Shown piece by piece: positions 1-47,283 of a stretch of DNA of 47,283 nt; positions within the stretch are counted from its first letter, which is position 1, and every line of letters begins with the position of its first letter. Location: assembly GCA_947177485.1 (NCBI GenBank), contig CAMWUR010000011.1, forward strand, positions 1 to 47,283, written 5' to 3'. Made by a program: the position numbers and the translations under genes. The stretch comes from an uncultured Helicobacter sp. GTDB taxonomy: Bacteria; Campylobacterota; Campylobacteria; Campylobacterales; Helicobacteraceae. The notes under the pieces are model-generated. The model had not been told where the DNA came from. It saw only the letters and a program-made list of their open reading frames with translations, and did not search any database.

Positions 1-149
<149 letters not shown>

Positions 150-320
150 TCTAAACGCGAGACAAACTTTACATAAGATTCCTCTTGATTGTATTGCGCG
201 CATGCCTCAAATGTGCGCAATGACAAAAGAATATCATACAAAGCTTCTTTTTCAATCCACACTTAAAAGAATCCCCAAAAGATTCTCCAAAACCACATCT
301 TCATTTCAAAGGAAAATAGC

Positions 321-1193
321 ATGAGTAATGTTATTATTTTTGGTGCAGGCTTGTATGGGCATAAATATGCGCTCGATTGCTTGCAAAAGGGCGACAACAT
401 TCTCTATTTTGTTGATAATGATTCTGCCAAACATGGCACAGCTTGTACATTAGAGCCTGCGGGGGGGGGGGCAGAGATGAGTTTTAATATCCTGCACCCA
501 AATGCTTTATTAAAAACCGAGTTTGACAAAGTCGTTGTCGCAACGCACACGGGGTTTAATGAAGTTGTCGCGCAGCTTTTGGAGCAGGGAATCGCACCGC
601 ATAAAATCGATAGGAGCTATACCGAACACAATGTCTGGGCGCGCAAAGTCTTTTTGCAAAATTTTGCAACGCTCGCCAAAGAACGCAATCTTGAAGGCAA
701 TTGTGCCGAAGTCGGCGTTTATCGTGGCGATTTTGCGCGGCATATCAACGCGAGCTTTCCCGAGAAAATACTCTATCTTATGGATACGTTCGAGGGCTTT
801 GCAGCGATAGATTTGCAAAATGAAAACAAAGGGGCGCAAAATATTGGTGCGGGGCATTTTGCAAACACGTCTGTCGAGCTCGTTTTGTCCAAAATGCCGC
901 ATGTCCAACGTTGCGTTGTGCGCAAAGGTTGGTTTCCCGACACCGCGCGCGGGCTCGAAGACGAGAGATTTTGCTTTGTTAGTCTCGACACCGATTTACA
1001 CGACCCAATCCTTGCAGGGCTTGAATTTTTCTACCCGCGTTTGGTCAATGGCGGCGTGATTTTGGTTGATGATTATTTTAGCACAGGCTATGTCGGTGTT
1101 AAGCAGGCTGTGGATTGTTTTGCTGCAAAAATGCGCATTTCTGTTGCGCCTATTGGGGATAATGGCGGCGTGATTCTCATTAAAAGAGGCTAA
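321..1193 (+). CDS. TylF/MycF-like O-methyltransferase with N-terminal Rossmann-like domain (phase ON)
   Basis: A 290-aa protein. Residues 1-90 look like a small nucleotide-binding Rossmann segment (GAGLYG near residue 8). From about residue 105 the sequence matches the TylF/macrocin O-methyltransferase family: AEVGVYRGDFA (SAM-binding loop, about 129-139), DTFEGF (about 155), KGWFPDT, and the acidic SLDTDLHDP and VDDY motifs expected around the metal and substrate site. It probably methylates a sugar hydroxyl during surface glycan assembly. An 11-G tract encodes A47-G48-G49-G50-A51 at the junction of the two domains, and the frame is open as sequenced. Changing the tract by one base would remove the methyltransferase domain. 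The start is ATG 321 with an AAGGA ribosome site about 8 bases upstream. Confidence 0.8.
   Translation: MSNVIIFGAGLYGHKYALDCLQKGDNILYFVDNDSAKHGTACTLEPAGGGAEMSFNILHPNALLKTEFDKVVVATHTGFNEVVAQLLEQGIAPHKIDRSYTEHNVWARKVFLQNFATLAKERNLEGNCAEVGVYRGDFARHINASFPEKILYLMDTFEGFAAIDLQNENKGAQNIGAGHFANTSVELVLSKMPHVQRCVVRKGWFPDTARGLEDERFCFVSLDTDLHDPILAGLEFFYPRLVNGGVILVDDYFSTGYVGVKQAVDCFAAKMRISVAPIGDNGGVILIKRG
461..471 (+). repeat. G11 contingency tract inside the TylF-like gene
   Basis: Eleven consecutive G residues inside codons 47-51. With 11 the gene is open (ON). With 10 or 12 the frame shifts before the methyltransferase domain. Such tracts are the classic slipped-strand phase-variation substrate in Helicobacter and Campylobacter. 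Confidence 0.9.
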
Positions 1194-1259
1194 ATTGAAT
1201 TTTAATATGAACACATGTTTTCTCATATTAATGTGTGATAATTATAGGAGAGGTGCGAT

Positions 1260-1688
1260 ATGTCAGGTAAAATGATTATCGGTTATACAAGTGGTGTCTA
1301 TGACTTATTCCATATCGGGCATTTAAATCTACTGAAAAATGCAAAAGGACTTTGCGATAAGCTCATTGTTGGCGTTACTGTTGACGAACTTGTTTCATAT
1401 AAGAATAAAGTTGCGGTGATTCCTTTTAGCGAACGCATCGAAATTGTGCGCAATATTAAATATGTCGATGCAGCGATTGCTCAAGAAGATATCGATAAAT
1501 ACAAAATGTGGGAAAAGCTACGTTTTGACATGCTCTTTGTTGGCGATGATTGGTATAACTCACCAAGTTGGAATGCAATGGAATCTAAATTTCGGGCTGT
1601 GGGTGTGCGTGTAGTGTATTTCCCCTACACAAAGGGGACAAGCTCAACTTTGCTAAACGAAACCTTGACAAAATTGAGAAACGTATAA
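1260..1688 (+). CDS. TagD-like cytidylyltransferase (glycerol-3-phosphate cytidylyltransferase family)
   Basis: A 142-aa protein covering one complete HxGH nucleotidyltransferase domain. HIGH is at residues 18-21 after a YTSGVYDLF strand, and the C-terminal signature GTSSTLL corresponds to the family's nucleotide-binding loop. The length is close to TagD, which makes CDP-glycerol from CTP and glycerol 3-phosphate. Here the acceptor could be glycerol phosphate, another polyol phosphate or a phosphonate, and sequence alone does not decide. It lies in the glycan locus with a LicD-like transferase downstream, the type of enzyme that uses CDP-linked donors. ATG 1260 follows an AGGAG site. A short TATAAT-like GATAAT lies at 1237-1242, so a local promoter is possible. 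Confidence 0.8.
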   Translation: MSGKMIIGYTSGVYDLFHIGHLNLLKNAKGLCDKLIVGVTVDELVSYKNKVAVIPFSERIEIVRNIKYVDAAIAQEDIDKYKMWEKLRFDMLFVGDDWYNSPSWNAMESKFRAVGVRVVYFPYTKGTSSTLLNETLTKLRNV

Positions 1689-1697
1689 AGGATATTT

Positions 1698-3065
1698 ATG
1701 GACTTACAACATTTTTTTGGAATCCAAAATACATTCTATCGTTTTCCTGATGATAGATTTGATGATTTATCGCAAGCTATTACACGTTATGGATTTAGTG
1801 ATTATAGCAAATATGGCATCACAAGCTTTTTTACTTTTCGCTATCCTGTCTTGCAATATACAATGTTTAATGGCTTCTTTCGCAAGAGTGATTGGATAGA
1901 ATCCATAGACGATGTTTTGACTTTTAGCAAACGCAATCTATCATTACAAAAAGCTATTGATATAGCAGAGTATCTCTTGCTCGAATCGCTCGATTCTAAG
2001 GTAGGCAATGCAGCGCGCATAGGAATATTGCTAAGTGGGGGCATCGATAGCTCTTTGCTTGTTGCGATGTGCAAAAGAATCTTTCCACAACGAGAGATTT
2101 ATACATATAGCATGGGATTTTATGGCGATGATGAATTTGCATATTCTGATGAAGTTGCAAAGCTTTTTTCTGATAGACATTATAAACAGATTCTGCATGC
2201 CGATGATTATTTTGGAGAATCGTCCTTGCTCCCTTCGCTCATTAAACAAAAAGCTGCTCCGCTGCACCCAAATGAACTTCCTTTGGCAATCGCTGAATCA
2301 AAAGCGCGCCTTGATTGTTGCGATGTTGTACTTTGCGGTGAAGGGGCTGATGATTTATTTGGTGGGTATTCACATAATCTTGCAATGTATCTAGCTTATC
2401 AGGGCGATAAACGGCAGTTTTTTAGAACGATTATGCAAGAATATCGTTATTTTTCTACCGAAAAATTCCGCTCGCTCGTCCATGAACGTTATTTAGTCGA
2501 TGATTGCGAGATGATTGCGCCGCTTTTTGATGCAGAGAAACTGCCAGATAAAATACAAGATGTGATGTTGTATTTTATCCAAACATTACACACACGAGGG
2601 CTGATTGAGCGAGGAATGAATGCGTTGCGTTATAATGGATTTAAAGAAGGGTTTGTCTTTTTGGATTCTGCCTTGCTTTCATTTGTCAATTCTTTGCCAT
2701 TTGAACTCAAGCTCCAAATTTCACATCATGAAAATATTCCTAATCCTATCTCAATCGATAATTACAAATCATTGAGCGATACGCATTGTATATCGAAATT
2801 CTTGCTCAAAGAGATTGCTAAATCCTATCTCCCAGAATCGATTATCTATCGTGCTAAAAAGGGTTTTCCTGTTCCTTTTGCATTGTGGGACAAAGAATCT
2901 CCTATTTCTCCCCAACTCAATGCGCATATTTTTAAAGATAATGATTTGAGCGCATTCAATGCATGGGAAAAATTCATGGTCTATAATCTTAATGTGTTCG
3001 TGAATATCTTTGATGTCTATCGCGTGCGGGGGGGGGGCCGAATTATTTCATTAGACATCCCATAA
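1698..3065 (+). CDS. Asparagine synthase-like PP-loop ATPase without glutaminase domain; phase-variable C-terminus
   Basis: A 455-aa protein with the AsnB C-terminal synthetase domain: PP-loop SGGIDSS at 113-119 and CGEGADDLFGGY around residue 214. The N-terminal 100 residues do not start with the catalytic Cys2 of a class II glutaminase, so ammonia would come from elsewhere, or the enzyme may adenylate a sugar or peptide carboxylate for another amine. A G10 tract at codons 444-448 lies near the 3' end. As sequenced, the protein ends seven residues after the tract, at TAA 3063-3065. With 11 G the frame would continue 47 residues, mostly hydrophobic, to a TGA that overlaps the next gene's ATG. 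Function in glycan amidation is inferred from context. Confidence 0.75.
   Translation: MDLQHFFGIQNTFYRFPDDRFDDLSQAITRYGFSDYSKYGITSFFTFRYPVLQYTMFNGFFRKSDWIESIDDVLTFSKRNLSLQKAIDIAEYLLLESLDSKVGNAARIGILLSGGIDSSLLVAMCKRIFPQREIYTYSMGFYGDDEFAYSDEVAKLFSDRHYKQILHADDYFGESSLLPSLIKQKAAPLHPNELPLAIAESKARLDCCDVVLCGEGADDLFGGYSHNLAMYLAYQGDKRQFFRTIMQEYRYFSTEKFRSLVHERYLVDDCEMIAPLFDAEKLPDKIQDVMLYFIQTLHTRGLIERGMNALRYNGFKEGFVFLDSALLSFVNSLPFELKLQISHHENIPNPISIDNYKSLSDTHCISKFLLKEIAKSYLPESIIYRAKKGFPVPFALWDKESPISPQLNAHIFKDNDLSAFNAWEKFMVYNLNVFVNIFDVYRVRGGGRIISLDIP
3028..3037 (+). repeat. G10 contingency tract near 3' end of the asparagine synthase-like gene
   Basis: Ten G residues. The three possible frames give three C-termini: a seven-residue tail (10 G, present state), a 47-residue hydrophobic tail ending at 3179-3181 (11 G), or a stop within a few codons (9 G). 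Confidence 0.88.
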
Positions 3066-3177
3066 TCTCCGCCTTAGCCTCTTTTTCTTTTTCCATTTTC
3101 TTGACAATCCTCATATTACAGATTTTAGCTCTAGCTAAAATCATCACTCTATTACAATCACAATCAAAGGAACAACA

Positions 3178-4190
3178 ATGATGCAAAAAACATTAGAAAA
3201 AATACGTGATTCATATCAGAGTAATAAAAAATATTTGGTAATAAAAACATTGATTCAGCTGTTACCACAATCAAAGCTAAAAGAGAGACTATTAAAGGCT
3301 CATTCTTACTTACTTCGGAATATCGTTGTGATTACGGGGCAAAATTGTAGCCTAAAGTGCAAGAATTGCGCGAATTTTTCGCCCTATCTTGCCAAGACAA
3401 TTCCTTTTTACCCTCATGAAGAAATCTGCCAAGACTTGCAGGCGATTACAGATGAATGTCAAATTTTGCGTTTGCAGCTCCAAGGTGGTGAGTTTTTTCT
3501 CCACCCAAATGCTTTGCAGATTTTAGAATATATCGCCAACAATCCGCGCATTCATCAAGTTACGATTGCAACAAATGCAACGATGATTCCCAAAGATTCT
3601 TTGCTTGCTATCATCAAACAAAGCGGTAAAATTTCTGTACGACTTTCGGATTATGGAGCGGTTAACCATAAAAGCGCGCAGAGATTAGAAGCAGTTCTTG
3701 CTGCACATGCGATTCCTTATTTCACACATCATTATGTCCATAGCGATAGCCAATGGAGAGATTGTGGGGGTAAAGATGTGGAACGTTTGGGAGATGATGT
3801 TGTTCAAAAGATTTTTGATGCATGTCTTTTTGGTCGTAATTGTCTGACAATGGAAAATGGTTTGATTTCGCGATGTTCTAGGGGTGTTGTAGCACATATT
3901 GCACAAGGTTTTAGTATGGGCGCTTACGATGGAATCCTTGTGCGCCCTCATGCTAAAAGAGCGTTTGCGACTATCGCACAAACGCATCAAATGAGCGCGG
4001 GGGGGGGGCAGATAATCAAACTTATCTACCAACTTTTGATTTTTTGACATTAAAAAATTTTTTAGATAATCCTAGCCCAATGGAGGCTTGTTATTATTGT
4101 TATGGCACAAGTGGCAAGCCCATACCTCCGGGTGTGCAATTGACACTTGAAGAATTAAAATCTATCTCTAAAACGCATGCTCAAGACTAA
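3178..4190 (+). pseudogene. Radical SAM protein, frame-shifted OFF by a G10 tract (reversible)
   Basis: As sequenced the ORF is 3178-4047 (289 aa). It has a radical-SAM cluster CX3CX2C at C57, C61 and C64, and a GGE motif (QGGEFF) typical of SAM binding. The last 13 residues after the G10 tract (3999-4008) look spurious. In the frame reached by adding one G, translation continues from about 4011 to TAA 4188-4190, giving 337 aa and adding a segment with ACYYCYGTSGK. Its cysteines resemble an auxiliary SPASM/Twitch cluster ligand set, together with CLFGRNC and RCSRG before the tract. The present sequence therefore encodes an incomplete enzyme, and an 11-G variant would restore it. The substrate is unknown; it is probably a sugar or a small precursor in the glycan pathway. 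ATG 3178 overlaps the stop of the upstream gene only in that gene's 11-G frame. Confidence 0.8.
3999..4008 (+). repeat. G10 contingency tract in the radical SAM gene (OFF)
   Basis: Ten G residues after ATGAGCGC. The frame before the tract and the coding frame after it differ by one base; 11 G joins them. The state in this sequence is OFF. Confidence 0.9.
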
Positions 4191-4201
4191 AAGGAGTTAA
4201 C

Positions 4202-5533
4202 ATGTCATTCACCACCACAACGACCGTATCATTTGCTGACAATGCCACAGCGCAACAACTCTATGCAGCAGGAAAATATCAAGAAGCACTTGCCGAATAT
4301 CATAGACTTGTTGTGAGCAATCCTGTTGCAGCAAACTATCTTGGTTTGGCGCAAACCTACACAAAGCTCAACCACACAATCCATGCGATTGAGGCGCTCA
4401 ACGATGGCATTGCGCGCAATCCTCAAAGCATTGAACTCCAACTCATGCTTGCACAAACCTATCTTGGAATGCACAATGCAAATGCTGCAAAGAATATTGT
4501 CGAGCCACTCTATCCAAACCATCAAGACAATTTAACTCTTGTTGCACTCTATATGAATGTTTTGATTGCACTTGGTGATTATCAAAAGGGGCTAGAACTT
4601 GTTCCGTTTTTGAACGAAAACGCGAGCAACCATGCAGGAATCTTGAACAATATCGGACTCATCTATATCGAAATGGGAGATATGCACAATGCGATTACAC
4701 ATTTTCGCAAAGGTTTTAGAACGATTATCGCAAATCCATTGTCTAAGGCAGCGCCAAAGGCGCAAGAGTTTATGGACCAAGGGAGCGCAAAGGCTGGGCT
4801 GCTTGCTATCAAGAAAACACTTGATGAAATTGGTGTGCCTTTTTTATTAGCTGGAGGTACAATTCTTGGAATCTATCGTGATGGTGATATTTTACCGCAT
4901 GATAAAGACGTTGACTTAGGGATTCCGTGGGGAGTTCCACGAGCCGAGCTCATTCATACGCTCCGCCACTATAACTTTGTTTGTAACTATACCGAAGAGG
5001 ACATTGTGGGAGAAAAAGGGCAATGGAACATTAGCGTTGTACATGTGCCCACCGGCACAACGATTGATTTTTTCTTCTGCAAGGTTGAAGGCAATAGGCT
5101 CATTATAGGGCTTGACAAAAACGGCAAAGTATTGCAAAACCATTTTACAAACACAGGACGTTGTCAAATCGAATATGCAGGCGAAACATTCTGGACATTT
5201 GGTCATCTTGACAAACATTTTGAAGAATTTTATGGCAAAGATTGGCGCGTTCCACAGGCGAATTACAATACCCTTATTATGTCAGGTTCTGTCTATGACC
5301 CCGATGGTGTTGGAATCGCGTTGTGCTATAACCATTGTCTTGGAGCACTTTGCGAGGCGTATTATAAAAAGGGACATGGGTATGCGATGCAACTTCTAAG
5401 TGTGCATGATGACCCGCTTTTGCAGAAACTTAAAGATTATTTGGAGAAGAACATTAAAGAGGAATGGTATCCGCCCATTCCCTTGCGCAAAAAGCGCACG
5501 AACAATCAAGATTTGTTTGGAATCAAGGATTAA
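4202..5533 (+). CDS. TPR-LicD fusion: putative CDP/CMP-linked group transferase
   Basis: A 443-aa protein. Residues 15-175 form about four TPR-like helical repeats (for example QLYAAGKYQEALAEYHRL and NNIGLIYIEMGDMHNAI). From residue 197 it matches the LicD/fukutin nucleotidyltransferase-like fold: LLAGGTILGIYRDGDILPH at 215-233 and the acidic DKDVDLGI at 234-241, where the DxD residues bind metal. LicD proteins move phosphocholine, and fukutins move ribitol phosphate, from CDP donors to sugars. Beside a TagD-like cytidylyltransferase and a cytidylyltransferase-PEP mutase, this is the best candidate in the window for attaching a CDP- or CMP-activated group, possibly hydroxyethylphosphonate, to a glycan. 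The substrate is inferred. ATG 4202 follows AAAAGGAGTTAAC. No signal peptide is seen, so it is cytoplasmic. Confidence 0.75.
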   Translation: MSFTTTTTVSFADNATAQQLYAAGKYQEALAEYHRLVVSNPVAANYLGLAQTYTKLNHTIHAIEALNDGIARNPQSIELQLMLAQTYLGMHNANAAKNIVEPLYPNHQDNLTLVALYMNVLIALGDYQKGLELVPFLNENASNHAGILNNIGLIYIEMGDMHNAITHFRKGFRTIIANPLSKAAPKAQEFMDQGSAKAGLLAIKKTLDEIGVPFLLAGGTILGIYRDGDILPHDKDVDLGIPWGVPRAELIHTLRHYNFVCNYTEEDIVGEKGQWNISVVHVPTGTTIDFFFCKVEGNRLIIGLDKNGKVLQNHFTNTGRCQIEYAGETFWTFGHLDKHFEEFYGKDWRVPQANYNTLIMSGSVYDPDGVGIALCYNHCLGALCEAYYKKGHGYAMQLLSVHDDPLLQKLKDYLEKNIKEEWYPPIPLRKKRTNNQDLFGIKD

Positions 5534-5565
5534 ATTCACGGAAAATTAAAAACAAAGGAGACACA

Positions 5566-6624
5566 ATGAATTTTCAAACTTCAAAGCAACATACGGATAA
5601 GGTTTATTGCATGAGTCATTATCTCGCGTTTCGTTATATCGCACGAGAAGATAAGAATTTCTTTCCAAATCTGCGACATCGCGTTTTTCAGCCCGATTGG
5701 CAAGGTGATTTGATTGCTGATGTGGAGCATTTGGACTCCTACATCGCCGATAAGATGAAAAATCTTAATCCGCAAACCACAGGAGTGATGTTGAGTGGAG
5801 GAATTGATTCGGCGATTGTCGCTTCGTATCTCCCAAAAGGTGCAAAGGCTTTTACGCTCAAGTGTATTGCGTCAGAATCCAGCATTGACGAAACGATTCA
5901 AGCGCGAAAATATGCAGAAGCTTATGGATTAGAACACATCATCGTAGAGGTACATTGGGACGAGATTCTAAGACGTATGCCCGATATTTTTCGCTTCGAT
6001 GGCGTCCCGTTCCATTCAATCGAAGTTCTGATTGACATACTCCTAGACAAGGCAAAGAAACTAGGCATTACCACCATGTGTTTGGGAGAAAGCTTTGATT
6101 TAGTCTTTGGCGGAATGGACAGATTGCTTTCTAAAGATTGGGATTTTGACGCATTTGTGGATTTCTATACTTTCTTAGACCCCAAGCTTGTCTTGAAAGA
6201 ATGGGTGGATACACGTGATGTTTTTGAGCCATATCGAATCCAAGAAAACAAGATTGACTTTGTACGATTTGTTGAGGAAATCTTTGCAACAGAATCGAGC
6301 ACATCATATTGGCATATCTTTCAAAAAAACAATATGGGCTATCTCGACCCTTCCCAAAAGGCAAAAATGGCAACCCCGCTTGATTTACAACGCGTGCGCG
6401 GAGGAGAACCTAAATATCTTGTTCGGGAACTCTTTAGAAAAAGATACCCTGATATTCCCATTCCAAACAAGATTCCAATGCCACGAGAAGTTGATTTTTG
6501 GCTCAAAAATTGGGAGGGACCACAGCGACAAGAATTTATCCAAAATTGTCATATTGGACTTAGCGGAGACCAAAAATGGCAGCTCTTTTGTTTGGAAAAA
6601 TTTTTAAATCTTTTTGATTCATAG
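5566..6624 (+). CDS. Second asparagine synthase-like PP-loop ATPase
   Basis: A 352-aa protein from ATG 5566, which has a strong AAAGGAG site; an earlier in-frame ATG at 5464 lies inside the preceding gene. The PP-loop is LSGGIDSAIVA around residue 79, and a CLGESFDLVFGGMD segment corresponds to the second synthetase signature. Like the AsnB-like protein encoded at 1698 it lacks the N-terminal glutaminase domain, although the two are only distantly alike. It probably forms an acyl-adenylate and an amide on a sugar or precursor. It lies between the TPR-LicD and C-methyltransferase genes in the same direction with short gaps, consistent with one transcript. Confidence 0.75.
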   Translation: MNFQTSKQHTDKVYCMSHYLAFRYIAREDKNFFPNLRHRVFQPDWQGDLIADVEHLDSYIADKMKNLNPQTTGVMLSGGIDSAIVASYLPKGAKAFTLKCIASESSIDETIQARKYAEAYGLEHIIVEVHWDEILRRMPDIFRFDGVPFHSIEVLIDILLDKAKKLGITTMCLGESFDLVFGGMDRLLSKDWDFDAFVDFYTFLDPKLVLKEWVDTRDVFEPYRIQENKIDFVRFVEEIFATESSTSYWHIFQKNNMGYLDPSQKAKMATPLDLQRVRGGEPKYLVRELFRKRYPDIPIPNKIPMPREVDFWLKNWEGPQRQEFIQNCHIGLSGDQKWQLFCLEKFLNLFDS

Positions 6625-6650
6625 AATCCAATTATAGAAAAGGAAAACAA

Positions 6651-7817
6651 ATGAGTCATTCAATCGCTCATCATCATTACTGCTCCATTTGCAGCTCATC
6701 TCGTCTCAAGCTCGTACTAACGCTCGAAAACATTGCCGCAAGCGCCAACGCAGTTTACCATGATAGAGATGAAGCAAAGCGCGCGCCAAGGGGTCATTTG
6801 AATCTTATCCAATGCCAAGAATGCGGGTTTATGGAGAATATTGCCTTTGACTTTCGCCTTGTTGCATATCAAGATTATGCGTTTAGTCTCAATCATTCGC
6901 CATTGTTTCAAAAACATCTCGATTTCCTTGTCTCACATCTGCAAAACAATTATCAGATTCGCAATGCAAAGATTCTTGAAATCGGTTGTGGCGATGCGCA
7001 TGCGCTCTATACAATCGCTAAAGCGACAGATTCCAAAGGAATCGGCTATGAACCAAGTTTTGCAAAACGTAATTTAAGTTTGCCAGATGATTTCGGCGAT
7101 TATGTCGCTATTTTTAGTGAATATTATAGTGAATTTGCGTTACATAAAGATGTTGACTTAGTTTTGTGCCGATTTGTTCTTGAGCACATTCCAAATCCTC
7201 TAAGCTTTTTGCAATCTATCAACCGCACATTACGCAAGGGAGAAAAGAATCCCCTTGTTGTTTTTGAAGTGCCTTATATCGAAAATTCCTTATCACGTGA
7301 GAGATTCTATCAGTTCATCTATGAGCATTGCAATTACTTTTCGCCAAAATCTTTAGTCAAACTCTTCGAACGTTCAGGCTTTGAAGTGCTCGAAACATTG
7401 CGATGTTTTGAAAAGGGTGCATTTCAGCTCATCTGTGCGCGTCTTAAAAGTATCGATTCAAAATCGTATCCTTGCACAGAGACATCATTATTTAGAAAAA
7501 ATAGCGATAACTCACAACAATGGAAAGAATGGCAACAAAAGATTGCAGCTTTGAATGCGGTTGGAATATGGACAGCGGGAAATCCCGCTGTCGTTTTTTA
7601 TTATCTCTTAGAACAACCTAAGCAGATTCGATGTTTTATTGATATGAATCCCGAAAAACAAGGGAATTTTATGGCAGTCTCGGGCTTGCCGATTCTAAGC
7701 CCCGAGCAGGCGATTGAGCAAGGAATCACGGCTGTGATTGTGGGCAATGCGACTTATGATTTGGAAGTTTTGAAGATGATTAAAGAGAATGGGTATCCGT
7801 TTGAGGTGATTGTGTGA
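6651..7817 (+). CDS. Class I SAM C-methyltransferase with zinc-binding N-terminus
   Basis: A 388-aa protein with the three-part layout of sugar C-methyltransferases (NovU/TylCIII type). An N-terminal zinc-finger-like region has CSIC at 11-14 and a later CQECGF. A central Rossmann methyltransferase domain carries ILEIGCGDAHAL near residue 105. A C-terminal Rossmann-like domain contains GIWTAGNPAVVF and a final strand AVIVGNATYDLEV. It probably adds a C-linked methyl group to a nucleotide-linked keto sugar. ATG 6651 follows AAAAGGAAAACAA. It is the last gene before a repeat-rich gap. Confidence 0.8.
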   Translation: MSHSIAHHHYCSICSSSRLKLVLTLENIAASANAVYHDRDEAKRAPRGHLNLIQCQECGFMENIAFDFRLVAYQDYAFSLNHSPLFQKHLDFLVSHLQNNYQIRNAKILEIGCGDAHALYTIAKATDSKGIGYEPSFAKRNLSLPDDFGDYVAIFSEYYSEFALHKDVDLVLCRFVLEHIPNPLSFLQSINRTLRKGEKNPLVVFEVPYIENSLSRERFYQFIYEHCNYFSPKSLVKLFERSGFEVLETLRCFEKGAFQLICARLKSIDSKSYPCTETSLFRKNSDNSQQWKEWQQKIAALNAVGIWTAGNPAVVFYYLLEQPKQIRCFIDMNPEKQGNFMAVSGLPILSPEQAIEQGITAVIVGNATYDLEVLKMIKENGYPFEVIV

Positions 7818-8182
7818 TTTGTGGAAATTATGAGATGCAACGTTAGCGCTCAACATGACATATTTTATAACCCACCCCCTTACCCCCTCCGCAAGGGAGG
7901 GGGAATTATTTTGCAGACGATGAAAATGGAGGTGCGACTTTAGTCGCACTTTGGTTGGTATACGATTTTGATATTTTTTGTGCGGTTAAAACCGCACCTC
8001 CAAAGATTCTATTTGTCATGTTGAGCGTGAGCGAAACATCTCAATGATTTCAACAACAGTGAGATTCTTCACTCGCTTACGCGAGTTCAGAACGACAAAA
8101 TAGGGGCTCTTACTTATTGATTGCCGTGCTTGCGCGACTCGTTTGCAACAACAGCAGATTTTCATCTTTCAAAATTTTGCGC
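7818..8182. other. Gene-free gap filled with palindromic repeats
   Basis: No credible gene is seen. The gap contains a 29-base segment at 7832-7860 ending CTCAACATGACA, and a G/C hairpin (CCCCCTCC 7883-7890 with GGAGGGGG 7896-7903). It also holds the GGAGGTGCG element at 7928-8001, a segment related to 7832-7860 in opposite orientation at 8014-8041, and a small ACTCGCTTACGCGAGT palindrome near 8071. Similar pieces recur near 18.7 kb, 19.1 kb, 22.9 kb and 47.2 kb. Confidence 0.7.
7928..8001. repeat. GGAGGTGCG palindromic element, copy 1
   Basis: Begins GGAGGTGCGACTTTAGTCGCACT and ends GTGCGGTTAAAACCGCACCTCC. The outer nine bases are perfect inverted repeats (GGAGGTGCG/CGCACCTCC), and each end can also fold into its own small hairpin. 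The sequence resembles copies at 18691-18748, 22897-22955 and 47251 onward, so it is a dispersed, possibly mobile, non-coding element. Confidence 0.8.
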
Positions 8183-8188
8183 TATAAT
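8183..8188 (+). promoter_or_regulatory. Sigma-70-type -10 box upstream of the phosphonate genes
   Basis: A perfect TATAAT lies in GCGCTATAATTAG, 35 bases before the ATG of the short upstream ORF and 137 bases before the PEP mutase gene. No clear -35 is visible, as is common in Helicobacter. Confidence 0.6.
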
Positions 8189-8222
8189 TAGAATCCTAGA
8201 AACTCACAATGAGAGAGACATA

Positions 8223-8282
8223 ATGAAAACACTCACAAACAGCGTTGCCACAGAGGCTGCGGGGGGGGGGGCCGCAGAGTAG
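8223..8282 (+). CDS. Short upstream ORF carrying a G11 tract (possible translational switch)
   Basis: ATG 8223 follows GAGAGAGACATA and, with 11 G, encodes 19 residues (starting MKTLTNSVATEAA) before TAG 8280-8282. The stop position depends on the tract: with 10 G it moves to 8287-8289. With 9 or 12 G the ORF runs to TAA 8333-8335, past the ATG of the PEP mutase gene at 8325. It could be a leader peptide whose frame affects translation of the phosphonate genes, or the stub of a gene lost by recombination at the tract. No family is recognised. Confidence 0.4.
   Translation: MKTLTNSVATEAAGGGAAE
8261..8271 (+). repeat. G11 contingency tract upstream of the PEP mutase gene
   Basis: Eleven G residues between GAGGCTGC and CCGCAGAG, 53 bases before the PEP mutase start. 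The flanks resemble those of the tract at 461-471 (GAGCCTGC ... CAGAG). Confidence 0.9.
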
Positions 8283-8324
8283 GTTTTAGCGCTGCTGCCC
8301 CGCTAGCGCTCGCAAGGAGCGTGC

Positions 8325-9644
8325 ATGCAGCCTAATGTCTATGTTGCAATGAGTGCAGACCTCATTCACCCCGGGCATATCAACATCTTGCGCGTTGCGC
8401 GCGAGACGGCAGACAAGATTGGGGCGGTTGTAGTCGTTGGGCTGCTGACGGATAGCGCGATTGCGTCCTATAAACGGCTGCCCTATATGACATTCGAGCA
8501 GCGCAAAGCGGTTGTGGAGAGCCTGCAATTTGTTGATAGGGTGATTCCGCAAGAAACATTGAGCTATGCGCCGAATATCCGTGCGCTGCTGCCGCGCTTT
8601 GTTGTGCATGGCGATGATTGGAAAAGCGGCAAACAAGCTGTTGAGCGCGAGGCGGTGATTGCGCTGCTGCGCGAGCTTGGGTGCGGCGAGCTACTCGAGG
8701 TTGCCTACACACCGGGCATTAGCAGCACGCAACTCAACGAAAACGCACGCGCACTTGGAATCGCCACCAACGCGCGCCTTAGCCTCTTGCGGCGGCTTGT
8801 GCGCGCTAAAGCGCCGATTCGCATTTGCGAGGCGCACAGCGCGATTAGCGCGCTGATTGTGCAAGAAGCTTTTTGTATGGACAACGGGCAAAAGGTTGAG
8901 TTCGATGGCTTTTGGAGCAGCTCGCTGACGGATTCGACATCACGTGGCAAGCCTGACATCGAGGCTGTCGAGCTTAGCAGTCGCTTGCAGACGATTAATG
9001 AGGTTTTCGAGGTAACGACAAAACCGCTGATTTATGACGCCGACACAGGCGGTCGGATTGAGCATTTTGGCTTTAGCGTGCGCAGCCTTGAGCGAACAGG
9101 CGTGTCGGCTGTGATTATCGAAGACAAGACAGGTCTTAAGAAAAACTCGCTGCTGGGCAACGACGTGCCGCAAACGCAAGAGAATGTCGCTGATTTTTGC
9201 GATAAGATTACGGCAGGCAAAAAGGCGCAGATTACGCAAGATTTTATGATTATCGCGCGAATCGAATCGCTGATTCTTGACAAGGGGCAAGAGGACGCGC
9301 TCAATCGCGCTTTTGCTTATCGCGATGCGGGGGCGGACGGAATCATGATTCACTCGCGCGCCAAAACTCCGCACGAGGTTTTGGAGTTTGTCGCGAGCTT
9401 TCGCGCCAAAGACAGCACAACGCCAATCGTTGTCGTCCCGACAAGTTTCAACACCATTAGCGCCAAAGAGCTTGCGAATGCGGGCGTGAATATCATCATC
9501 TATGCCAATCACCTCTTGCGTGCGAGCTTTGTCGCGATGCGCAATGTCGCCAACGGAATCCTTGCGCATGACCGAAGCAGCGAAATTGAGCCCCAATGCC
9601 TCAAGGTTGAGGAGATTTTGCGACTCATTCCGGGGACGGCGTAG
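8325..9644 (+). CDS. Bifunctional cytidylyltransferase-phosphoenolpyruvate mutase
   Basis: A 439-aa fusion. Residues 1-145 form an HxGH cytidylyltransferase (HPGH at 15-18, GISSTQL at 131-137). Residues 165-439 form a PEP mutase of the isocitrate lyase superfamily: FWSSSL near the active site, DADTGG at 238-243, and the diagnostic [10 protein letters not shown] at 266-275, which fits the PEP mutase signature EDKx5NS and differs from the isocitrate lyase catalytic motif. PEP mutase forms the C-P bond of phosphonopyruvate from PEP. The fused domain probably makes the CMP ester of the final phosphonate. ATG 8325 has a good site (AAGGAG, 8314-8319); the same frame has a stop just upstream (8304-8306), so the start is secure. 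The decarboxylase and reductase for the next steps lie 1.5 kb downstream. Similar fusions are known for Bacteroides aepX. Confidence 0.88.
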
Positions 9645-9716
9645 GGTGCAAGCTTGTGGTTTTAAGATTCCGCTTAGTGTTTCTATGGACACGAGGGGAG
9701 ATTGGAGGGAATCGTT

Positions 9717-9821
9717 TTGGATAATAGAATAAAGGTTTATATTGAAGGGGGCGCTGGAATACTAAACAGCCAATTACGAGAAGCCTTTATGTCCCTAATG
9801 AAACAATTTAAAACAAAATAA
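9717..9821 (+). pseudogene. Possible DUF4276-like remnant
   Basis: A 34-codon frame, possibly from TTG 9717, contains RIKVYIEGGAGILNSQLREA and ends at TAA 9819-9821. The motif resembles the N-terminus of DUF4276 proteins (V-Y-x-E-G-G followed by LR.aF), which usually pair with an AAA ATPase in putative defence modules. Only the first strand and helix remain, and the next gene starts 13 bases later. If correct, it marks an earlier insertion or deletion event between phosphonate genes. The match is from memory and short. Confidence 0.35.
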
Positions 9822-9833
9822 GGGAACAATACC

Positions 9834-11145
9834 ATGAAAAACTTCCTTTTGCGCCTCTTTATCGCATTTCTCGACTTTTTGCATGTACGTTTCCCGCCAA
9901 AATATTGCTTTATCGTCCTCACCTCGCATGGCAATGGGCATAATGCGTTGTGGGTCTTTCTGCAAAAATGTGGTGTGCGGCTCATTCGTATCTTTATGTT
10001 GCGGAGCAATTATGCACAATTTTGTTTCGAGATTTTCAAAAACCTTTGGACATTGCCAAAGAATCAATGCATGGCTTTGAGCTTTGATTCGTGCAATTTT
10101 GAAAAAGAAAACAAAATTTATGCAAAGATTACCCAAAAGGTTCCCGCACTGCTGCTTGTGCGCGACCCAATCTCTGTCATCTGCTCGCATATTAATCTGT
10201 ATCGTTTCTGGAATCATGGCGCGATTCTTGACAAAGACGGCGTGTTGCAGCTTCCAAAAGAGCCCTATTGTTTGGGCTACGACACAGAGTGTCTGGAGAT
10301 GAAAACGACAGACAGACCCGATATACGCGCCGCACATCTCTGGGTAGCGCTTATCGATGGCGATTATACACATGTTGGCGGTTTTGATTATGTGCGCGAA
10401 AGCGATAAGCAGCGGAATCTCACGTGTATCTGCACCTACACAAGCAGTTTTGAGGCACTCAAAGAGACAATCTCTAGCCTTACAATCATCGATATGAGCG
10501 CCATTCTGCCCGAGAATGCGTTCGCAACGATGACGCGCCTTGCGCAGCAATTTGGCTTCGTGCCGCCGCGCGAGCAGAACCGCGCATTTTACGAGGCAAA
10601 ACTCTATGGTAGAGAATCCTTGCTCTACCCGCTCACACTTAATGTTGGTGCGCTTTTTGGTCGGGCTGTAAAAGCGACAAATAATGTCGCTTTTACCCAT
10701 GATGTTCGGGGGGGGGGGCAGGATTTGCTCATAATATAGCAATGCACAACGGCTCGAATATTTTGGCTTTGGCGATTCTGTGCCTTTTGATTTTGTTGCA
10801 AGCAACAGCGGAGGCGCGGCGCGTTGGTATTGCAAGGCATGCGAGGCGCAACGTTTCGCAAAGCTTGATGAGGTAAAAAGAGGCATGATTGCAGAGGCAA
10901 TGCGGCAGCTTGAGGCATGGTGTGGCTTGCAACAGCAGAATATGGCAGCTCACAAGGTGAGCGAAGACGACCTCTTCGCCTATCTTGCCGCCAACCCAGC
11001 GCTTTTTGCGCGGCTCGCAAAGGCTTTGGAATACGAAACAAGCATCGTCCGCCTTCAAGCGCCAAAGATTTTTGCGCAATGGCGATTTTATGCACAATTT
11101 TTGGCGCGTTTGCGTACAATGCCAACACACCAAAACCGAACATGA
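9834..11145 (+). pseudogene. Interrupted gene: sulfotransferase/DUF2972-like N-part and a C-part in another frame, split at a G11 tract
   Basis: The first part, 9834-10739, encodes 301 aa: an N-terminal hydrophobic helix, a VLTSHGNGHNALW loop and a VPALLLVRDPISVICSHIN segment. This recalls the PAPS-binding region of sulfotransferase-like folds and the DUF2972 family common in Helicobacter surface loci. It ends nine codons after a G11 tract. A second coding stretch in the +1 frame runs from about 10738 to TGA 11143-11145, with good composition (LEYFGFGDSVPFDFVASNSG and a helical C-terminus), but it has no convincing start. In that frame TAA 10732-10734 lies between the tract and the stretch, so tract length alone does not join the parts. 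It is either a decayed gene or a chimera formed at the tract. It sits between the PEP mutase and decarboxylase genes. Confidence 0.55.
10708..10718 (+). repeat. G11 contingency tract in the interrupted gene
   Basis: Eleven G residues after GATGTTC. With 11 the first ORF ends at 10739. A 10- or 13-G tract would end at TAA 10732-10734. A 9- or 12-G tract would run on to about 10875 in a poor-quality frame. Confidence 0.9.
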
Positions 11146-11158
11146 TAAGGAAATACCA

Positions 11159-12298
11159 ATGCTACAAACCGAGATTCTTGGCGATTTGCTGTTGCGCATG
11201 GGCTGCAAAGACTTTAGCGGTGTGCCGTGCAGCTTTCTCGCGCCGCTGTTTAATTACGCGCTCAACAATGGGCGCTTCGCAATGGCAAACAACGAGGGAG
11301 ATGCCGTGGCGCTCGCCAGCGGCATAAGCCTCGCGCATTTGCAAAGCAGTCCGCGCCGCTTTGGTGTCGTGTTGTTGCAAAACAGCGGGCTATCTAATGC
11401 ACTAAGCCCACTTACAAGCCTCAATCATACTTTTGAGATTCCCATTCTCGGCTTTGTCTCGTTGCGCGGCGAGCGCGATTCAAACGGGCACAACACAGAC
11501 GAGCCGCAGCATAACCTAATGGGCGCAATCACCGACAAGCTTCTTGCATTGTGTGAGATGGACTATGCGTTTTTGACCGAGAATTCGAGCGAGCTAGAAT
11601 CCCAGCTTGCGCATGCACAGGGTGTCTTGCGAAGCGGTAAAAGCTTCTTTTTCATCGTGCGCAAAGCCTGCCTCTCGCCCGTTGCCTTGCAGCAAGCGCC
11701 CGAGCAAGACAATGCGTTGCCCACGCGCCTCGCCGCGCTTGAGCGCATTCAGAATCTTGCACAAAATCGCGCGGTTGTGTTCGCCACAACGGGCAAGACG
11801 GGGCGCGAGCTCTACGAGCTTGGCGATTTGCCCAATCAGCTTTATATGGTTGGCTCGATGGGCTGTGTGGGCACGTTTGGTGTTGGAATCGCGCATGGAA
11901 CGTGCCGCAAAGTCATCGCGATTGATGGCGATGGCGCGGCGCTTATGCGGCTTGGCGCGTTCGCAATGAACGCACAGATTGCGCGCGAGGCAAACGCAGG
12001 CAACTTCTGCCATGTCTTGCTCGACAACCAAAGCCACGACAGCACGGGCGGGCAACAAAGCCTCTCGCCTTTTGTCGATTTCGCCGCTGTGGCGCGGGCT
12101 TGCGGCTATGCGCACGCAAAACTTTGCGCAAGTCTCGAAGAGCTCGAACATGAGCTCGAAACATTCCTCGCCCAAAGCGCGGGCGGGGCGGTGTTTTTGG
12201 CGCTGCGAATCCAAAGAGGGAGCAAGAAGGATTTGTCGCGTCCAAAAATCGCTCCGCGCGAGGTCGCGCAACGTCTTTTTGGATTCTTGGAGCGCTGA
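11159..12298 (+). CDS. ppd: Phosphonopyruvate decarboxylase
   Basis: A 379-aa thiamin-diphosphate enzyme, the usual Ppd length. NEGDAV near residue 45 supplies the Glu that contacts the TPP pyrimidine. The C-terminal half carries the TPP-magnesium motif: IAIDGDGAALMRLGA, followed about 26 residues later by NQSHDSTGGQ, a combination typical of Ppd and related sulfopyruvate decarboxylases. It converts phosphonopyruvate irreversibly to phosphonoacetaldehyde, pulling the unfavourable PEP mutase equilibrium forward. The start is ATG 11159 after GATAAGGAAATACCA; a longer frame upstream has poor composition and overlaps the preceding gene. Its stop overlaps the ATG of the alcohol dehydrogenase (TGATG), so the two are translationally coupled. 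Confidence 0.88.
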   Translation: MLQTEILGDLLLRMGCKDFSGVPCSFLAPLFNYALNNGRFAMANNEGDAVALASGISLAHLQSSPRRFGVVLLQNSGLSNALSPLTSLNHTFEIPILGFVSLRGERDSNGHNTDEPQHNLMGAITDKLLALCEMDYAFLTENSSELESQLAHAQGVLRSGKSFFFIVRKACLSPVALQQAPEQDNALPTRLAALERIQNLAQNRAVVFATTGKTGRELYELGDLPNQLYMVGSMGCVGTFGVGIAHGTCRKVIAIDGDGAALMRLGAFAMNAQIAREANAGNFCHVLLDNQSHDSTGGQQSLSPFVDFAAVARACGYAHAKLCASLEELEHELETFLAQSAGGAVFLALRIQRGSKKDLSRPKIAPREVAQRLFGFLER

Positions 12299-13341
12299 TG
12301 TTTGCCTACCATAACCCCGTGCGAATCGTGTTTGACACGACATTCGAATCCGCGCTTTCTTCGCTTGCGCCTGAAGGCGAGATTCTGCTTATTGTCTCTG
12401 CGAGCCTCGCGCGGCGCGGGATTGTTGAGCGCGTGCGTGCGCATGCAAACATCATGCAAGTCGTGGATTTTGTTGTGCCCAATCCCGAGCTAGACGCGCT
12501 GCAAAACCTCAAAGCTTCGCTTGGGCAATACCGCGCGATTCTTGCCATTGGCGGTGGGAGCGTGATAGACACCGCAAAATTTCTGTCCGTGCGCGGCGAT
12601 GTTGCGGTGCAAAACGATTCACTAGAGATTCGGAATCTCGCGGGCAGCGCGCCCATTTTTGCGTTTCCCTCAACGGCGGGCAGCGGCTCGGAGCTCACGC
12701 CGTGGGCGACAATCTGGGACAAGGCGTGCGGGCGCAAATATTCGTTGCACGATTCCTGCCTGTTCCCGCACACGGCGTTCTATGTCCCCGAGCTCACATT
12801 GAGCCTGCCGCTTTTGCCAAGCGTGCATAGCGCGCTCGATAGCCTAAGCCACGCGTTTGAATCGGTCTGGAACAAAAACGCAAACCCGATTGCGACAATG
12901 CATGCGCTCGAGTCGATTCGCCTCACACTCGAGAATCTCCCGATTCTCGCGCAGAATCTGCACGACATACACGCACGTACAATGCAAATGCGCGCAAGTA
13001 TGCACGCAGCGCTTGCATTTTGCAGCACACAAACGGCGCTTGCGCATGCCATTAGCTACCCGCTCACAATGCATCTTGGCTTGCCACATGGGCTTGCGTG
13101 CAGCTTCACCTTGCCCCTGCTTTTGCGGCATTGCGAAGAATCGGCACGGCAATTGCTTGCACCTTTTCAGTCGCGCCTCGAGCGGCTTTTTGAGACATTG
13201 CACATCGCGACCAATCCGAGTGATTATGGAATCACAAAAGATTTCGCAGATGCCATTTTTCAGAATCTCAATGCGCGTGCGCAAAATGCGCGGCTCGATG
13301 TCGGCGCTGTTTATCATGAGTTTATCAGTTTTTGCAAGTAA
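12298..13341 (+). CDS. Iron-containing alcohol dehydrogenase, probable phosphonoacetaldehyde reductase
   Basis: A 347-aa group III alcohol dehydrogenase. The NAD(P)-binding GGGSVIDTAK is in the N-terminal domain, followed by PSTAGSGSELTPWA. Metal ligands are visible in ALDSLSHAFE (Asp and His), AHAISYPL (His) and GLPHGLACSF (His). Within phosphonate clusters this family includes PhpC-like enzymes that reduce phosphonoacetaldehyde to 2-hydroxyethylphosphonate. No aminotransferase that would make 2-aminoethylphosphonate is seen in the window, so hydroxyethylphosphonate is the predicted product. ATG 12298 overlaps the ppd stop. Substrate assignment is from context; the fold and metal site are directly visible. 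Confidence 0.82.
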   Translation: MFAYHNPVRIVFDTTFESALSSLAPEGEILLIVSASLARRGIVERVRAHANIMQVVDFVVPNPELDALQNLKASLGQYRAILAIGGGSVIDTAKFLSVRGDVAVQNDSLEIRNLAGSAPIFAFPSTAGSGSELTPWATIWDKACGRKYSLHDSCLFPHTAFYVPELTLSLPLLPSVHSALDSLSHAFESVWNKNANPIATMHALESIRLTLENLPILAQNLHDIHARTMQMRASMHAALAFCSTQTALAHAISYPLTMHLGLPHGLACSFTLPLLLRHCEESARQLLAPFQSRLERLFETLHIATNPSDYGITKDFADAIFQNLNARAQNARLDVGAVYHEFISFCK

Positions 13342-13389
13342 GCTTTTATTGTTCTGTTAACCAGAATCGAGCAAGTTATTAGCAAAAAT

Positions 13390-13395
13390 TATGAT
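13390..13395 (+). promoter_or_regulatory. -10-like box for the chemoreceptor gene
   Basis: TATGAT (within ATTATGATAGAAT) lies 27 bases before ATG 13422, and an AAAGGAGAG ribosome site follows. No sigma-28-type consensus is obvious. Confidence 0.45.
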
Positions 13396-13421
13396 AGAAT
13401 TTCGTTTTTGAAAGGAGAGCC

Positions 13422-15503
13422 ATGCAATTTATTTCCGGGTTAAAGATTGGTACAAAGGTGATTTTAGCCATTGTCGCTGCTGTGTTTATTTGTTTAACAG
13501 TGATGGTGATTTACATCAACATGTATTCATCGAATCTGCTGCGCGCTGAGGCAGAGAAATTGCTATATAATGCTGCAAAGCGCTCGGCAAACTTGTCGCA
13601 GGGTTATATTAATGAAAGTTACGCGTCTCTTGGCACAAGCCACTCTGATATCCAAGACCTCCTTAATAGAGATATGATTGACCAAAGAATCTTTGAGGAC
13701 AATGTCAAGAACATGGTCGACTCCAATCGTTGGTCATTGTTTGGGTATCTCTATCTCAAAAATACGCCCGCGTTGAATCCAAAGAGTGCATTTGGACAGG
13801 ATTTGCTCATCACCGTTGTTGACCGTACTCCCGATAAAGCAGGGGGGGTAGAACTCATAGAGGCTGATGAGGATGTTTTCACATTGAAGGGTTTTCAAGC
13901 AGCCTTGCAAACGGGCAAAGTCGCTGTGGGAACGCCGCGCATGCTCCATATCGACAATCGCAATCTCTATGTCGTTTCGATTCAGATGCCCCTTGTTGGC
14001 AAACGTGGCGAAGTCATTGGTGTGATTGGGCTGTTATTTGATATGGAGCTCATTTCGAGTGCGATTACAGACCCACGACTCTCTGTTTTTGAGAGCGATT
14101 ATCGTGTCATATCTGATTCAAATGGGCAGGTACTCATTCACCCCAACAAGGAGTTCCAGACAAAGAATCTGAACGACATCAATCCCGGTCCATCAACCAT
14201 GCAGCTCATCAATGACATCAAAAACAAAAAAGACGCAGTTGTGGAATATCAAAACTCAAATGGAGACGTAAGCTATACGGCAATTGCGATTTTTGAGATT
14301 TGGAATGATATTGATGTGTATTGGGCAATGCTTATCAGCGCCCCAGAGTCGTCCGTTTATGCTCCAGTCTTTGATTTACAGCTCATACTCATTTTTGCCT
14401 CGATAATTTTTATTCTTGTTGTGGTTGCTGTGGTGTATTTTGTTGTGCGCACGAATATCACAAACCGCGTGCATACAGTGCAAGAAGTGCTGTTTGCATT
14501 CTTTAGATTCCTCAATCATGAAACAAACACCTTGCCTGCTCTTGTTGTTCCAAAAGCACGTGATGAGATAGGCTCGATGGCAATGGCTATCAATGAAAAT
14601 ATCGAAAAAACGCATAAAAATCTCGAGAAAGACGCCGTTGCGATTGCGCAAAGCGCACAAACGGCGCAGATGATTGAAAAGGGCGACATCACGGCGCGCA
14701 TTGTCGAAACGCCCGCCAGCCCACAGCTCGCCGAGCTCAAAGACGTGCTTAACCACATGCTTGATGTATTGCAAGAAGGCATTGGGAGCGATACCAATGA
14801 GATTACACGTGTATTTGATTCTTATACCAAGCTTGATTTCACCACCGAAGTGCAAAACGCCAAGGGGCGCGTTGAAATCGTTACCAACACTTTGGGCGAA
14901 GAGATTCGCAAAATGTTGCAGGCAAGTGCCGATTTTGCAAAAGATTTGCAAACCTCGAGCAACGACCTCGAACAAACCGTGCAGCGCCTTGTAGAAGGGA
15001 GCAACACCCAAGCGAGCAACCTCGAACAAACCGCAAGCGCGATTGAAGAGATTACAAGCTCGATGCAGAATGTCTCCGCACGTACAAGCGAGGTGATTAC
15101 ACAAAGCGAAGAGATTAAAAACGTCATTAGTATTATCCGCGACATTGCCGACCAAACAAATCTCCTCGCACTCAATGCTGCGATTGAAGCAGCACGTGCA
15201 GGTGAACATGGACGTGGATTTGCCGTTGTGGCTGATGAAGTGCGCAAGCTCGCTGAACGTACGACAAAGAGCCTAAGCGAGATTGAGGCGAACACAAACA
15301 CGTTGATTCAAGGAATCAACGATATGGCAGATTCGATTAAAGAACAAGCGCAGGGAATTGCGCAAGTCAATGAGGCTGTGGGGCAGCTGGAGAATATTAC
15401 GCAAGAAAATCTCAATATCGCTAATCATTCATCAGAGATTAGCACGAATGTGGAGCAGATTGCAGGGAAGATTATGACAGATGTCGAGCGCAAGAAGTTT
15501 TGA
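13422..15503 (+). CDS. Methyl-accepting chemotaxis protein
   Basis: A 693-aa transmembrane chemoreceptor. TM1 spans about residues 10-32. A periplasmic ligand-binding region of about 280 residues, probably double-Cache (contains [19 protein letters not shown]), follows. TM2 spans about 318-342, then a HAMP-like segment, and the cytoplasmic signalling hairpin carries the conserved tip [20 protein letters not shown]. No C-terminal pentapeptide for CheR/CheB tethering is seen. A run of seven G (13842-13848) lies inside the sensor region and is in frame. The ligand is unknown. The stop TGA 15501-15503 overlaps the next gene's ATG, so the CysD-like gene is probably co-translated. Confidence 0.9.
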
Positions 15504-16384
15504 TGGATAAACTACAAACCCTAGAATATCAAAGCATTTTCATCTTGCGTGAAGCCTATCGTTCGTTTAAGAATCTCGCAATGCTTTGGAGCATTGGCAA
15601 GGATTCGACAGTGTTATTGTGGCTTGCCAAAAAGGCGTTTTTGGGGCATGTTCCGTTTGAGTTGTTGCATATCGATACGGCATACAAAGTCCCCGAGATG
15701 ATTGCCTATCGCGACCAAATCGCGCGGGAGCTCAAGCTGCGCCTTGTTGTGGGGCAGAACAAAGCCGCCTTGGAGGCAAAGCAAACCTTTCCTGATGGCA
15801 ATGTCGACCGTATCGCTTGTTGCAAAAACCTCAAGGCGATTCCGCTCAATCATACGCTCGATGGCACGTGGGAAAGACGTGTGTATGACCCACAGAGCGA
15901 TAGCTGGAGGGTGCTGCCCAAAGCCGAGCCCTATCATGCCGTGATTGTTGGTGTGCGGAGCGATGAAGAAGGCAGCCGAAGCAAAGAGCGCGTGTTTTCG
16001 GCGCGCGATTGTCGCAATGAATGGGACGCATCGGCGCAGCCACCCGAGCTGTGGAATCTCTATAAAACCGAGTTCGCGCCCGGCACGCATGTGCGCGTGC
16101 ATCCTCTGCTCGAATGGACCGAGCTCAATATTTGGGAATATATCGAGCGTGAGAAAATCCCCATTATCCCGATTTATTTTGACCAAGGGCAGGGCACGCG
16201 CTATCGCTCGCTAGGCTGCTATCCTTGCACAGCGCCTGTGCAATCGAGCGCAAAAAATCCCGCCGAGATTATCCATGAGCTCACAAGCGGCAAGTTCAAA
16301 GATATTGCCGAGCGAAGCGGCAGAGCGCAAGACAAAGAGGGCGGTGGTACGCTCGAGGCATTGCGCAAAGAAGGCTATATGTAG
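15503..16384 (+). CDS. CysD-like sulfate adenylyltransferase subunit 2 family protein (no CysN partner here)
   Basis: A 293-aa member of the adenosine-phosphosulfate PP-loop family. The N-terminus [19 protein letters not shown], the PP-loop variant [31 protein letters not shown], and a C-terminal [12 protein letters not shown] are all CysD-like. Length is close to CysD (about 300). True ATP sulfurylase needs the GTPase CysN, which is not next to it and not in the window. It may therefore act with a distant CysN or have another adenylating or thiolating role. ATG 15503 overlaps the chemoreceptor stop; TTG 15500 is an alternative. Confidence 0.8.
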
Positions 16385-16401
16385 GGCAAAATGAGGAAAC
16401 A

Positions 16402-17754
16402 ATGCATTGGATTCCAATAGTTGCGGGCATTGCGCTAGCCGTTGTTCATTATCTTGCTTATCGCTTGTGGTTGCGCGATTGGATTGGCAATCGCCCCACA
16501 TTGCTATGGATTGTGCGCGTGTGGCTTGTGCTCAATCTCGCTGTGTCGTTGTGCTTTCCGATTGTGCGCAGCAAAACAGATTTGCCCGAGTGGCTTTATT
16601 GCCTGCTCGCTTTTCCCGTTGGAATCGGCTTTGTGCTTGCGCTTTCGCTCGCGGTTGTAGCGGTTTTGTATACATGCCTTTGCACATATCTCTATGCTTT
16701 GCAATGGCGCACAAGGCGCACACAAGGCGCAGAAAAACCAAAAGTTTCTAAAGCAGGCGCAACAAAAGTAGCGGCAAAAGATGTAGCAGAATCTGCAATC
16801 CCCGAAACACCCACCGAAAAGCCCGCGGCAGATTCTAAGCCAAAGGCAGAATCCAAAATAGCACCCACGACAGATAAACCCAAGAAACCCGCGCCCAAAG
16901 CCGCAAATGTCGATACAGAATCTGCCTTGCAGGCGCGCCGTGCGAGCTTTGCAAAGCTCGCAGCACTCGGTGGCGGAATCTTTTTTGCGGGATACAGCAG
17001 CGCGGCAGTTGTTACAGCGATGTTGCGTCCCAAGCTCGTTTCGTTTCCGCTCTCTATCGGGCTTGGGCTGTGTGTGCCGTGGCGCATTGTGCAATTGAGC
17101 GATTTGCATGTCGGCGGGCTCATCAATTACGACTATGTGCAATGGGTTGTGCAAGAAACCAATGCGCTAAAACCCGATATTATCGTGCTCACGGGCGATA
17201 TTTTGGACGCGCCGTTACCCAAAATCGCTGATTGTCTCACCGAGCTTGCTAAACTCAACGCGCGGCTTGGCAAGTTTTTTGTGCTTGGCAACCATGAATA
17301 TTTTTATAATGTCGAGGATTCCTTGCAGGCTTTGCGCAACATCGGCATTCGCCCGCTGCTTAATGAATCTGTGCAACTTAGCTCGACCTTGCAGATTGTT
17401 GGCGTGGGCGACCTCTTTGGGCGCGTGCGCGGAGTCTATGCCCCAGATTTAGATGCGGCTTATGCAAATGCGCGCCGCGACTTGCCCACCATCTTGCTCA
17501 TGCACCAGCCCAAATTTGTCGCCGAGGTGCGCGCAAGCGCTCGCCGTGCTGATTTGATTCTCTGTGGGCACACGCATGGCGGGCAGATGGCGCCCTTTTC
17601 ACTTGTTGTGATGGCGCAGCAGGGTGGCTATCTAAGCGGGCTCTATCGCGTGAGCGAACACACACGTATGTATGTCAGTAGTGGCACGGGCTATTGGGGA
17701 CCGCCGATGCGGCTTGGCACGCGTACAGAGATTACGATGATAGAAGTTTGCTAA
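16402..17754 (+). CDS. Membrane-anchored metallophosphoesterase
   Basis: A 450-aa protein. The first 100 residues contain about three hydrophobic helices. Residues 112-172 form a Lys/Pro/Ala-rich low-complexity linker, a further hydrophobic stretch lies near residue 192, and the catalytic domain starts about residue 225. Calcineurin-like motifs are complete: VQLSDLHVGG, LTGDILDAP, VLGNHEYFY, and CGHTHGGQMAP near the C-terminus. The family (YkuE-like) acts on the membrane side and includes enzymes cleaving lipid-linked or UDP-sugar phosphoesters; the substrate here is unknown. It lies 17 bases after the CysD-like gene. Confidence 0.82.
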   Translation: MHWIPIVAGIALAVVHYLAYRLWLRDWIGNRPTLLWIVRVWLVLNLAVSLCFPIVRSKTDLPEWLYCLLAFPVGIGFVLALSLAVVAVLYTCLCTYLYALQWRTRRTQGAEKPKVSKAGATKVAAKDVAESAIPETPTEKPAADSKPKAESKIAPTTDKPKKPAPKAANVDTESALQARRASFAKLAALGGGIFFAGYSSAAVVTAMLRPKLVSFPLSIGLGLCVPWRIVQLSDLHVGGLINYDYVQWVVQETNALKPDIIVLTGDILDAPLPKIADCLTELAKLNARLGKFFVLGNHEYFYNVEDSLQALRNIGIRPLLNESVQLSSTLQIVGVGDLFGRVRGVYAPDLDAAYANARRDLPTILLMHQPKFVAEVRASARRADLILCGHTHGGQMAPFSLVVMAQQGGYLSGLYRVSEHTRMYVSSGTGYWGPPMRLGTRTEITMIEVC

Positions 17755-17761
17755 GTTTGGC

Positions 17762-17767
17762 TATACT
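17762..17767 (+). promoter_or_regulatory. -10 box for the sapC-like gene
   Basis: TATACT lies 23 bases before ATG 17790, followed by AAAAGGAGTC. It fits a sigma-70-type promoter between the metallophosphoesterase stop and the SapC gene. Confidence 0.5.
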
Positions 17768-17789
17768 AAGAATTTAAAAGGAGTCTTAT

Positions 17790-18587
17790 ATGTTTTCAAA
17801 ACTTGTCCCTGTAACACGTGATTTGATTGATAAAGGTTTTGTGCGCAACACCAACTTTCTTTTTGCCAAATCCGAAACAATGTGTGAGCTCGTCTATGAT
17901 GAACTTAGCGAGGCAATCCTAGCATTTCCTGTGGCGATGGTGCGAATCGATGGCGTGCCAAAGCTCGTTGCCTTGCTTTCTGTCTTGCCCAACCAAAACT
18001 GCTTTGTGAGTCCTGATGGGCGATTTCTCGCGTCATATATCCCGCGAATCCTCAAGCAATATCCTTTTACACTCTACCCAACAAAAGAGGGCAAGCGCAT
18101 TTTGTGCGTTGATGAAAGTGCTCTTGCACCAAAAGGGCAGGCGAATGTGCAGGCATTCTATGACGAAAACGGCGCGCCAACAGAATTTTTGACAAAATTT
18201 GTGCAGATGTGGGAGCAGTTTCGCGGGCAGCAAATCGACACCGACAATGCGATGCGTGCGCTTGATGAGGCGGGAGTGTTTAGCGAATGGGAATTGTTGC
18301 TTGAATATAGCGATGGGACGCAAACGCGCATTAGCGATATTTATCGCGTGAATGAAGAAAAAATGCGCGGCTTGAGCGCCGATGTGTGTCAATCACTTGT
18401 GAAAAGCGGCGCGCTTGGAATCGCGTATGCACAGATTCTCTCGCACCACAAAATCAATGCGCTCAAAAGGATTGTGTCTGAACATGCGAAATATTTGGCG
18501 GAGAAAGAAAAACTGCTTGCAGCCCCTGCTGCCACTTCTTCTGGTGCTGCAAGCGCAGCAGCAAAAGAGTTTGATTGGGGATTTTGA
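17790..18587 (+). CDS. SapC family protein
   Basis: A 265-aa protein matching the SapC family by its N-terminus (starting MFSKLVPVTRDL), the ELSEAILAFPVAMVRIDG strand, and the PFTLYPTKEG and FVQMWEQFRGQ segments. SapC was named from the surface-layer locus of Campylobacter fetus, but the family is widespread and its biochemical role is unsettled. There is no signal peptide. The C-terminus has an Ala/Ser-rich stretch after a helical segment and ends in FDWGF. It has its own likely promoter and is the last plus-strand gene before the convergent repeat region. Confidence 0.8.
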   Translation: MFSKLVPVTRDLIDKGFVRNTNFLFAKSETMCELVYDELSEAILAFPVAMVRIDGVPKLVALLSVLPNQNCFVSPDGRFLASYIPRILKQYPFTLYPTKEGKRILCVDESALAPKGQANVQAFYDENGAPTEFLTKFVQMWEQFRGQQIDTDNAMRALDEAGVFSEWELLLEYSDGTQTRISDIYRVNEEKMRGLSADVCQSLVKSGALGIAYAQILSHHKINALKRIVSEHAKYLAEKEKLLAAPAATSSGAASAAAKEFDWGF

Positions 18588-18690
18588 TTCTTGATTTTTC
18601 GAATCTGTCGCATGCGATTCTTCAATCGCAAACGGCTTGAATGATAGTCTCCCGTCATTTGCGAGCCTTCGCAATGACGCAAGGCATATT

Positions 18691-18748
18691 GGAGGTGCGA
18701 CTTGAGTCGCACTCATTATTCTATGTGTGCGGTTAAAACCGCACCTCC
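18691..18748. repeat. GGAGGTGCG palindromic element, copy 2
   Basis: 58 bases from GGAGGTGCGACTTGAGTCGC to GTGCGGTTAAAACCGCACCTCC. The right end is identical to copy 1 (7980-8001), and the following sequence (AAGATT, one variable base, TATTTGTCATGTTGAG) is also shared, so the repeat unit extends past the palindrome. Confidence 0.8.
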
Positions 18749-18965
18749 GAAGATTTTATTTGTCATGTTGAGGCAAAGCCGAAACATCTCTTTGGAATCT
18801 ATGAATGGTTTATTTTTTTAAGGGAGACAAGGGGCGCTACTTGCCCCAAAGCAAACATGAAATTGTTTGTGTATTCTCACTGATAGCTTCGCCCTTATCC
18901 CCCTTATAATCCCCCAAACCCCTGCACGCTTTTATAATGTGCGTTGCACCTGCATGTGTCAATGT

Positions 18966-19016
18966 CCACAGCGCTTCGGCTATGTTAAGTTGGAACATAG
19001 CCGTTATGTGCTGTGG
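18966..19016. repeat. Hairpin element with GAACATAGCCG, copy 1
   Basis: Outer arms CCACAGC (18966-18972) and GCTGTGG (19010-19016) enclose a perfect ten-base hairpin, CGGCTATGTT (18977-18986) with AACATAGCCG (18994-19003). A related copy occurs at 19246-19324. Confidence 0.7.
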
Positions 19017-19245
19017 TTGGGGGGTTGGAATCTTGCTAGAAAATTTGCTATTTGTCCTTCTGAAGCCTTTAGGCTGAAGAATCTCATGTTGTGAGAATCC
19101 AAGAGATGTTTCGGCTTTGCCTCAACATGACAATAAATCTTTACCCTCCCCCTAACCCCAAAGCACAGGGAGGGGGAATTATCTTACAATGCCAAAACTC
19201 GATTCTGCATCTCCAATTGCTTTTATTCGCCATTGCTCATATTCT

Positions 19246-19324
19246 AACGTCCCAACCACAGCGCTGCGTCTCTGTGATGCCTTTTGGCTCGAACATAGCC
19301 GCTGCGTGCTGTGGTTGGGACGTT
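19246..19324. repeat. Perfect 15-bp inverted repeat element, copy 2
   Basis: AACGTCCCAACCACA (19246-19260) is exactly complementary to TGTGGTTGGGACGTT (19310-19324). The internal sequence shares GAACATAGCCG and GTGCTGTGGTTGG with the element at 18966-19016. It is non-coding and possibly a small mobile or structural element. Confidence 0.75.
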
Positions 19325-19454
19325 AAGATGAATAAGCAATAGCAAGCAAGAGAATCTAGGATTCTGTCATTACGAAGACTCGCCCGAAGCAATCCACCGT
19401 GTTGAACTTTAGAGCTGACTAATTGTCCTCGCCTAAACACCGATAAAGCCCCGA

Positions 19455-20051
19455 TTATTTCCTCCCTGCTTCAAAAAACACTTCCTCTGGCAGCTTTGGT
19501 GGGAGTTGCTCGGTTGCAATGCCTTTGGGTGTGGTCAGAATAAGCGCATAGCCTCCTTTGTGGTCTTTGTCCCAAACACTATAAAATTCATTCTTTAACG
19601 AGAGATATTCGCCATGGCTTGGGTCAAAGACGCGGATATAATCGCCCGCATAGTTGATAATCACAACAAAATGAGGAAATCGTGGGTCGTCTTCAATCTT
19701 AACCAATAATGGAATCTGGATTTTTTCGAGCGCCTCTCTATCCATTTGATAGCTCGCGCTTTTATATCCCATTTTTTGTGCAGCCTTTTGCAATTCTAAA
19801 AAGCTCACCATATCTGTGTTGATGTTTCCCTTAGAATCTTTGGTAAAATATTCTAAGACTTCAAGCTCATCAACCCTTTTAAAATCAATCAATCGAATCA
19901 ATGTTGCGAGCGAGGCAGCGCCACATGATTCTTCATAGCTTTGGCGCACAAGGTTTTGGTTGCGCAATTCTTGAAAAGACTTAACGGCAAAATCGGCAAA
20001 CAGGGGCAGAAAACAAAGAGAAAAAAGAAAGAATCTTAGAACTTTTTCCAA
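19455..20051 (-). CDS. Periplasmic C39-type cysteine peptidase
   Basis: A 198-aa protein with an N-terminal signal peptide (hydrophobic residues 6-19) and one papain-like C39 domain. The catalytic set is complete: Q37 (oxyanion hole) and C43 in RQSYEESCGAASLATL, H127 in PHFVVI, and D143 in VFDPSHG. C39 domains normally sit at the N-terminus of ABC exporters and cut after double-glycine leaders in the cytoplasm. This one stands alone and is exported, as with FapD of functional-amyloid systems. It is the last gene of a tight four-gene operon whose first gene has a double-glycine leader. Its start overlaps the upstream barrel gene by 16 bases. Confidence 0.82.
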   Translation of the reverse strand: MEKVLRFFLFSLCFLPLFADFAVKSFQELRNQNLVRQSYEESCGAASLATLIRLIDFKRVDELEVLEYFTKDSKGNINTDMVSFLELQKAAQKMGYKSASYQMDREALEKIQIPLLVKIEDDPRFPHFVVIINYAGDYIRVFDPSHGEYLSLKNEFYSVWDKDHKGGYALILTTPKGIATEQLPPKLPEEVFFEAGRK

Positions 20052-20885
20052 AAGCTTATTCCAAAGACAGAATCAGGAGCAGAGCTCGAGCCCCCAGCCA
20101 TTCCCGAAATAGAAAAAGCCGAAGTGGAGTTAAGACTATATGTCATACCCAAAGACAAAGTTGGGATAGAGCGCCAGCCAGTGGATTGATAGCCATCAAT
20201 CTTTTGTGGCGTTTGGATTCGTTGTTCTAGCCCCACATCAAAAGAAAATTTGGGGCTAAGAATGAGCGATGCATCAGCGCCAACACCGATTCCATTGCCA
20301 TACATGATTCTGCCGCCATCAAACTTGCGCTGCTTGTTGTGGTCAAAAGAGGCATAGACAGAATAGACAATTGGGTCGCTATAACTTCGCAAAGAAGCCT
20401 TGAAGGATTGCGAGTGCACATAGAAATTCTTTTTTTCATCGAGAATCTTTTCACGTTCGATAATGGACGTTTGCACGGTGATTTTGCGGCACAAAGTCAA
20501 AGAATCTTGGAGCAGTGTAGAGCAAACCAATCCACCACGAATTGAATTGAAAGAGATTGTTGCCCGTATAGCCAAAGGTATTAAAATCAAACACTTCCTC
20601 GCGCCGATAGCTCCCACCAACAGAAGTGAGAATGTCCAAATCTTTAATCAACGTATACATCAAAGTCTGCCGCAAAGACAAAACCTTTGTGTCTTCAATA
20701 GCATAATCTGCACCTTCAACACTGACATTGGGATAGACTCGATAACTATTGGGATTGCCTGTGCTTAAGAACGAAAGGCTTGTGATACTCCGAATGCCTG
20801 ATTGCTGTTTGAACAACGAATCCACACCGATTAAGTCGGAGGCACAAAGAAAGCCAGCGCAACAAAGAAACAGAAGCTTTTTCAT
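20036..20885 (-). pseudogene. Outer-membrane beta-barrel gene, frameshifted
   Basis: Two overlapping frames form one gene. The first (from ATG 20885) has a signal peptide, starting MKKLLFLCCAGFLCAS, and alternating strands up to APRFFDFVP. The second continues with KITVQTSIIEREK and ends GISFWKKF, with a terminal aromatic residue as in outer-membrane barrels. The shift is at about 20480-20492; removing one base there would restore about 282 aa. No homopolymer tract is present, so this is a mutation or sequencing error rather than an obvious contingency switch. With the C39 peptidase beside it, the barrel may be the export pore for the processed protein, as FapF is in the Fap system. Its ATG overlaps the upstream stop (ATGA). 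Confidence 0.65.
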
Positions 20886-22138
20886 ACACCCTCCGCAATT
20901 CCGCTTGCTTTGACACCATTTGTGATTTTGCTCATGACTTGTTGCAGAATCGAATCATCATTTCCTTTGAGCTTGGAACGGATTCTGTCAATTAGGCTTT
21001 CATAGGTTTTGGATTCTTTGGTGTTGGTTTGCAAGCTCGAATCCGAAGCGAGATTCAAGAGAATCTCTGTGTTGTCTATGGCTGAAAAGCGGGAGATGAG
21101 GCTTTCTTGGAACTCCTTAGAGCTCTCCTTGAGCTGTGAAGCCATAATATTATCTTGTTTAAAGAGCGAACTAATTTCTGCCCCAAACCCTTCAAACCAA
21201 TGATGGTCGCTATAATTCAGGATTACATTAAGTGAATCGATAACTTGTTGCTGCTCATCTTCAGGCAAAAACTTGTTTAGATTCAAGCCAAACTCGGCAA
21301 GCATTGCAGTTTGGTTTGCCCAAAGGTCTCGATGAGTAAAAATAGCTGTAAATAGTGTGTCATCTAATTGAAGATATTCAGCAACTATCTCTCTATCTTT
21401 TTCAACCATTTCAGATATTGTATTGATTTTTGCCTTTAAGAACAGCAGCTGCTGTGTTTCGTCAGAACGTGGGTCTTTTTCATATTCAGCTAAAAGATAT
21501 TTGTCTAAGAGTTTTTCAATTACCCCAAGGTTGCTTTCAAAATCAACGTACGTATAGCCCATATCGGGTTGTCGATTGAGGATTTCAGGAAAAGCTTCTG
21601 GCTCTGGGGCAAAGCTACTTGATGTTTTTGGGTCATACATTATAGACGAACCAAAGGGACGATAACGAGTTTTATCAAAATTATCATTAGTCCACAAAAC
21701 ATAAGAATTACCATCAAGCCACATGCCATTTTGAATGTTATCTTTTGTTGCTAGATTAGAATGTGTACCATAGCCCCAAACATGTTTGAGGTCGTCCAAG
21801 TTTAAACTTTCATCAGTTTTTGATAAGACATATTCGTAATCGCCAAGCACAAAACTTTTATTGCCATTTTCGTTTGAATAGACGTAACCTACTCCCCCAT
21901 GCTTTTTATCTGAATATGCATCATCATCAAGCTCAAGCATGAGGTTTGAGAGACTCTCAATGTCTTGCAAAAGTCCTTTTGGAAACTCTTGTGTTTGTTT
22001 TTGGATTGCAGAAACAGCTAATGCTTTTGACTCTTCTGTCGATAATCGATTAACAAACTCTTGAACCTCTTCAGTCTTTTGTGCTTGAGGTTTAACAATT
22101 ATTGGAGAATGCACATTTGTGTTGGTAGTTATCAGCAT
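20882..22138 (-). CDS. Hypothetical 418-aa protein of the C39/GG-leader operon
   Basis: No family is recognised. The protein has no signal peptide or membrane segment. The N-terminus (MLITTNTNVHSPIIVKPQAQ) is polar and low in charge, then acidic and helical. A central region is rich in aromatic and Gly residues (GGVGYVYSNENGN, HVWGYGTHSN, MWLDGNSYVLW), and the C-terminal half is predicted helical. The unstructured Ser/Thr/Asn-rich start resembles secretion signals of flagellar type III substrates, but that is only a suggestion. It starts 19 bases after the GG-leader gene and overlaps the barrel gene, so all four are probably one transcript. It may be a second exported product or a cytoplasmic partner. 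Confidence 0.6.
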   Translation of the reverse strand: MLITTNTNVHSPIIVKPQAQKTEEVQEFVNRLSTEESKALAVSAIQKQTQEFPKGLLQDIESLSNLMLELDDDAYSDKKHGGVGYVYSNENGNKSFVLGDYEYVLSKTDESLNLDDLKHVWGYGTHSNLATKDNIQNGMWLDGNSYVLWTNDNFDKTRYRPFGSSIMYDPKTSSSFAPEPEAFPEILNRQPDMGYTYVDFESNLGVIEKLLDKYLLAEYEKDPRSDETQQLLFLKAKINTISEMVEKDREIVAEYLQLDDTLFTAIFTHRDLWANQTAMLAEFGLNLNKFLPEDEQQQVIDSLNVILNYSDHHWFEGFGAEISSLFKQDNIMASQLKESSKEFQESLISRFSAIDNTEILLNLASDSSLQTNTKESKTYESLIDRIRSKLKGNDDSILQQVMSKITNGVKASGIAEGV

Positions 22139-22157
22139 GGGGAATCCTTAATGTGGC

Positions 22158-22733
22158 TTAATAATAACCACGTTCTCGTGTAAATTGCGCCCTATCTCTA
22201 CCAAACTGGTCTAGGTAGTAGCTACGAGTAAAGTTTACTAAGCGACTTGTGAAAGCGCTATTGCCAATAGCTTGTCCTGAACTGTTAACAATAGACTGTC
22301 TAGTGGTATTCGTTCGAAAATCAACTTCAAGACGAATAAAAACTCTTCCATAGGAATCTGCTAAGTTTGCAAATTCGCTATAATCACTAGAGCTATCACC
22401 AGCACCAATATTAAGCTTTCGACTACTTCTTTCGCTAGATGTTAGCGCCATCGGATAATACGACGTGAAGTATGAGAGAAAATTATATTGATCCGGATAC
22501 CCATATTCACAACTGGTGCAGCGAGAGGGATAATAGGCTAGCCCCCCAAAAATACTCCCTGCCTCATCATCTGCAAGCTTGCGGAAGCCTTGCATTTTGT
22601 CGCTCAATGCGCCTTTTGAAGCGATTGCAAGGACATCTTCGTCCATTGCTTGTGTCTGAATCGCTGATGGCGTTTGTGCCAATGCGATTGCGGTTATTGC
22701 GCTGATAAGCCCTAGTTTGAGAATGTTTTTCAT
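22158..22733 (-). CDS. Sec-exported precursor with internal double-glycine leader
   Basis: A 191-aa protein with a signal peptide (starting MKNILKLGLISAITAIALA), then about 45 residues ending in LADDEAGSIFGG (53-64). This fits the double-glycine leader consensus for C39 peptidases (L-12, E-8, I-4, G-2, G-1), with Ala at -11 and -7 where Ser and Leu are most common. Cleavage after G64 would release a 127-residue mature protein starting LAYYPSRCTSCEYGYPDQY, with a CTSC pair and many Tyr, Ser and Arg residues. It is the first gene of the operon that ends with a periplasmic C39 peptidase. The mature family is not recognised; it could be a surface fibre, adhesin or secreted effector. ATG 22733 is upstream of a clear hydrophobic segment; its ribosome site (AGAGAGC) is modest. 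Confidence 0.7.
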   Translation of the reverse strand: MKNILKLGLISAITAIALAQTPSAIQTQAMDEDVLAIASKGALSDKMQGFRKLADDEAGSIFGGLAYYPSRCTSCEYGYPDQYNFLSYFTSYYPMALTSSERSSRKLNIGAGDSSSDYSEFANLADSYGRVFIRLEVDFRTNTTRQSIVNSSGQAIGNSAFTSRLVNFTRSYYLDQFGRDRAQFTRERGYY

Positions 22734-22896
22734 TCTGCTCTCTTTGTATCAGAATATCTCCACTCATAACAAGAAAATCCTTAAAAAATTCTTTAAAATT
22801 TAGGATTTTTCGTCTTTGTGTCTCTACCAACACTCAAGCAACTTTTGTTCCGTTTTATTACGATGGAGATGTTTCGCTAACGCTCAACATGACAAT

Positions 22897-22955
22897 GGAG
22901 GTGCGGAATTGAGCGCACACATAGAATAATGATGTGCGATTGAAATCGCACCTCC
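22897..22955. repeat. GGAGGTGCG palindromic element, copy 3
   Basis: 59 bases from GGAGGTGCGG to CGCACCTCC, with internal GAGCGCAC and GTGCGATTGAAATCGCAC. The same terminal inverted repeats as copies 1 and 2, but diverged in the centre. Confidence 0.75.
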
Positions 22956-22967
22956 GACTCTGCTTGC

Positions 22968-23056
22968 GTCATTGCGAGGGCTCACCCGAAGCAATCCACG
23001 ATTCTGTGTTATGTACCATGTTTGATTGCCACGAGGCTATCGCTTCTCGCAATGAC
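22968..23056. repeat. GTCATTGCGAG inverted-repeat element
   Basis: 89 bases bounded by perfect 11-base inverted repeats GTCATTGCGAG (22968-22978) and CTCGCAATGAC (23046-23056). Internal GAAGCAATCCA and GATTGCCACGAGG continue the imperfect pairing. Degenerate relatives lie at about 19357 and 47141. Confidence 0.75.
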
Positions 23057-23070
23057 AAAGATTAGAAACT

Positions 23071-23638
23071 TCACAACAACAAATGCCCCGCGTCCCGCAC
23101 CCAAAAAAGGCGCGTTGCAAGTGGTGCAAAAAAATCGCGCGCTTCTTTGGCGGCGATGATTCTGTCTCTTTCGCCCAAAAAGACTTCGATTGCGATTCCA
23201 CGTTCGCGAATCTGTGTGAGCTCATCGGCACAGAATGTGTAGAAGAGTAATGTGCGCAAATCGTCCGCAAGCTCTTTTGTGCAAATCGATTCATGCTGTG
23301 AGAGGCAGAAATAGGGTAAGACGAGCTCCTTTTGCGCCTCGCTCGCATCTGTTGCGCCGCTTAGCGCCTGTTGTAAGAATGTTTGCAGATAGCGCACTGG
23401 GTTGGCAGCAAAAAGCCGCAGCTCTGCCTCTTTGCGCCTTGTTGGCATGCCATGAAAAAATGCGGGAGAGATGAGGCAGAGGCGGCGGATTGGGCGCGGA
23501 GAATCAAGCGCATAGCGCACAGCCTTTTGTGCGCCATAGCTAAAGCCCACCACGTCAAATTCGCGCACATCGAGGCAGTCGCGCACAGCACAAAAAGGCG
23601 CAACAAACAGCGCGCTTTCATGCGCAAAGCCAAAGCCG

Positions 23639-23658
<20 letters not shown>
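23071..23658 (-). CDS. bioV: BioV-type pimelyl-ACP methyl ester esterase
   Basis: A 195-aa alpha/beta-hydrolase from ATG 23658. The nucleophile elbow is GFSYG (Ser40), with the Asp in GERDRII and His192 in DAGHLLL near the C-terminus. It is small, without the usual cap, and begins [14 protein letters not shown]. This matches BioV, the Helicobacter replacement for BioH that releases pimelyl-ACP in biotin synthesis. Assignment rests on the family features and the Helicobacter-like context. A longer in-frame extension to 24360 lies inside tgt and is spurious. It overlaps the tgt stop by 20 bases, so the two are coupled. Confidence 0.72.
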
Positions 23659-24790
<1,132 letters not shown>

Positions 24791-24798
24791 GCGCTTGC

Positions 24799-25791
24799 CT
24801 AGGAGAGCCGCAACATTTTATCGAGTGCACGAAAGGCAAGCTGGCGCACAGATTCGTCAAGGAAAACTTCGTTGCCACTCTCGCCATTTTTGCATGTGCG
24901 CAGGGTTTGCAACACATCGTCAAGTGTGGTTTCGTTCATCGTGGGGCATTGTGGTAATGTGCTGCTAAGCACAAAGGTATTTTCTTTGCGCAAGCGATTG
25001 ACAAGGTTAAATTCTGTGCCCACAGCGACTTTTTGTGCAAGCGGGAGGTTTTGTACAAATTTGATAATCTGGCTTGTCGAGCCGACAAAGTCTGCCTTTG
25101 CGCAAACGCTCGGGTCGCACTCGGGATGGACGGCAATCACGATGTCGGGATATTTTTGGCGGAAGAAATCGACATCATTTGTCGTAAAGAGTTGATGCAC
25201 CGAGCAAAAGCCATTGTAGCAGATGATGTCTGCTGCTCGCACTTTTTCTGGGCTATCAACTCCCAAGGTCGCATATTGGAGCGCGTTTTGAATCGCGAGA
25301 TTCTGCCCCAAACAGCGGTCGGGGAGAAAAAAAATGGTCTTGCCTTCTTTACGCGCATGCGCGAGAATCTTTGCGGCATTGGAGCTTGTGCAGACAAAGC
25401 CGTCCATCGCGCCCACTTTTGCCTTGACTTCGGCATTGGAATTGATATAGGTAATAGGCATAATCCGTTCTTTGGGGATTCCAAACGATTGCAGCAGCGC
25501 AATCGATTCGTCAAAATAGCTGCTATCAATCATACGTGCCATCGAGCAGCACGCCATTTTGGGCATGAACACGCGTTTTTGCGGGGCGAGAATCTTCACA
25601 CTCTGCCCCATGAAATGCACGCCACAAAAAATGATGATATTTTTATCCGATTCTTGCGATTTTCTGGCAAGCTCGAGCGAATCGCCTGTGATGTCGGCGA
25701 TTGCCACGACTTCATCGCGCTGATAGAAATGCGCGGCAATCACAGCTCCGAGCTCATTTTTGAGGGTAATGATTTCTTGTTGTGTTGTCAT
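24799..25791 (-). CDS. nadA: Quinolinate synthase A
   Basis: A 330-aa [4Fe-4S] enzyme that condenses iminoaspartate with dihydroxyacetone phosphate to quinolinate in NAD synthesis. Three conserved Cys regions are visible: [25 protein letters not shown] and VHPECDPSV. The sequence begins with the usual helix and [13 protein letters not shown] 25791 has an AGGAG site, and its first 38 bases overlap the end of psd. The same psd-nadA adjacency occurs in H. pylori; nadC does not follow here. Confidence 0.95.
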
Positions 25792-26593
25792 GGTTATCTC
25801 CTAAAGTGCCGATACATTGCCCAAAGCGCACAGCCGTGTTGTCTTGGATATTGCAGCTCGCCTTGGCAAGCAAAACGATGCTCGAACCCATCTTAAACTG
25901 CCCTAGTTCTTGAGCTTTTTGCATGGATATTGGCTTGTCATAATGATAGATTGTCGCACCGCGTCCGGCGTTGGTGTGGATTCTTGGTTCGGCATAGATG
26001 AGAATCTTGCCCACATTGAGCGCACCCACAGCAACGAAATACAGCGGTTGGTCGCGCGAATCGAGTGCACGCAAAATCACGCGTTCGTTGCTCACAAACA
26101 CGGGCGATTTGCAAAGAATGCTTGGGCGTACCGAACAAAGGTTGCCATCGCAATAGGCGATGCTGACGATACGCAAATCTGTGGGGGCATGGAATCGGTG
26201 GTAATCGCGCGGTGCGAGATAGAGGTTGAAAAAGCGCATGCCCTCAATGCTTGACAGCTCGTGCGGCTCGAGGCTTTGGGCGAGCAGGGCAGACATCGCA
26301 TAGGAGATTCCTTTGATTTGCAATGCCTGATTGTTGCAAACCATTCCGCTTGCAATCAGTTTGCAATCGGTTGGTGCAATCAGCGAATCGACGTTCATAT
26401 CGACATCGCGAGGGCGCGTCAGGGGGCGCGTGAAGAGCGCATTAACGCTGGCATAGTGGTTTGGAGGCTCATGCTCGCTTAAGTCAATCTTGAGAATTGC
26501 GACAACGGCTTTGTTCACGAAATGTTGCAAACATATCGGGAGCTCCAAGTCAGCAAGAATGCCAAAGATTTTTGATAGCCATCGATTGATCAT
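25754..26593 (-). CDS. psd: Phosphatidylserine decarboxylase proenzyme
   Basis: A 279-aa protein from ATG 26593 (AGGAAC site); a TTG at 26611 is less likely. It converts phosphatidylserine to phosphatidylethanolamine at the inner membrane. The self-cleavage motif appears as KMGSSIV near the C-terminus, where Ser becomes the pyruvoyl group. [13 protein letters not shown] carries the conserved His region. Length and layout fit the short Helicobacter type. The C-terminal tail overlaps nadA. Confidence 0.93.
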
Positions 26594-26600
26594 TTTGTTC

Positions 26601-27941
26601 CTATTTTGCAAAACTTTTTTTGGCAGTTGTTACTTTTTGCAAGTAGCGTCTGCCCTCGAGCGAGGCAAGTTTGGTGTGGAGGATTGTGTAGATTTCTTGC
26701 GGCGTTTTTGTATTAATCTGCGCAATGGCTTGCGTGCGATTGGCAGAAAAGGTTTGCAACACAGCGCCTGCACCGGCATTATAGGCGGCAATCATGCAAT
26801 ATTCGAGACTTTGTGGGTCGCGCACACCTTTGAGATAGCGCGTGCTTAGAATATTGAGATAGGTTGTGCCATATTGAATATTCGTTTCGGGCACATAGAG
26901 CATGTTTGCTGTGGGTTTGCCCTTGCGGTTGTGGATTTGTTCATGTGCGTCTGCACCCGCTGTGCTTGGCACAACTTGCATGAGCCCATAAGCTGGCGCT
27001 TTGCTTGTCGCATAAGGATTGAAGCTGCTTTCTGTTTTGATGATTCCAAGAATGAGCGCTGGGTCGAGGTTGTACTGCTTTGCATAGCGATTGACGATGT
27101 CACCATATTGGGCATTTTGAATCTCGGGATAGTCTTTTTGCATCTCAAAACGTACACTCCAAAGCTCCTTGTCGCCATGCTTGCTTTTTTGCAGATTGTT
27201 AGCGATGAGGTATTGCGCATAGCGGTTTGCGCGCCATTCATAGAGAATCTCCTTGCCCTCATTGTCCTTGATATAATCAGCAAGATAGGGACGTGCTCCG
27301 ATGTGAATCTCACTATCATTGGTGATTTCGATTCCATCGGGGTTAAAGGGGGCGAGCAAGGTTGCGACAATCGCCCTTTGAAGCGCCTCTTTGGGGTTGT
27401 CTGATTCGAGTGTCTCGACTTGGACAATGCCTTTTTCAAAGTCGATAGTCGCGCGGTTTTTGTAGTGGTTGGTGTATTTGACAAACAACGTTTGTGTGGC
27501 AGTTTGCGCATCTGTTTCGCCCCATTGTTCGCTCACATAGGTGTGCAAGACTTCTTGAATCTTGCGCGCGCCCTCTTGCGTTGTGCTCAATTCTTCGTGG
27601 TTGCGCGCAACCTCGTCCGCGAGAATGGCGAAAGTCTGGCGTGGATTCTGTGTTGCGCTCACGACAGGCGTGCTCGCAATCGGCGCGCTCACAGCGGGGT
27701 TTGGCTCGGCAAGCGGTGGCGGCGGGGCAGGGTTAGGGCTCACGCTTTGCTGTGCGCTTGGGCGCATCTCTTCGACGATTCGGGCAGGGTTTTGCTCGTA
27801 TTGCGAGCGCTTGGAATCAGCGAGTGCATTGATTTGGGCGCGAAAATTTTCTGCGCTTGCTACTCGCACTTCGGGTGCACAGCCAATCAACAACGCGCTT
27901 ACACAAAATGCGAAGCCACGTAAGAGAAGTTTTAGCAGCAC
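26601..27941 (-). CDS. mltC: MltC-like membrane-bound lytic murein transglycosylase
   Basis: A lipoprotein of about 446 aa from GTG 27941; a longer upstream frame lies inside the DJ-1 gene. The signal ends at lipobox LLIGC (Cys21). Next comes a Pro/Ala-rich linker, then a DUF3393-type domain (FVKYTNHYKNRATIDFEKG), then an SLT catalytic domain with IKTESSFNPYA (catalytic Glu), GLMQVVPSTAG and AAYNAGAGAV. It cleaves peptidoglycan glycan strands with 1,6-anhydro ends. It is longer than E. coli MltC because of the linker. It starts inside the 3' end of the DJ-1 gene. Confidence 0.85.
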   Translation of the reverse strand: MLLKLLLRGFAFCVSALLIGCAPEVRVASAENFRAQINALADSKRSQYEQNPARIVEEMRPSAQQSVSPNPAPPPPLAEPNPAVSAPIASTPVVSATQNPRQTFAILADEVARNHEELSTTQEGARKIQEVLHTYVSEQWGETDAQTATQTLFVKYTNHYKNRATIDFEKGIVQVETLESDNPKEALQRAIVATLLAPFNPDGIEITNDSEIHIGARPYLADYIKDNEGKEILYEWRANRYAQYLIANNLQKSKHGDKELWSVRFEMQKDYPEIQNAQYGDIVNRYAKQYNLDPALILGIIKTESSFNPYATSKAPAYGLMQVVPSTAGADAHEQIHNRKGKPTANMLYVPETNIQYGTTYLNILSTRYLKGVRDPQSLEYCMIAAYNAGAGAVLQTFSANRTQAIAQINTKTPQEIYTILHTKLASLEGRRYLQKVTTAKKSFAK

Positions 27942-28486
27942 GTTTTGAGCATTCCTGCTGCGAGCTCTTTTGCTTTTGGTGTGCCAAAGAGGACTTCGAC
28001 AAGCGTGAGCGCGAACGCGAGGGCAGTCGCGGGACCGCGCGAGGTAATGATTTTGTCGCTCACGACAACATTTTTGTCCTCGGTATAGAGCCCTCCAATT
28101 TGTGCATTGCAGCCCGGATAGCAGGTATAAGGGACATTTTGCAAGATTCCAGCGGCATGCAAGGCAATGGGTGCGGCGCAAATGGCGGCGACAAACTTGC
28201 CTTTTGCGTGGAATTCTTTGATGAGCTTTTGAGGTAACGCGTCTGTTGCAAGAGTCGTTGCGCCCTCGCTACCTCCGGGCAATGCAATCATATCAAACGA
28301 AGAAGAATCGACAGCGCTAAGTGCACAATCAGTCAGGACGCGCACATTATGCGAGCTGCACACGCATTCGGAGCCATCGACACTCGCAACGACCACGTCT
28401 GCGCCCGCACGGCGCAAGACGTCGATGATAGAAACAGCCTCGATTTCTTCAAAGCCTTTGGCAAGCGGAACAAGGACTTTTTTCAT
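27932..28486 (-). CDS. DJ-1/PfpI family protein (YajL/ThiJ-like)
   Basis: A 184-aa single-domain protein. The conserved Glu is in AKGFEEIEAV near residue 14, and the nucleophilic Cys is in AAICAAPIAL. The family covers chaperone/deglycase-like and stress-protection proteins, and the exact activity is debated. It ends in KTCC. The MltC-like gene starts inside its last codons, and efp lies nine bases upstream, so it belongs to the same transcript. Confidence 0.88.
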   Translation of the reverse strand: MKKVLVPLAKGFEEIEAVSIIDVLRRAGADVVVASVDGSECVCSSHNVRVLTDCALSAVDSSSFDMIALPGGSEGATTLATDALPQKLIKEFHAKGKFVAAICAAPIALHAAGILQNVPYTCYPGCNAQIGGLYTEDKNVVVSDKIITSRGPATALAFALTLVEVLFGTPKAKELAAGMLKTCC

Positions 28487-28495
28487 AGCTACTCC

Positions 28496-29059
28496 TTATT
28501 TGACTTTTTCGATATATTCGCCAAGCTCGGTATTCACGCGGATTGTATCGCCCTCAAGGACATGGTAGGGTACTTGAATGACAACACCTGTCGCGAGTGT
28601 CGCGGGCTTCTTGCTCCCGCTGCTTGTATCGCCCTTGAAATTTGGGGGCGTCTCTGTAACGACAAGTTCGACAACCGATGGCGCATCGACAGAAATTGCT
28701 TTGTTGTTGTGGAACAAAACCGAGACATTCATGCCGTCAATCATCCACTTGCTTGTATCGCCGACTTGGTCGTCTGTAAGCGCAAGCTGCTCGTAGCTTT
28801 CGGTGTCCATAAATTGAAACGAATCCCCGTCATGATAGAGAAACTGCATTTGCCGCTCGACAATATTGGGTTCTTCGCATTTATCACCCGCATGGAATGT
28901 CTTCTCGATGACTTTGCCGTCTAGGAAACTCTTGATTTTTGCGCGCACAAACGCTGCACCTTTGCCCGGCTTGACATGTTGGTATTCAACAATGCGATAG
29001 GGAACGCCGTCAATCTCAATCTTTAGCCCCTTTTTGAGGTCGCCCATGCTGTATGCCAT
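28496..29059 (-). CDS. efp: Elongation factor P
   Basis: A 187-aa protein with the three-domain EF-P length. The tip of domain I reads [14 protein letters not shown] with the conserved lysine (K33) that other bacteria modify. It relieves ribosome stalling at polyproline. The start is ATG 29059 after AAAGGAGGAC; a longer in-frame extension to 29116 lies in fba. It is coupled to fba, the order seen in H. pylori. Confidence 0.96.
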
Positions 29060-29069
29060 TTGTCCTCCT

Positions 29070-29993
29070 TTAGATTTTGCCCGAGCTGCCCAAAAGCTCC
29101 ATGCGCTCCGCGACAACCTTTGTCATCGCTTCGCTCGCTGGGGCAAAAAACTTGCGCAAATCAAATTCGCTGTTGTTTGCGTTGCCAACCTTGCGTACTT
29201 CTGCCATAAACGCAATGCGCAAATCTGTGTCGGTATTGATTTTGTTGATTCCGCCCTTCACGGCTTCCTGCAAAAACGCAAAAGGCACGCCCTTGCTGCC
29301 TTTGAGGTCGCCGCCACTTGATAAAAACGACTCGCGCACAGAATCGGGAATGGCGCTTGCGCCATGCAATACAAGCGGAATGTTTGTGCGTTTTTTGACA
29401 TCAAGCAGACGTTCAAAATCGAGTTTGGGTTCGCCCTTGAACTTAAACGCACCATGGCTTGTGCCAATCGCTGGGGCGAGGTAGTCGACTTGCGATTCTG
29501 CAACGAAACGTTCTGCCTCTTCGGGATTGACAAGCACGGCGTCTTTTTCGGCAACGCTGATATTGTCCTCGATTCCCATGAGTCGCCCGAGCTCGGCTTC
29601 AACGCCAACACCGCATGCATGTGCAACCTCGACAACACGCTTGGTTTCACGTAGGTTTTCTGCAAATGGGTGGTGGCTTGCGTCTATCATCACCGATGTA
29701 AAGCCCGCACGAATCGCCTTGACACAGGATTCATAACTTGTCCCATGGTCGAGGTGCAACGCAACAGGAATCTGTGGATAGCGCGCGCTCAATGTGCGCA
29801 CGAGCGCAACAGCTACATCAATGCCCATATATTTGATAGCACCCTCGCTCGCTTGCACGATGAGTGGGGAATTTTGTGCCACAGCAGCCTTAAAAATCGC
29901 TTGTAACATCTCAAAATTGACAAAATTAAATGCGCCCACACCATAGCCCTCGCGGTGCGCTTTTTGGAGAATCTCTATGCCGCTTACTAGCAT
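29070..29993 (-). CDS. fba: Fructose-bisphosphate aldolase, class II
   Basis: A 307-aa zinc-dependent aldolase for glycolysis and gluconeogenesis. Zinc and catalytic residues are visible in [12 protein letters not shown], the [10 protein letters not shown] strand, [11 protein letters not shown] and VLHGASAIP; the phosphate-binding end is [12 protein letters not shown]. It starts at ATG 29993 with AAGGAGAGAAA, nine bases after peb4 and ten before efp. Confidence 0.96.
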
Positions 29994-30002
29994 TTTCTCT
30001 CC

Positions 30003-30875
30003 TTATTTGACAACGACTTTAGCATCTTTGCGCAATTCTTGTGCAATCTGTCCGAGATTCTCTTTGAATTTCTGCATTTTGAGCCCTTGCATGACGCGTT
30101 CTTTGACGGTATCATACGATGCTGTGCCGCTCGCTTTTTTGTCCTCGAGCAGAATCACATGGTAGCCAAAGTTTGTTTTAACGGGATTCTTTGTGAAGCT
30201 GCCCTTGGCGAGCTTGAAGGCTGCGTCTGAAAACTCGGGCACCATTTGGTCGCGCGTGAACCAGCCTAGCTCGCCGCCATCTTGCGCGATTCCCTCATCG
30301 ATAGATTTCTCGGCAGAGAGCTTCTTGAACTCATCGACTAGCTTGCCTTTGGGCGCTTTGCCCAGCTGCGCGATGATGTCTTTTGCGGTTTTTTCGTCTT
30401 TGACGAGGATATGCCGCGCCTTAATCTGTTCGGGTTGGGCAAAAATCTTGGGATTTTGGTTATAAAATTCGCGTGCCTCTTTGTCGTTGATTGTGATTTT
30501 ATCGAGCTGCTTTTTCATCCAAACACCAAGCGCAAGCTCGTCTTGCGCGTCTTGCAGCGCTTCTTTATACTCGGCACTATTTTGGATTCCGTCTTTTTTT
30601 GCCTTATTCATAAGCAACCGCTGCTCAATGGCTTGGTTGAGTACTTGCTGCTGAATCTCGGGTGGCAGTTTGTCGTAGTTTGCTCCGGGCATTGCGCGTA
30701 AAATCATCGCGATGTCTTTGTCGGTGATGTCTTTGCCATCGACTGTCGCAAAGGTTTTTGCGCCCGCAAAGCCACCGAGCAAGAATGCTAAAATGAGGAT
30801 AAGTAAAGGCTTTTTGGGCAGCGCAGCCGCACGTGCGGTGCATTGCGGGGTAGAATGCAAATGTTGATGTGTCAT
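30003..30875 (-). CDS. Periplasmic parvulin-type peptidyl-prolyl isomerase (PEB4/Cbf2 family)
   Basis: A 290-aa protein from ATG 30875 (CAGGAGAGATTT site). Residues 24-39 form the signal helix, here preceded by about 20 polar residues (starting MTHQHLHS), an unusually long N-region. A SurA-like helical domain follows, then a parvulin domain: KARHILVKDE, GELGWFTRDQMVPEF, and FGYHVILLED. The protein assists outer-membrane protein folding and, in Campylobacter, adhesion. It lies upstream of fba as in Campylobacter and Helicobacter. Confidence 0.9.
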   Translation of the reverse strand: MTHQHLHSTPQCTARAAALPKKPLLILILAFLLGGFAGAKTFATVDGKDITDKDIAMILRAMPGANYDKLPPEIQQQVLNQAIEQRLLMNKAKKDGIQNSAEYKEALQDAQDELALGVWMKKQLDKITINDKEAREFYNQNPKIFAQPEQIKARHILVKDEKTAKDIIAQLGKAPKGKLVDEFKKLSAEKSIDEGIAQDGGELGWFTRDQMVPEFSDAAFKLAKGSFTKNPVKTNFGYHVILLEDKKASGTASYDTVKERVMQGLKMQKFKENLGQIAQELRKDAKVVVK

Positions 30876-30955
30876 AAATCTCTCCTGTTTTTGGTTTATG
30901 AAAGGGGCATTATAGCATGTTTTGTTAACGATAGACATACAACGTTAAGTATTGA

Positions 30956-31534
30956 CTATACGAGTGTATGTTCGATAAGCACCTTAACTCCAAGCGCGAT
31001 GAGGATGATTCCTGCGCCTGTTTCGAGCATTTGAGTGGGGATTTGACGCAATGTTCTGCTCAATTGGTATGCAACCATGACACAAACGAAGGTGATTGCG
31101 CCAATCAGGCTTGCGCTCAAATAGAGCGACGTGTTTTGGGAGAAAATCATCACGCCCGCCGCGAGAGCGTCTATGCTTGTTGCGATTCCAATCAGCAGCA
31201 GCACACCGAGCGAGAGCGTCTTGGGCGCTTGCTCCCCATCGTCATCTTCAGTGTGCGCGTCTTTGATAGTCTTTAGTCCAAGCACTAAGAATATGGCAAA
31301 GGTAATCCAATGGTCTACAATGCTCGCATAATCCGAAAATCCCTCGTTGGCAATCCAGAGCATATACCAGCCCAAAATAGGCATGGTGTATTGAAAAAAT
31401 GAGGCTGTCAGGGCGATTTTTAATCCATTGTTTAGTCTCCAAGGTTTGGTACACAATCCATACGAAAATGCTACAATACTTGCATCAATTGCGAGAGATA
31501 CCCCTAAAATCATGATTTCGAGAGTCCCGGTCAT
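30956..31534 (-). CDS. mntP: Manganese efflux pump MntP
   Basis: A 192-aa membrane protein with six predicted helices in two halves. The conserved Asp residues lie in SLAIDASIVAFSYG (helix 1) and GIATSIDALAAGV (helix 4), the paired motif of MntP/YebN. It exports Mn(II) across the inner membrane. ATG 31534 is preferred; TTG 31537 is an alternative. No yybP-ykoY riboswitch was seen upstream. Confidence 0.9.
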   Translation of the reverse strand: MTGTLEIMILGVSLAIDASIVAFSYGLCTKPWRLNNGLKIALTASFFQYTMPILGWYMLWIANEGFSDYASIVDHWITFAIFLVLGLKTIKDAHTEDDDGEQAPKTLSLGVLLLIGIATSIDALAAGVMIFSQNTSLYLSASLIGAITFVCVMVAYQLSRTLRQIPTQMLETGAGIILIALGVKVLIEHTLV

Positions 31535-31546
31535 CAATGCTTTGTC

Positions 31547-32326
31547 CTAGATGTTGAGGTTTGCCATGCCATGTATCGGCGAGCTCGCGCTTGCAAAGGG
31601 TTTTTTGGGGATTCTGCCCGCAAGATAGCTTGCGCGCCCTGCACGTACGGCATCACGCATGGCTTGCGCCATGAGGATTGGGTCGTTTGCGCATGCAATC
31701 GCGGTGTTGGTCAGCACGCCATCAGCGCCGAGTTCCATTGCAATTGCCGCATCGCTTGCACAGCCTACGCCTGCATCGACAATCACGGGCAATGTAACTG
31801 CATCTTTGATAAACGCGATATTGTAGCGGTTTTGGATTCCAAGCCCGCTGCCAATGGGCGCAGCCAGAGGCATGATAGCGCTCGCGCCGCAATCTTGCAG
31901 GCGCTTTGCGATAATGGGGTCATCGTTCGTGTAGGCTAGAATCGTAAAATTTTCTTTCGCAAGAATCTCACAAGCGTTTAAGGTCTCTAGCACATCGGGA
32001 TAGAGCGTTTTTTGCGTGTCGCCGATGATTTCGAGCTTGATAAAGTCAATGCCCGTTGCTTCTTTGGTGAGACGAAACAACGCAACCGCCTCTTTTGCAG
32101 TCGTGCAGCCCGCCGAATTGGGCAAAAACTGAATCGGGTGGTTGGCAAAAAATGTGAGTAGATTCTCCTCGTTGGGGTTGGTGATGTTCACGCGCCGCAC
32201 GGCAACGGTGATAATCTCTGCCTCTGCTGCTTTGGTTGCCTCAAATGTGGTTTGGAAGTCTTTATATTTGCCGCTGCCAACAATCAGTCGGCTTTTGAAA
32301 TGATAGTTGCCAATTTGTAAGGACAT
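31547..32326 (-). CDS. thiG: Thiazole synthase
   Basis: A 259-aa TIM-barrel enzyme that builds the thiamin thiazole from deoxyxylulose phosphate, ThiS thiocarboxylate and dehydroglycine. Visible motifs are [27 protein letters not shown] with the Schiff-base Lys region, and [20 protein letters not shown] for phosphate binding. Other thi genes are not in the window. The start is ATG 32326; a GTG two codons earlier is possible. A -10-like box lies about 110 bases upstream, and no TPP riboswitch motif was found in the leader. Confidence 0.94.
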
Positions 32327-32433
32327 TTTCACTCTTTATCTATTTTGGGGTATGACATATCTGCCTTTGCGCCCTTGCGGGCAATTTCCAAAGGATTCTT
32401 AATCAACACAAATCGTAAGAAACCTTCCGCATT

Positions 32434-32439
32434 ATTATA
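32434..32439 (-). promoter_or_regulatory. -10 box for thiG
   Basis: On the minus strand AAGTATAATAATG contains TATAAT, about 108 bases before the thiG start, in the 222-base gap downstream of ymdB. Confidence 0.5.
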
Positions 32440-32554
32440 CTTTTTTATACTTTAAATTTTGGCTAGAAATTGAAGTGTTTTGACGATAAGTTTGCTGTTT
32501 TTGAAGGTAGTCCTTTGCATTGCTTTTGCGACCATGCAAAACTTTAAGATAGTA

Positions 32555-33373
32555 TTAATCATAAGAATAGGCTTGCAAGATGATTTCGGGTTCATTGGAA
32601 TCGACAATGCGAATTTTATATCCCAAAACACAGCGCCCTTCGTTGTTTGTTTCACATACGACAAGCGGCAAAATCTTGGTGCATTTTGTCGGGATTTGTA
32701 GCGCCCTTGGGATTCCGCTTGTGAAACGTTCACAAACATTCTCTTTTTCAAATCCTAAAACTCCGTCCATGCAGCCGCATGCCCCCGCATCGCTTAGTCC
32801 AAGCGTGCCGTTGGCAATTTCTAAATCATCTGTGCCGATATGTGTGTGTGTGCCGATAACGGCGCTTACATGCCCGCTTAGTAGCCAAAACATGGCACGT
32901 TTTTCGCTTGTGGCTTCGGCGTGGAAATCGACAAAAATATGGCGGATTCCTTGTGCATGCAATGTCTTGACCGTGGTGAGGGCGAGGGTAAAAGGATTGT
33001 CGACAAGTGGCATGGCAAAATGCCCCATGATGTTCAATACAGCAAGCAAATCGTTGCCAATCTGATAGATTCCAATGCCGCTTCCCGGCGCTGTTTGTGG
33101 GTAGTTGAGCGGGCGCAAAATGGGCAAATCGCTTTGAAATAGCGCGAGAATCTCCTTTTTGTCCCAGCTATGATTGCCCCCTGTGATGACATCAACGCCG
33201 CTATCGAGCAGTTCGCCTATCGAATCGGCAGTCATGCCAAAACCATGGCTTGAGTTTTCGCCATTGGCAATCACGACATCGAGCCGCTCGCGAAATTTGA
33301 GCCTTTGGAGATGTTCTTTGAGAATCGTTCTGCCCGGTTTGCCCACAACATCTCCCACAAAACCTATGCGCAT
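32555..33373 (-). CDS. YmdB family metallophosphoesterase
   Basis: A 272-aa protein of the TIGR00282/YmdB family. The motifs are FVGDVVGKPGR at the start, ANGENSSHGFG, TGGNHSWDK, VDFHAEATSEK, and GTHTHIGTDD. Bacillus YmdB hydrolyses 2',3'- and 3',5'-cyclic nucleotides and affects biofilm. It starts 10 bases inside the 3' end of mfd, so the genes are coupled. Confidence 0.9.
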   Translation of the reverse strand: MRIGFVGDVVGKPGRTILKEHLQRLKFRERLDVVIANGENSSHGFGMTADSIGELLDSGVDVITGGNHSWDKKEILALFQSDLPILRPLNYPQTAPGSGIGIYQIGNDLLAVLNIMGHFAMPLVDNPFTLALTTVKTLHAQGIRHIFVDFHAEATSEKRAMFWLLSGHVSAVIGTHTHIGTDDLEIANGTLGLSDAGACGCMDGVLGFEKENVCERFTSGIPRALQIPTKCTKILPLVVCETNNEGRCVLGYKIRIVDSNEPEIILQAYSYD

Positions 33374-36363
33374 GCTGTTTCCTTTTGTCGTTTGTGTAGA
33401 TAGCCTAGCAGCGCGTGCAATAAATCATCATCATCGCGGCTGTTCGCATCAAAGCTTGTACGTGCTTCGCCCTCAAAAATCGTGATTTTTTGGTTGTAGT
33501 TGATGATTTTGGTGATTTGCAATTGTTTAGCAAGAATCTTGATATGGATAAGGTTAAAAAATTGTTGTGTAAAAATATCGGGTTTGCCAAATCTATCGTT
33601 AATTTCAAGCTCGATATTGGTTACATGCGCAATCTCTTCGCACAGTGAAAGGCGGCGATAGAGATTGAGCCGCAAGCGTTCACTTGCGATGTATTCAGGT
33701 GAAATAAACGCATTCACCGATAGATTCATATCGACATCGCCTTTGTCGGCATTGCCCTTGTGGCTTAGGCTATAAATCGTGTCTTCGAGCATGCGCAAAT
33801 AGAGGCTATAACCGATATTCTTAATATGCCCGCTCTGCGCCTCGCCCAAGATGTTTCCGCCACCGCGAATCTCGAGGTCATGGTAGGCAAGAATCGCGCC
33901 GCTGCCCAGCTCACTGTGCGCGCTTAGTGCGAGCAGCCGCTTTTGCGATTGTTCGGTCAAATTTTGTTGTGATTGATAGAAAAAATAGCAGAATCCTTCG
34001 ACTCGCCCGCGTCCTACGCGCCCTCGCAATTGGTGCAAATCGGCGATGCCAAAGCGGTCGCTAGATTCGATAAGGATTGTGTTCGCATTTGGCAGATGCA
34101 GTCCCGATTCGACAATCGATGTGCAAAGCAGCAGCTGATATGCACCTTTGGCAAAATCGAGCATGATAGTTTCGCTGTCTTTTGGAGGAATCTGCGAGTG
34201 CAAAACGGCGATTTTGAGGTTAGGCAAGAGGCTTAAGAGATGTTCATAGACATGGGGGATTGTGGCGATGTTGTTGTGGATATAGAACACTTGCCCGCCG
34301 CGGCGAATCTCGCGCATGATAGCTTCTTTGACAAGCGCGTTGTCATAGGCTTTGAGAAACGTGCGCACGGGGATTCTTTGGCTTGGCGGGGTCGTGAGAG
34401 TGCTCAAGGATTTGATTTCGCTTAGGGCGAGGTTGAGCGTACGCGGAATTGGCGTTGCGCTCATGCTCAACATGTGGAGATTGTTGGCGAGTGTTTTTAT
34501 TTTTTCTTTTTGTTTGACACCAAATTTGTGCTCTTCGTCGACAATCATCAGCCCAAGATTGCAAAATGCGACATCAAGCAGCGCGTGCGTGCCGATGAGT
34601 ACGTCGATTTTGCCTTCTTTGAGCGCGCAAAGCAGTGCGGCTTTTTCTTTGCCCACAACAAATCTATCGAGTTTGGCAACGCGCAAACCAAAGGGGGCGA
34701 GGCGCTCGCTTAGTGTTTGTGTGTGTTGGAGCGCAAGCAAGGTTGTAGGGACGAGCAGCGCACTCTGCGCTCCGCTTTTATAGGCGACAAAAATGGCATT
34801 CATTGCGACTTCTGTTTTGCCAAACCCGACATCACCGCTCAATAATCTATCCATCACATTGCCACTCGAGAGGTCAGCAAAAATCTCGGCAATCGCGCTT
34901 TGTTGGTCGTCTGTGTAGGTGAATCCGCTTTGTGCCTGAAATAGCGCGAGCTCTGGCGGTGCGACATCAAACACCATGCCCTGCGTGAGCGTGCGTTTGG
35001 CAGCAAGGTCGATGATATTTTGGGCAATCTTCAAAAGCTCTGTGCGCACCTTTTCTTTGAGTCGCGTGAATTTTTTGTTGCCCAATGTATCCACAATAGG
35101 GATACTCCCCGAATCGGCGATGTAGCGGTCTATCATGTCGAGGTTTTCGACAGGCAACAGCAGCTTGTCTTCACCTTGATATTGCAGCAAGATAAAATCG
35201 CGCAATGCGCCGAGCACCTTTTCTTGCGAGATTCCCCGAAAAATGCCAATGCCATAGTCTCGATGCACGATATAATCGCCCACAGCGATTTCATCGAGCA
35301 AAATGCGCGGTTTGTTTTTTGGCTTTTTTTGTGCTATGGGTGTATTGAGCGAGAGAAAGAGTTTGGTGGGCGTCATGAATTGCACAAAAAAGGATTCTTG
35401 ACAGATTGTGTATTGTTCCGAATCGATGCCATATTGCCGCAACAACACATCGTTGCGGGCGATGATTGTGATGTGCTTGTTGCTATGAATCTGCAAGAAT
35501 GTGGGCAGCGAAGAAAGCGAGAGTTCAAAGTCGACAAAGCCCTCTTTGGGTGCGAGCGGTGCGAGGGCGTGCATGCGCGATAGGCGCGCGTATTCTTCGC
35601 TATTTGACGTAAAAAGCTCGAGCTCTTCGCCGATGTTTGCATGCGCTTGCTGGCTTATGCATGCGTTCTTGAGCGCGATTTCAACACACATTGCTTTGGG
35701 TAGATGCCATAGCCCGAGGCTTTGAATGTCTTTGTGAAAGCTCGCATAAGGGCTTTCGTGTACCGATTCGGTGAGCGATTCATAGGATTCTTGCGCAAGC
35801 GCAAATAGCACAGGCGGAATCTCAAACGATGTGCGCTCGGTTTTGTGTGAAAGTTGCGAGGCGATGTCAAAAGGGCGAATGCTTTCGATTTCATCGCCAA
35901 AAAACTCGATGCGCAATGGTTCTAGTGCGGGTGGATAGATGTCGAGAATATCGCCTCGCAGGCTCATCTCGCCTGCAAGCTCAATCATATCGACATGCGT
36001 GTAGCCAAAGCAAATGAGTTTGTCTGCTAGCGCGCGTGGAGTAATGTTCTGTCCTTTTGCAATCTCAAAACCCTGCAGAATCGTAGGCGAGGGGAGAGGG
36101 TAGAGTAACGTATGAAAAGGTGCAAGCAGAATCTTGTTGCTTTGCGAACGATGATAGGCGCGCAATACGGACAGCAGCTCGAGTAACTCATCGCGATATG
36201 CGCGCAAATCATCGCCTCTTTGGGCGCGGAAATCGGGCAAAACAAAGGGCGTTTTGTGTTGCAAAATCGCAACACCAGCTGCTGCCCTGCATTCATGAGA
36301 ATCGGCAAATATGCCGACATCAGGCGCAGAATGTGTGAGCAGGTCATAAAGCAGCGCTTGCAC
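33364..36363 (-). CDS. mfd: Transcription-repair coupling factor
   Basis: A 999-aa Mfd, slightly shorter than the E. coli protein, as in other Campylobacterota. It has an N-terminal UvrB-like region, an RNA-polymerase-interacting domain (DYIVHRDYGIGIF), then an SF2 translocase: LSGDVGFGKTEVAMNA (Walker A), VDEEHKFGVKQKEKIK, SMSATPIPRTL, QLRGRVGRGRVEGFCYF (motif VI). A C-terminal TRCF domain follows. It releases stalled RNA polymerase and recruits UvrA. It is immediately downstream of the bactofilin gene; the same order is found in H. pylori. Confidence 0.96.
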   Translation of the reverse strand: MQALLYDLLTHSAPDVGIFADSHECRAAAGVAILQHKTPFVLPDFRAQRGDDLRAYRDELLELLSVLRAYHRSQSNKILLAPFHTLLYPLPSPTILQGFEIAKGQNITPRALADKLICFGYTHVDMIELAGEMSLRGDILDIYPPALEPLRIEFFGDEIESIRPFDIASQLSHKTERTSFEIPPVLFALAQESYESLTESVHESPYASFHKDIQSLGLWHLPKAMCVEIALKNACISQQAHANIGEELELFTSNSEEYARLSRMHALAPLAPKEGFVDFELSLSSLPTFLQIHSNKHITIIARNDVLLRQYGIDSEQYTICQESFFVQFMTPTKLFLSLNTPIAQKKPKNKPRILLDEIAVGDYIVHRDYGIGIFRGISQEKVLGALRDFILLQYQGEDKLLLPVENLDMIDRYIADSGSIPIVDTLGNKKFTRLKEKVRTELLKIAQNIIDLAAKRTLTQGMVFDVAPPELALFQAQSGFTYTDDQQSAIAEIFADLSSGNVMDRLLSGDVGFGKTEVAMNAIFVAYKSGAQSALLVPTTLLALQHTQTLSERLAPFGLRVAKLDRFVVGKEKAALLCALKEGKIDVLIGTHALLDVAFCNLGLMIVDEEHKFGVKQKEKIKTLANNLHMLSMSATPIPRTLNLALSEIKSLSTLTTPPSQRIPVRTFLKAYDNALVKEAIMREIRRGGQVFYIHNNIATIPHVYEHLLSLLPNLKIAVLHSQIPPKDSETIMLDFAKGAYQLLLCTSIVESGLHLPNANTILIESSDRFGIADLHQLRGRVGRGRVEGFCYFFYQSQQNLTEQSQKRLLALSAHSELGSGAILAYHDLEIRGGGNILGEAQSGHIKNIGYSLYLRMLEDTIYSLSHKGNADKGDVDMNLSVNAFISPEYIASERLRLNLYRRLSLCEEIAHVTNIELEINDRFGKPDIFTQQFFNLIHIKILAKQLQITKIINYNQKITIFEGEARTSFDANSRDDDDLLHALLGYLHKRQKETACA

Positions 36364-36753
36364 TTACTTGTTATCTTTAGAATCTTCAGAATCATTTGGT
36401 AGCAGCGGGCTTAGCCTGTCGCCTAGAGACGGAGGATTCTGCCGTATTTTGCTTTCGCCGATGAAGAATCCCTCACGTTCAATCACGAGCTCATTGGTGG
36501 TTACCTCACCATCAACGCGTCCGTTGGGCATAATCTCAATCGTTTGACAATTTGCTTTGCCATTGAATTTACCACTCACAATGAGTTTGAGGGCGATAAT
36601 TTCGCCCGTAACGAAGCCACCTTGCCCGACAGATATTGTCGAATCGGAGAAGATTCGACCCTCAAATGTGCCATCGATATGCAAACCAGACTTGGCGAGA
36701 ATCTCTCCTTTGATACTTGTTCCAGCAGCAATAATGGTTGTGTCATTTGCCAT
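36364..36753 (-). CDS. Bactofilin (second copy)
   Basis: A 129-aa protein from ATG 36753; the longer frame upstream lies in the neighbouring bactofilin gene. The beta-helix repeats typical of bactofilins/CcmA are clear: TIIAAGTSIKGEILAKSGLH, IDGTFEGRI, VTGEIIALKLIVSGKFNG, VDGEVTTNELVIE. It forms cytoskeletal filaments that help set cell shape with peptidoglycan hydrolases. The C-terminal tail is acidic. It overlaps the first bactofilin by 11 bases, so they arose by tandem duplication or ancient pairing. Confidence 0.9.
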   Translation of the reverse strand: MANDTTIIAAGTSIKGEILAKSGLHIDGTFEGRIFSDSTISVGQGGFVTGEIIALKLIVSGKFNGKANCQTIEIMPNGRVDGEVTTNELVIEREGFFIGESKIRQNPPSLGDRLSPLLPNDSEDSKDNK

Positions 36754-37132
36754 TTGGACTTTCCTTGCTTGTTTTTTTGCGGCTATTACCCACAAAAGAG
36801 CCTCCGCGCTCAACCACGAGCTCATTAACAATGATTTCACCTTTATGAGTGCCTGAAGCCATAATCTCGATAATCTCGCATTCACTCTCGCCCTCAAAGA
36901 TGCCATTCACAACCATTCTGTTTGCTTGAATTGTGCCTTTTCCTTTGCCATTTTCACCAATCACAACGGTAGATTGCGAGAGAATCTCGCCCTCAAATTG
37001 CCCCTCGATAAAAATTTCAGATTGTGCGTTGATGTTGCCTTTGATAATCGTGCCATTTGCGATAAAACTCATGCCTGCATTATTAACGCTGATGAGTTGT
37101 TGTTTAGATTTTTTCTCACCACCAAATATCAT
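36743..37132 (-). CDS. ccmA: Bactofilin CcmA-like (first copy)
   Basis: A 129-aa bactofilin: an N-terminal tail (starting MIFGGEKKSKQQL), then the beta-helix with IANGTIIKGNINAQSEIFIE, GKGTIQANRMVVNG and THKGEIIVNELVVE. In H. pylori CcmA works with Csd peptidases to give helical cell shape; here the M23 peptidase gene overlaps by four bases (ATGA) upstream. It shares about half its core with the second copy, judged by eye. Confidence 0.9.
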   Translation of the reverse strand: MIFGGEKKSKQQLISVNNAGMSFIANGTIIKGNINAQSEIFIEGQFEGEILSQSTVVIGENGKGKGTIQANRMVVNGIFEGESECEIIEIMASGTHKGEIIVNELVVERGGSFVGNSRKKTSKESPNGK

Positions 37133-38085
37133 TCTATTTCCTTTGCTTCAAATTCTTCTATAATAGGCATAGAAATAAACTCACGAATCGTACTGATGCT
37201 ATCCAGTAGCGATTGCCATTTTATCTCTTTTTCGCGTTCAAAAATGTCATCATAATTGCGCATTGTCCAATTCATAAAATGCTTTGGCTGCAATCGATTG
37301 CCCAAAAAAATGACTTCGTAATGCAGATGGGGTCCCGTGCTCAAGCCTGTATTGCCAGAATAGGCAATAATTTGCCCTTTCTTGACAAATTCACCTTCTT
37401 TTACAGCCAATTCGCTTAGATGTGCATAGGCAGTGTGGAAACCATACGCATGCTCAATTTTGACCATATTTCCATAGCCGCCATTGTATCCTTTTTTGGA
37501 AAATGATACGACACCATCGGCTGTGGTGTAAACAGGTGTACCCACAGGGACACGCAAATCAATCCCTGTATGAAATTCTCGTTTTTTGATGAGCGGGTGT
37601 TCGCGATAGCCAAAATTACTCGAGACTTGGAAATGTTGTAATGGACTGCCATTGGGCAACATGCGCAATGTGAATCCCTTTTGTTCTGCTGTAATGCGCG
37701 CAACATCGACACGTTCAAGCATGTGTTCGATGTTTGTCTCTCGTTCTTCGCTCGCGTTGGTTTCGCCATTACTCACGCCCACAAAGCCTTCCAAATGCCC
37801 AAGCCGTCCGCGAATAATGGCGATGTCATTGTTTTTTTGGGCAATCTCTTCATCGAGATTTTTATTGATAGCTTCGATTCGGTTGTAATCTTCGATGAGC
37901 TTGTTGCGGTTTTCTTCAATTGTTGCAATCTCGCCAAGCAAGAGGCGAATGGTTGCAAAAGAAACAAGAATCACAACAATAATGGAGAGCAGGACATAGA
38001 GTAAAATATGTTTCACAAACTGGTGGATATTGTATTGCCGTGAACCCTTGATGTCTGTGATAGTGATAATAAATTTATTGTCCAT
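37129..38085 (-). CDS. M23 (LytM) peptidoglycan endopeptidase, Csd1-like
   Basis: A 318-aa protein: a transmembrane helix at about residues 27-50, a periplasmic coiled coil (about 52-95), and a LytM domain from about residue 160. All zinc and catalytic residues are present: REFHTGIDLRV (HxxxD), YGFHTAYAHLS, GPHLHYEV (HxH). It trims peptide crosslinks and, with bactofilin, shapes the cell. H. pylori has two such genes (csd1, csd2) here; this window has one. Assignment to csd1 or csd2 needs a tree. Its 3' end overlaps ccmA and its start overlaps folC. Confidence 0.88.
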   Translation of the reverse strand: MDNKFIITITDIKGSRQYNIHQFVKHILLYVLLSIIVVILVSFATIRLLLGEIATIEENRNKLIEDYNRIEAINKNLDEEIAQKNNDIAIIRGRLGHLEGFVGVSNGETNASEERETNIEHMLERVDVARITAEQKGFTLRMLPNGSPLQHFQVSSNFGYREHPLIKKREFHTGIDLRVPVGTPVYTTADGVVSFSKKGYNGGYGNMVKIEHAYGFHTAYAHLSELAVKEGEFVKKGQIIAYSGNTGLSTGPHLHYEVIFLGNRLQPKHFMNWTMRNYDDIFEREKEIKWQSLLDSISTIREFISMPIIEEFEAKEIE

Positions 38086-39349
38086 ACCGTTCTCTATATC
38101 GTAAAATAAAGGATTCTGCTACACTAAAAGAGCCAAAAACGGCATAGAATCGTTCTGGACATAGCGGAAAAATCTCATAGTCATACTGGATACCTTCTTC
38201 GTCTAGCACATCTTGCAGCAACGCAAGCGGCACTGCTCGATGGTGTGTGAGCTTTAAAATATGGATTTTACTCAAAAGAGGCTTAAAACATTGCAAAATG
38301 GCACGATAGTTTTTATCCTTGTAGGCATTGTAGATAAGCTCGATTTTTTGTCCAGCCCAGATTTGCTGCAATGTTGCACACAGCGCGCGTGCCGCATGCA
38401 GATTGTGCCCGACATCGACAATGAGGTTTGGAGCAAGCCGTTGTGCTCGCCCGCCCAAATCGAACATCGGCACAGAATTGGGTGATGTGAGATTCAAAAA
38501 GCGCAGCGCCTTTTGTGCGAGCGCGAAGTTTTGCGCTTGGTATTCGGGCAGCGCATTGTCCGATAGATATTGTCGCAGTAGCGCCTTTTCTTGCGTTGTC
38601 GCAGCAGCACATGAATCCGCCGCGTTTGGAATGGTCTTGTGATGCAATGTTGTATTGAGTTGTGCATCGGTTGCGTCTAGGAAGCAATAGTGAATGGTGC
38701 GCTCATTTGCGACAAGCTCTATCGCAGCACGTACAGCTTGCTCATCTGGTTGGATTCCGATAATGGCATGTGCATTGATACTCCGTAGCTTGGTGAGTGC
38801 GATTGTAAAAATATCGCTGCCAAGCCGCTCCTCGTGGTCAAGATGAATGGACGTGATGAGGCTTAAGTTGCGGGGGAGCGAGCTTGTCGAATCGAGTTCC
38901 CCACCAAGCCCTGCTTCGATGATTGCGTATTGGTGAGGGAAAAAGAGAACGTATGCAAGCAATGTTGCGTATTCAAAATAGCTTGCCCTGTCGCAATAGC
39001 GCGCGCCGCTCGAATCGACGAGGCTCTGCAAGAAACCATGCGCCTCTAGCAGTCGTGTTGCGCTCACCACAGCGCCATTGTCCCAGAATCTGTCGGCAAA
39101 CGAGAATAAGTGCGGTGATACGAAGTGTCCGACACTTTTGCCGCATGCTAAAAGCATAAGTGCGAGAAATCTCCCTGTGCTGCCTTTGCCATTTGTGCCG
39201 ACAATATGGACAATGATTGGCGGCGGCTTTGCAAAATGTGAATCGATGAGTGGGCGCAGTTTTGCAAAAAGCGCAGGGAATCGCGCAGGGTCGAAATTGC
39301 GATATTCTTCGTCTTTGTGCGCCATATAGTCCAAGAGAATCTCTAACAC
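38075..39349 (-). CDS. folC: Dihydrofolate synthase / folylpolyglutamate synthase
   Basis: A 424-aa Mur-ligase-like enzyme that adds glutamate to dihydropteroate and tetrahydrofolate. The ATP-binding loop is IVHIVGTNGKGSTGRFLA; the central domain has IIEAGLGGELDSTS and SIHLDHEERLGSD, and the C-terminal ligand domain has LIVDVGHNLHAARAL. It overlaps the M23 gene by 11 bases and its ATG shares a base with the stop of the GGDEF gene. Confidence 0.94.
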   Translation of the reverse strand: MLEILLDYMAHKDEEYRNFDPARFPALFAKLRPLIDSHFAKPPPIIVHIVGTNGKGSTGRFLALMLLACGKSVGHFVSPHLFSFADRFWDNGAVVSATRLLEAHGFLQSLVDSSGARYCDRASYFEYATLLAYVLFFPHQYAIIEAGLGGELDSTSSLPRNLSLITSIHLDHEERLGSDIFTIALTKLRSINAHAIIGIQPDEQAVRAAIELVANERTIHYCFLDATDAQLNTTLHHKTIPNAADSCAAATTQEKALLRQYLSDNALPEYQAQNFALAQKALRFLNLTSPNSVPMFDLGGRAQRLAPNLIVDVGHNLHAARALCATLQQIWAGQKIELIYNAYKDKNYRAILQCFKPLLSKIHILKLTHHRAVPLALLQDVLDEEGIQYDYEIFPLCPERFYAVFGSFSVAESFILRYRERYGQ

Positions 39350-40881
39350 TATGTCTCCTCATCTTCTGTGGCAATGCGATTGTAGCCAATCTTTTTTGCC
39401 TGCAACATGCGTGCCTTTGCGCGTGCAACCACGTTGTCGAAGTTGCTTGCTTCATTGCGGTCTGCCACACCAATCGTAACACTAATTTGCATTTTATATT
39501 GTCCATAGACAAACGTGCTTTCGGCAATTTGCGTGCGGATTTTTTCGGCAAAATAGGACGAATCAAAATGGTCCATTCCCGAGAGGAAAATCAAAAATTC
39601 TTCACCATCAATCCGAATCACATAGTCATTTTTCCGCACAATATTCTTGAGTAACTTTCCAAAGGTTGCGAGAATCTTATCCCCCGATTCATTGCTATAC
39701 GAATCGTTGATGTGCCGAAAATTGTCAATGTCGATATAGAACACAGAATAGCTTTGATTGTAGCGCGTATACATCTCTTCGTGGTGCGCAACCTGCCCTT
39801 TGAACGCAGCGAGCGTATAGACGCCTGTGAGCTTGTCGAGAGATTCTTTTGGCGGTGGTGTTTCGTGCTTGTTTTCGCCACCAATCTTTTGTGTCATTGC
39901 GTCCAAACCGCTTTTTGTTTGGCTCATCGCCTCTTGGATATGTTGGAATCGCGTCTCGGAGCTGCTAAGAAGTGAAAGCATATCGTCTTTGAAGCTCAAA
40001 AGATTGTTTTCTTTTGGGGTGAGATTCTTCAGCTGCTTGTTACTTTCGGTGATTTCGTTGAACATCATCTCGCCTGCAATCTGCAATGAGGCAATCTTTG
40101 CCACAATCACCTCAAGGAGATTCTCAAGTTCTTTATTATGCTTTTTGACCGTTGCAAGCAGTAGGTTTTTATCGATTTGAATCCGTTCTTTCAGTGCGTT
40201 TTCCAGTGCATTCACGAGTTTATCCTTGACAATCAGCGCAAGGTCGAGTTTGAGCATAGCCGCCGCCGCGTCAATCGCCTGCTGTTTCGCGGCTTGTTGT
40301 GTGAGCGAAGGGCGCAAGAGGGGGCTAAAGAAATCGAGATTCTCCTCACGTTCTGTGCCATCATCTTTTGCATCTTTTGGGCTTTCTTGTGTGGGCTGTG
40401 GCTTTGGCGGTGTGTCTTTTGATTCTTTGGGCAAATTTTGTTTGAGAAGAACAGACCAACGTTCTTTGATGATTTGCCCATTGATTTGCGAATTGCCATC
40501 GATGAGCTCACGGCTATCCTTGATGAGATTTGGGTTTGCATTGGGGTTATGGGACGCATAATAATAAAGAAACATCGAGCAAAGTTCTTTATAAAGCAAA
40601 AATTGTTCTTTGGTGTCATTGTTTTGCAGTCGAGTAATGGTTGTTGCAAGGAAATGGATAAAGTCCTCTTGAGTTTTCATGGGCAATCCCCGAATCTGAT
40701 TGCGTGTTTTGGCATCAAGCTGCTTCAGCCATTTTGTTTTCCATTGATAGGGCTCGATGTTCAAGCCAAGCTTTTTTGCCTCTTCACAAAAGGCGTCTTG
40801 ATACACATCAGGCGTTGCAACTTGCCCATTTTTTTGGATTCGTATCAAAGCGTTGCGTACAGCATCTTTGAGCGTTGACAT
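39349..40881 (-). CDS. GGDEF-domain protein with DGEEF signature
   Basis: A 510-aa cytoplasmic protein. The N-terminal 110 residues are of unknown fold, followed by a Pro-rich linker, a long helical/coiled-coil region (about 190-330), and a C-terminal GGDEF domain from about residue 345 (LTGVYTLAAF, VFYIDIDNFRHIND). The catalytic loop reads RIDGEEFLIF, so the first glycine of GGEEF is Asp. Such variants can be inactive or only weakly active cyclases and may instead bind c-di-GMP or GTP. It is inserted between folC and lptE, where I recall no such gene in H. pylori. C-di-GMP signalling genes are few in Helicobacter, which makes this locus notable. Confidence 0.82.
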   Translation of the reverse strand: MSTLKDAVRNALIRIQKNGQVATPDVYQDAFCEEAKKLGLNIEPYQWKTKWLKQLDAKTRNQIRGLPMKTQEDFIHFLATTITRLQNNDTKEQFLLYKELCSMFLYYYASHNPNANPNLIKDSRELIDGNSQINGQIIKERWSVLLKQNLPKESKDTPPKPQPTQESPKDAKDDGTEREENLDFFSPLLRPSLTQQAAKQQAIDAAAAMLKLDLALIVKDKLVNALENALKERIQIDKNLLLATVKKHNKELENLLEVIVAKIASLQIAGEMMFNEITESNKQLKNLTPKENNLLSFKDDMLSLLSSSETRFQHIQEAMSQTKSGLDAMTQKIGGENKHETPPPKESLDKLTGVYTLAAFKGQVAHHEEMYTRYNQSYSVFYIDIDNFRHINDSYSNESGDKILATFGKLLKNIVRKNDYVIRIDGEEFLIFLSGMDHFDSSYFAEKIRTQIAESTFVYGQYKMQISVTIGVADRNEASNFDNVVARAKARMLQAKKIGYNRIATEDEET

Positions 40882-40883
40882 GG

Positions 40884-41399
40884 CTATCCTTTTGGCTTTG
40901 GAAGTGTTGCAATTTTAGCAAAAAACGCATCGAGTGCCTGAATGCTTGCTTCTTCAATGGCTTCTAGTCTACGTGTGTCTGTCAAGATGGATTGTGTGTC
41001 GATAGAGAATGTGTGTCGCCCTATGGTGTCCATCTCGGTTATTTTGCCGGCTTTGTCGTGATAGCGAAAACGAAGTGTTACAAAGGTGCGATAGAAACTC
41101 GTGAAGCCCTGTGTGTTTTCAGCCAACGAGGCAAAGCGTACATTATAGAGTGTGACGTGGATTTGCGAATCGGCTTCTTTAGCGTTGGTCGCAACCTTCG
41201 CCCCTAGCCGCTGCACGATAGAACGTAACATTGCGTCTTTGATGAGAACGCTGTTTTCGGGGTCGCGATAATTGACGCTAATGTCAACATAGATTCGTTC
41301 GCCAAATTGCTGCTCGCTATATCGCGCAAGCGGCTGATAGCCGCAGCCAAGAAGCAACAATGACAAGCAGATTCCCCACAATCTCACCCACATCAACAT
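40884..41399 (-). CDS. lptE: LPS-assembly lipoprotein LptE-like
   Basis: A 171-aa lipoprotein with lipobox LLLLGC (Cys19), followed by GYQPLARYSEQQFGERIYVD, the start typical of LptE. The rest alternates strands and helices of the LptE fold. It plugs and assembles the LptD barrel for LPS export. It lies between leuS and folC as the small lipoprotein gene does in H. pylori. Sequence identity in this family is low, so the name rests on layout and context. Confidence 0.8.
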   Translation of the reverse strand: MLMWVRLWGICLSLLLLGCGYQPLARYSEQQFGERIYVDISVNYRDPENSVLIKDAMLRSIVQRLGAKVATNAKEADSQIHVTLYNVRFASLAENTQGFTSFYRTFVTLRFRYHDKAGKITEMDTIGRHTFSIDTQSILTDTRRLEAIEEASIQALDAFFAKIATLPKPKG

Positions 41400-41401
41400 G
41401 C

Positions 41402-43828
41402 CTATTTTTGGGCCTTAATGACAAAATTCACCAATTTGCCCGCGACAAAAATTTCTTTCACAATCTCGCAATTTTGCAGCCAACGTGCCACAGATTCGCG
41501 TGCAATAGGCAGAATCTCGGCTTTGTCAAGCGATGTGGAAACCTCGATTTCGGCACGTTTTTTGCCATTGATTGTAACGGCGAGCACAATCGTGTCAGAA
41601 GACAGGGCACTTGTGTCAATCACAATGGGCGCGAGATTCTTGCATTCAAAGAGTGCAGCGCTAAGCTCGCTTGCGGCATGCGGGATAATTGGCTCTAAGA
41701 GATTGAGGAGGACAAAATACCCCTCTGTCCAGATGTCTTTGTTATCTTGGTCGGCAAGCGCGTTGTGCGCTTCCATACAAGCGGCAATCAATGTGTTGAA
41801 TGCGTATTCATTTTTGCGTGCATACAGCTCCTTTGCCTTCAATGCTGCCTCATAGACTTTTTTGCGTGCGATTTTTTCAGCTTTGGTTGTTGCATTTGGC
41901 TTGGGGCATTTTGCTGTTTTGGTACAAAAATCGGCGCGCTCAAACAGGCGGCGGATAAAGCGCCACGAACCCTCAAGCGCGTTATCGTTCCATTCGAGTT
42001 CTTTGGTCGGCGGGGCGGCAAAGAGGATAAACAACCGCGCCGTGTCGGCTCCATAATGCGCGATGATGTCGGAGGGATTGACGATATTGCCCTTGCTTTT
42101 TGCCATTTTTGCGCCGTCTTTGAGCACCATTCCTTGCGTGAGAAGATGTGAAAATGGTTCGCTTGGTGTTGGATAGCCCAAATCGCGTAAGACTTTGCTA
42201 AAGAATCGCGCATAGAGAAGATGTAAAATGGCATGCTCGATTCCGCCGATGTATTCATCGACACTCCCCCAATAGGCGAGCGCTTCGGAATCGAGCGCCT
42301 CGCGTTCCCAAAGCTCACGCGGGGTGGTGTAGCGCAAAAAATACCAGCTTGATTCCATAAATGTGTCCATTGTGTCTGTCTCGCGCAGCGCGTTCGCGCC
42401 GCATGTGGGGCAGGTTGTGTGTTTCCAGCTTGGGTGCGATTGCAACGGGTTGCCCTCGCCGCTAATGTCGATGTCGAAAGGCAGCTCGACAGGAAGGCGC
42501 GTTTCGGGTACGATTCCACATTTTGGGCAATGCACGAGCGGAATGGGCGTCCCCCAATAACGTTGGCGCGAGATTCCCCAATCGCGCAATCGGTAGTTGA
42601 TGATACCCTTGCCCTTGCCCTTGCGCTCGAAAAAGACGATGATATTTTTGAGTGCCTCTTCGCTACTTTGCCCGCTAAACTCGCCAGAATCACGCAAAAT
42701 CCCGTCTTTTTCACAATAGGGAATCTCGGTGCCGTCTTTGTCAATCACGCGCTTAATGGGTAGGTTGTAGAGTTTGGCAAATTCATAGTCGCGCGTGTCG
42801 TGCGCAGGAACGCTCATCACCGCGCCGCCGCCGTATTCATGCAGCACGAAATTAGCGACCCATACAGGCAGAATCTCGTCTGTGAGCGGGTGGCGCACAA
42901 AAAGCGGCAGCGGACAGCCGCATTTGGGGGCAATGGAACGTTCTTTGGGCGAGGTGTTGCGCATGCTTTCGATAGTTTGTGTATGTTCGCCGCAAAGCCC
43001 CTTTTGCAAGAGTTCGCTCACGAGACGGTGCTCGGGAGCAAGCGCGATGTAGCTCACGCCATAGAGGGTGTCGGGGCGCGTGGTAAAGACATCAATTGTG
43101 CCGCTAAGTTTCGAGCTCGCATCGAGCGTGAAGGCAAACTCGAGCCCGAAGCTTTGCCCAATCCAATTGCGCTGCATTGTGAGCACTTGATTGGGCCAGC
43201 AGCCCTGCAAGGAATCGAGCGATTCAAGGAGCTCTTTGGCATAAGTCGTAATTTTGACATAGTATTGTGCCATTTCTTTTTGCACCACTTCAGAATCACA
43301 GCGCCAGCAGCGCCCATCGATGACTTGTTCGTTGGCAAGCACGGTGTGGTCTTTGGGGCACCAATTCACAAGTCCATTTTTGCGATAGATAAGCCCCTTT
43401 TGCCACATTTGGATAAAGAATTGCTGTTCCCAGCGTGAATAGAGTGGGTCGCATGTCGCAAATTCACGTGTGCGCGAGAACGACAAGCCCAAAGAATGCA
43501 GCTCTTTGCGCATGTCGTCAATGTTGCTATATGTCCATGTTTTGGGGTGGGTGTGGTGTTTGATGGCGGCGTTTTCGGCGGGCAACCCAAAGGCGTCCCA
43601 GCCGATTGGGTGGAGGACATTCTCGCCCTCTTTGCGAAAATAGCGCGCGAGTGCATCGCCAATGCAATAATTGCGCACATGCCCCATGTGGATTTTGCCG
43701 CTTGGGTAGGGGAGCATACTAAGGATATAACGTTTCTTGCGCGTTGTGTCATCAAGCGGCTCAAAGTTTTGGGTTTTATCCCATGTTTGCTGCCATTTGG
43801 GTTCGATGAGTTTGGGGTTATATTCCAT
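41402..43828 (-). CDS. leuS: Leucyl-tRNA synthetase
   Basis: An 808-aa class I synthetase from ATG 43828; a longer frame to 44041 lies in the neighbouring gene. Signatures are [15 protein letters not shown] (HIGH-type), the editing domain with [19 protein letters not shown], a zinc-like CPKCG/CPTCG pair, [11 protein letters not shown], and KMAKSKGN (KMSKS-type). The C-terminus is compact, as in other Campylobacterota. It starts ten bases after the small membrane protein gene. Confidence 0.97.
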
Positions 43829-43838
43829 GCGAAAGTCC

Positions 43839-44180
43839 TTAATATTCGACATCATCGTTGCGGACGCTGTCGATGACGATGAGTATGACAGAGAAGAGGT
43901 TGGCAACCAATGCTCCAATCGCAAGCGATGTGGCATGTGCTGTGTTATTGAATGTCTGCTCGAAGATGAACGCAGGCACGAGGTGCAAATCTGCCACAAG
44001 CGAGCTTGCAAGCATTTCGGCAGCAAGCGTGTTGCGCACACCGATTTTGAGAATGGTCGAGATGATATTTACGCTTGCAGCGATGAATAGCATAATCGAT
44101 GTTTGCTCATAGAGATAGCCTGCAGTCGAGGTGAGGCTCATCAGGCTAAAAAAAACAAAAACCACTTTTCCCCAGTCCAT
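43839..44180 (-). CDS. Small integral membrane protein (DUF6394-like)
   Basis: A 113-aa protein with about four hydrophobic helices, starting [17 protein letters not shown] soluble loop contains [20 protein letters not shown]. It is conserved between secF and leuS in H. pylori; the function is unknown. Translation is embedded in the operon (10-base gaps on both sides). Confidence 0.75.
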
Positions 44181-44189
44181 TTTGTATCC

Positions 44190-45164
44190 TTATAATGTTC
44201 CTTTTGCATACAACGAACGCAGTTTTTGTTTTTCACGTTTTGCTGCTTCTTTTGCACGCAACGATTCTTGATATTTTTTGAGGTCAAATCCAAGCCAAAT
44301 TGCAAAAAGCATGGCGATAAAGATGGAGCTATACGAACCAACGAAAGTGCCAACAAGCATGGGGAGAGTGAAACCAATGATGATGTCTCCACCAAACAAA
44401 AAGAGTGGCACAAGCGTGAGTAAGAGTGTGAGCGTGGTAAGCAAGGTACGCGAAAGCGTGCGCGAGACAGCTTCATTCATGACTTCTTGCAAAGATTCTT
44501 TGGTGCTTTTTTGCATGCGTTCGCGGATTCTGTCAAAGATAATGATGGTGTCGTTAATCGAATAGCCCAAGAGTGTGAGCAATGCGGCGAGCACATCGAG
44601 CCCAAAATCGATGTTGAAAACAATCACGGCTCCGCATGCGATGATGATGTCGTGTGCAAGCGCAAGCAGGCTTGCGAGCGCAAAGCGCCATTCGTAGCGA
44701 AAGGCGACATAGACAAGAATGCCAATGCTTGCTAGAGTGAGTGCGAGGATTCCTTTATTGCGCAGTTCATCACCGACTTTTGGACCCACAACATCAACGC
44801 GGCGAATTGTCAGTTCGCCCGTTGTTGCCAACAAGTCGGCGAGTGTTGCGCCCAAATCACTCGCAACATTGCTTGTTGCAATCGGCAGGCGAATGAGAAT
44901 CTCATTTGGTGCGCCAAACTCGCTCACGGTGAAGCCATCGTAGGATTTTTGAGTGTTCAAAATCGCGCGCACGTCGGCTATGGGCGCGACAGGAGCTTTG
45001 TATTGGATTTGCACAATGCTCCCACCGCTAAAATCGATGCCATAGTGGAATCCTTTTGTGATGTACAGCGCAATGCTACCGACCACAAGGATAAGAGACA
45101 GCCAGATTGTGTATTTGCCCATGCCGACGAAGTCATAGACACGTTGTGATTTGAAAAGTTCCAT
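44190..45164 (-). CDS. secF: Protein translocase subunit SecF
   Basis: A 324-aa protein from ATG 45164. Six helices with a periplasmic loop; GIDFSGGSIVQIQY after helix 1, and GYSINDTIIIFDRIRE plus SRTLLTTLTLLLTLVPLF in the membrane domain. With SecD and YajC it uses the proton gradient to help Sec export. The ATG overlaps the secD stop by one base. Confidence 0.96.
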   Translation of the reverse strand: MELFKSQRVYDFVGMGKYTIWLSLILVVGSIALYITKGFHYGIDFSGGSIVQIQYKAPVAPIADVRAILNTQKSYDGFTVSEFGAPNEILIRLPIATSNVASDLGATLADLLATTGELTIRRVDVVGPKVGDELRNKGILALTLASIGILVYVAFRYEWRFALASLLALAHDIIIACGAVIVFNIDFGLDVLAALLTLLGYSINDTIIIFDRIRERMQKSTKESLQEVMNEAVSRTLSRTLLTTLTLLLTLVPLFLFGGDIIIGFTLPMLVGTFVGSYSSIFIAMLFAIWLGFDLKKYQESLRAKEAAKREKQKLRSLYAKGTL

Positions 45165-46729
45165 TATGCTGCTCCTTTGAAACCAAACCACAGATTCAAG
45201 TTTTTACTTTTTGTAATGCGAGGGCTTAACCATTGGTAGATTCCATGTGTGCCGACAATCGCTGTGAGGATTGAAGCAAGAATACCGATGCTGATTGTTA
45301 CAGCAAAGCCTTTAATCGCACCCGTGCCAAAGGCATAGAGTAAAATCGATGTGATGAGCGCTGTGAGGTTAGAATCAAAAATCGCACGTTGTGCGTTTTC
45401 ATAGCCGAGTTCAATCGATTGGAGAATCGTCTTTTTCTCGCGCAAGCATTCACGGATTCTCTCGTTGATAATCACGTTTGCGTCAATCGCCATACCGATT
45501 GTGAGGACGATTCCAGCCATACCCGGGAGCGTGAGCGTTGCGCCAAAAATTGCCATCACCGAGACAATCAACAAAAGGTTTACGAGCATGGCAAAGCTTG
45601 CAATCACGCCCGCAAGTCCATAATACACAACCATAAAAGCGATTGTGAGTGCAAAGCCAACGATAAGCGCAATCATCGAGACACGGATACTATCGCTCCC
45701 AAGACTTGGTCCCACGCTGCGCTGCTCGAGCAGCTCGATGGGGGCGAGCAATGCACCGCTACGCAAAGCAATCGCGATGTCGCTTGCCTCTTGCACACTA
45801 AAACTACCGCTAATCTGCCCCACACCAGCACCGATTCTCTCGCGAATGACAGGCGCGGAATAGACTTTGGAATCTAGCACAATCGCCATACGTTTGCCGA
45901 TATTGTTGCCCGAGAAGTTCCCAAAAATCTCTGCACCTTGCGCGTTAAGCGTGAAATTGATAACAGGTTTATTGTTTTGGTCATACGCAACGCGCGCGTC
46001 TGTCAGCATTGAGCCATCGAGAATTGGAATGGACTTTAACAGAATCGATTCGCCGCCTTGCACAAAGGGCAGCAGCACATCGCCGAGCCTCTCGATTTCG
46101 AGCGGGGTGAGATTGCGCATAATGTTGTCTTCATCGACTGCCATCATCTGCAACACAGCTGCACGTGCGATGAGGTCTTTGGCACGTTGTTCGTCCTCTT
46201 GAGTCTTGATTCCCGGAATCTCAACCAAAATGGCGTCCTCGCCCTGCCGCGTAACGCTCGGCTCGGCAAGTCCAAATTGGTCGAGACGATTGCGGATTGT
46301 ATCGATTGCCTGCTGTGTTGCGTATGTTTTTGTGAGCCGCGCTTCGTCTTCGCTCATTGTGATATTGTAGTGCCCATTGGCAGAATCGACAATAAAATTG
46401 CCATTTTTGGCAATCAGCGAATCAATTTTTTCAGCATCGTCTGTATCGAGCAGCTCGAAGCGCACACTCGTTGTATCACTCGTCAAGTCGTCAATGAGAA
46501 TTTGATTTTGTTGCGCATAGAAGCTGATAGAACTTGCCAGAGAGCGCATTTTCGACTGCACTGCCTCGTCGACTTTGACACCCAAAAGCATTGAGAGCCC
46601 ACCTTGCAAATCAAGCCCGAGTGTGATTTTTGGACCCATTGTCCCAAAAAAAGATGGACAACATAGCACGATTCCAAACAGAGCAGCAAAATAGAGCGCG
46701 AGCAGGCGTGGATTCAAAGCACCTTTCAT
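45164..46729 (-). CDS. secD: Protein translocase subunit SecD
   Basis: A 521-aa protein. An N-terminal helix is followed by [20 protein letters not shown], a large periplasmic P1 region (residues 50-330), then five helices with [16 protein letters not shown] (conserved Asp of the proton path). Shorter than E. coli SecD, as usual in Campylobacterota. Co-transcribed with yajC and secF. Confidence 0.96.
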
Positions 46730-46746
46730 AATATCAAGACCCTAGG

Positions 46747-47022
46747 TTATTCCGAATCGTATTTTTGGCTAATGTAGTCTTTTGAAAGCTTTGCAATGGT
46801 GTCATCATTGAGCTTAATCGTAAAATATTTCTCTTCGACCTTATAGACTTCGGCAATCAAGCCACCCGTTGTGATGACCTTGTCTCCCTTTTTCAGTGCA
46901 GCAATCATCTCTTTGTGTTTACGTTGTTGGACTTGTTGTGGACGAATGAGGAAAAAATAAAACACCGCAAAGAGTACCGCGAAAGGCAATATCGCACCTA
47001 TCAAACCTTCAAAACTTTGCAT
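46747..47022 (-). CDS. yajC: Preprotein translocase subunit YajC
   Basis: A 91-aa protein from ATG 47022 (AAAGGAACAAA site). One transmembrane helix at residues 8-26 (ends FYFFLIRPQQ), followed by a cytoplasmic KGDKVITTGGLIAEVYKVEE domain. It is the first gene of the long minus-strand block that runs through secD, secF, leuS and folC to mfd and ymdB. Confidence 0.95.
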   Translation of the reverse strand: MQSFEGLIGAILPFAVLFAVFYFFLIRPQQVQQRKHKEMIAALKKGDKVITTGGLIAEVYKVEEKYFTIKLNDDTIAKLSKDYISQKYDSE

Positions 47023-47050
47023 TTTGTTCCTTTGTGTCAAATAAGTTTTA

Positions 47051-47056
47051 AGTATA
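47051..47056 (-). promoter_or_regulatory. -10 box for the yajC-secD operon
   Basis: Minus strand reads CTATACTTAAAACTT; TATACT lies about 29 bases before the yajC ATG. Confidence 0.5.
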
Positions 47057-47140
47057 GCATAGAATTGATAAATGGAGTGGAAAATGTGTCTTCGAGCGCC
47101 TGCTTTGCGTGCTTTGGTGAGAAGCAAAATATTTAATCTC

Positions 47141-47235
47141 GTCATTGCGAGCGAGCAGCGCGAGCGTGGTCATCAACAACGTTGGGATTCTGTACTTGCT
47201 GATTGCCTCTGCGTCCTAGAGGACATTTGCAATGA
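47141..47235. repeat. Degenerate GTCATTGCGAG-type element
   Basis: Begins GTCATTGCGAGCGAGCAGCG and ends near TTTGCAATGAT, an imperfect inverted repeat like that at 22968-23056. The interior (GATTGCCTCTGCGTCCTAGAGG) also resembles that family. Confidence 0.5.
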
Positions 47236-47250
47236 TAATTAAGAATCTTT

Positions 47251-47283
47251 GGAGGTGCGAAATCGAGCGCACATAAACGAGAA
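47251..47283. repeat. GGAGGTGCG palindromic element, copy 4 (cut by window end)
   Basis: GGAGGTGCGAAATCGAGCGCAC starts an element like copies 1-3, directly after the GTCATTGCGAG-type element. The other end lies beyond the window. Confidence 0.65.

Follow-up and report, generated by a model that had tools for sequence, protein, structure and literature searches.

Fusions of a TPR region to a LicD domain are already known, since Cps7C, Cps3C and HS1.10 all combine, by their described architecture, an N-terminal TPR region with a C-terminal LicD/FKRP fold and catalytic aspartates. Cps7C of Actinobacillus pleuropneumoniae, whose LicD part is FKRP-like, is a CDP-glycerol-dependent Gro3P polymerase with essential aspartates (PMC11666461). 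HS1.10 of C. jejuni (HS:1), a Cps3C homologue, shares its cluster with a proven Gro3P cytidylyltransferase (PMC11924219). The same catalytic fold and DxD motif occur in FKRP, a ribitol-phosphate transferase. LicD-like genes have further been reported in Ppm neighbourhoods, and LicDs of phosphonate (Pnt) loci lie near PEP-mutase cassettes in other genera (PMC6697681). For MeOPN transferases, finally, both DUF2972 and switching through poly-G tracts are described (PMC5808241).

We analysed a 47,283-nucleotide stretch of DNA from an uncultured Helicobacter sp. (the window), which carries a TPR-LicD gene not far from a phosphonate cassette (Table 1). The open reading frame starts with ATG and contains no stop. 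It stands in a tight co-directional gene run, with gaps of only 11 bp to the radical SAM frame that resumes before it and 32 bp to the following gene. Compared with a groEL-linked paralogue its dN/dS is ~0.16, which favours a working protein, and the gene is under purifying selection. No signal peptide or membrane segment was evident by eye in the 443-aa product. This is a genuine gene, apparently for an enzyme that attaches an alcohol through phosphate (glycerol phosphate, for instance) to a sugar of the cell surface.

The window holds five poly-G tracts of 10-11 bases (461-471, 3028-3037, 3999-4008, 8261-8271 and 10708-10718), all within the first 11 kb and none in the remaining 36 kb; the TPR-LicD gene itself has none. 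These first 11 kb are likely a phase-variable surface-glycan island. The window begins with 51 C (1-51) and contig C52 of the same genome (L159) ends with 52 G; both homopolymer runs are probably assembly ends, and although we considered joining the two contigs there, we claim no such join. The stretch 15500-18587, further downstream, carries a PAPS-reductase/CysD-type gene and, after it, genes for a metallophosphoesterase and SapC. Two Maf-type genes (flagellin glycosylation) are present on other contigs of the genome, and no link was found between them and the TPR-LicD locus.

Table 1. Features of the TPR-LicD gene and its surroundings (window coordinates)
Feature	Position	Strand	Evidence and remarks
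Stand-alone cytidylyltransferase-like gene	1260..1688	+	FPYTKGTSST, like Fom1 YTPGISST; without Arg of GCT motif
Asparagine-synthase-like gene	1698..3065	+	10-G tract 3028-3037 near 3' end
Radical SAM gene	3178..4190	+	Interrupted at 10-G tract 3999-4008; frame resumes downstream to 4190
Ribosome-binding site aaaggagtta	4190..4199	+	Sequence; directly past upstream radical SAM end TAA 4188-4190
TPR-LicD gene	4202..5533	+	ORF, RBS, Pfam/NCBIfam, dN/dS; 443 aa
TPR region, aa 14-177	4241..4732	+	Pfam, AlphaFold model helices, structural TPR matches
LicD/FKRP nucleotidyltransferase-fold domain, aa 193-345	4778..5236	+	Pfam/NCBIfam, model, structural matches
DxD motif D236-V-D238 (HDKDVDLG)	4907..4915	+	D236 and D238 invariant in family alignment (A2)
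Third acidic residue D289 (IDFFF)	5066..5068	+	Aligned with IDIF/IDVF aspartate of cytidylyltransferase-linked TPR-LicDs
C-terminal helical module, aa 357-440	5270..5521	+	Conserved KKxHGYxxQLxS; model
Second asparagine-synthase-like gene	5566..6624	+	Start probably at 5566 rather than 5464
Fom1-like HEP cytidylyltransferase domain fused to PEP mutase	8325..9644	+	TIGR02320 409 bits; Fom1 N-terminal domain 5x3d E 7e-47
Gene similar to C-terminal part of MeOPN transferases (DUF2972/CJJ1420)	9834..11145	+	Interrupted at 11-G tract 10708-10718; frame resumes downstream
Phosphonopyruvate decarboxylase	11159..12298	+	TIGR03297 337 bits; listed ORF start 10985, likely start 11159
Iron-type alcohol dehydrogenase, presumed phosphonoacetaldehyde reductase	12298..13341	+	

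A preliminary description of this DNA had read the gene as a TPR-LicD fusion, and the domain analysis bears this out. The TPR region matches Pfam TPR_14 (E 1.2e-9) and further TPR models above cut-off. The LicD part matches PF04991 marginally (E 1.7e-4, 22.2 bits against a Pfam cut-off of 22.6), a paralogue on contig C27 of the same genome scores above it (26.2 bits), and a partial NCBIfam Mf1 match has E 6e-8. The structure prediction that had been suggested gave an AlphaFold model with a mean pLDDT of 90, whose residues 186-356 superimpose on the Mg- and CMP-containing FKRP structure 6kal (Z 14.8; 160 residues aligned at rmsd 3.1 and 21% identity; Foldseek E 1.9e-5). FKRP differs in having no TPR and in being a mammalian enzyme that acts on dystroglycan. 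The nucleotidyltransferase fold is accompanied by GxxLGxxR and DxD motifs, the latter aligned with that of FKRP, and the catalytic residues D236, D238 and D289 are all kept; at the D289 position some paralogues have E. In some of the structural alignments the C-terminal helices prolong the superhelix of the TPR region, and in Cps7C, as in the window protein, the C-terminal segment packs on the TPR (PMC11666461). The protein probably belongs to the transferase class that carries phospho-alcohols over from CDP donors.

The nearest group with informative context consists of Campylobacter TPR-LicDs of the Cps7C/HS1.10 type. Six more distant TPR-LicDs from Campylobacter or other Helicobacter abut a glycerol-3-phosphate cytidylyltransferase-like (GCT-like) gene, and in a tree of LicD domains the window protein joins these six (support 99/95) to the exclusion of every PEP-mutase-linked LicD, in a tree where some branches are long and the deep order is unsure. 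Around the TPR-LicD of locus L130 we recognised, by eye, what read as kps genes together with a gene for a large TPR polymerase; HS1.10 has been described in just such surroundings (PMC11924219). The window protein departs from Cps7C and HS1.10 in its longer C-terminal helical module, in the lack of an abutting Gro3P cytidylyltransferase and of kps capsule genes in its genome, and in belonging to a type of which a genome has several copies, most of them distant from glycan genes. A kps capsule setting had been considered for it and was dropped, as no capsule gene of the KpsC/KpsS type (PF05159) is present in the genome.

Two further TPR-LicD copies are encoded in the genome, 70% and 64% identical to the window protein. 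One adjoins groES/groEL and the other lies among different housekeeping genes; each stands alone there, and neither has a donor gene in its vicinity. Two genus members share the groEL-linked copy at this position, and a TPR-LicD beside groEL (L006:7525-9147 and L018:8919-10313) is retained throughout the genus, away from any glycan cluster. The genus member G002 has four TPR-LicDs, some with degenerate motifs, and G004 has two. Relatives in Burkholderiales MAGs have longer TPR regions and are likewise away from glycan genes. This subfamily of the Helicobacter group and Burkholderiales appears to be uncharacterised and, unlike Cps7C, to lie outside capsule loci.

To place the LicD fold relative to phosphonate genes, we considered 40 other PEP-mutase neighbourhoods of the Campylobacterota, two of them from the window's genus (G002, on a short contig, and G004). 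An early view that there is no linkage between LicD and PEP mutase, drawn from a tblastn search with the window protein that found no LicD in PEP-mutase loci, was overturned by profile searches: these revealed LicD-fold ORFs in 11 of the 40 neighbourhoods, several abutting the cassette. Among the Pfam LicD matches that these genomes contain outside the genus, 10 of 14 fall inside PEP-mutase neighbourhoods, a clustering with a probability near 1e-10 at a generous 5% chance per match and with relatedness ignored. Given this strong clustering, LicD as a phosphonate transferase is a sound idea for the phylum. The LicDs found in these neighbourhoods, however, are without TPR and lie on other branches of the tree than the window protein, and no TPR-LicD occurs in any of the 40, G002 and G004 included. 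Directly before DxD the window protein has His, a residue shared by 6 of 13 GCT-abutting LicDs but by none of the 10 PEP-mutase-linked LicDs with a readable motif, which have Trp (once Tyr); this is a weak sign, the sequences not being independent.

The locus does contain two cytidylyltransferase domains, one of them fused to PEP mutase, as had been noted: the gene at 1260 and the N-terminal part of the fusion at 8325. With the decarboxylase and the alcohol dehydrogenase, the fusion would form a hydroxyethylphosphonate (HEP) route ending in CMP-HEP, by analogy with the known Fom1 reaction (PMC6697681). The TPR-LicD gene is neither in this cassette nor abutting it, being separated from the PEP-mutase gene by two genes and 2.8 kb. 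At the start of the window, a TylF-type methyltransferase (321-1193) might O-methylate the phosphonate; in seven other loci its relatives (47-57% identical) are neighbours of PEP-mutase fusions.

The cytidylyltransferase nearest to the TPR-LicD gene, 2.5 kb off, is the one at 1260. It is no typical GCT, having a Fom1-like YTxGxSST where GCT has RTxxISTT. Its relatives (49-91% identical) mostly accompany asparagine-synthase-like and radical SAM genes, and together these genes form a conserved, mobile-looking cassette (1260-6624 in the window) in several Campylobacterota genera. This cassette carries no TPR-LicD in any of 11 related loci, some of them on short contigs, so that the TPR-LicD looks like a newcomer in it.

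Taking these observations together, we give about an even chance to the reading that the protein is a cytosolic, metal-dependent LicD/FKRP phospho-alcohol transferase working like Cps7C with a CDP-polyol donor; judged on context and tree, such a donor is more likely than CMP-HEP. Donor, acceptor and TPR partner are here those that we infer. Through DxD and D289 the LicD domain would bind a polyol phosphate activated with CDP, be it glycerol phosphate or another alditol phosphate of this sort, and transfer the polyol phosphate to a surface glycan under construction, at one of its hydroxyls. The TPR superhelix, lengthened by the C-terminal helices, may hold either the polymer that acts as acceptor or another transferase as partner. 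Other possible CDP-polyol makers in the genome are three extra IspD-like genes and a TagD-like domain on contig C52, there fused to a GFO/IDH/MocA oxidoreductase domain (L159:11989-13335). PF12804, a family that includes LicC-type enzymes, is represented in all four genomes. Several points count against a Cps7C-like function: without PF05159 the genome does not offer the capsule context in which Cps7C works, the enzyme at 1260 lacks the GCT arginine, the paralogues have no donor gene nearby, and G002 and G004 carry TPR-LicDs and the PEP-mutase fusion with no GCT. Neither of these two genomes has a separate Gro3P cytidylyltransferase or an extra strong IspD-like gene beyond one full-length copy each, and their PF01467 proteins are, as we read them, only CoaD, HldE, NadD and the PEP-mutase fusion. 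As makers of CMP-phosphonates with TPR-LicDs and no GCT, they have in CMP-phosphonate the obvious donor for these proteins. In the G004 PEP-mutase locus we also observed, by eye, PntC-like nucleotidyltransferase and AEP-transaminase-like genes (L089:13605-15316).

The situation in G002 and G004, with the G004 genes just mentioned, speaks for a reading in which the TPR-LicD of the window transfers HEP from the CMP-HEP of the Fom1-like domain to a glycan or glycoprotein. This reading agrees also with the position of the gene 2.8 kb from the PEP-mutase gene and in the same direction, with the LicD clustering across the phylum and with the reported LicD-like genes in Ppm neighbourhoods. We nevertheless consider this doubtful, given the branches and domain make-up of the PEP-mutase-linked LicDs, the lack of TPR-LicDs in all the neighbourhoods sampled, the orphan groEL-linked copy kept across the genus and the presence of another candidate within the phosphonate cassette itself. 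Quite doubtful, too, is the variant in which a HEP-transferring TPR-LicD has replaced the ordinary phosphonate-linked LicD in a genus whose only LicD-fold proteins found are TPR-LicDs. The preliminary description had the TPR-LicD close the route from CTP activation to glycan; the transferase class is supported, as is a link of LicD to PEP mutase elsewhere in the phylum, while a role as CMP-phosphonate transferase is not supported by the tree, the PEP-mutase loci or the DUF2972 gene that occupies the slot within the cassette.

That gene, at 9834, has the PEP-mutase gene on one side and the phosphonopyruvate decarboxylase gene on the other, and it matches the MeOPN-transferase profile (E 3e-25, with a second match beyond the poly-G tract). 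It shares with the O-methyl phosphoramidate transferases Cj1421 and Cj1422 the DUF2972/CJJ1420 C-terminal part and a poly-G tract; unlike them it lacks the N-terminal 235 positions of the profile and scores only 89 bits for CJJ1420 against a cut-off of 600, a full-length member in L133 reaching 790. With scores so far below the cut-off we do not claim family membership, yet the gene is better placed than the TPR-LicD as phosphonate transferase. That it passes on the phosphonate made by the cassette, leaving the TPR-LicD with an unrelated donor, is a serious possibility, if one short of even, and is compatible with a CDP-polyol-dependent TPR-LicD. Such a role fits the poly-G switching of MeOPN transferases, a short ORF resembling a remnant that G004 has at this position, and a short relative found in a PEP-mutase locus of G047. 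Against it, the assembly shows the frame interrupted, a gene of this kind is missing from most of the 40 PEP-mutase loci, and a VRDPIS stretch is sulfotransferase-like by eye, so that the product could be a sulfotransferase. By sequence, 9834-10736 has no relatives in the PDB, the three weak matches being due to chance. Use of the product of the 1260 enzyme by the TPR-LicD, as part of the asparagine-synthase/radical SAM cassette, seems improbable: the gene lies snugly within that cassette and an ordinary LicD is found near it in 2 of the 11 relatives, but none of these, some of them on short contigs, has a TPR-LicD there, and the paralogues exist without the cassette. It is very improbable that we are dealing with a lineage-specific duplicate retained as a TPR scaffold with no catalytic role; the multi-copy family and the degenerate motifs of some G002 members would suit it, whereas the intact catalytic residues and the low dN/dS do not.

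Under a CDP-polyol-dependent function of the TPR-LicD, the phosphonate from the Fom1-like PEP mutase, decarboxylase and alcohol dehydrogenase would more likely be passed on by the poly-G-switched DUF2972 gene. To our knowledge, no enzyme has been proven for the last phosphonate tailoring step, from CMP-phosphonate to glycan. The candidates for it are now the PEP-mutase-abutting LicDs of other Campylobacterota, the poly-G-switched DUF2972 gene and, less likely, the TPR-LicD.

Follow-up and report, generated by a model that had tools for sequence, protein, structure and literature searches.

The capsule locus for polysaccharide B of Bacteroides fragilis combines a PEP mutase with a phosphonopyruvate decarboxylase (Ppd), as does the locus described here, but its phosphonate is AEP, made via an aminotransferase. 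Yu et al. reportedly described, in 2014, phosphonoglycans of Glycomyces and Stackebrandtia that carry 2-hydroxyethylphosphonate (HEP) on the polysaccharide; these are Actinobacteria, and the likeness to our locus is one of HEP, not of compared sequences. In the fosfomycin pathway, CMP-HEP is made by Fom1 via its fused cytidylyltransferase domain (PMC6697681). Fom1 of Streptomyces wedmorensis consists of an N-terminal cytidylyltransferase (PF01467) and a PEP mutase, and shares the motifs HPGH, SYKR and ISST with the Helicobacter protein; however, it serves a diffusible antibiotic, whereas the Helicobacter locus is of the surface-glycan type with poly-G tracts. The Pnt pathways of Treponema, Olsenella and Atopobium likewise have a CMP-activated phosphonate near LicD-like transferases (PMC6697681), but their clusters encode AEP production and a separate MobA-like PntC, while the Helicobacter operon has a dehydrogenase in place of the aminotransferase. 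Finally, Campylobacter jejuni attaches O-methyl phosphoramidate (MeOPN) by transferases of a family related to a DUF2972 gene of our locus, although the chemistry is P-N rather than C-P and no PEP mutase is involved. Two of these transferases are phase variable in C. jejuni 11168H (PMC3907429), and the donor intermediate of the pathway is a 3'-phosphorylated cytidine (PMC6429109).

For Helicobacter, the earlier note on this DNA knew of no phosphonate-modified surface glycans, and our literature searches on phosphonates in this genus likewise returned no description of them, nor any biochemistry on these Helicobacter proteins; a 'pepM' match in an H. mustelae paper turned out to be the column name PepMAP. 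The enzymes are of known kinds, and their Helicobacter variant is undescribed as far as we found. The window, i.e. the whole stretch of 47,283 nucleotides analyzed here, contains the following features.

321-1193, + strand: TylF-type SAM methyltransferase (Pfam TylF, E 9e-16) with a G11 tract at 461-471
1260-1688, + strand: TagD-like cytidylyltransferase with HIGH...GTSST (CTP_transf_like, E 1.4e-19)
4202-5533, + strand: TPR-LicD-like protein (borderline LicD match)
8159-8188, + strand: sigma-70-like promoter match upstream of the operon (10/12 of the consensus)
8223-8282, + strand: short leader ORF with a G11 tract at 8261-8271 (sequence and frame arithmetic)
8325-9644, + strand: PEP mutase (PepM) fused to an N-terminal cytidylyltransferase (TIGR02320, CTP_transf_like)
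8325-8784, + strand: cytidylyltransferase domain of the fusion, with HPGH at 8367-8378, SYKR at 8466-8477 and GISST at 8715-8729
8787-9644, + strand: PEP mutase domain of the fusion (TIGR02320), with the EDKxxxxxNS motif at 9120-9149
9834-10739, + strand: first part of a DUF2972 / O-methyl-phosphoramidate-transferase-like protein (NF058596, E 3e-25; DUF2972, E 1.8e-9)
10780-11145, + strand: second part of the same protein in another frame (DUF2972 positions 134-194, NF058596 positions 531-588)
11159-12298, + strand: phosphonopyruvate decarboxylase, 379 aa (TIGR03297; alpha/beta subunits of 9iz3 in PDB)
12298-13341, + strand: iron-containing alcohol dehydrogenase (Fe-ADH), predicted phosphonoacetaldehyde reductase (TIGR03405 as best NCBIfam model; metal ligands)

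We consider it fairly probable that this operon serves to synthesize HEP and to couple it to CMP, so that it can be attached to a glycan of the cell surface, with a decoration that can probably be switched. According to this model, the PEP mutase would convert PEP to phosphonopyruvate, Ppd would decarboxylate it to phosphonoacetaldehyde, the Fe-ADH would reduce the latter to HEP, and the domain fused to the mutase would couple HEP to CTP; the resulting CMP-HEP would then act as the donor from which HEP is transferred onto the glycan.

The earlier note had read the first gene as a PEP mutase fused to an HxGH cytidylyltransferase, the second enzyme as a TPP decarboxylase of the Ppd type, and the third as a metal-complete dehydrogenase overlapping it; all three readings, and their coordinates, are borne out. 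The fusion scores 409 bits against TIGR02320 (cut-off 319.6), its mutase domain being listed with 410.7 bits in the genome, and the EDKxxxxxNS motif of PEP mutases occupies its residues 266-275. The fold is common to the isocitrate-lyase superfamily, and the fusion also matches TIGR02321 and PrpB more weakly, as would be expected if the mutase-like domain were a phosphonopyruvate hydrolase or a methylisocitrate lyase. We regard such an assignment as extremely improbable: the hydrolase model gives 156 bits (cut-off 374) and PrpB 93, against 409 for the mutase model, the hydrolase 2dua has EDKTFPKDTS at the motif, and the genome holds a separate PrpB-like gene on contig C72 beside a citrate-synthase-like gene. 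The PrpB-like gene is the second TIGR02320 match of the genome and was rejected as unrelated. In the N-terminal domain, HPGH lies at residues 15-18, SYKR at 48-51 and GISST at 131-135. Its top match among solved structures (PDB) is 5x3d (E 7.4e-47), a cytidylyltransferase-domain fragment named only phosphoenolpyruvate phosphomutase, which we take to be Fom1. The domain is thus predicted to be of the Fom1 type, with CMP-HEP as its likely product.

Ppd scores 337 bits against TIGR03297 (cut-off 312.5). Its true start is the ATG at 11159, preceded by AAGGA; the raw ORF had begun further upstream, at a TTG. The Fe-ADH gene overlaps ppd by TGATG and encodes the complete set of metal ligands D, H, H, H: D181, H185 and two later histidines, read off the alignment, in AHAISYPLTMHLGLPHG. 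Because its 285 bits against TIGR03405 (phosphonate Fe-ADH) lie under the curated cut-off of 423.7, we describe the protein as one that works like this family rather than as a member; the same cut-off is passed by none of the 121 Helicobacteraceae genomes, and all 17 with a strong match score under it. Phosphonoacetaldehyde would be its substrate.

A route to AEP would use an aminotransferase. The earlier note had seen none; a search of the entire genome now finds no phosphonate aminotransferase (AepZ/PhnW) at the family cut-off, the nearest enzyme, on contig C19, reaching 126 bits against TIGR03301 (cut-off 360.8). We rejected this match as AepZ, as it fits the aspartate-glyoxylate type better; the enzymes from AEP clusters score about 330 bits. 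A strong PEP mutase match is present in 29 of the 121 Helicobacteraceae genomes sampled, and two main layouts recur, pepM-[tylF]-ppd-feADH-(licD) and pepM-ppd-methyltransferase-pntC-aepZ. The aminotransferase version comes with a separate MobA-like cytidylyltransferase. The window yielded no such gene; in the operon, it is apparently the fused domain that acts as cytidylyltransferase. A cultured relative with the HEP-type cluster is H. equorum (L003).

The comparison of 93 loci besides the window connects this domain with the pathway. Of the 42 dehydrogenase-type (feADH) loci, 36 retain the complete set of three cytidylyltransferase motifs in the fused domain, as against none of the 28 aminotransferase-type (aepZ) loci. 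The tree of the mutase domain provides four independent contrasts, in the same direction in most pairings and opposite in none; with so few independent changes the sign test gives p 0.125-0.25, and some loci are cut off at contig ends. Two AEP-type Helicobacter fusions (L008 and L067) are 96-97% identical to the HEP-type L005 in the mutase domain but 49-52% in the N-terminal domain; judged by their sequences, these are natural domain swaps that track the pathway. The pairing of an intact fused cytidylyltransferase with a dehydrogenase across loci supports HEP as the likely product. AEP is more common on cell surfaces than any other phosphonate; both layouts occur in four Helicobacteraceae genomes, among them the sister species G001, which has feADH, pntC and aepZ in a single cluster (L134). 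In principle, the organism could make AEP with an aminotransferase from another part of the genome, the Fe-ADH being incidental. With no AepZ above the cut-off or near the operon, no separate PntC in the window, and a fused domain of the feADH-associated rather than the altered type seen with aepZ, this seems quite unlikely to us. The route from PEP to CMP-HEP, which the earlier note had proposed, is therefore retained; it is supported by family scores, motifs, the 5x3d match, a genome in which no aminotransferase reaches the cut-off, and the co-occurrence of an intact fused cytidylyltransferase with the dehydrogenase across loci.

For the steps beyond CMP-HEP, we infer the transferase, the acceptor glycan and the attachment site; the phosphonate would end on LPS, capsule or flagellin. 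As CMP-HEP from a fused cytidylyltransferase is also an intermediate of fosfomycin (PMC6697681), and a radical SAM protein is encoded at 3178-4047, a small diffusible phosphonate, i.e. a fosfomycin-like antibiotic or methylphosphonate, would be conceivable as end product. But Pfam assigns to the 289-aa radical SAM protein one radical SAM domain and none that binds B12, the surrounding genes are of the glycan type and have poly-G tracts, and related loci encode LicD, glycerophosphotransferase-like and sulfatase-domain membrane proteins; judged by this gene neighbourhood, we hold little expectation of a diffusible product. Among the neighbours, the TagD-like protein reaches 78 bits against TIGR01518 (cut-off 165).

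The proposed surface decoration also needs a transferase for HEP. The gene 9834-11145, which the earlier note does not mention, sits between pepM and ppd, and its product is a candidate HEP transferase inside the operon. Its reading frame is broken in the assembly, the first part stopping shortly after a G11 tract at 10708-10718. The two parts score 38.3 and 25.4 bits against DUF2972 (cut-off 22.2), and the first retains the family motifs HGNGHNA, RDPISVICS, IDMSAI and FGFVPP. Against NF058596 (Campylobacter O-methyl phosphoramidate transferase) the first part reaches 89 bits, under the curated cut-off of 600; with 22-26% identity to aligned relatives, the protein is by alignment a divergent relative of that family. 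A sequence search of PDB gave chance matches only. Fold searches with two DUF2972 family members rank PAPS sulfotransferases first, and an APS kinase-family gene as well as CysD/CysN-like genes occur in the genome. Hence, the protein could instead be a PAPS-dependent sulfotransferase, with HEP attached by a gene elsewhere or by the TPR-LicD-like protein, itself a candidate phosphonyltransferase (22.2 bits against LicD by hmmscan and 23.7 in the genome search, cut-off 22.6); LicD genes also adjoin feADH in four HEP-type loci. Curated relatives are, however, the Campylobacter transferases, and in genome G004 the C-terminal part lies directly upstream of ppd, in keeping with the position in the window; in the sister genome G001 this position holds a 121-aa fragment resembling the N-terminal part. 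For the transfer step, we give the sulfotransferase function a substantial chance, somewhat short of even. A more speculative route, by analogy with Campylobacter methyl phosphoramidate, is that an APS-kinase-like enzyme adds a 3'-phosphate to CMP-HEP and that the DUF2972 protein, of sulfotransferase fold and switched by poly-G, moves HEP to surface sugars; this we propose tentatively and think rather unlikely.

Poly-G tracts of this kind underlie phase variation in both Campylobacter and Helicobacter. Across the loci they are concentrated in methyltransferases and absent from Ppd, ADH and AepZ genes, and in our model the core enzymes would be constant while accessory steps, i.e. the TylF-type methyltransferase and the DUF2972 transferase, carry the tracts. 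Because the tracts lie in accessory genes, the surface decoration is probably switchable. The TylF protein is 48-57% identical to the methyltransferase between pepM and ppd of related HEP-type clusters; neither this gene nor the tracts appear in the earlier note. One of the three frames after the G11 tract of the leader ORF overlaps pepM, extending 10 bases beyond the first base of its start codon, a possible switchable translational coupling to pepM. The match at 8159-8188 is suggestive of the operon promoter; seven sigma-70-like matches were found against 4.0 expected in shuffles.

The 3'-phosphate route, if true, would add a new transferase type to phosphonate decoration and would help to account for the 3'-phosphate on the MeOPN donor. 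For fused PEP mutases, the comparison yields a candidate sequence rule, in which a complete Fom1-type cytidylyltransferase indicates HEP and an altered one AEP, and the natural domain swaps make it testable in vitro with existing proteins. For Helicobacter-family bacteria, the model leads one to expect C-P bonds on the cell surface, the strong PEP mutase match recurring in 29 of 121 sampled genomes.

The three genes to which an earlier note had assigned the synthesis of 2-hydroxyethylphosphonate (HEP) are present where it placed them, with the motifs it described. The first, a fusion of an N-terminal cytidylyltransferase domain (N-domain) to PEP mutase (8325-9644; 439 aa), scores 409 bits against the PEP mutase model (cut-off 319.6). 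Phosphonopyruvate decarboxylase (Ppd) starts at the ATG at 11159, preceded by AAGGA, and reaches 337 bits (cut-off 312.5); the iron alcohol dehydrogenase (Fe-ADH), the predicted phosphonoacetaldehyde reductase, shares TGATG with the end of Ppd and has its full set of metal ligands. Against the phosphonate-specific model this Fe-ADH stays below the cut-off, and so do those of the 17 Helicobacteraceae genomes that match the model strongly. Because the family matches of the operon genes are nearly full length, chance need not be considered. Intergenic inverted repeats (7831-8043) lie ahead of the operon. Runs of 51-52 identical C or G at contig ends (window 1-51; comparison locus L165, 3360-3411) are probably assembly or sequencing artefacts.

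Among solved structures, the N-domain best matches 5x3d. This 160-aa chain, a cytidylyltransferase domain entered as phosphoenolpyruvate phosphomutase, we take to be the Fom1 domain, although the entry name is silent on Fom1. The motifs HPGH, SYKR and ISST are all intact in the window. From HEP and CTP, the Fom1 domain forms CMP-HEP, and fusion to a nucleotidyltransferase is seen in about 60% of PEP mutases (PMC6697681), so this domain arrangement is already known.

The absence of an aminotransferase, from which the aminoethyl product (AEP) had been judged less likely, holds genome-wide: none reaches the family cut-off, and the nearest candidate fits aspartate-glyoxylate aminotransferase better by score. 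A strong PEP mutase match occurs in 29 of 121 Helicobacteraceae genomes, whose clusters follow two main layouts: one containing Fe-ADH, frequently accompanied by a TylF methyltransferase and occasionally by LicD (HEP-type), the other with a methyltransferase, the separate MobA-like cytidylyltransferase PntC and the aminotransferase AepZ (AEP-type). By our count, 14 genomes have Fe-ADH, 6 AepZ, 4 both and 5 neither. The sister species (L134) combines Fe-ADH and PntC-AepZ in a single cluster, its PntC containing a G12 tract, which suggests that both HEP and AEP are made. In five genomes of g6, another genus in the family (L157-L161), no Fe-ADH or AepZ was found near pepM-ppd; HxGH and SYKR are retained in the fused domain. 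Fusions also occur on MAG contigs titled Methanobrevibacter (L064) and Thermoplasmata archaeon (L073), and in L135 (genome G003) a single TGA interrupts the PEP mutase gene around 3552.

We compared 94 fusions, the window included, sorted by neighbouring genes; as some loci end at contig ends, absence of a neighbour there is not always meaningful. Of the 42 Fe-ADH loci, 36 retain all three N-domain motifs, against none of the 28 AepZ loci. Among the six exceptions, five still have HxGH and YKR and deviate in the third motif alone, and the sixth is unaligned over the motifs. Most AepZ loci have lost the second histidine (HPGI, HPGL, HPGN), and Helicobacter AEP types keep HAGH with the basic loop lost. 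Because all six search patterns were drawn from the protein of the window, two of them from its N-domain, sampling is biased to window-like N-domains, which works against an outcome of 0/28. On a tree of the mutase domain alone, five pathway changes are needed, giving four independent contrasts, too few to reach significance; motif state was concordant in a mean of 3.7 of the four and never opposite (200 random pairings).

What we consider the most direct evidence of an N-domain matched to the end product are natural domain swaps. The mutase domains of AEP-type L008 (H. labetoulli) and L067 (H. bilis) are 96-97% identical to that of HEP-type L005 (H. rappini), whereas their N-domains share only 52% and 49% identity with it, and 68% with AEP-type L009. 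Thus the N-domain tracks the pathway, and the mutase, common to both pathways, tracks the species group. The L067 fusion was read as two fragments, since a frame break lies at its linker close to a C14 tract (10509); at the interdomain linker, L008 carries a C10 tract (10509). In L150, a homopolymer tract lies within the fused gene (9425). In the H. rappini/bilis/labetoulli group, Ppd, and in L005 also Fe-ADH, carries in-frame inserts at some three positions that the genes share. These inserts are tens to more than 100 residues long, have a repeat-like content that is found again elsewhere in the same loci, and resemble insertions of in-frame palindromic elements.

Genes bearing in-frame inserts
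L005, 6304-8283: insert-bearing gene
L005, 8249-9865: insert-bearing gene
L008, 11290-13731: insert-bearing gene
L067, 11674-13566: insert-bearing gene
L001 and L006: further loci with insert-bearing genes

Five G10-G11 tracts, candidate sites of on-off switching, fall within 11 kb of the window's start. In related loci, tracts of at least 9 were counted against numbers expected from overall density; P values are a guide only, because the loci are related. Such tracts occur in 9 of 10 TylF genes (1.4 expected), 9 of 11 upstream methyltransferase genes (1.7), 6 of 7 AEP-cluster methyltransferase genes (1.0) and all 8 glycerophosphotransferase-like genes (1.9). None was found in Ppd (0/31; 7.1 expected), Fe-ADH (0/18; 3.5) or AepZ (0/10; 1.9). 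Tracts of such length vary in H. canadensis (PMC2823697), and C. jejuni has two phase-variable transferase genes of the O-methyl phosphoramidate (MeOPN) kind (PMC3907429).

A gene that the earlier note overlooked separates pepM from ppd. It encodes a DUF2972 protein, the first part at 9834-10739 and the rest, in a different frame, at 10780-11145. Compared with the Campylobacter MeOPN transferases the protein is a divergent relative (22-26% identity), scoring far under the cut-off of their family model. A G11 tract (10708-10718) and position 10740 bracket the frame break, which may reflect a phase-off state, mutation or assembly error; the segment immediately following the tract is not of the same length as in a relative (G004). 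Structures predicted at modest confidence (mean pLDDT 62.5 for the window part, 60.4 for an intact relative) match mostly PAPS sulfotransferases, with weak matches for the former (best E 9e-3) and stronger ones for the latter (6e-4), and in our reading RDPISVICS (residues 110-118) resembles the sulfotransferase 3'-phosphate-binding motif. MeOPN biosynthesis proceeds via a 3'-phosphorylated cytidine donor (PMC6429109). An APS-kinase-family gene is present in the window genome, and an APS-kinase-like gene follows pepM-ppd in both g6 loci examined (L158, L161). Taken together, fold, motif, donor and kinase genes make it possible that the DUF2972 protein is a MeOPN-like transferase of HEP; a role as sulfotransferase is about as plausible.

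Each enzyme belongs to a known kind. What appears to be undescribed in the openly accessible literature is the Helicobacter setting, the tract-bearing methyltransferase and DUF2972 genes, and the association between pathway and the state of the N-domain. As predicted from its genes, a pathway to CMP-HEP is well supported in this organism, and the context makes it likely that the phosphonate is attached to a surface glycan.
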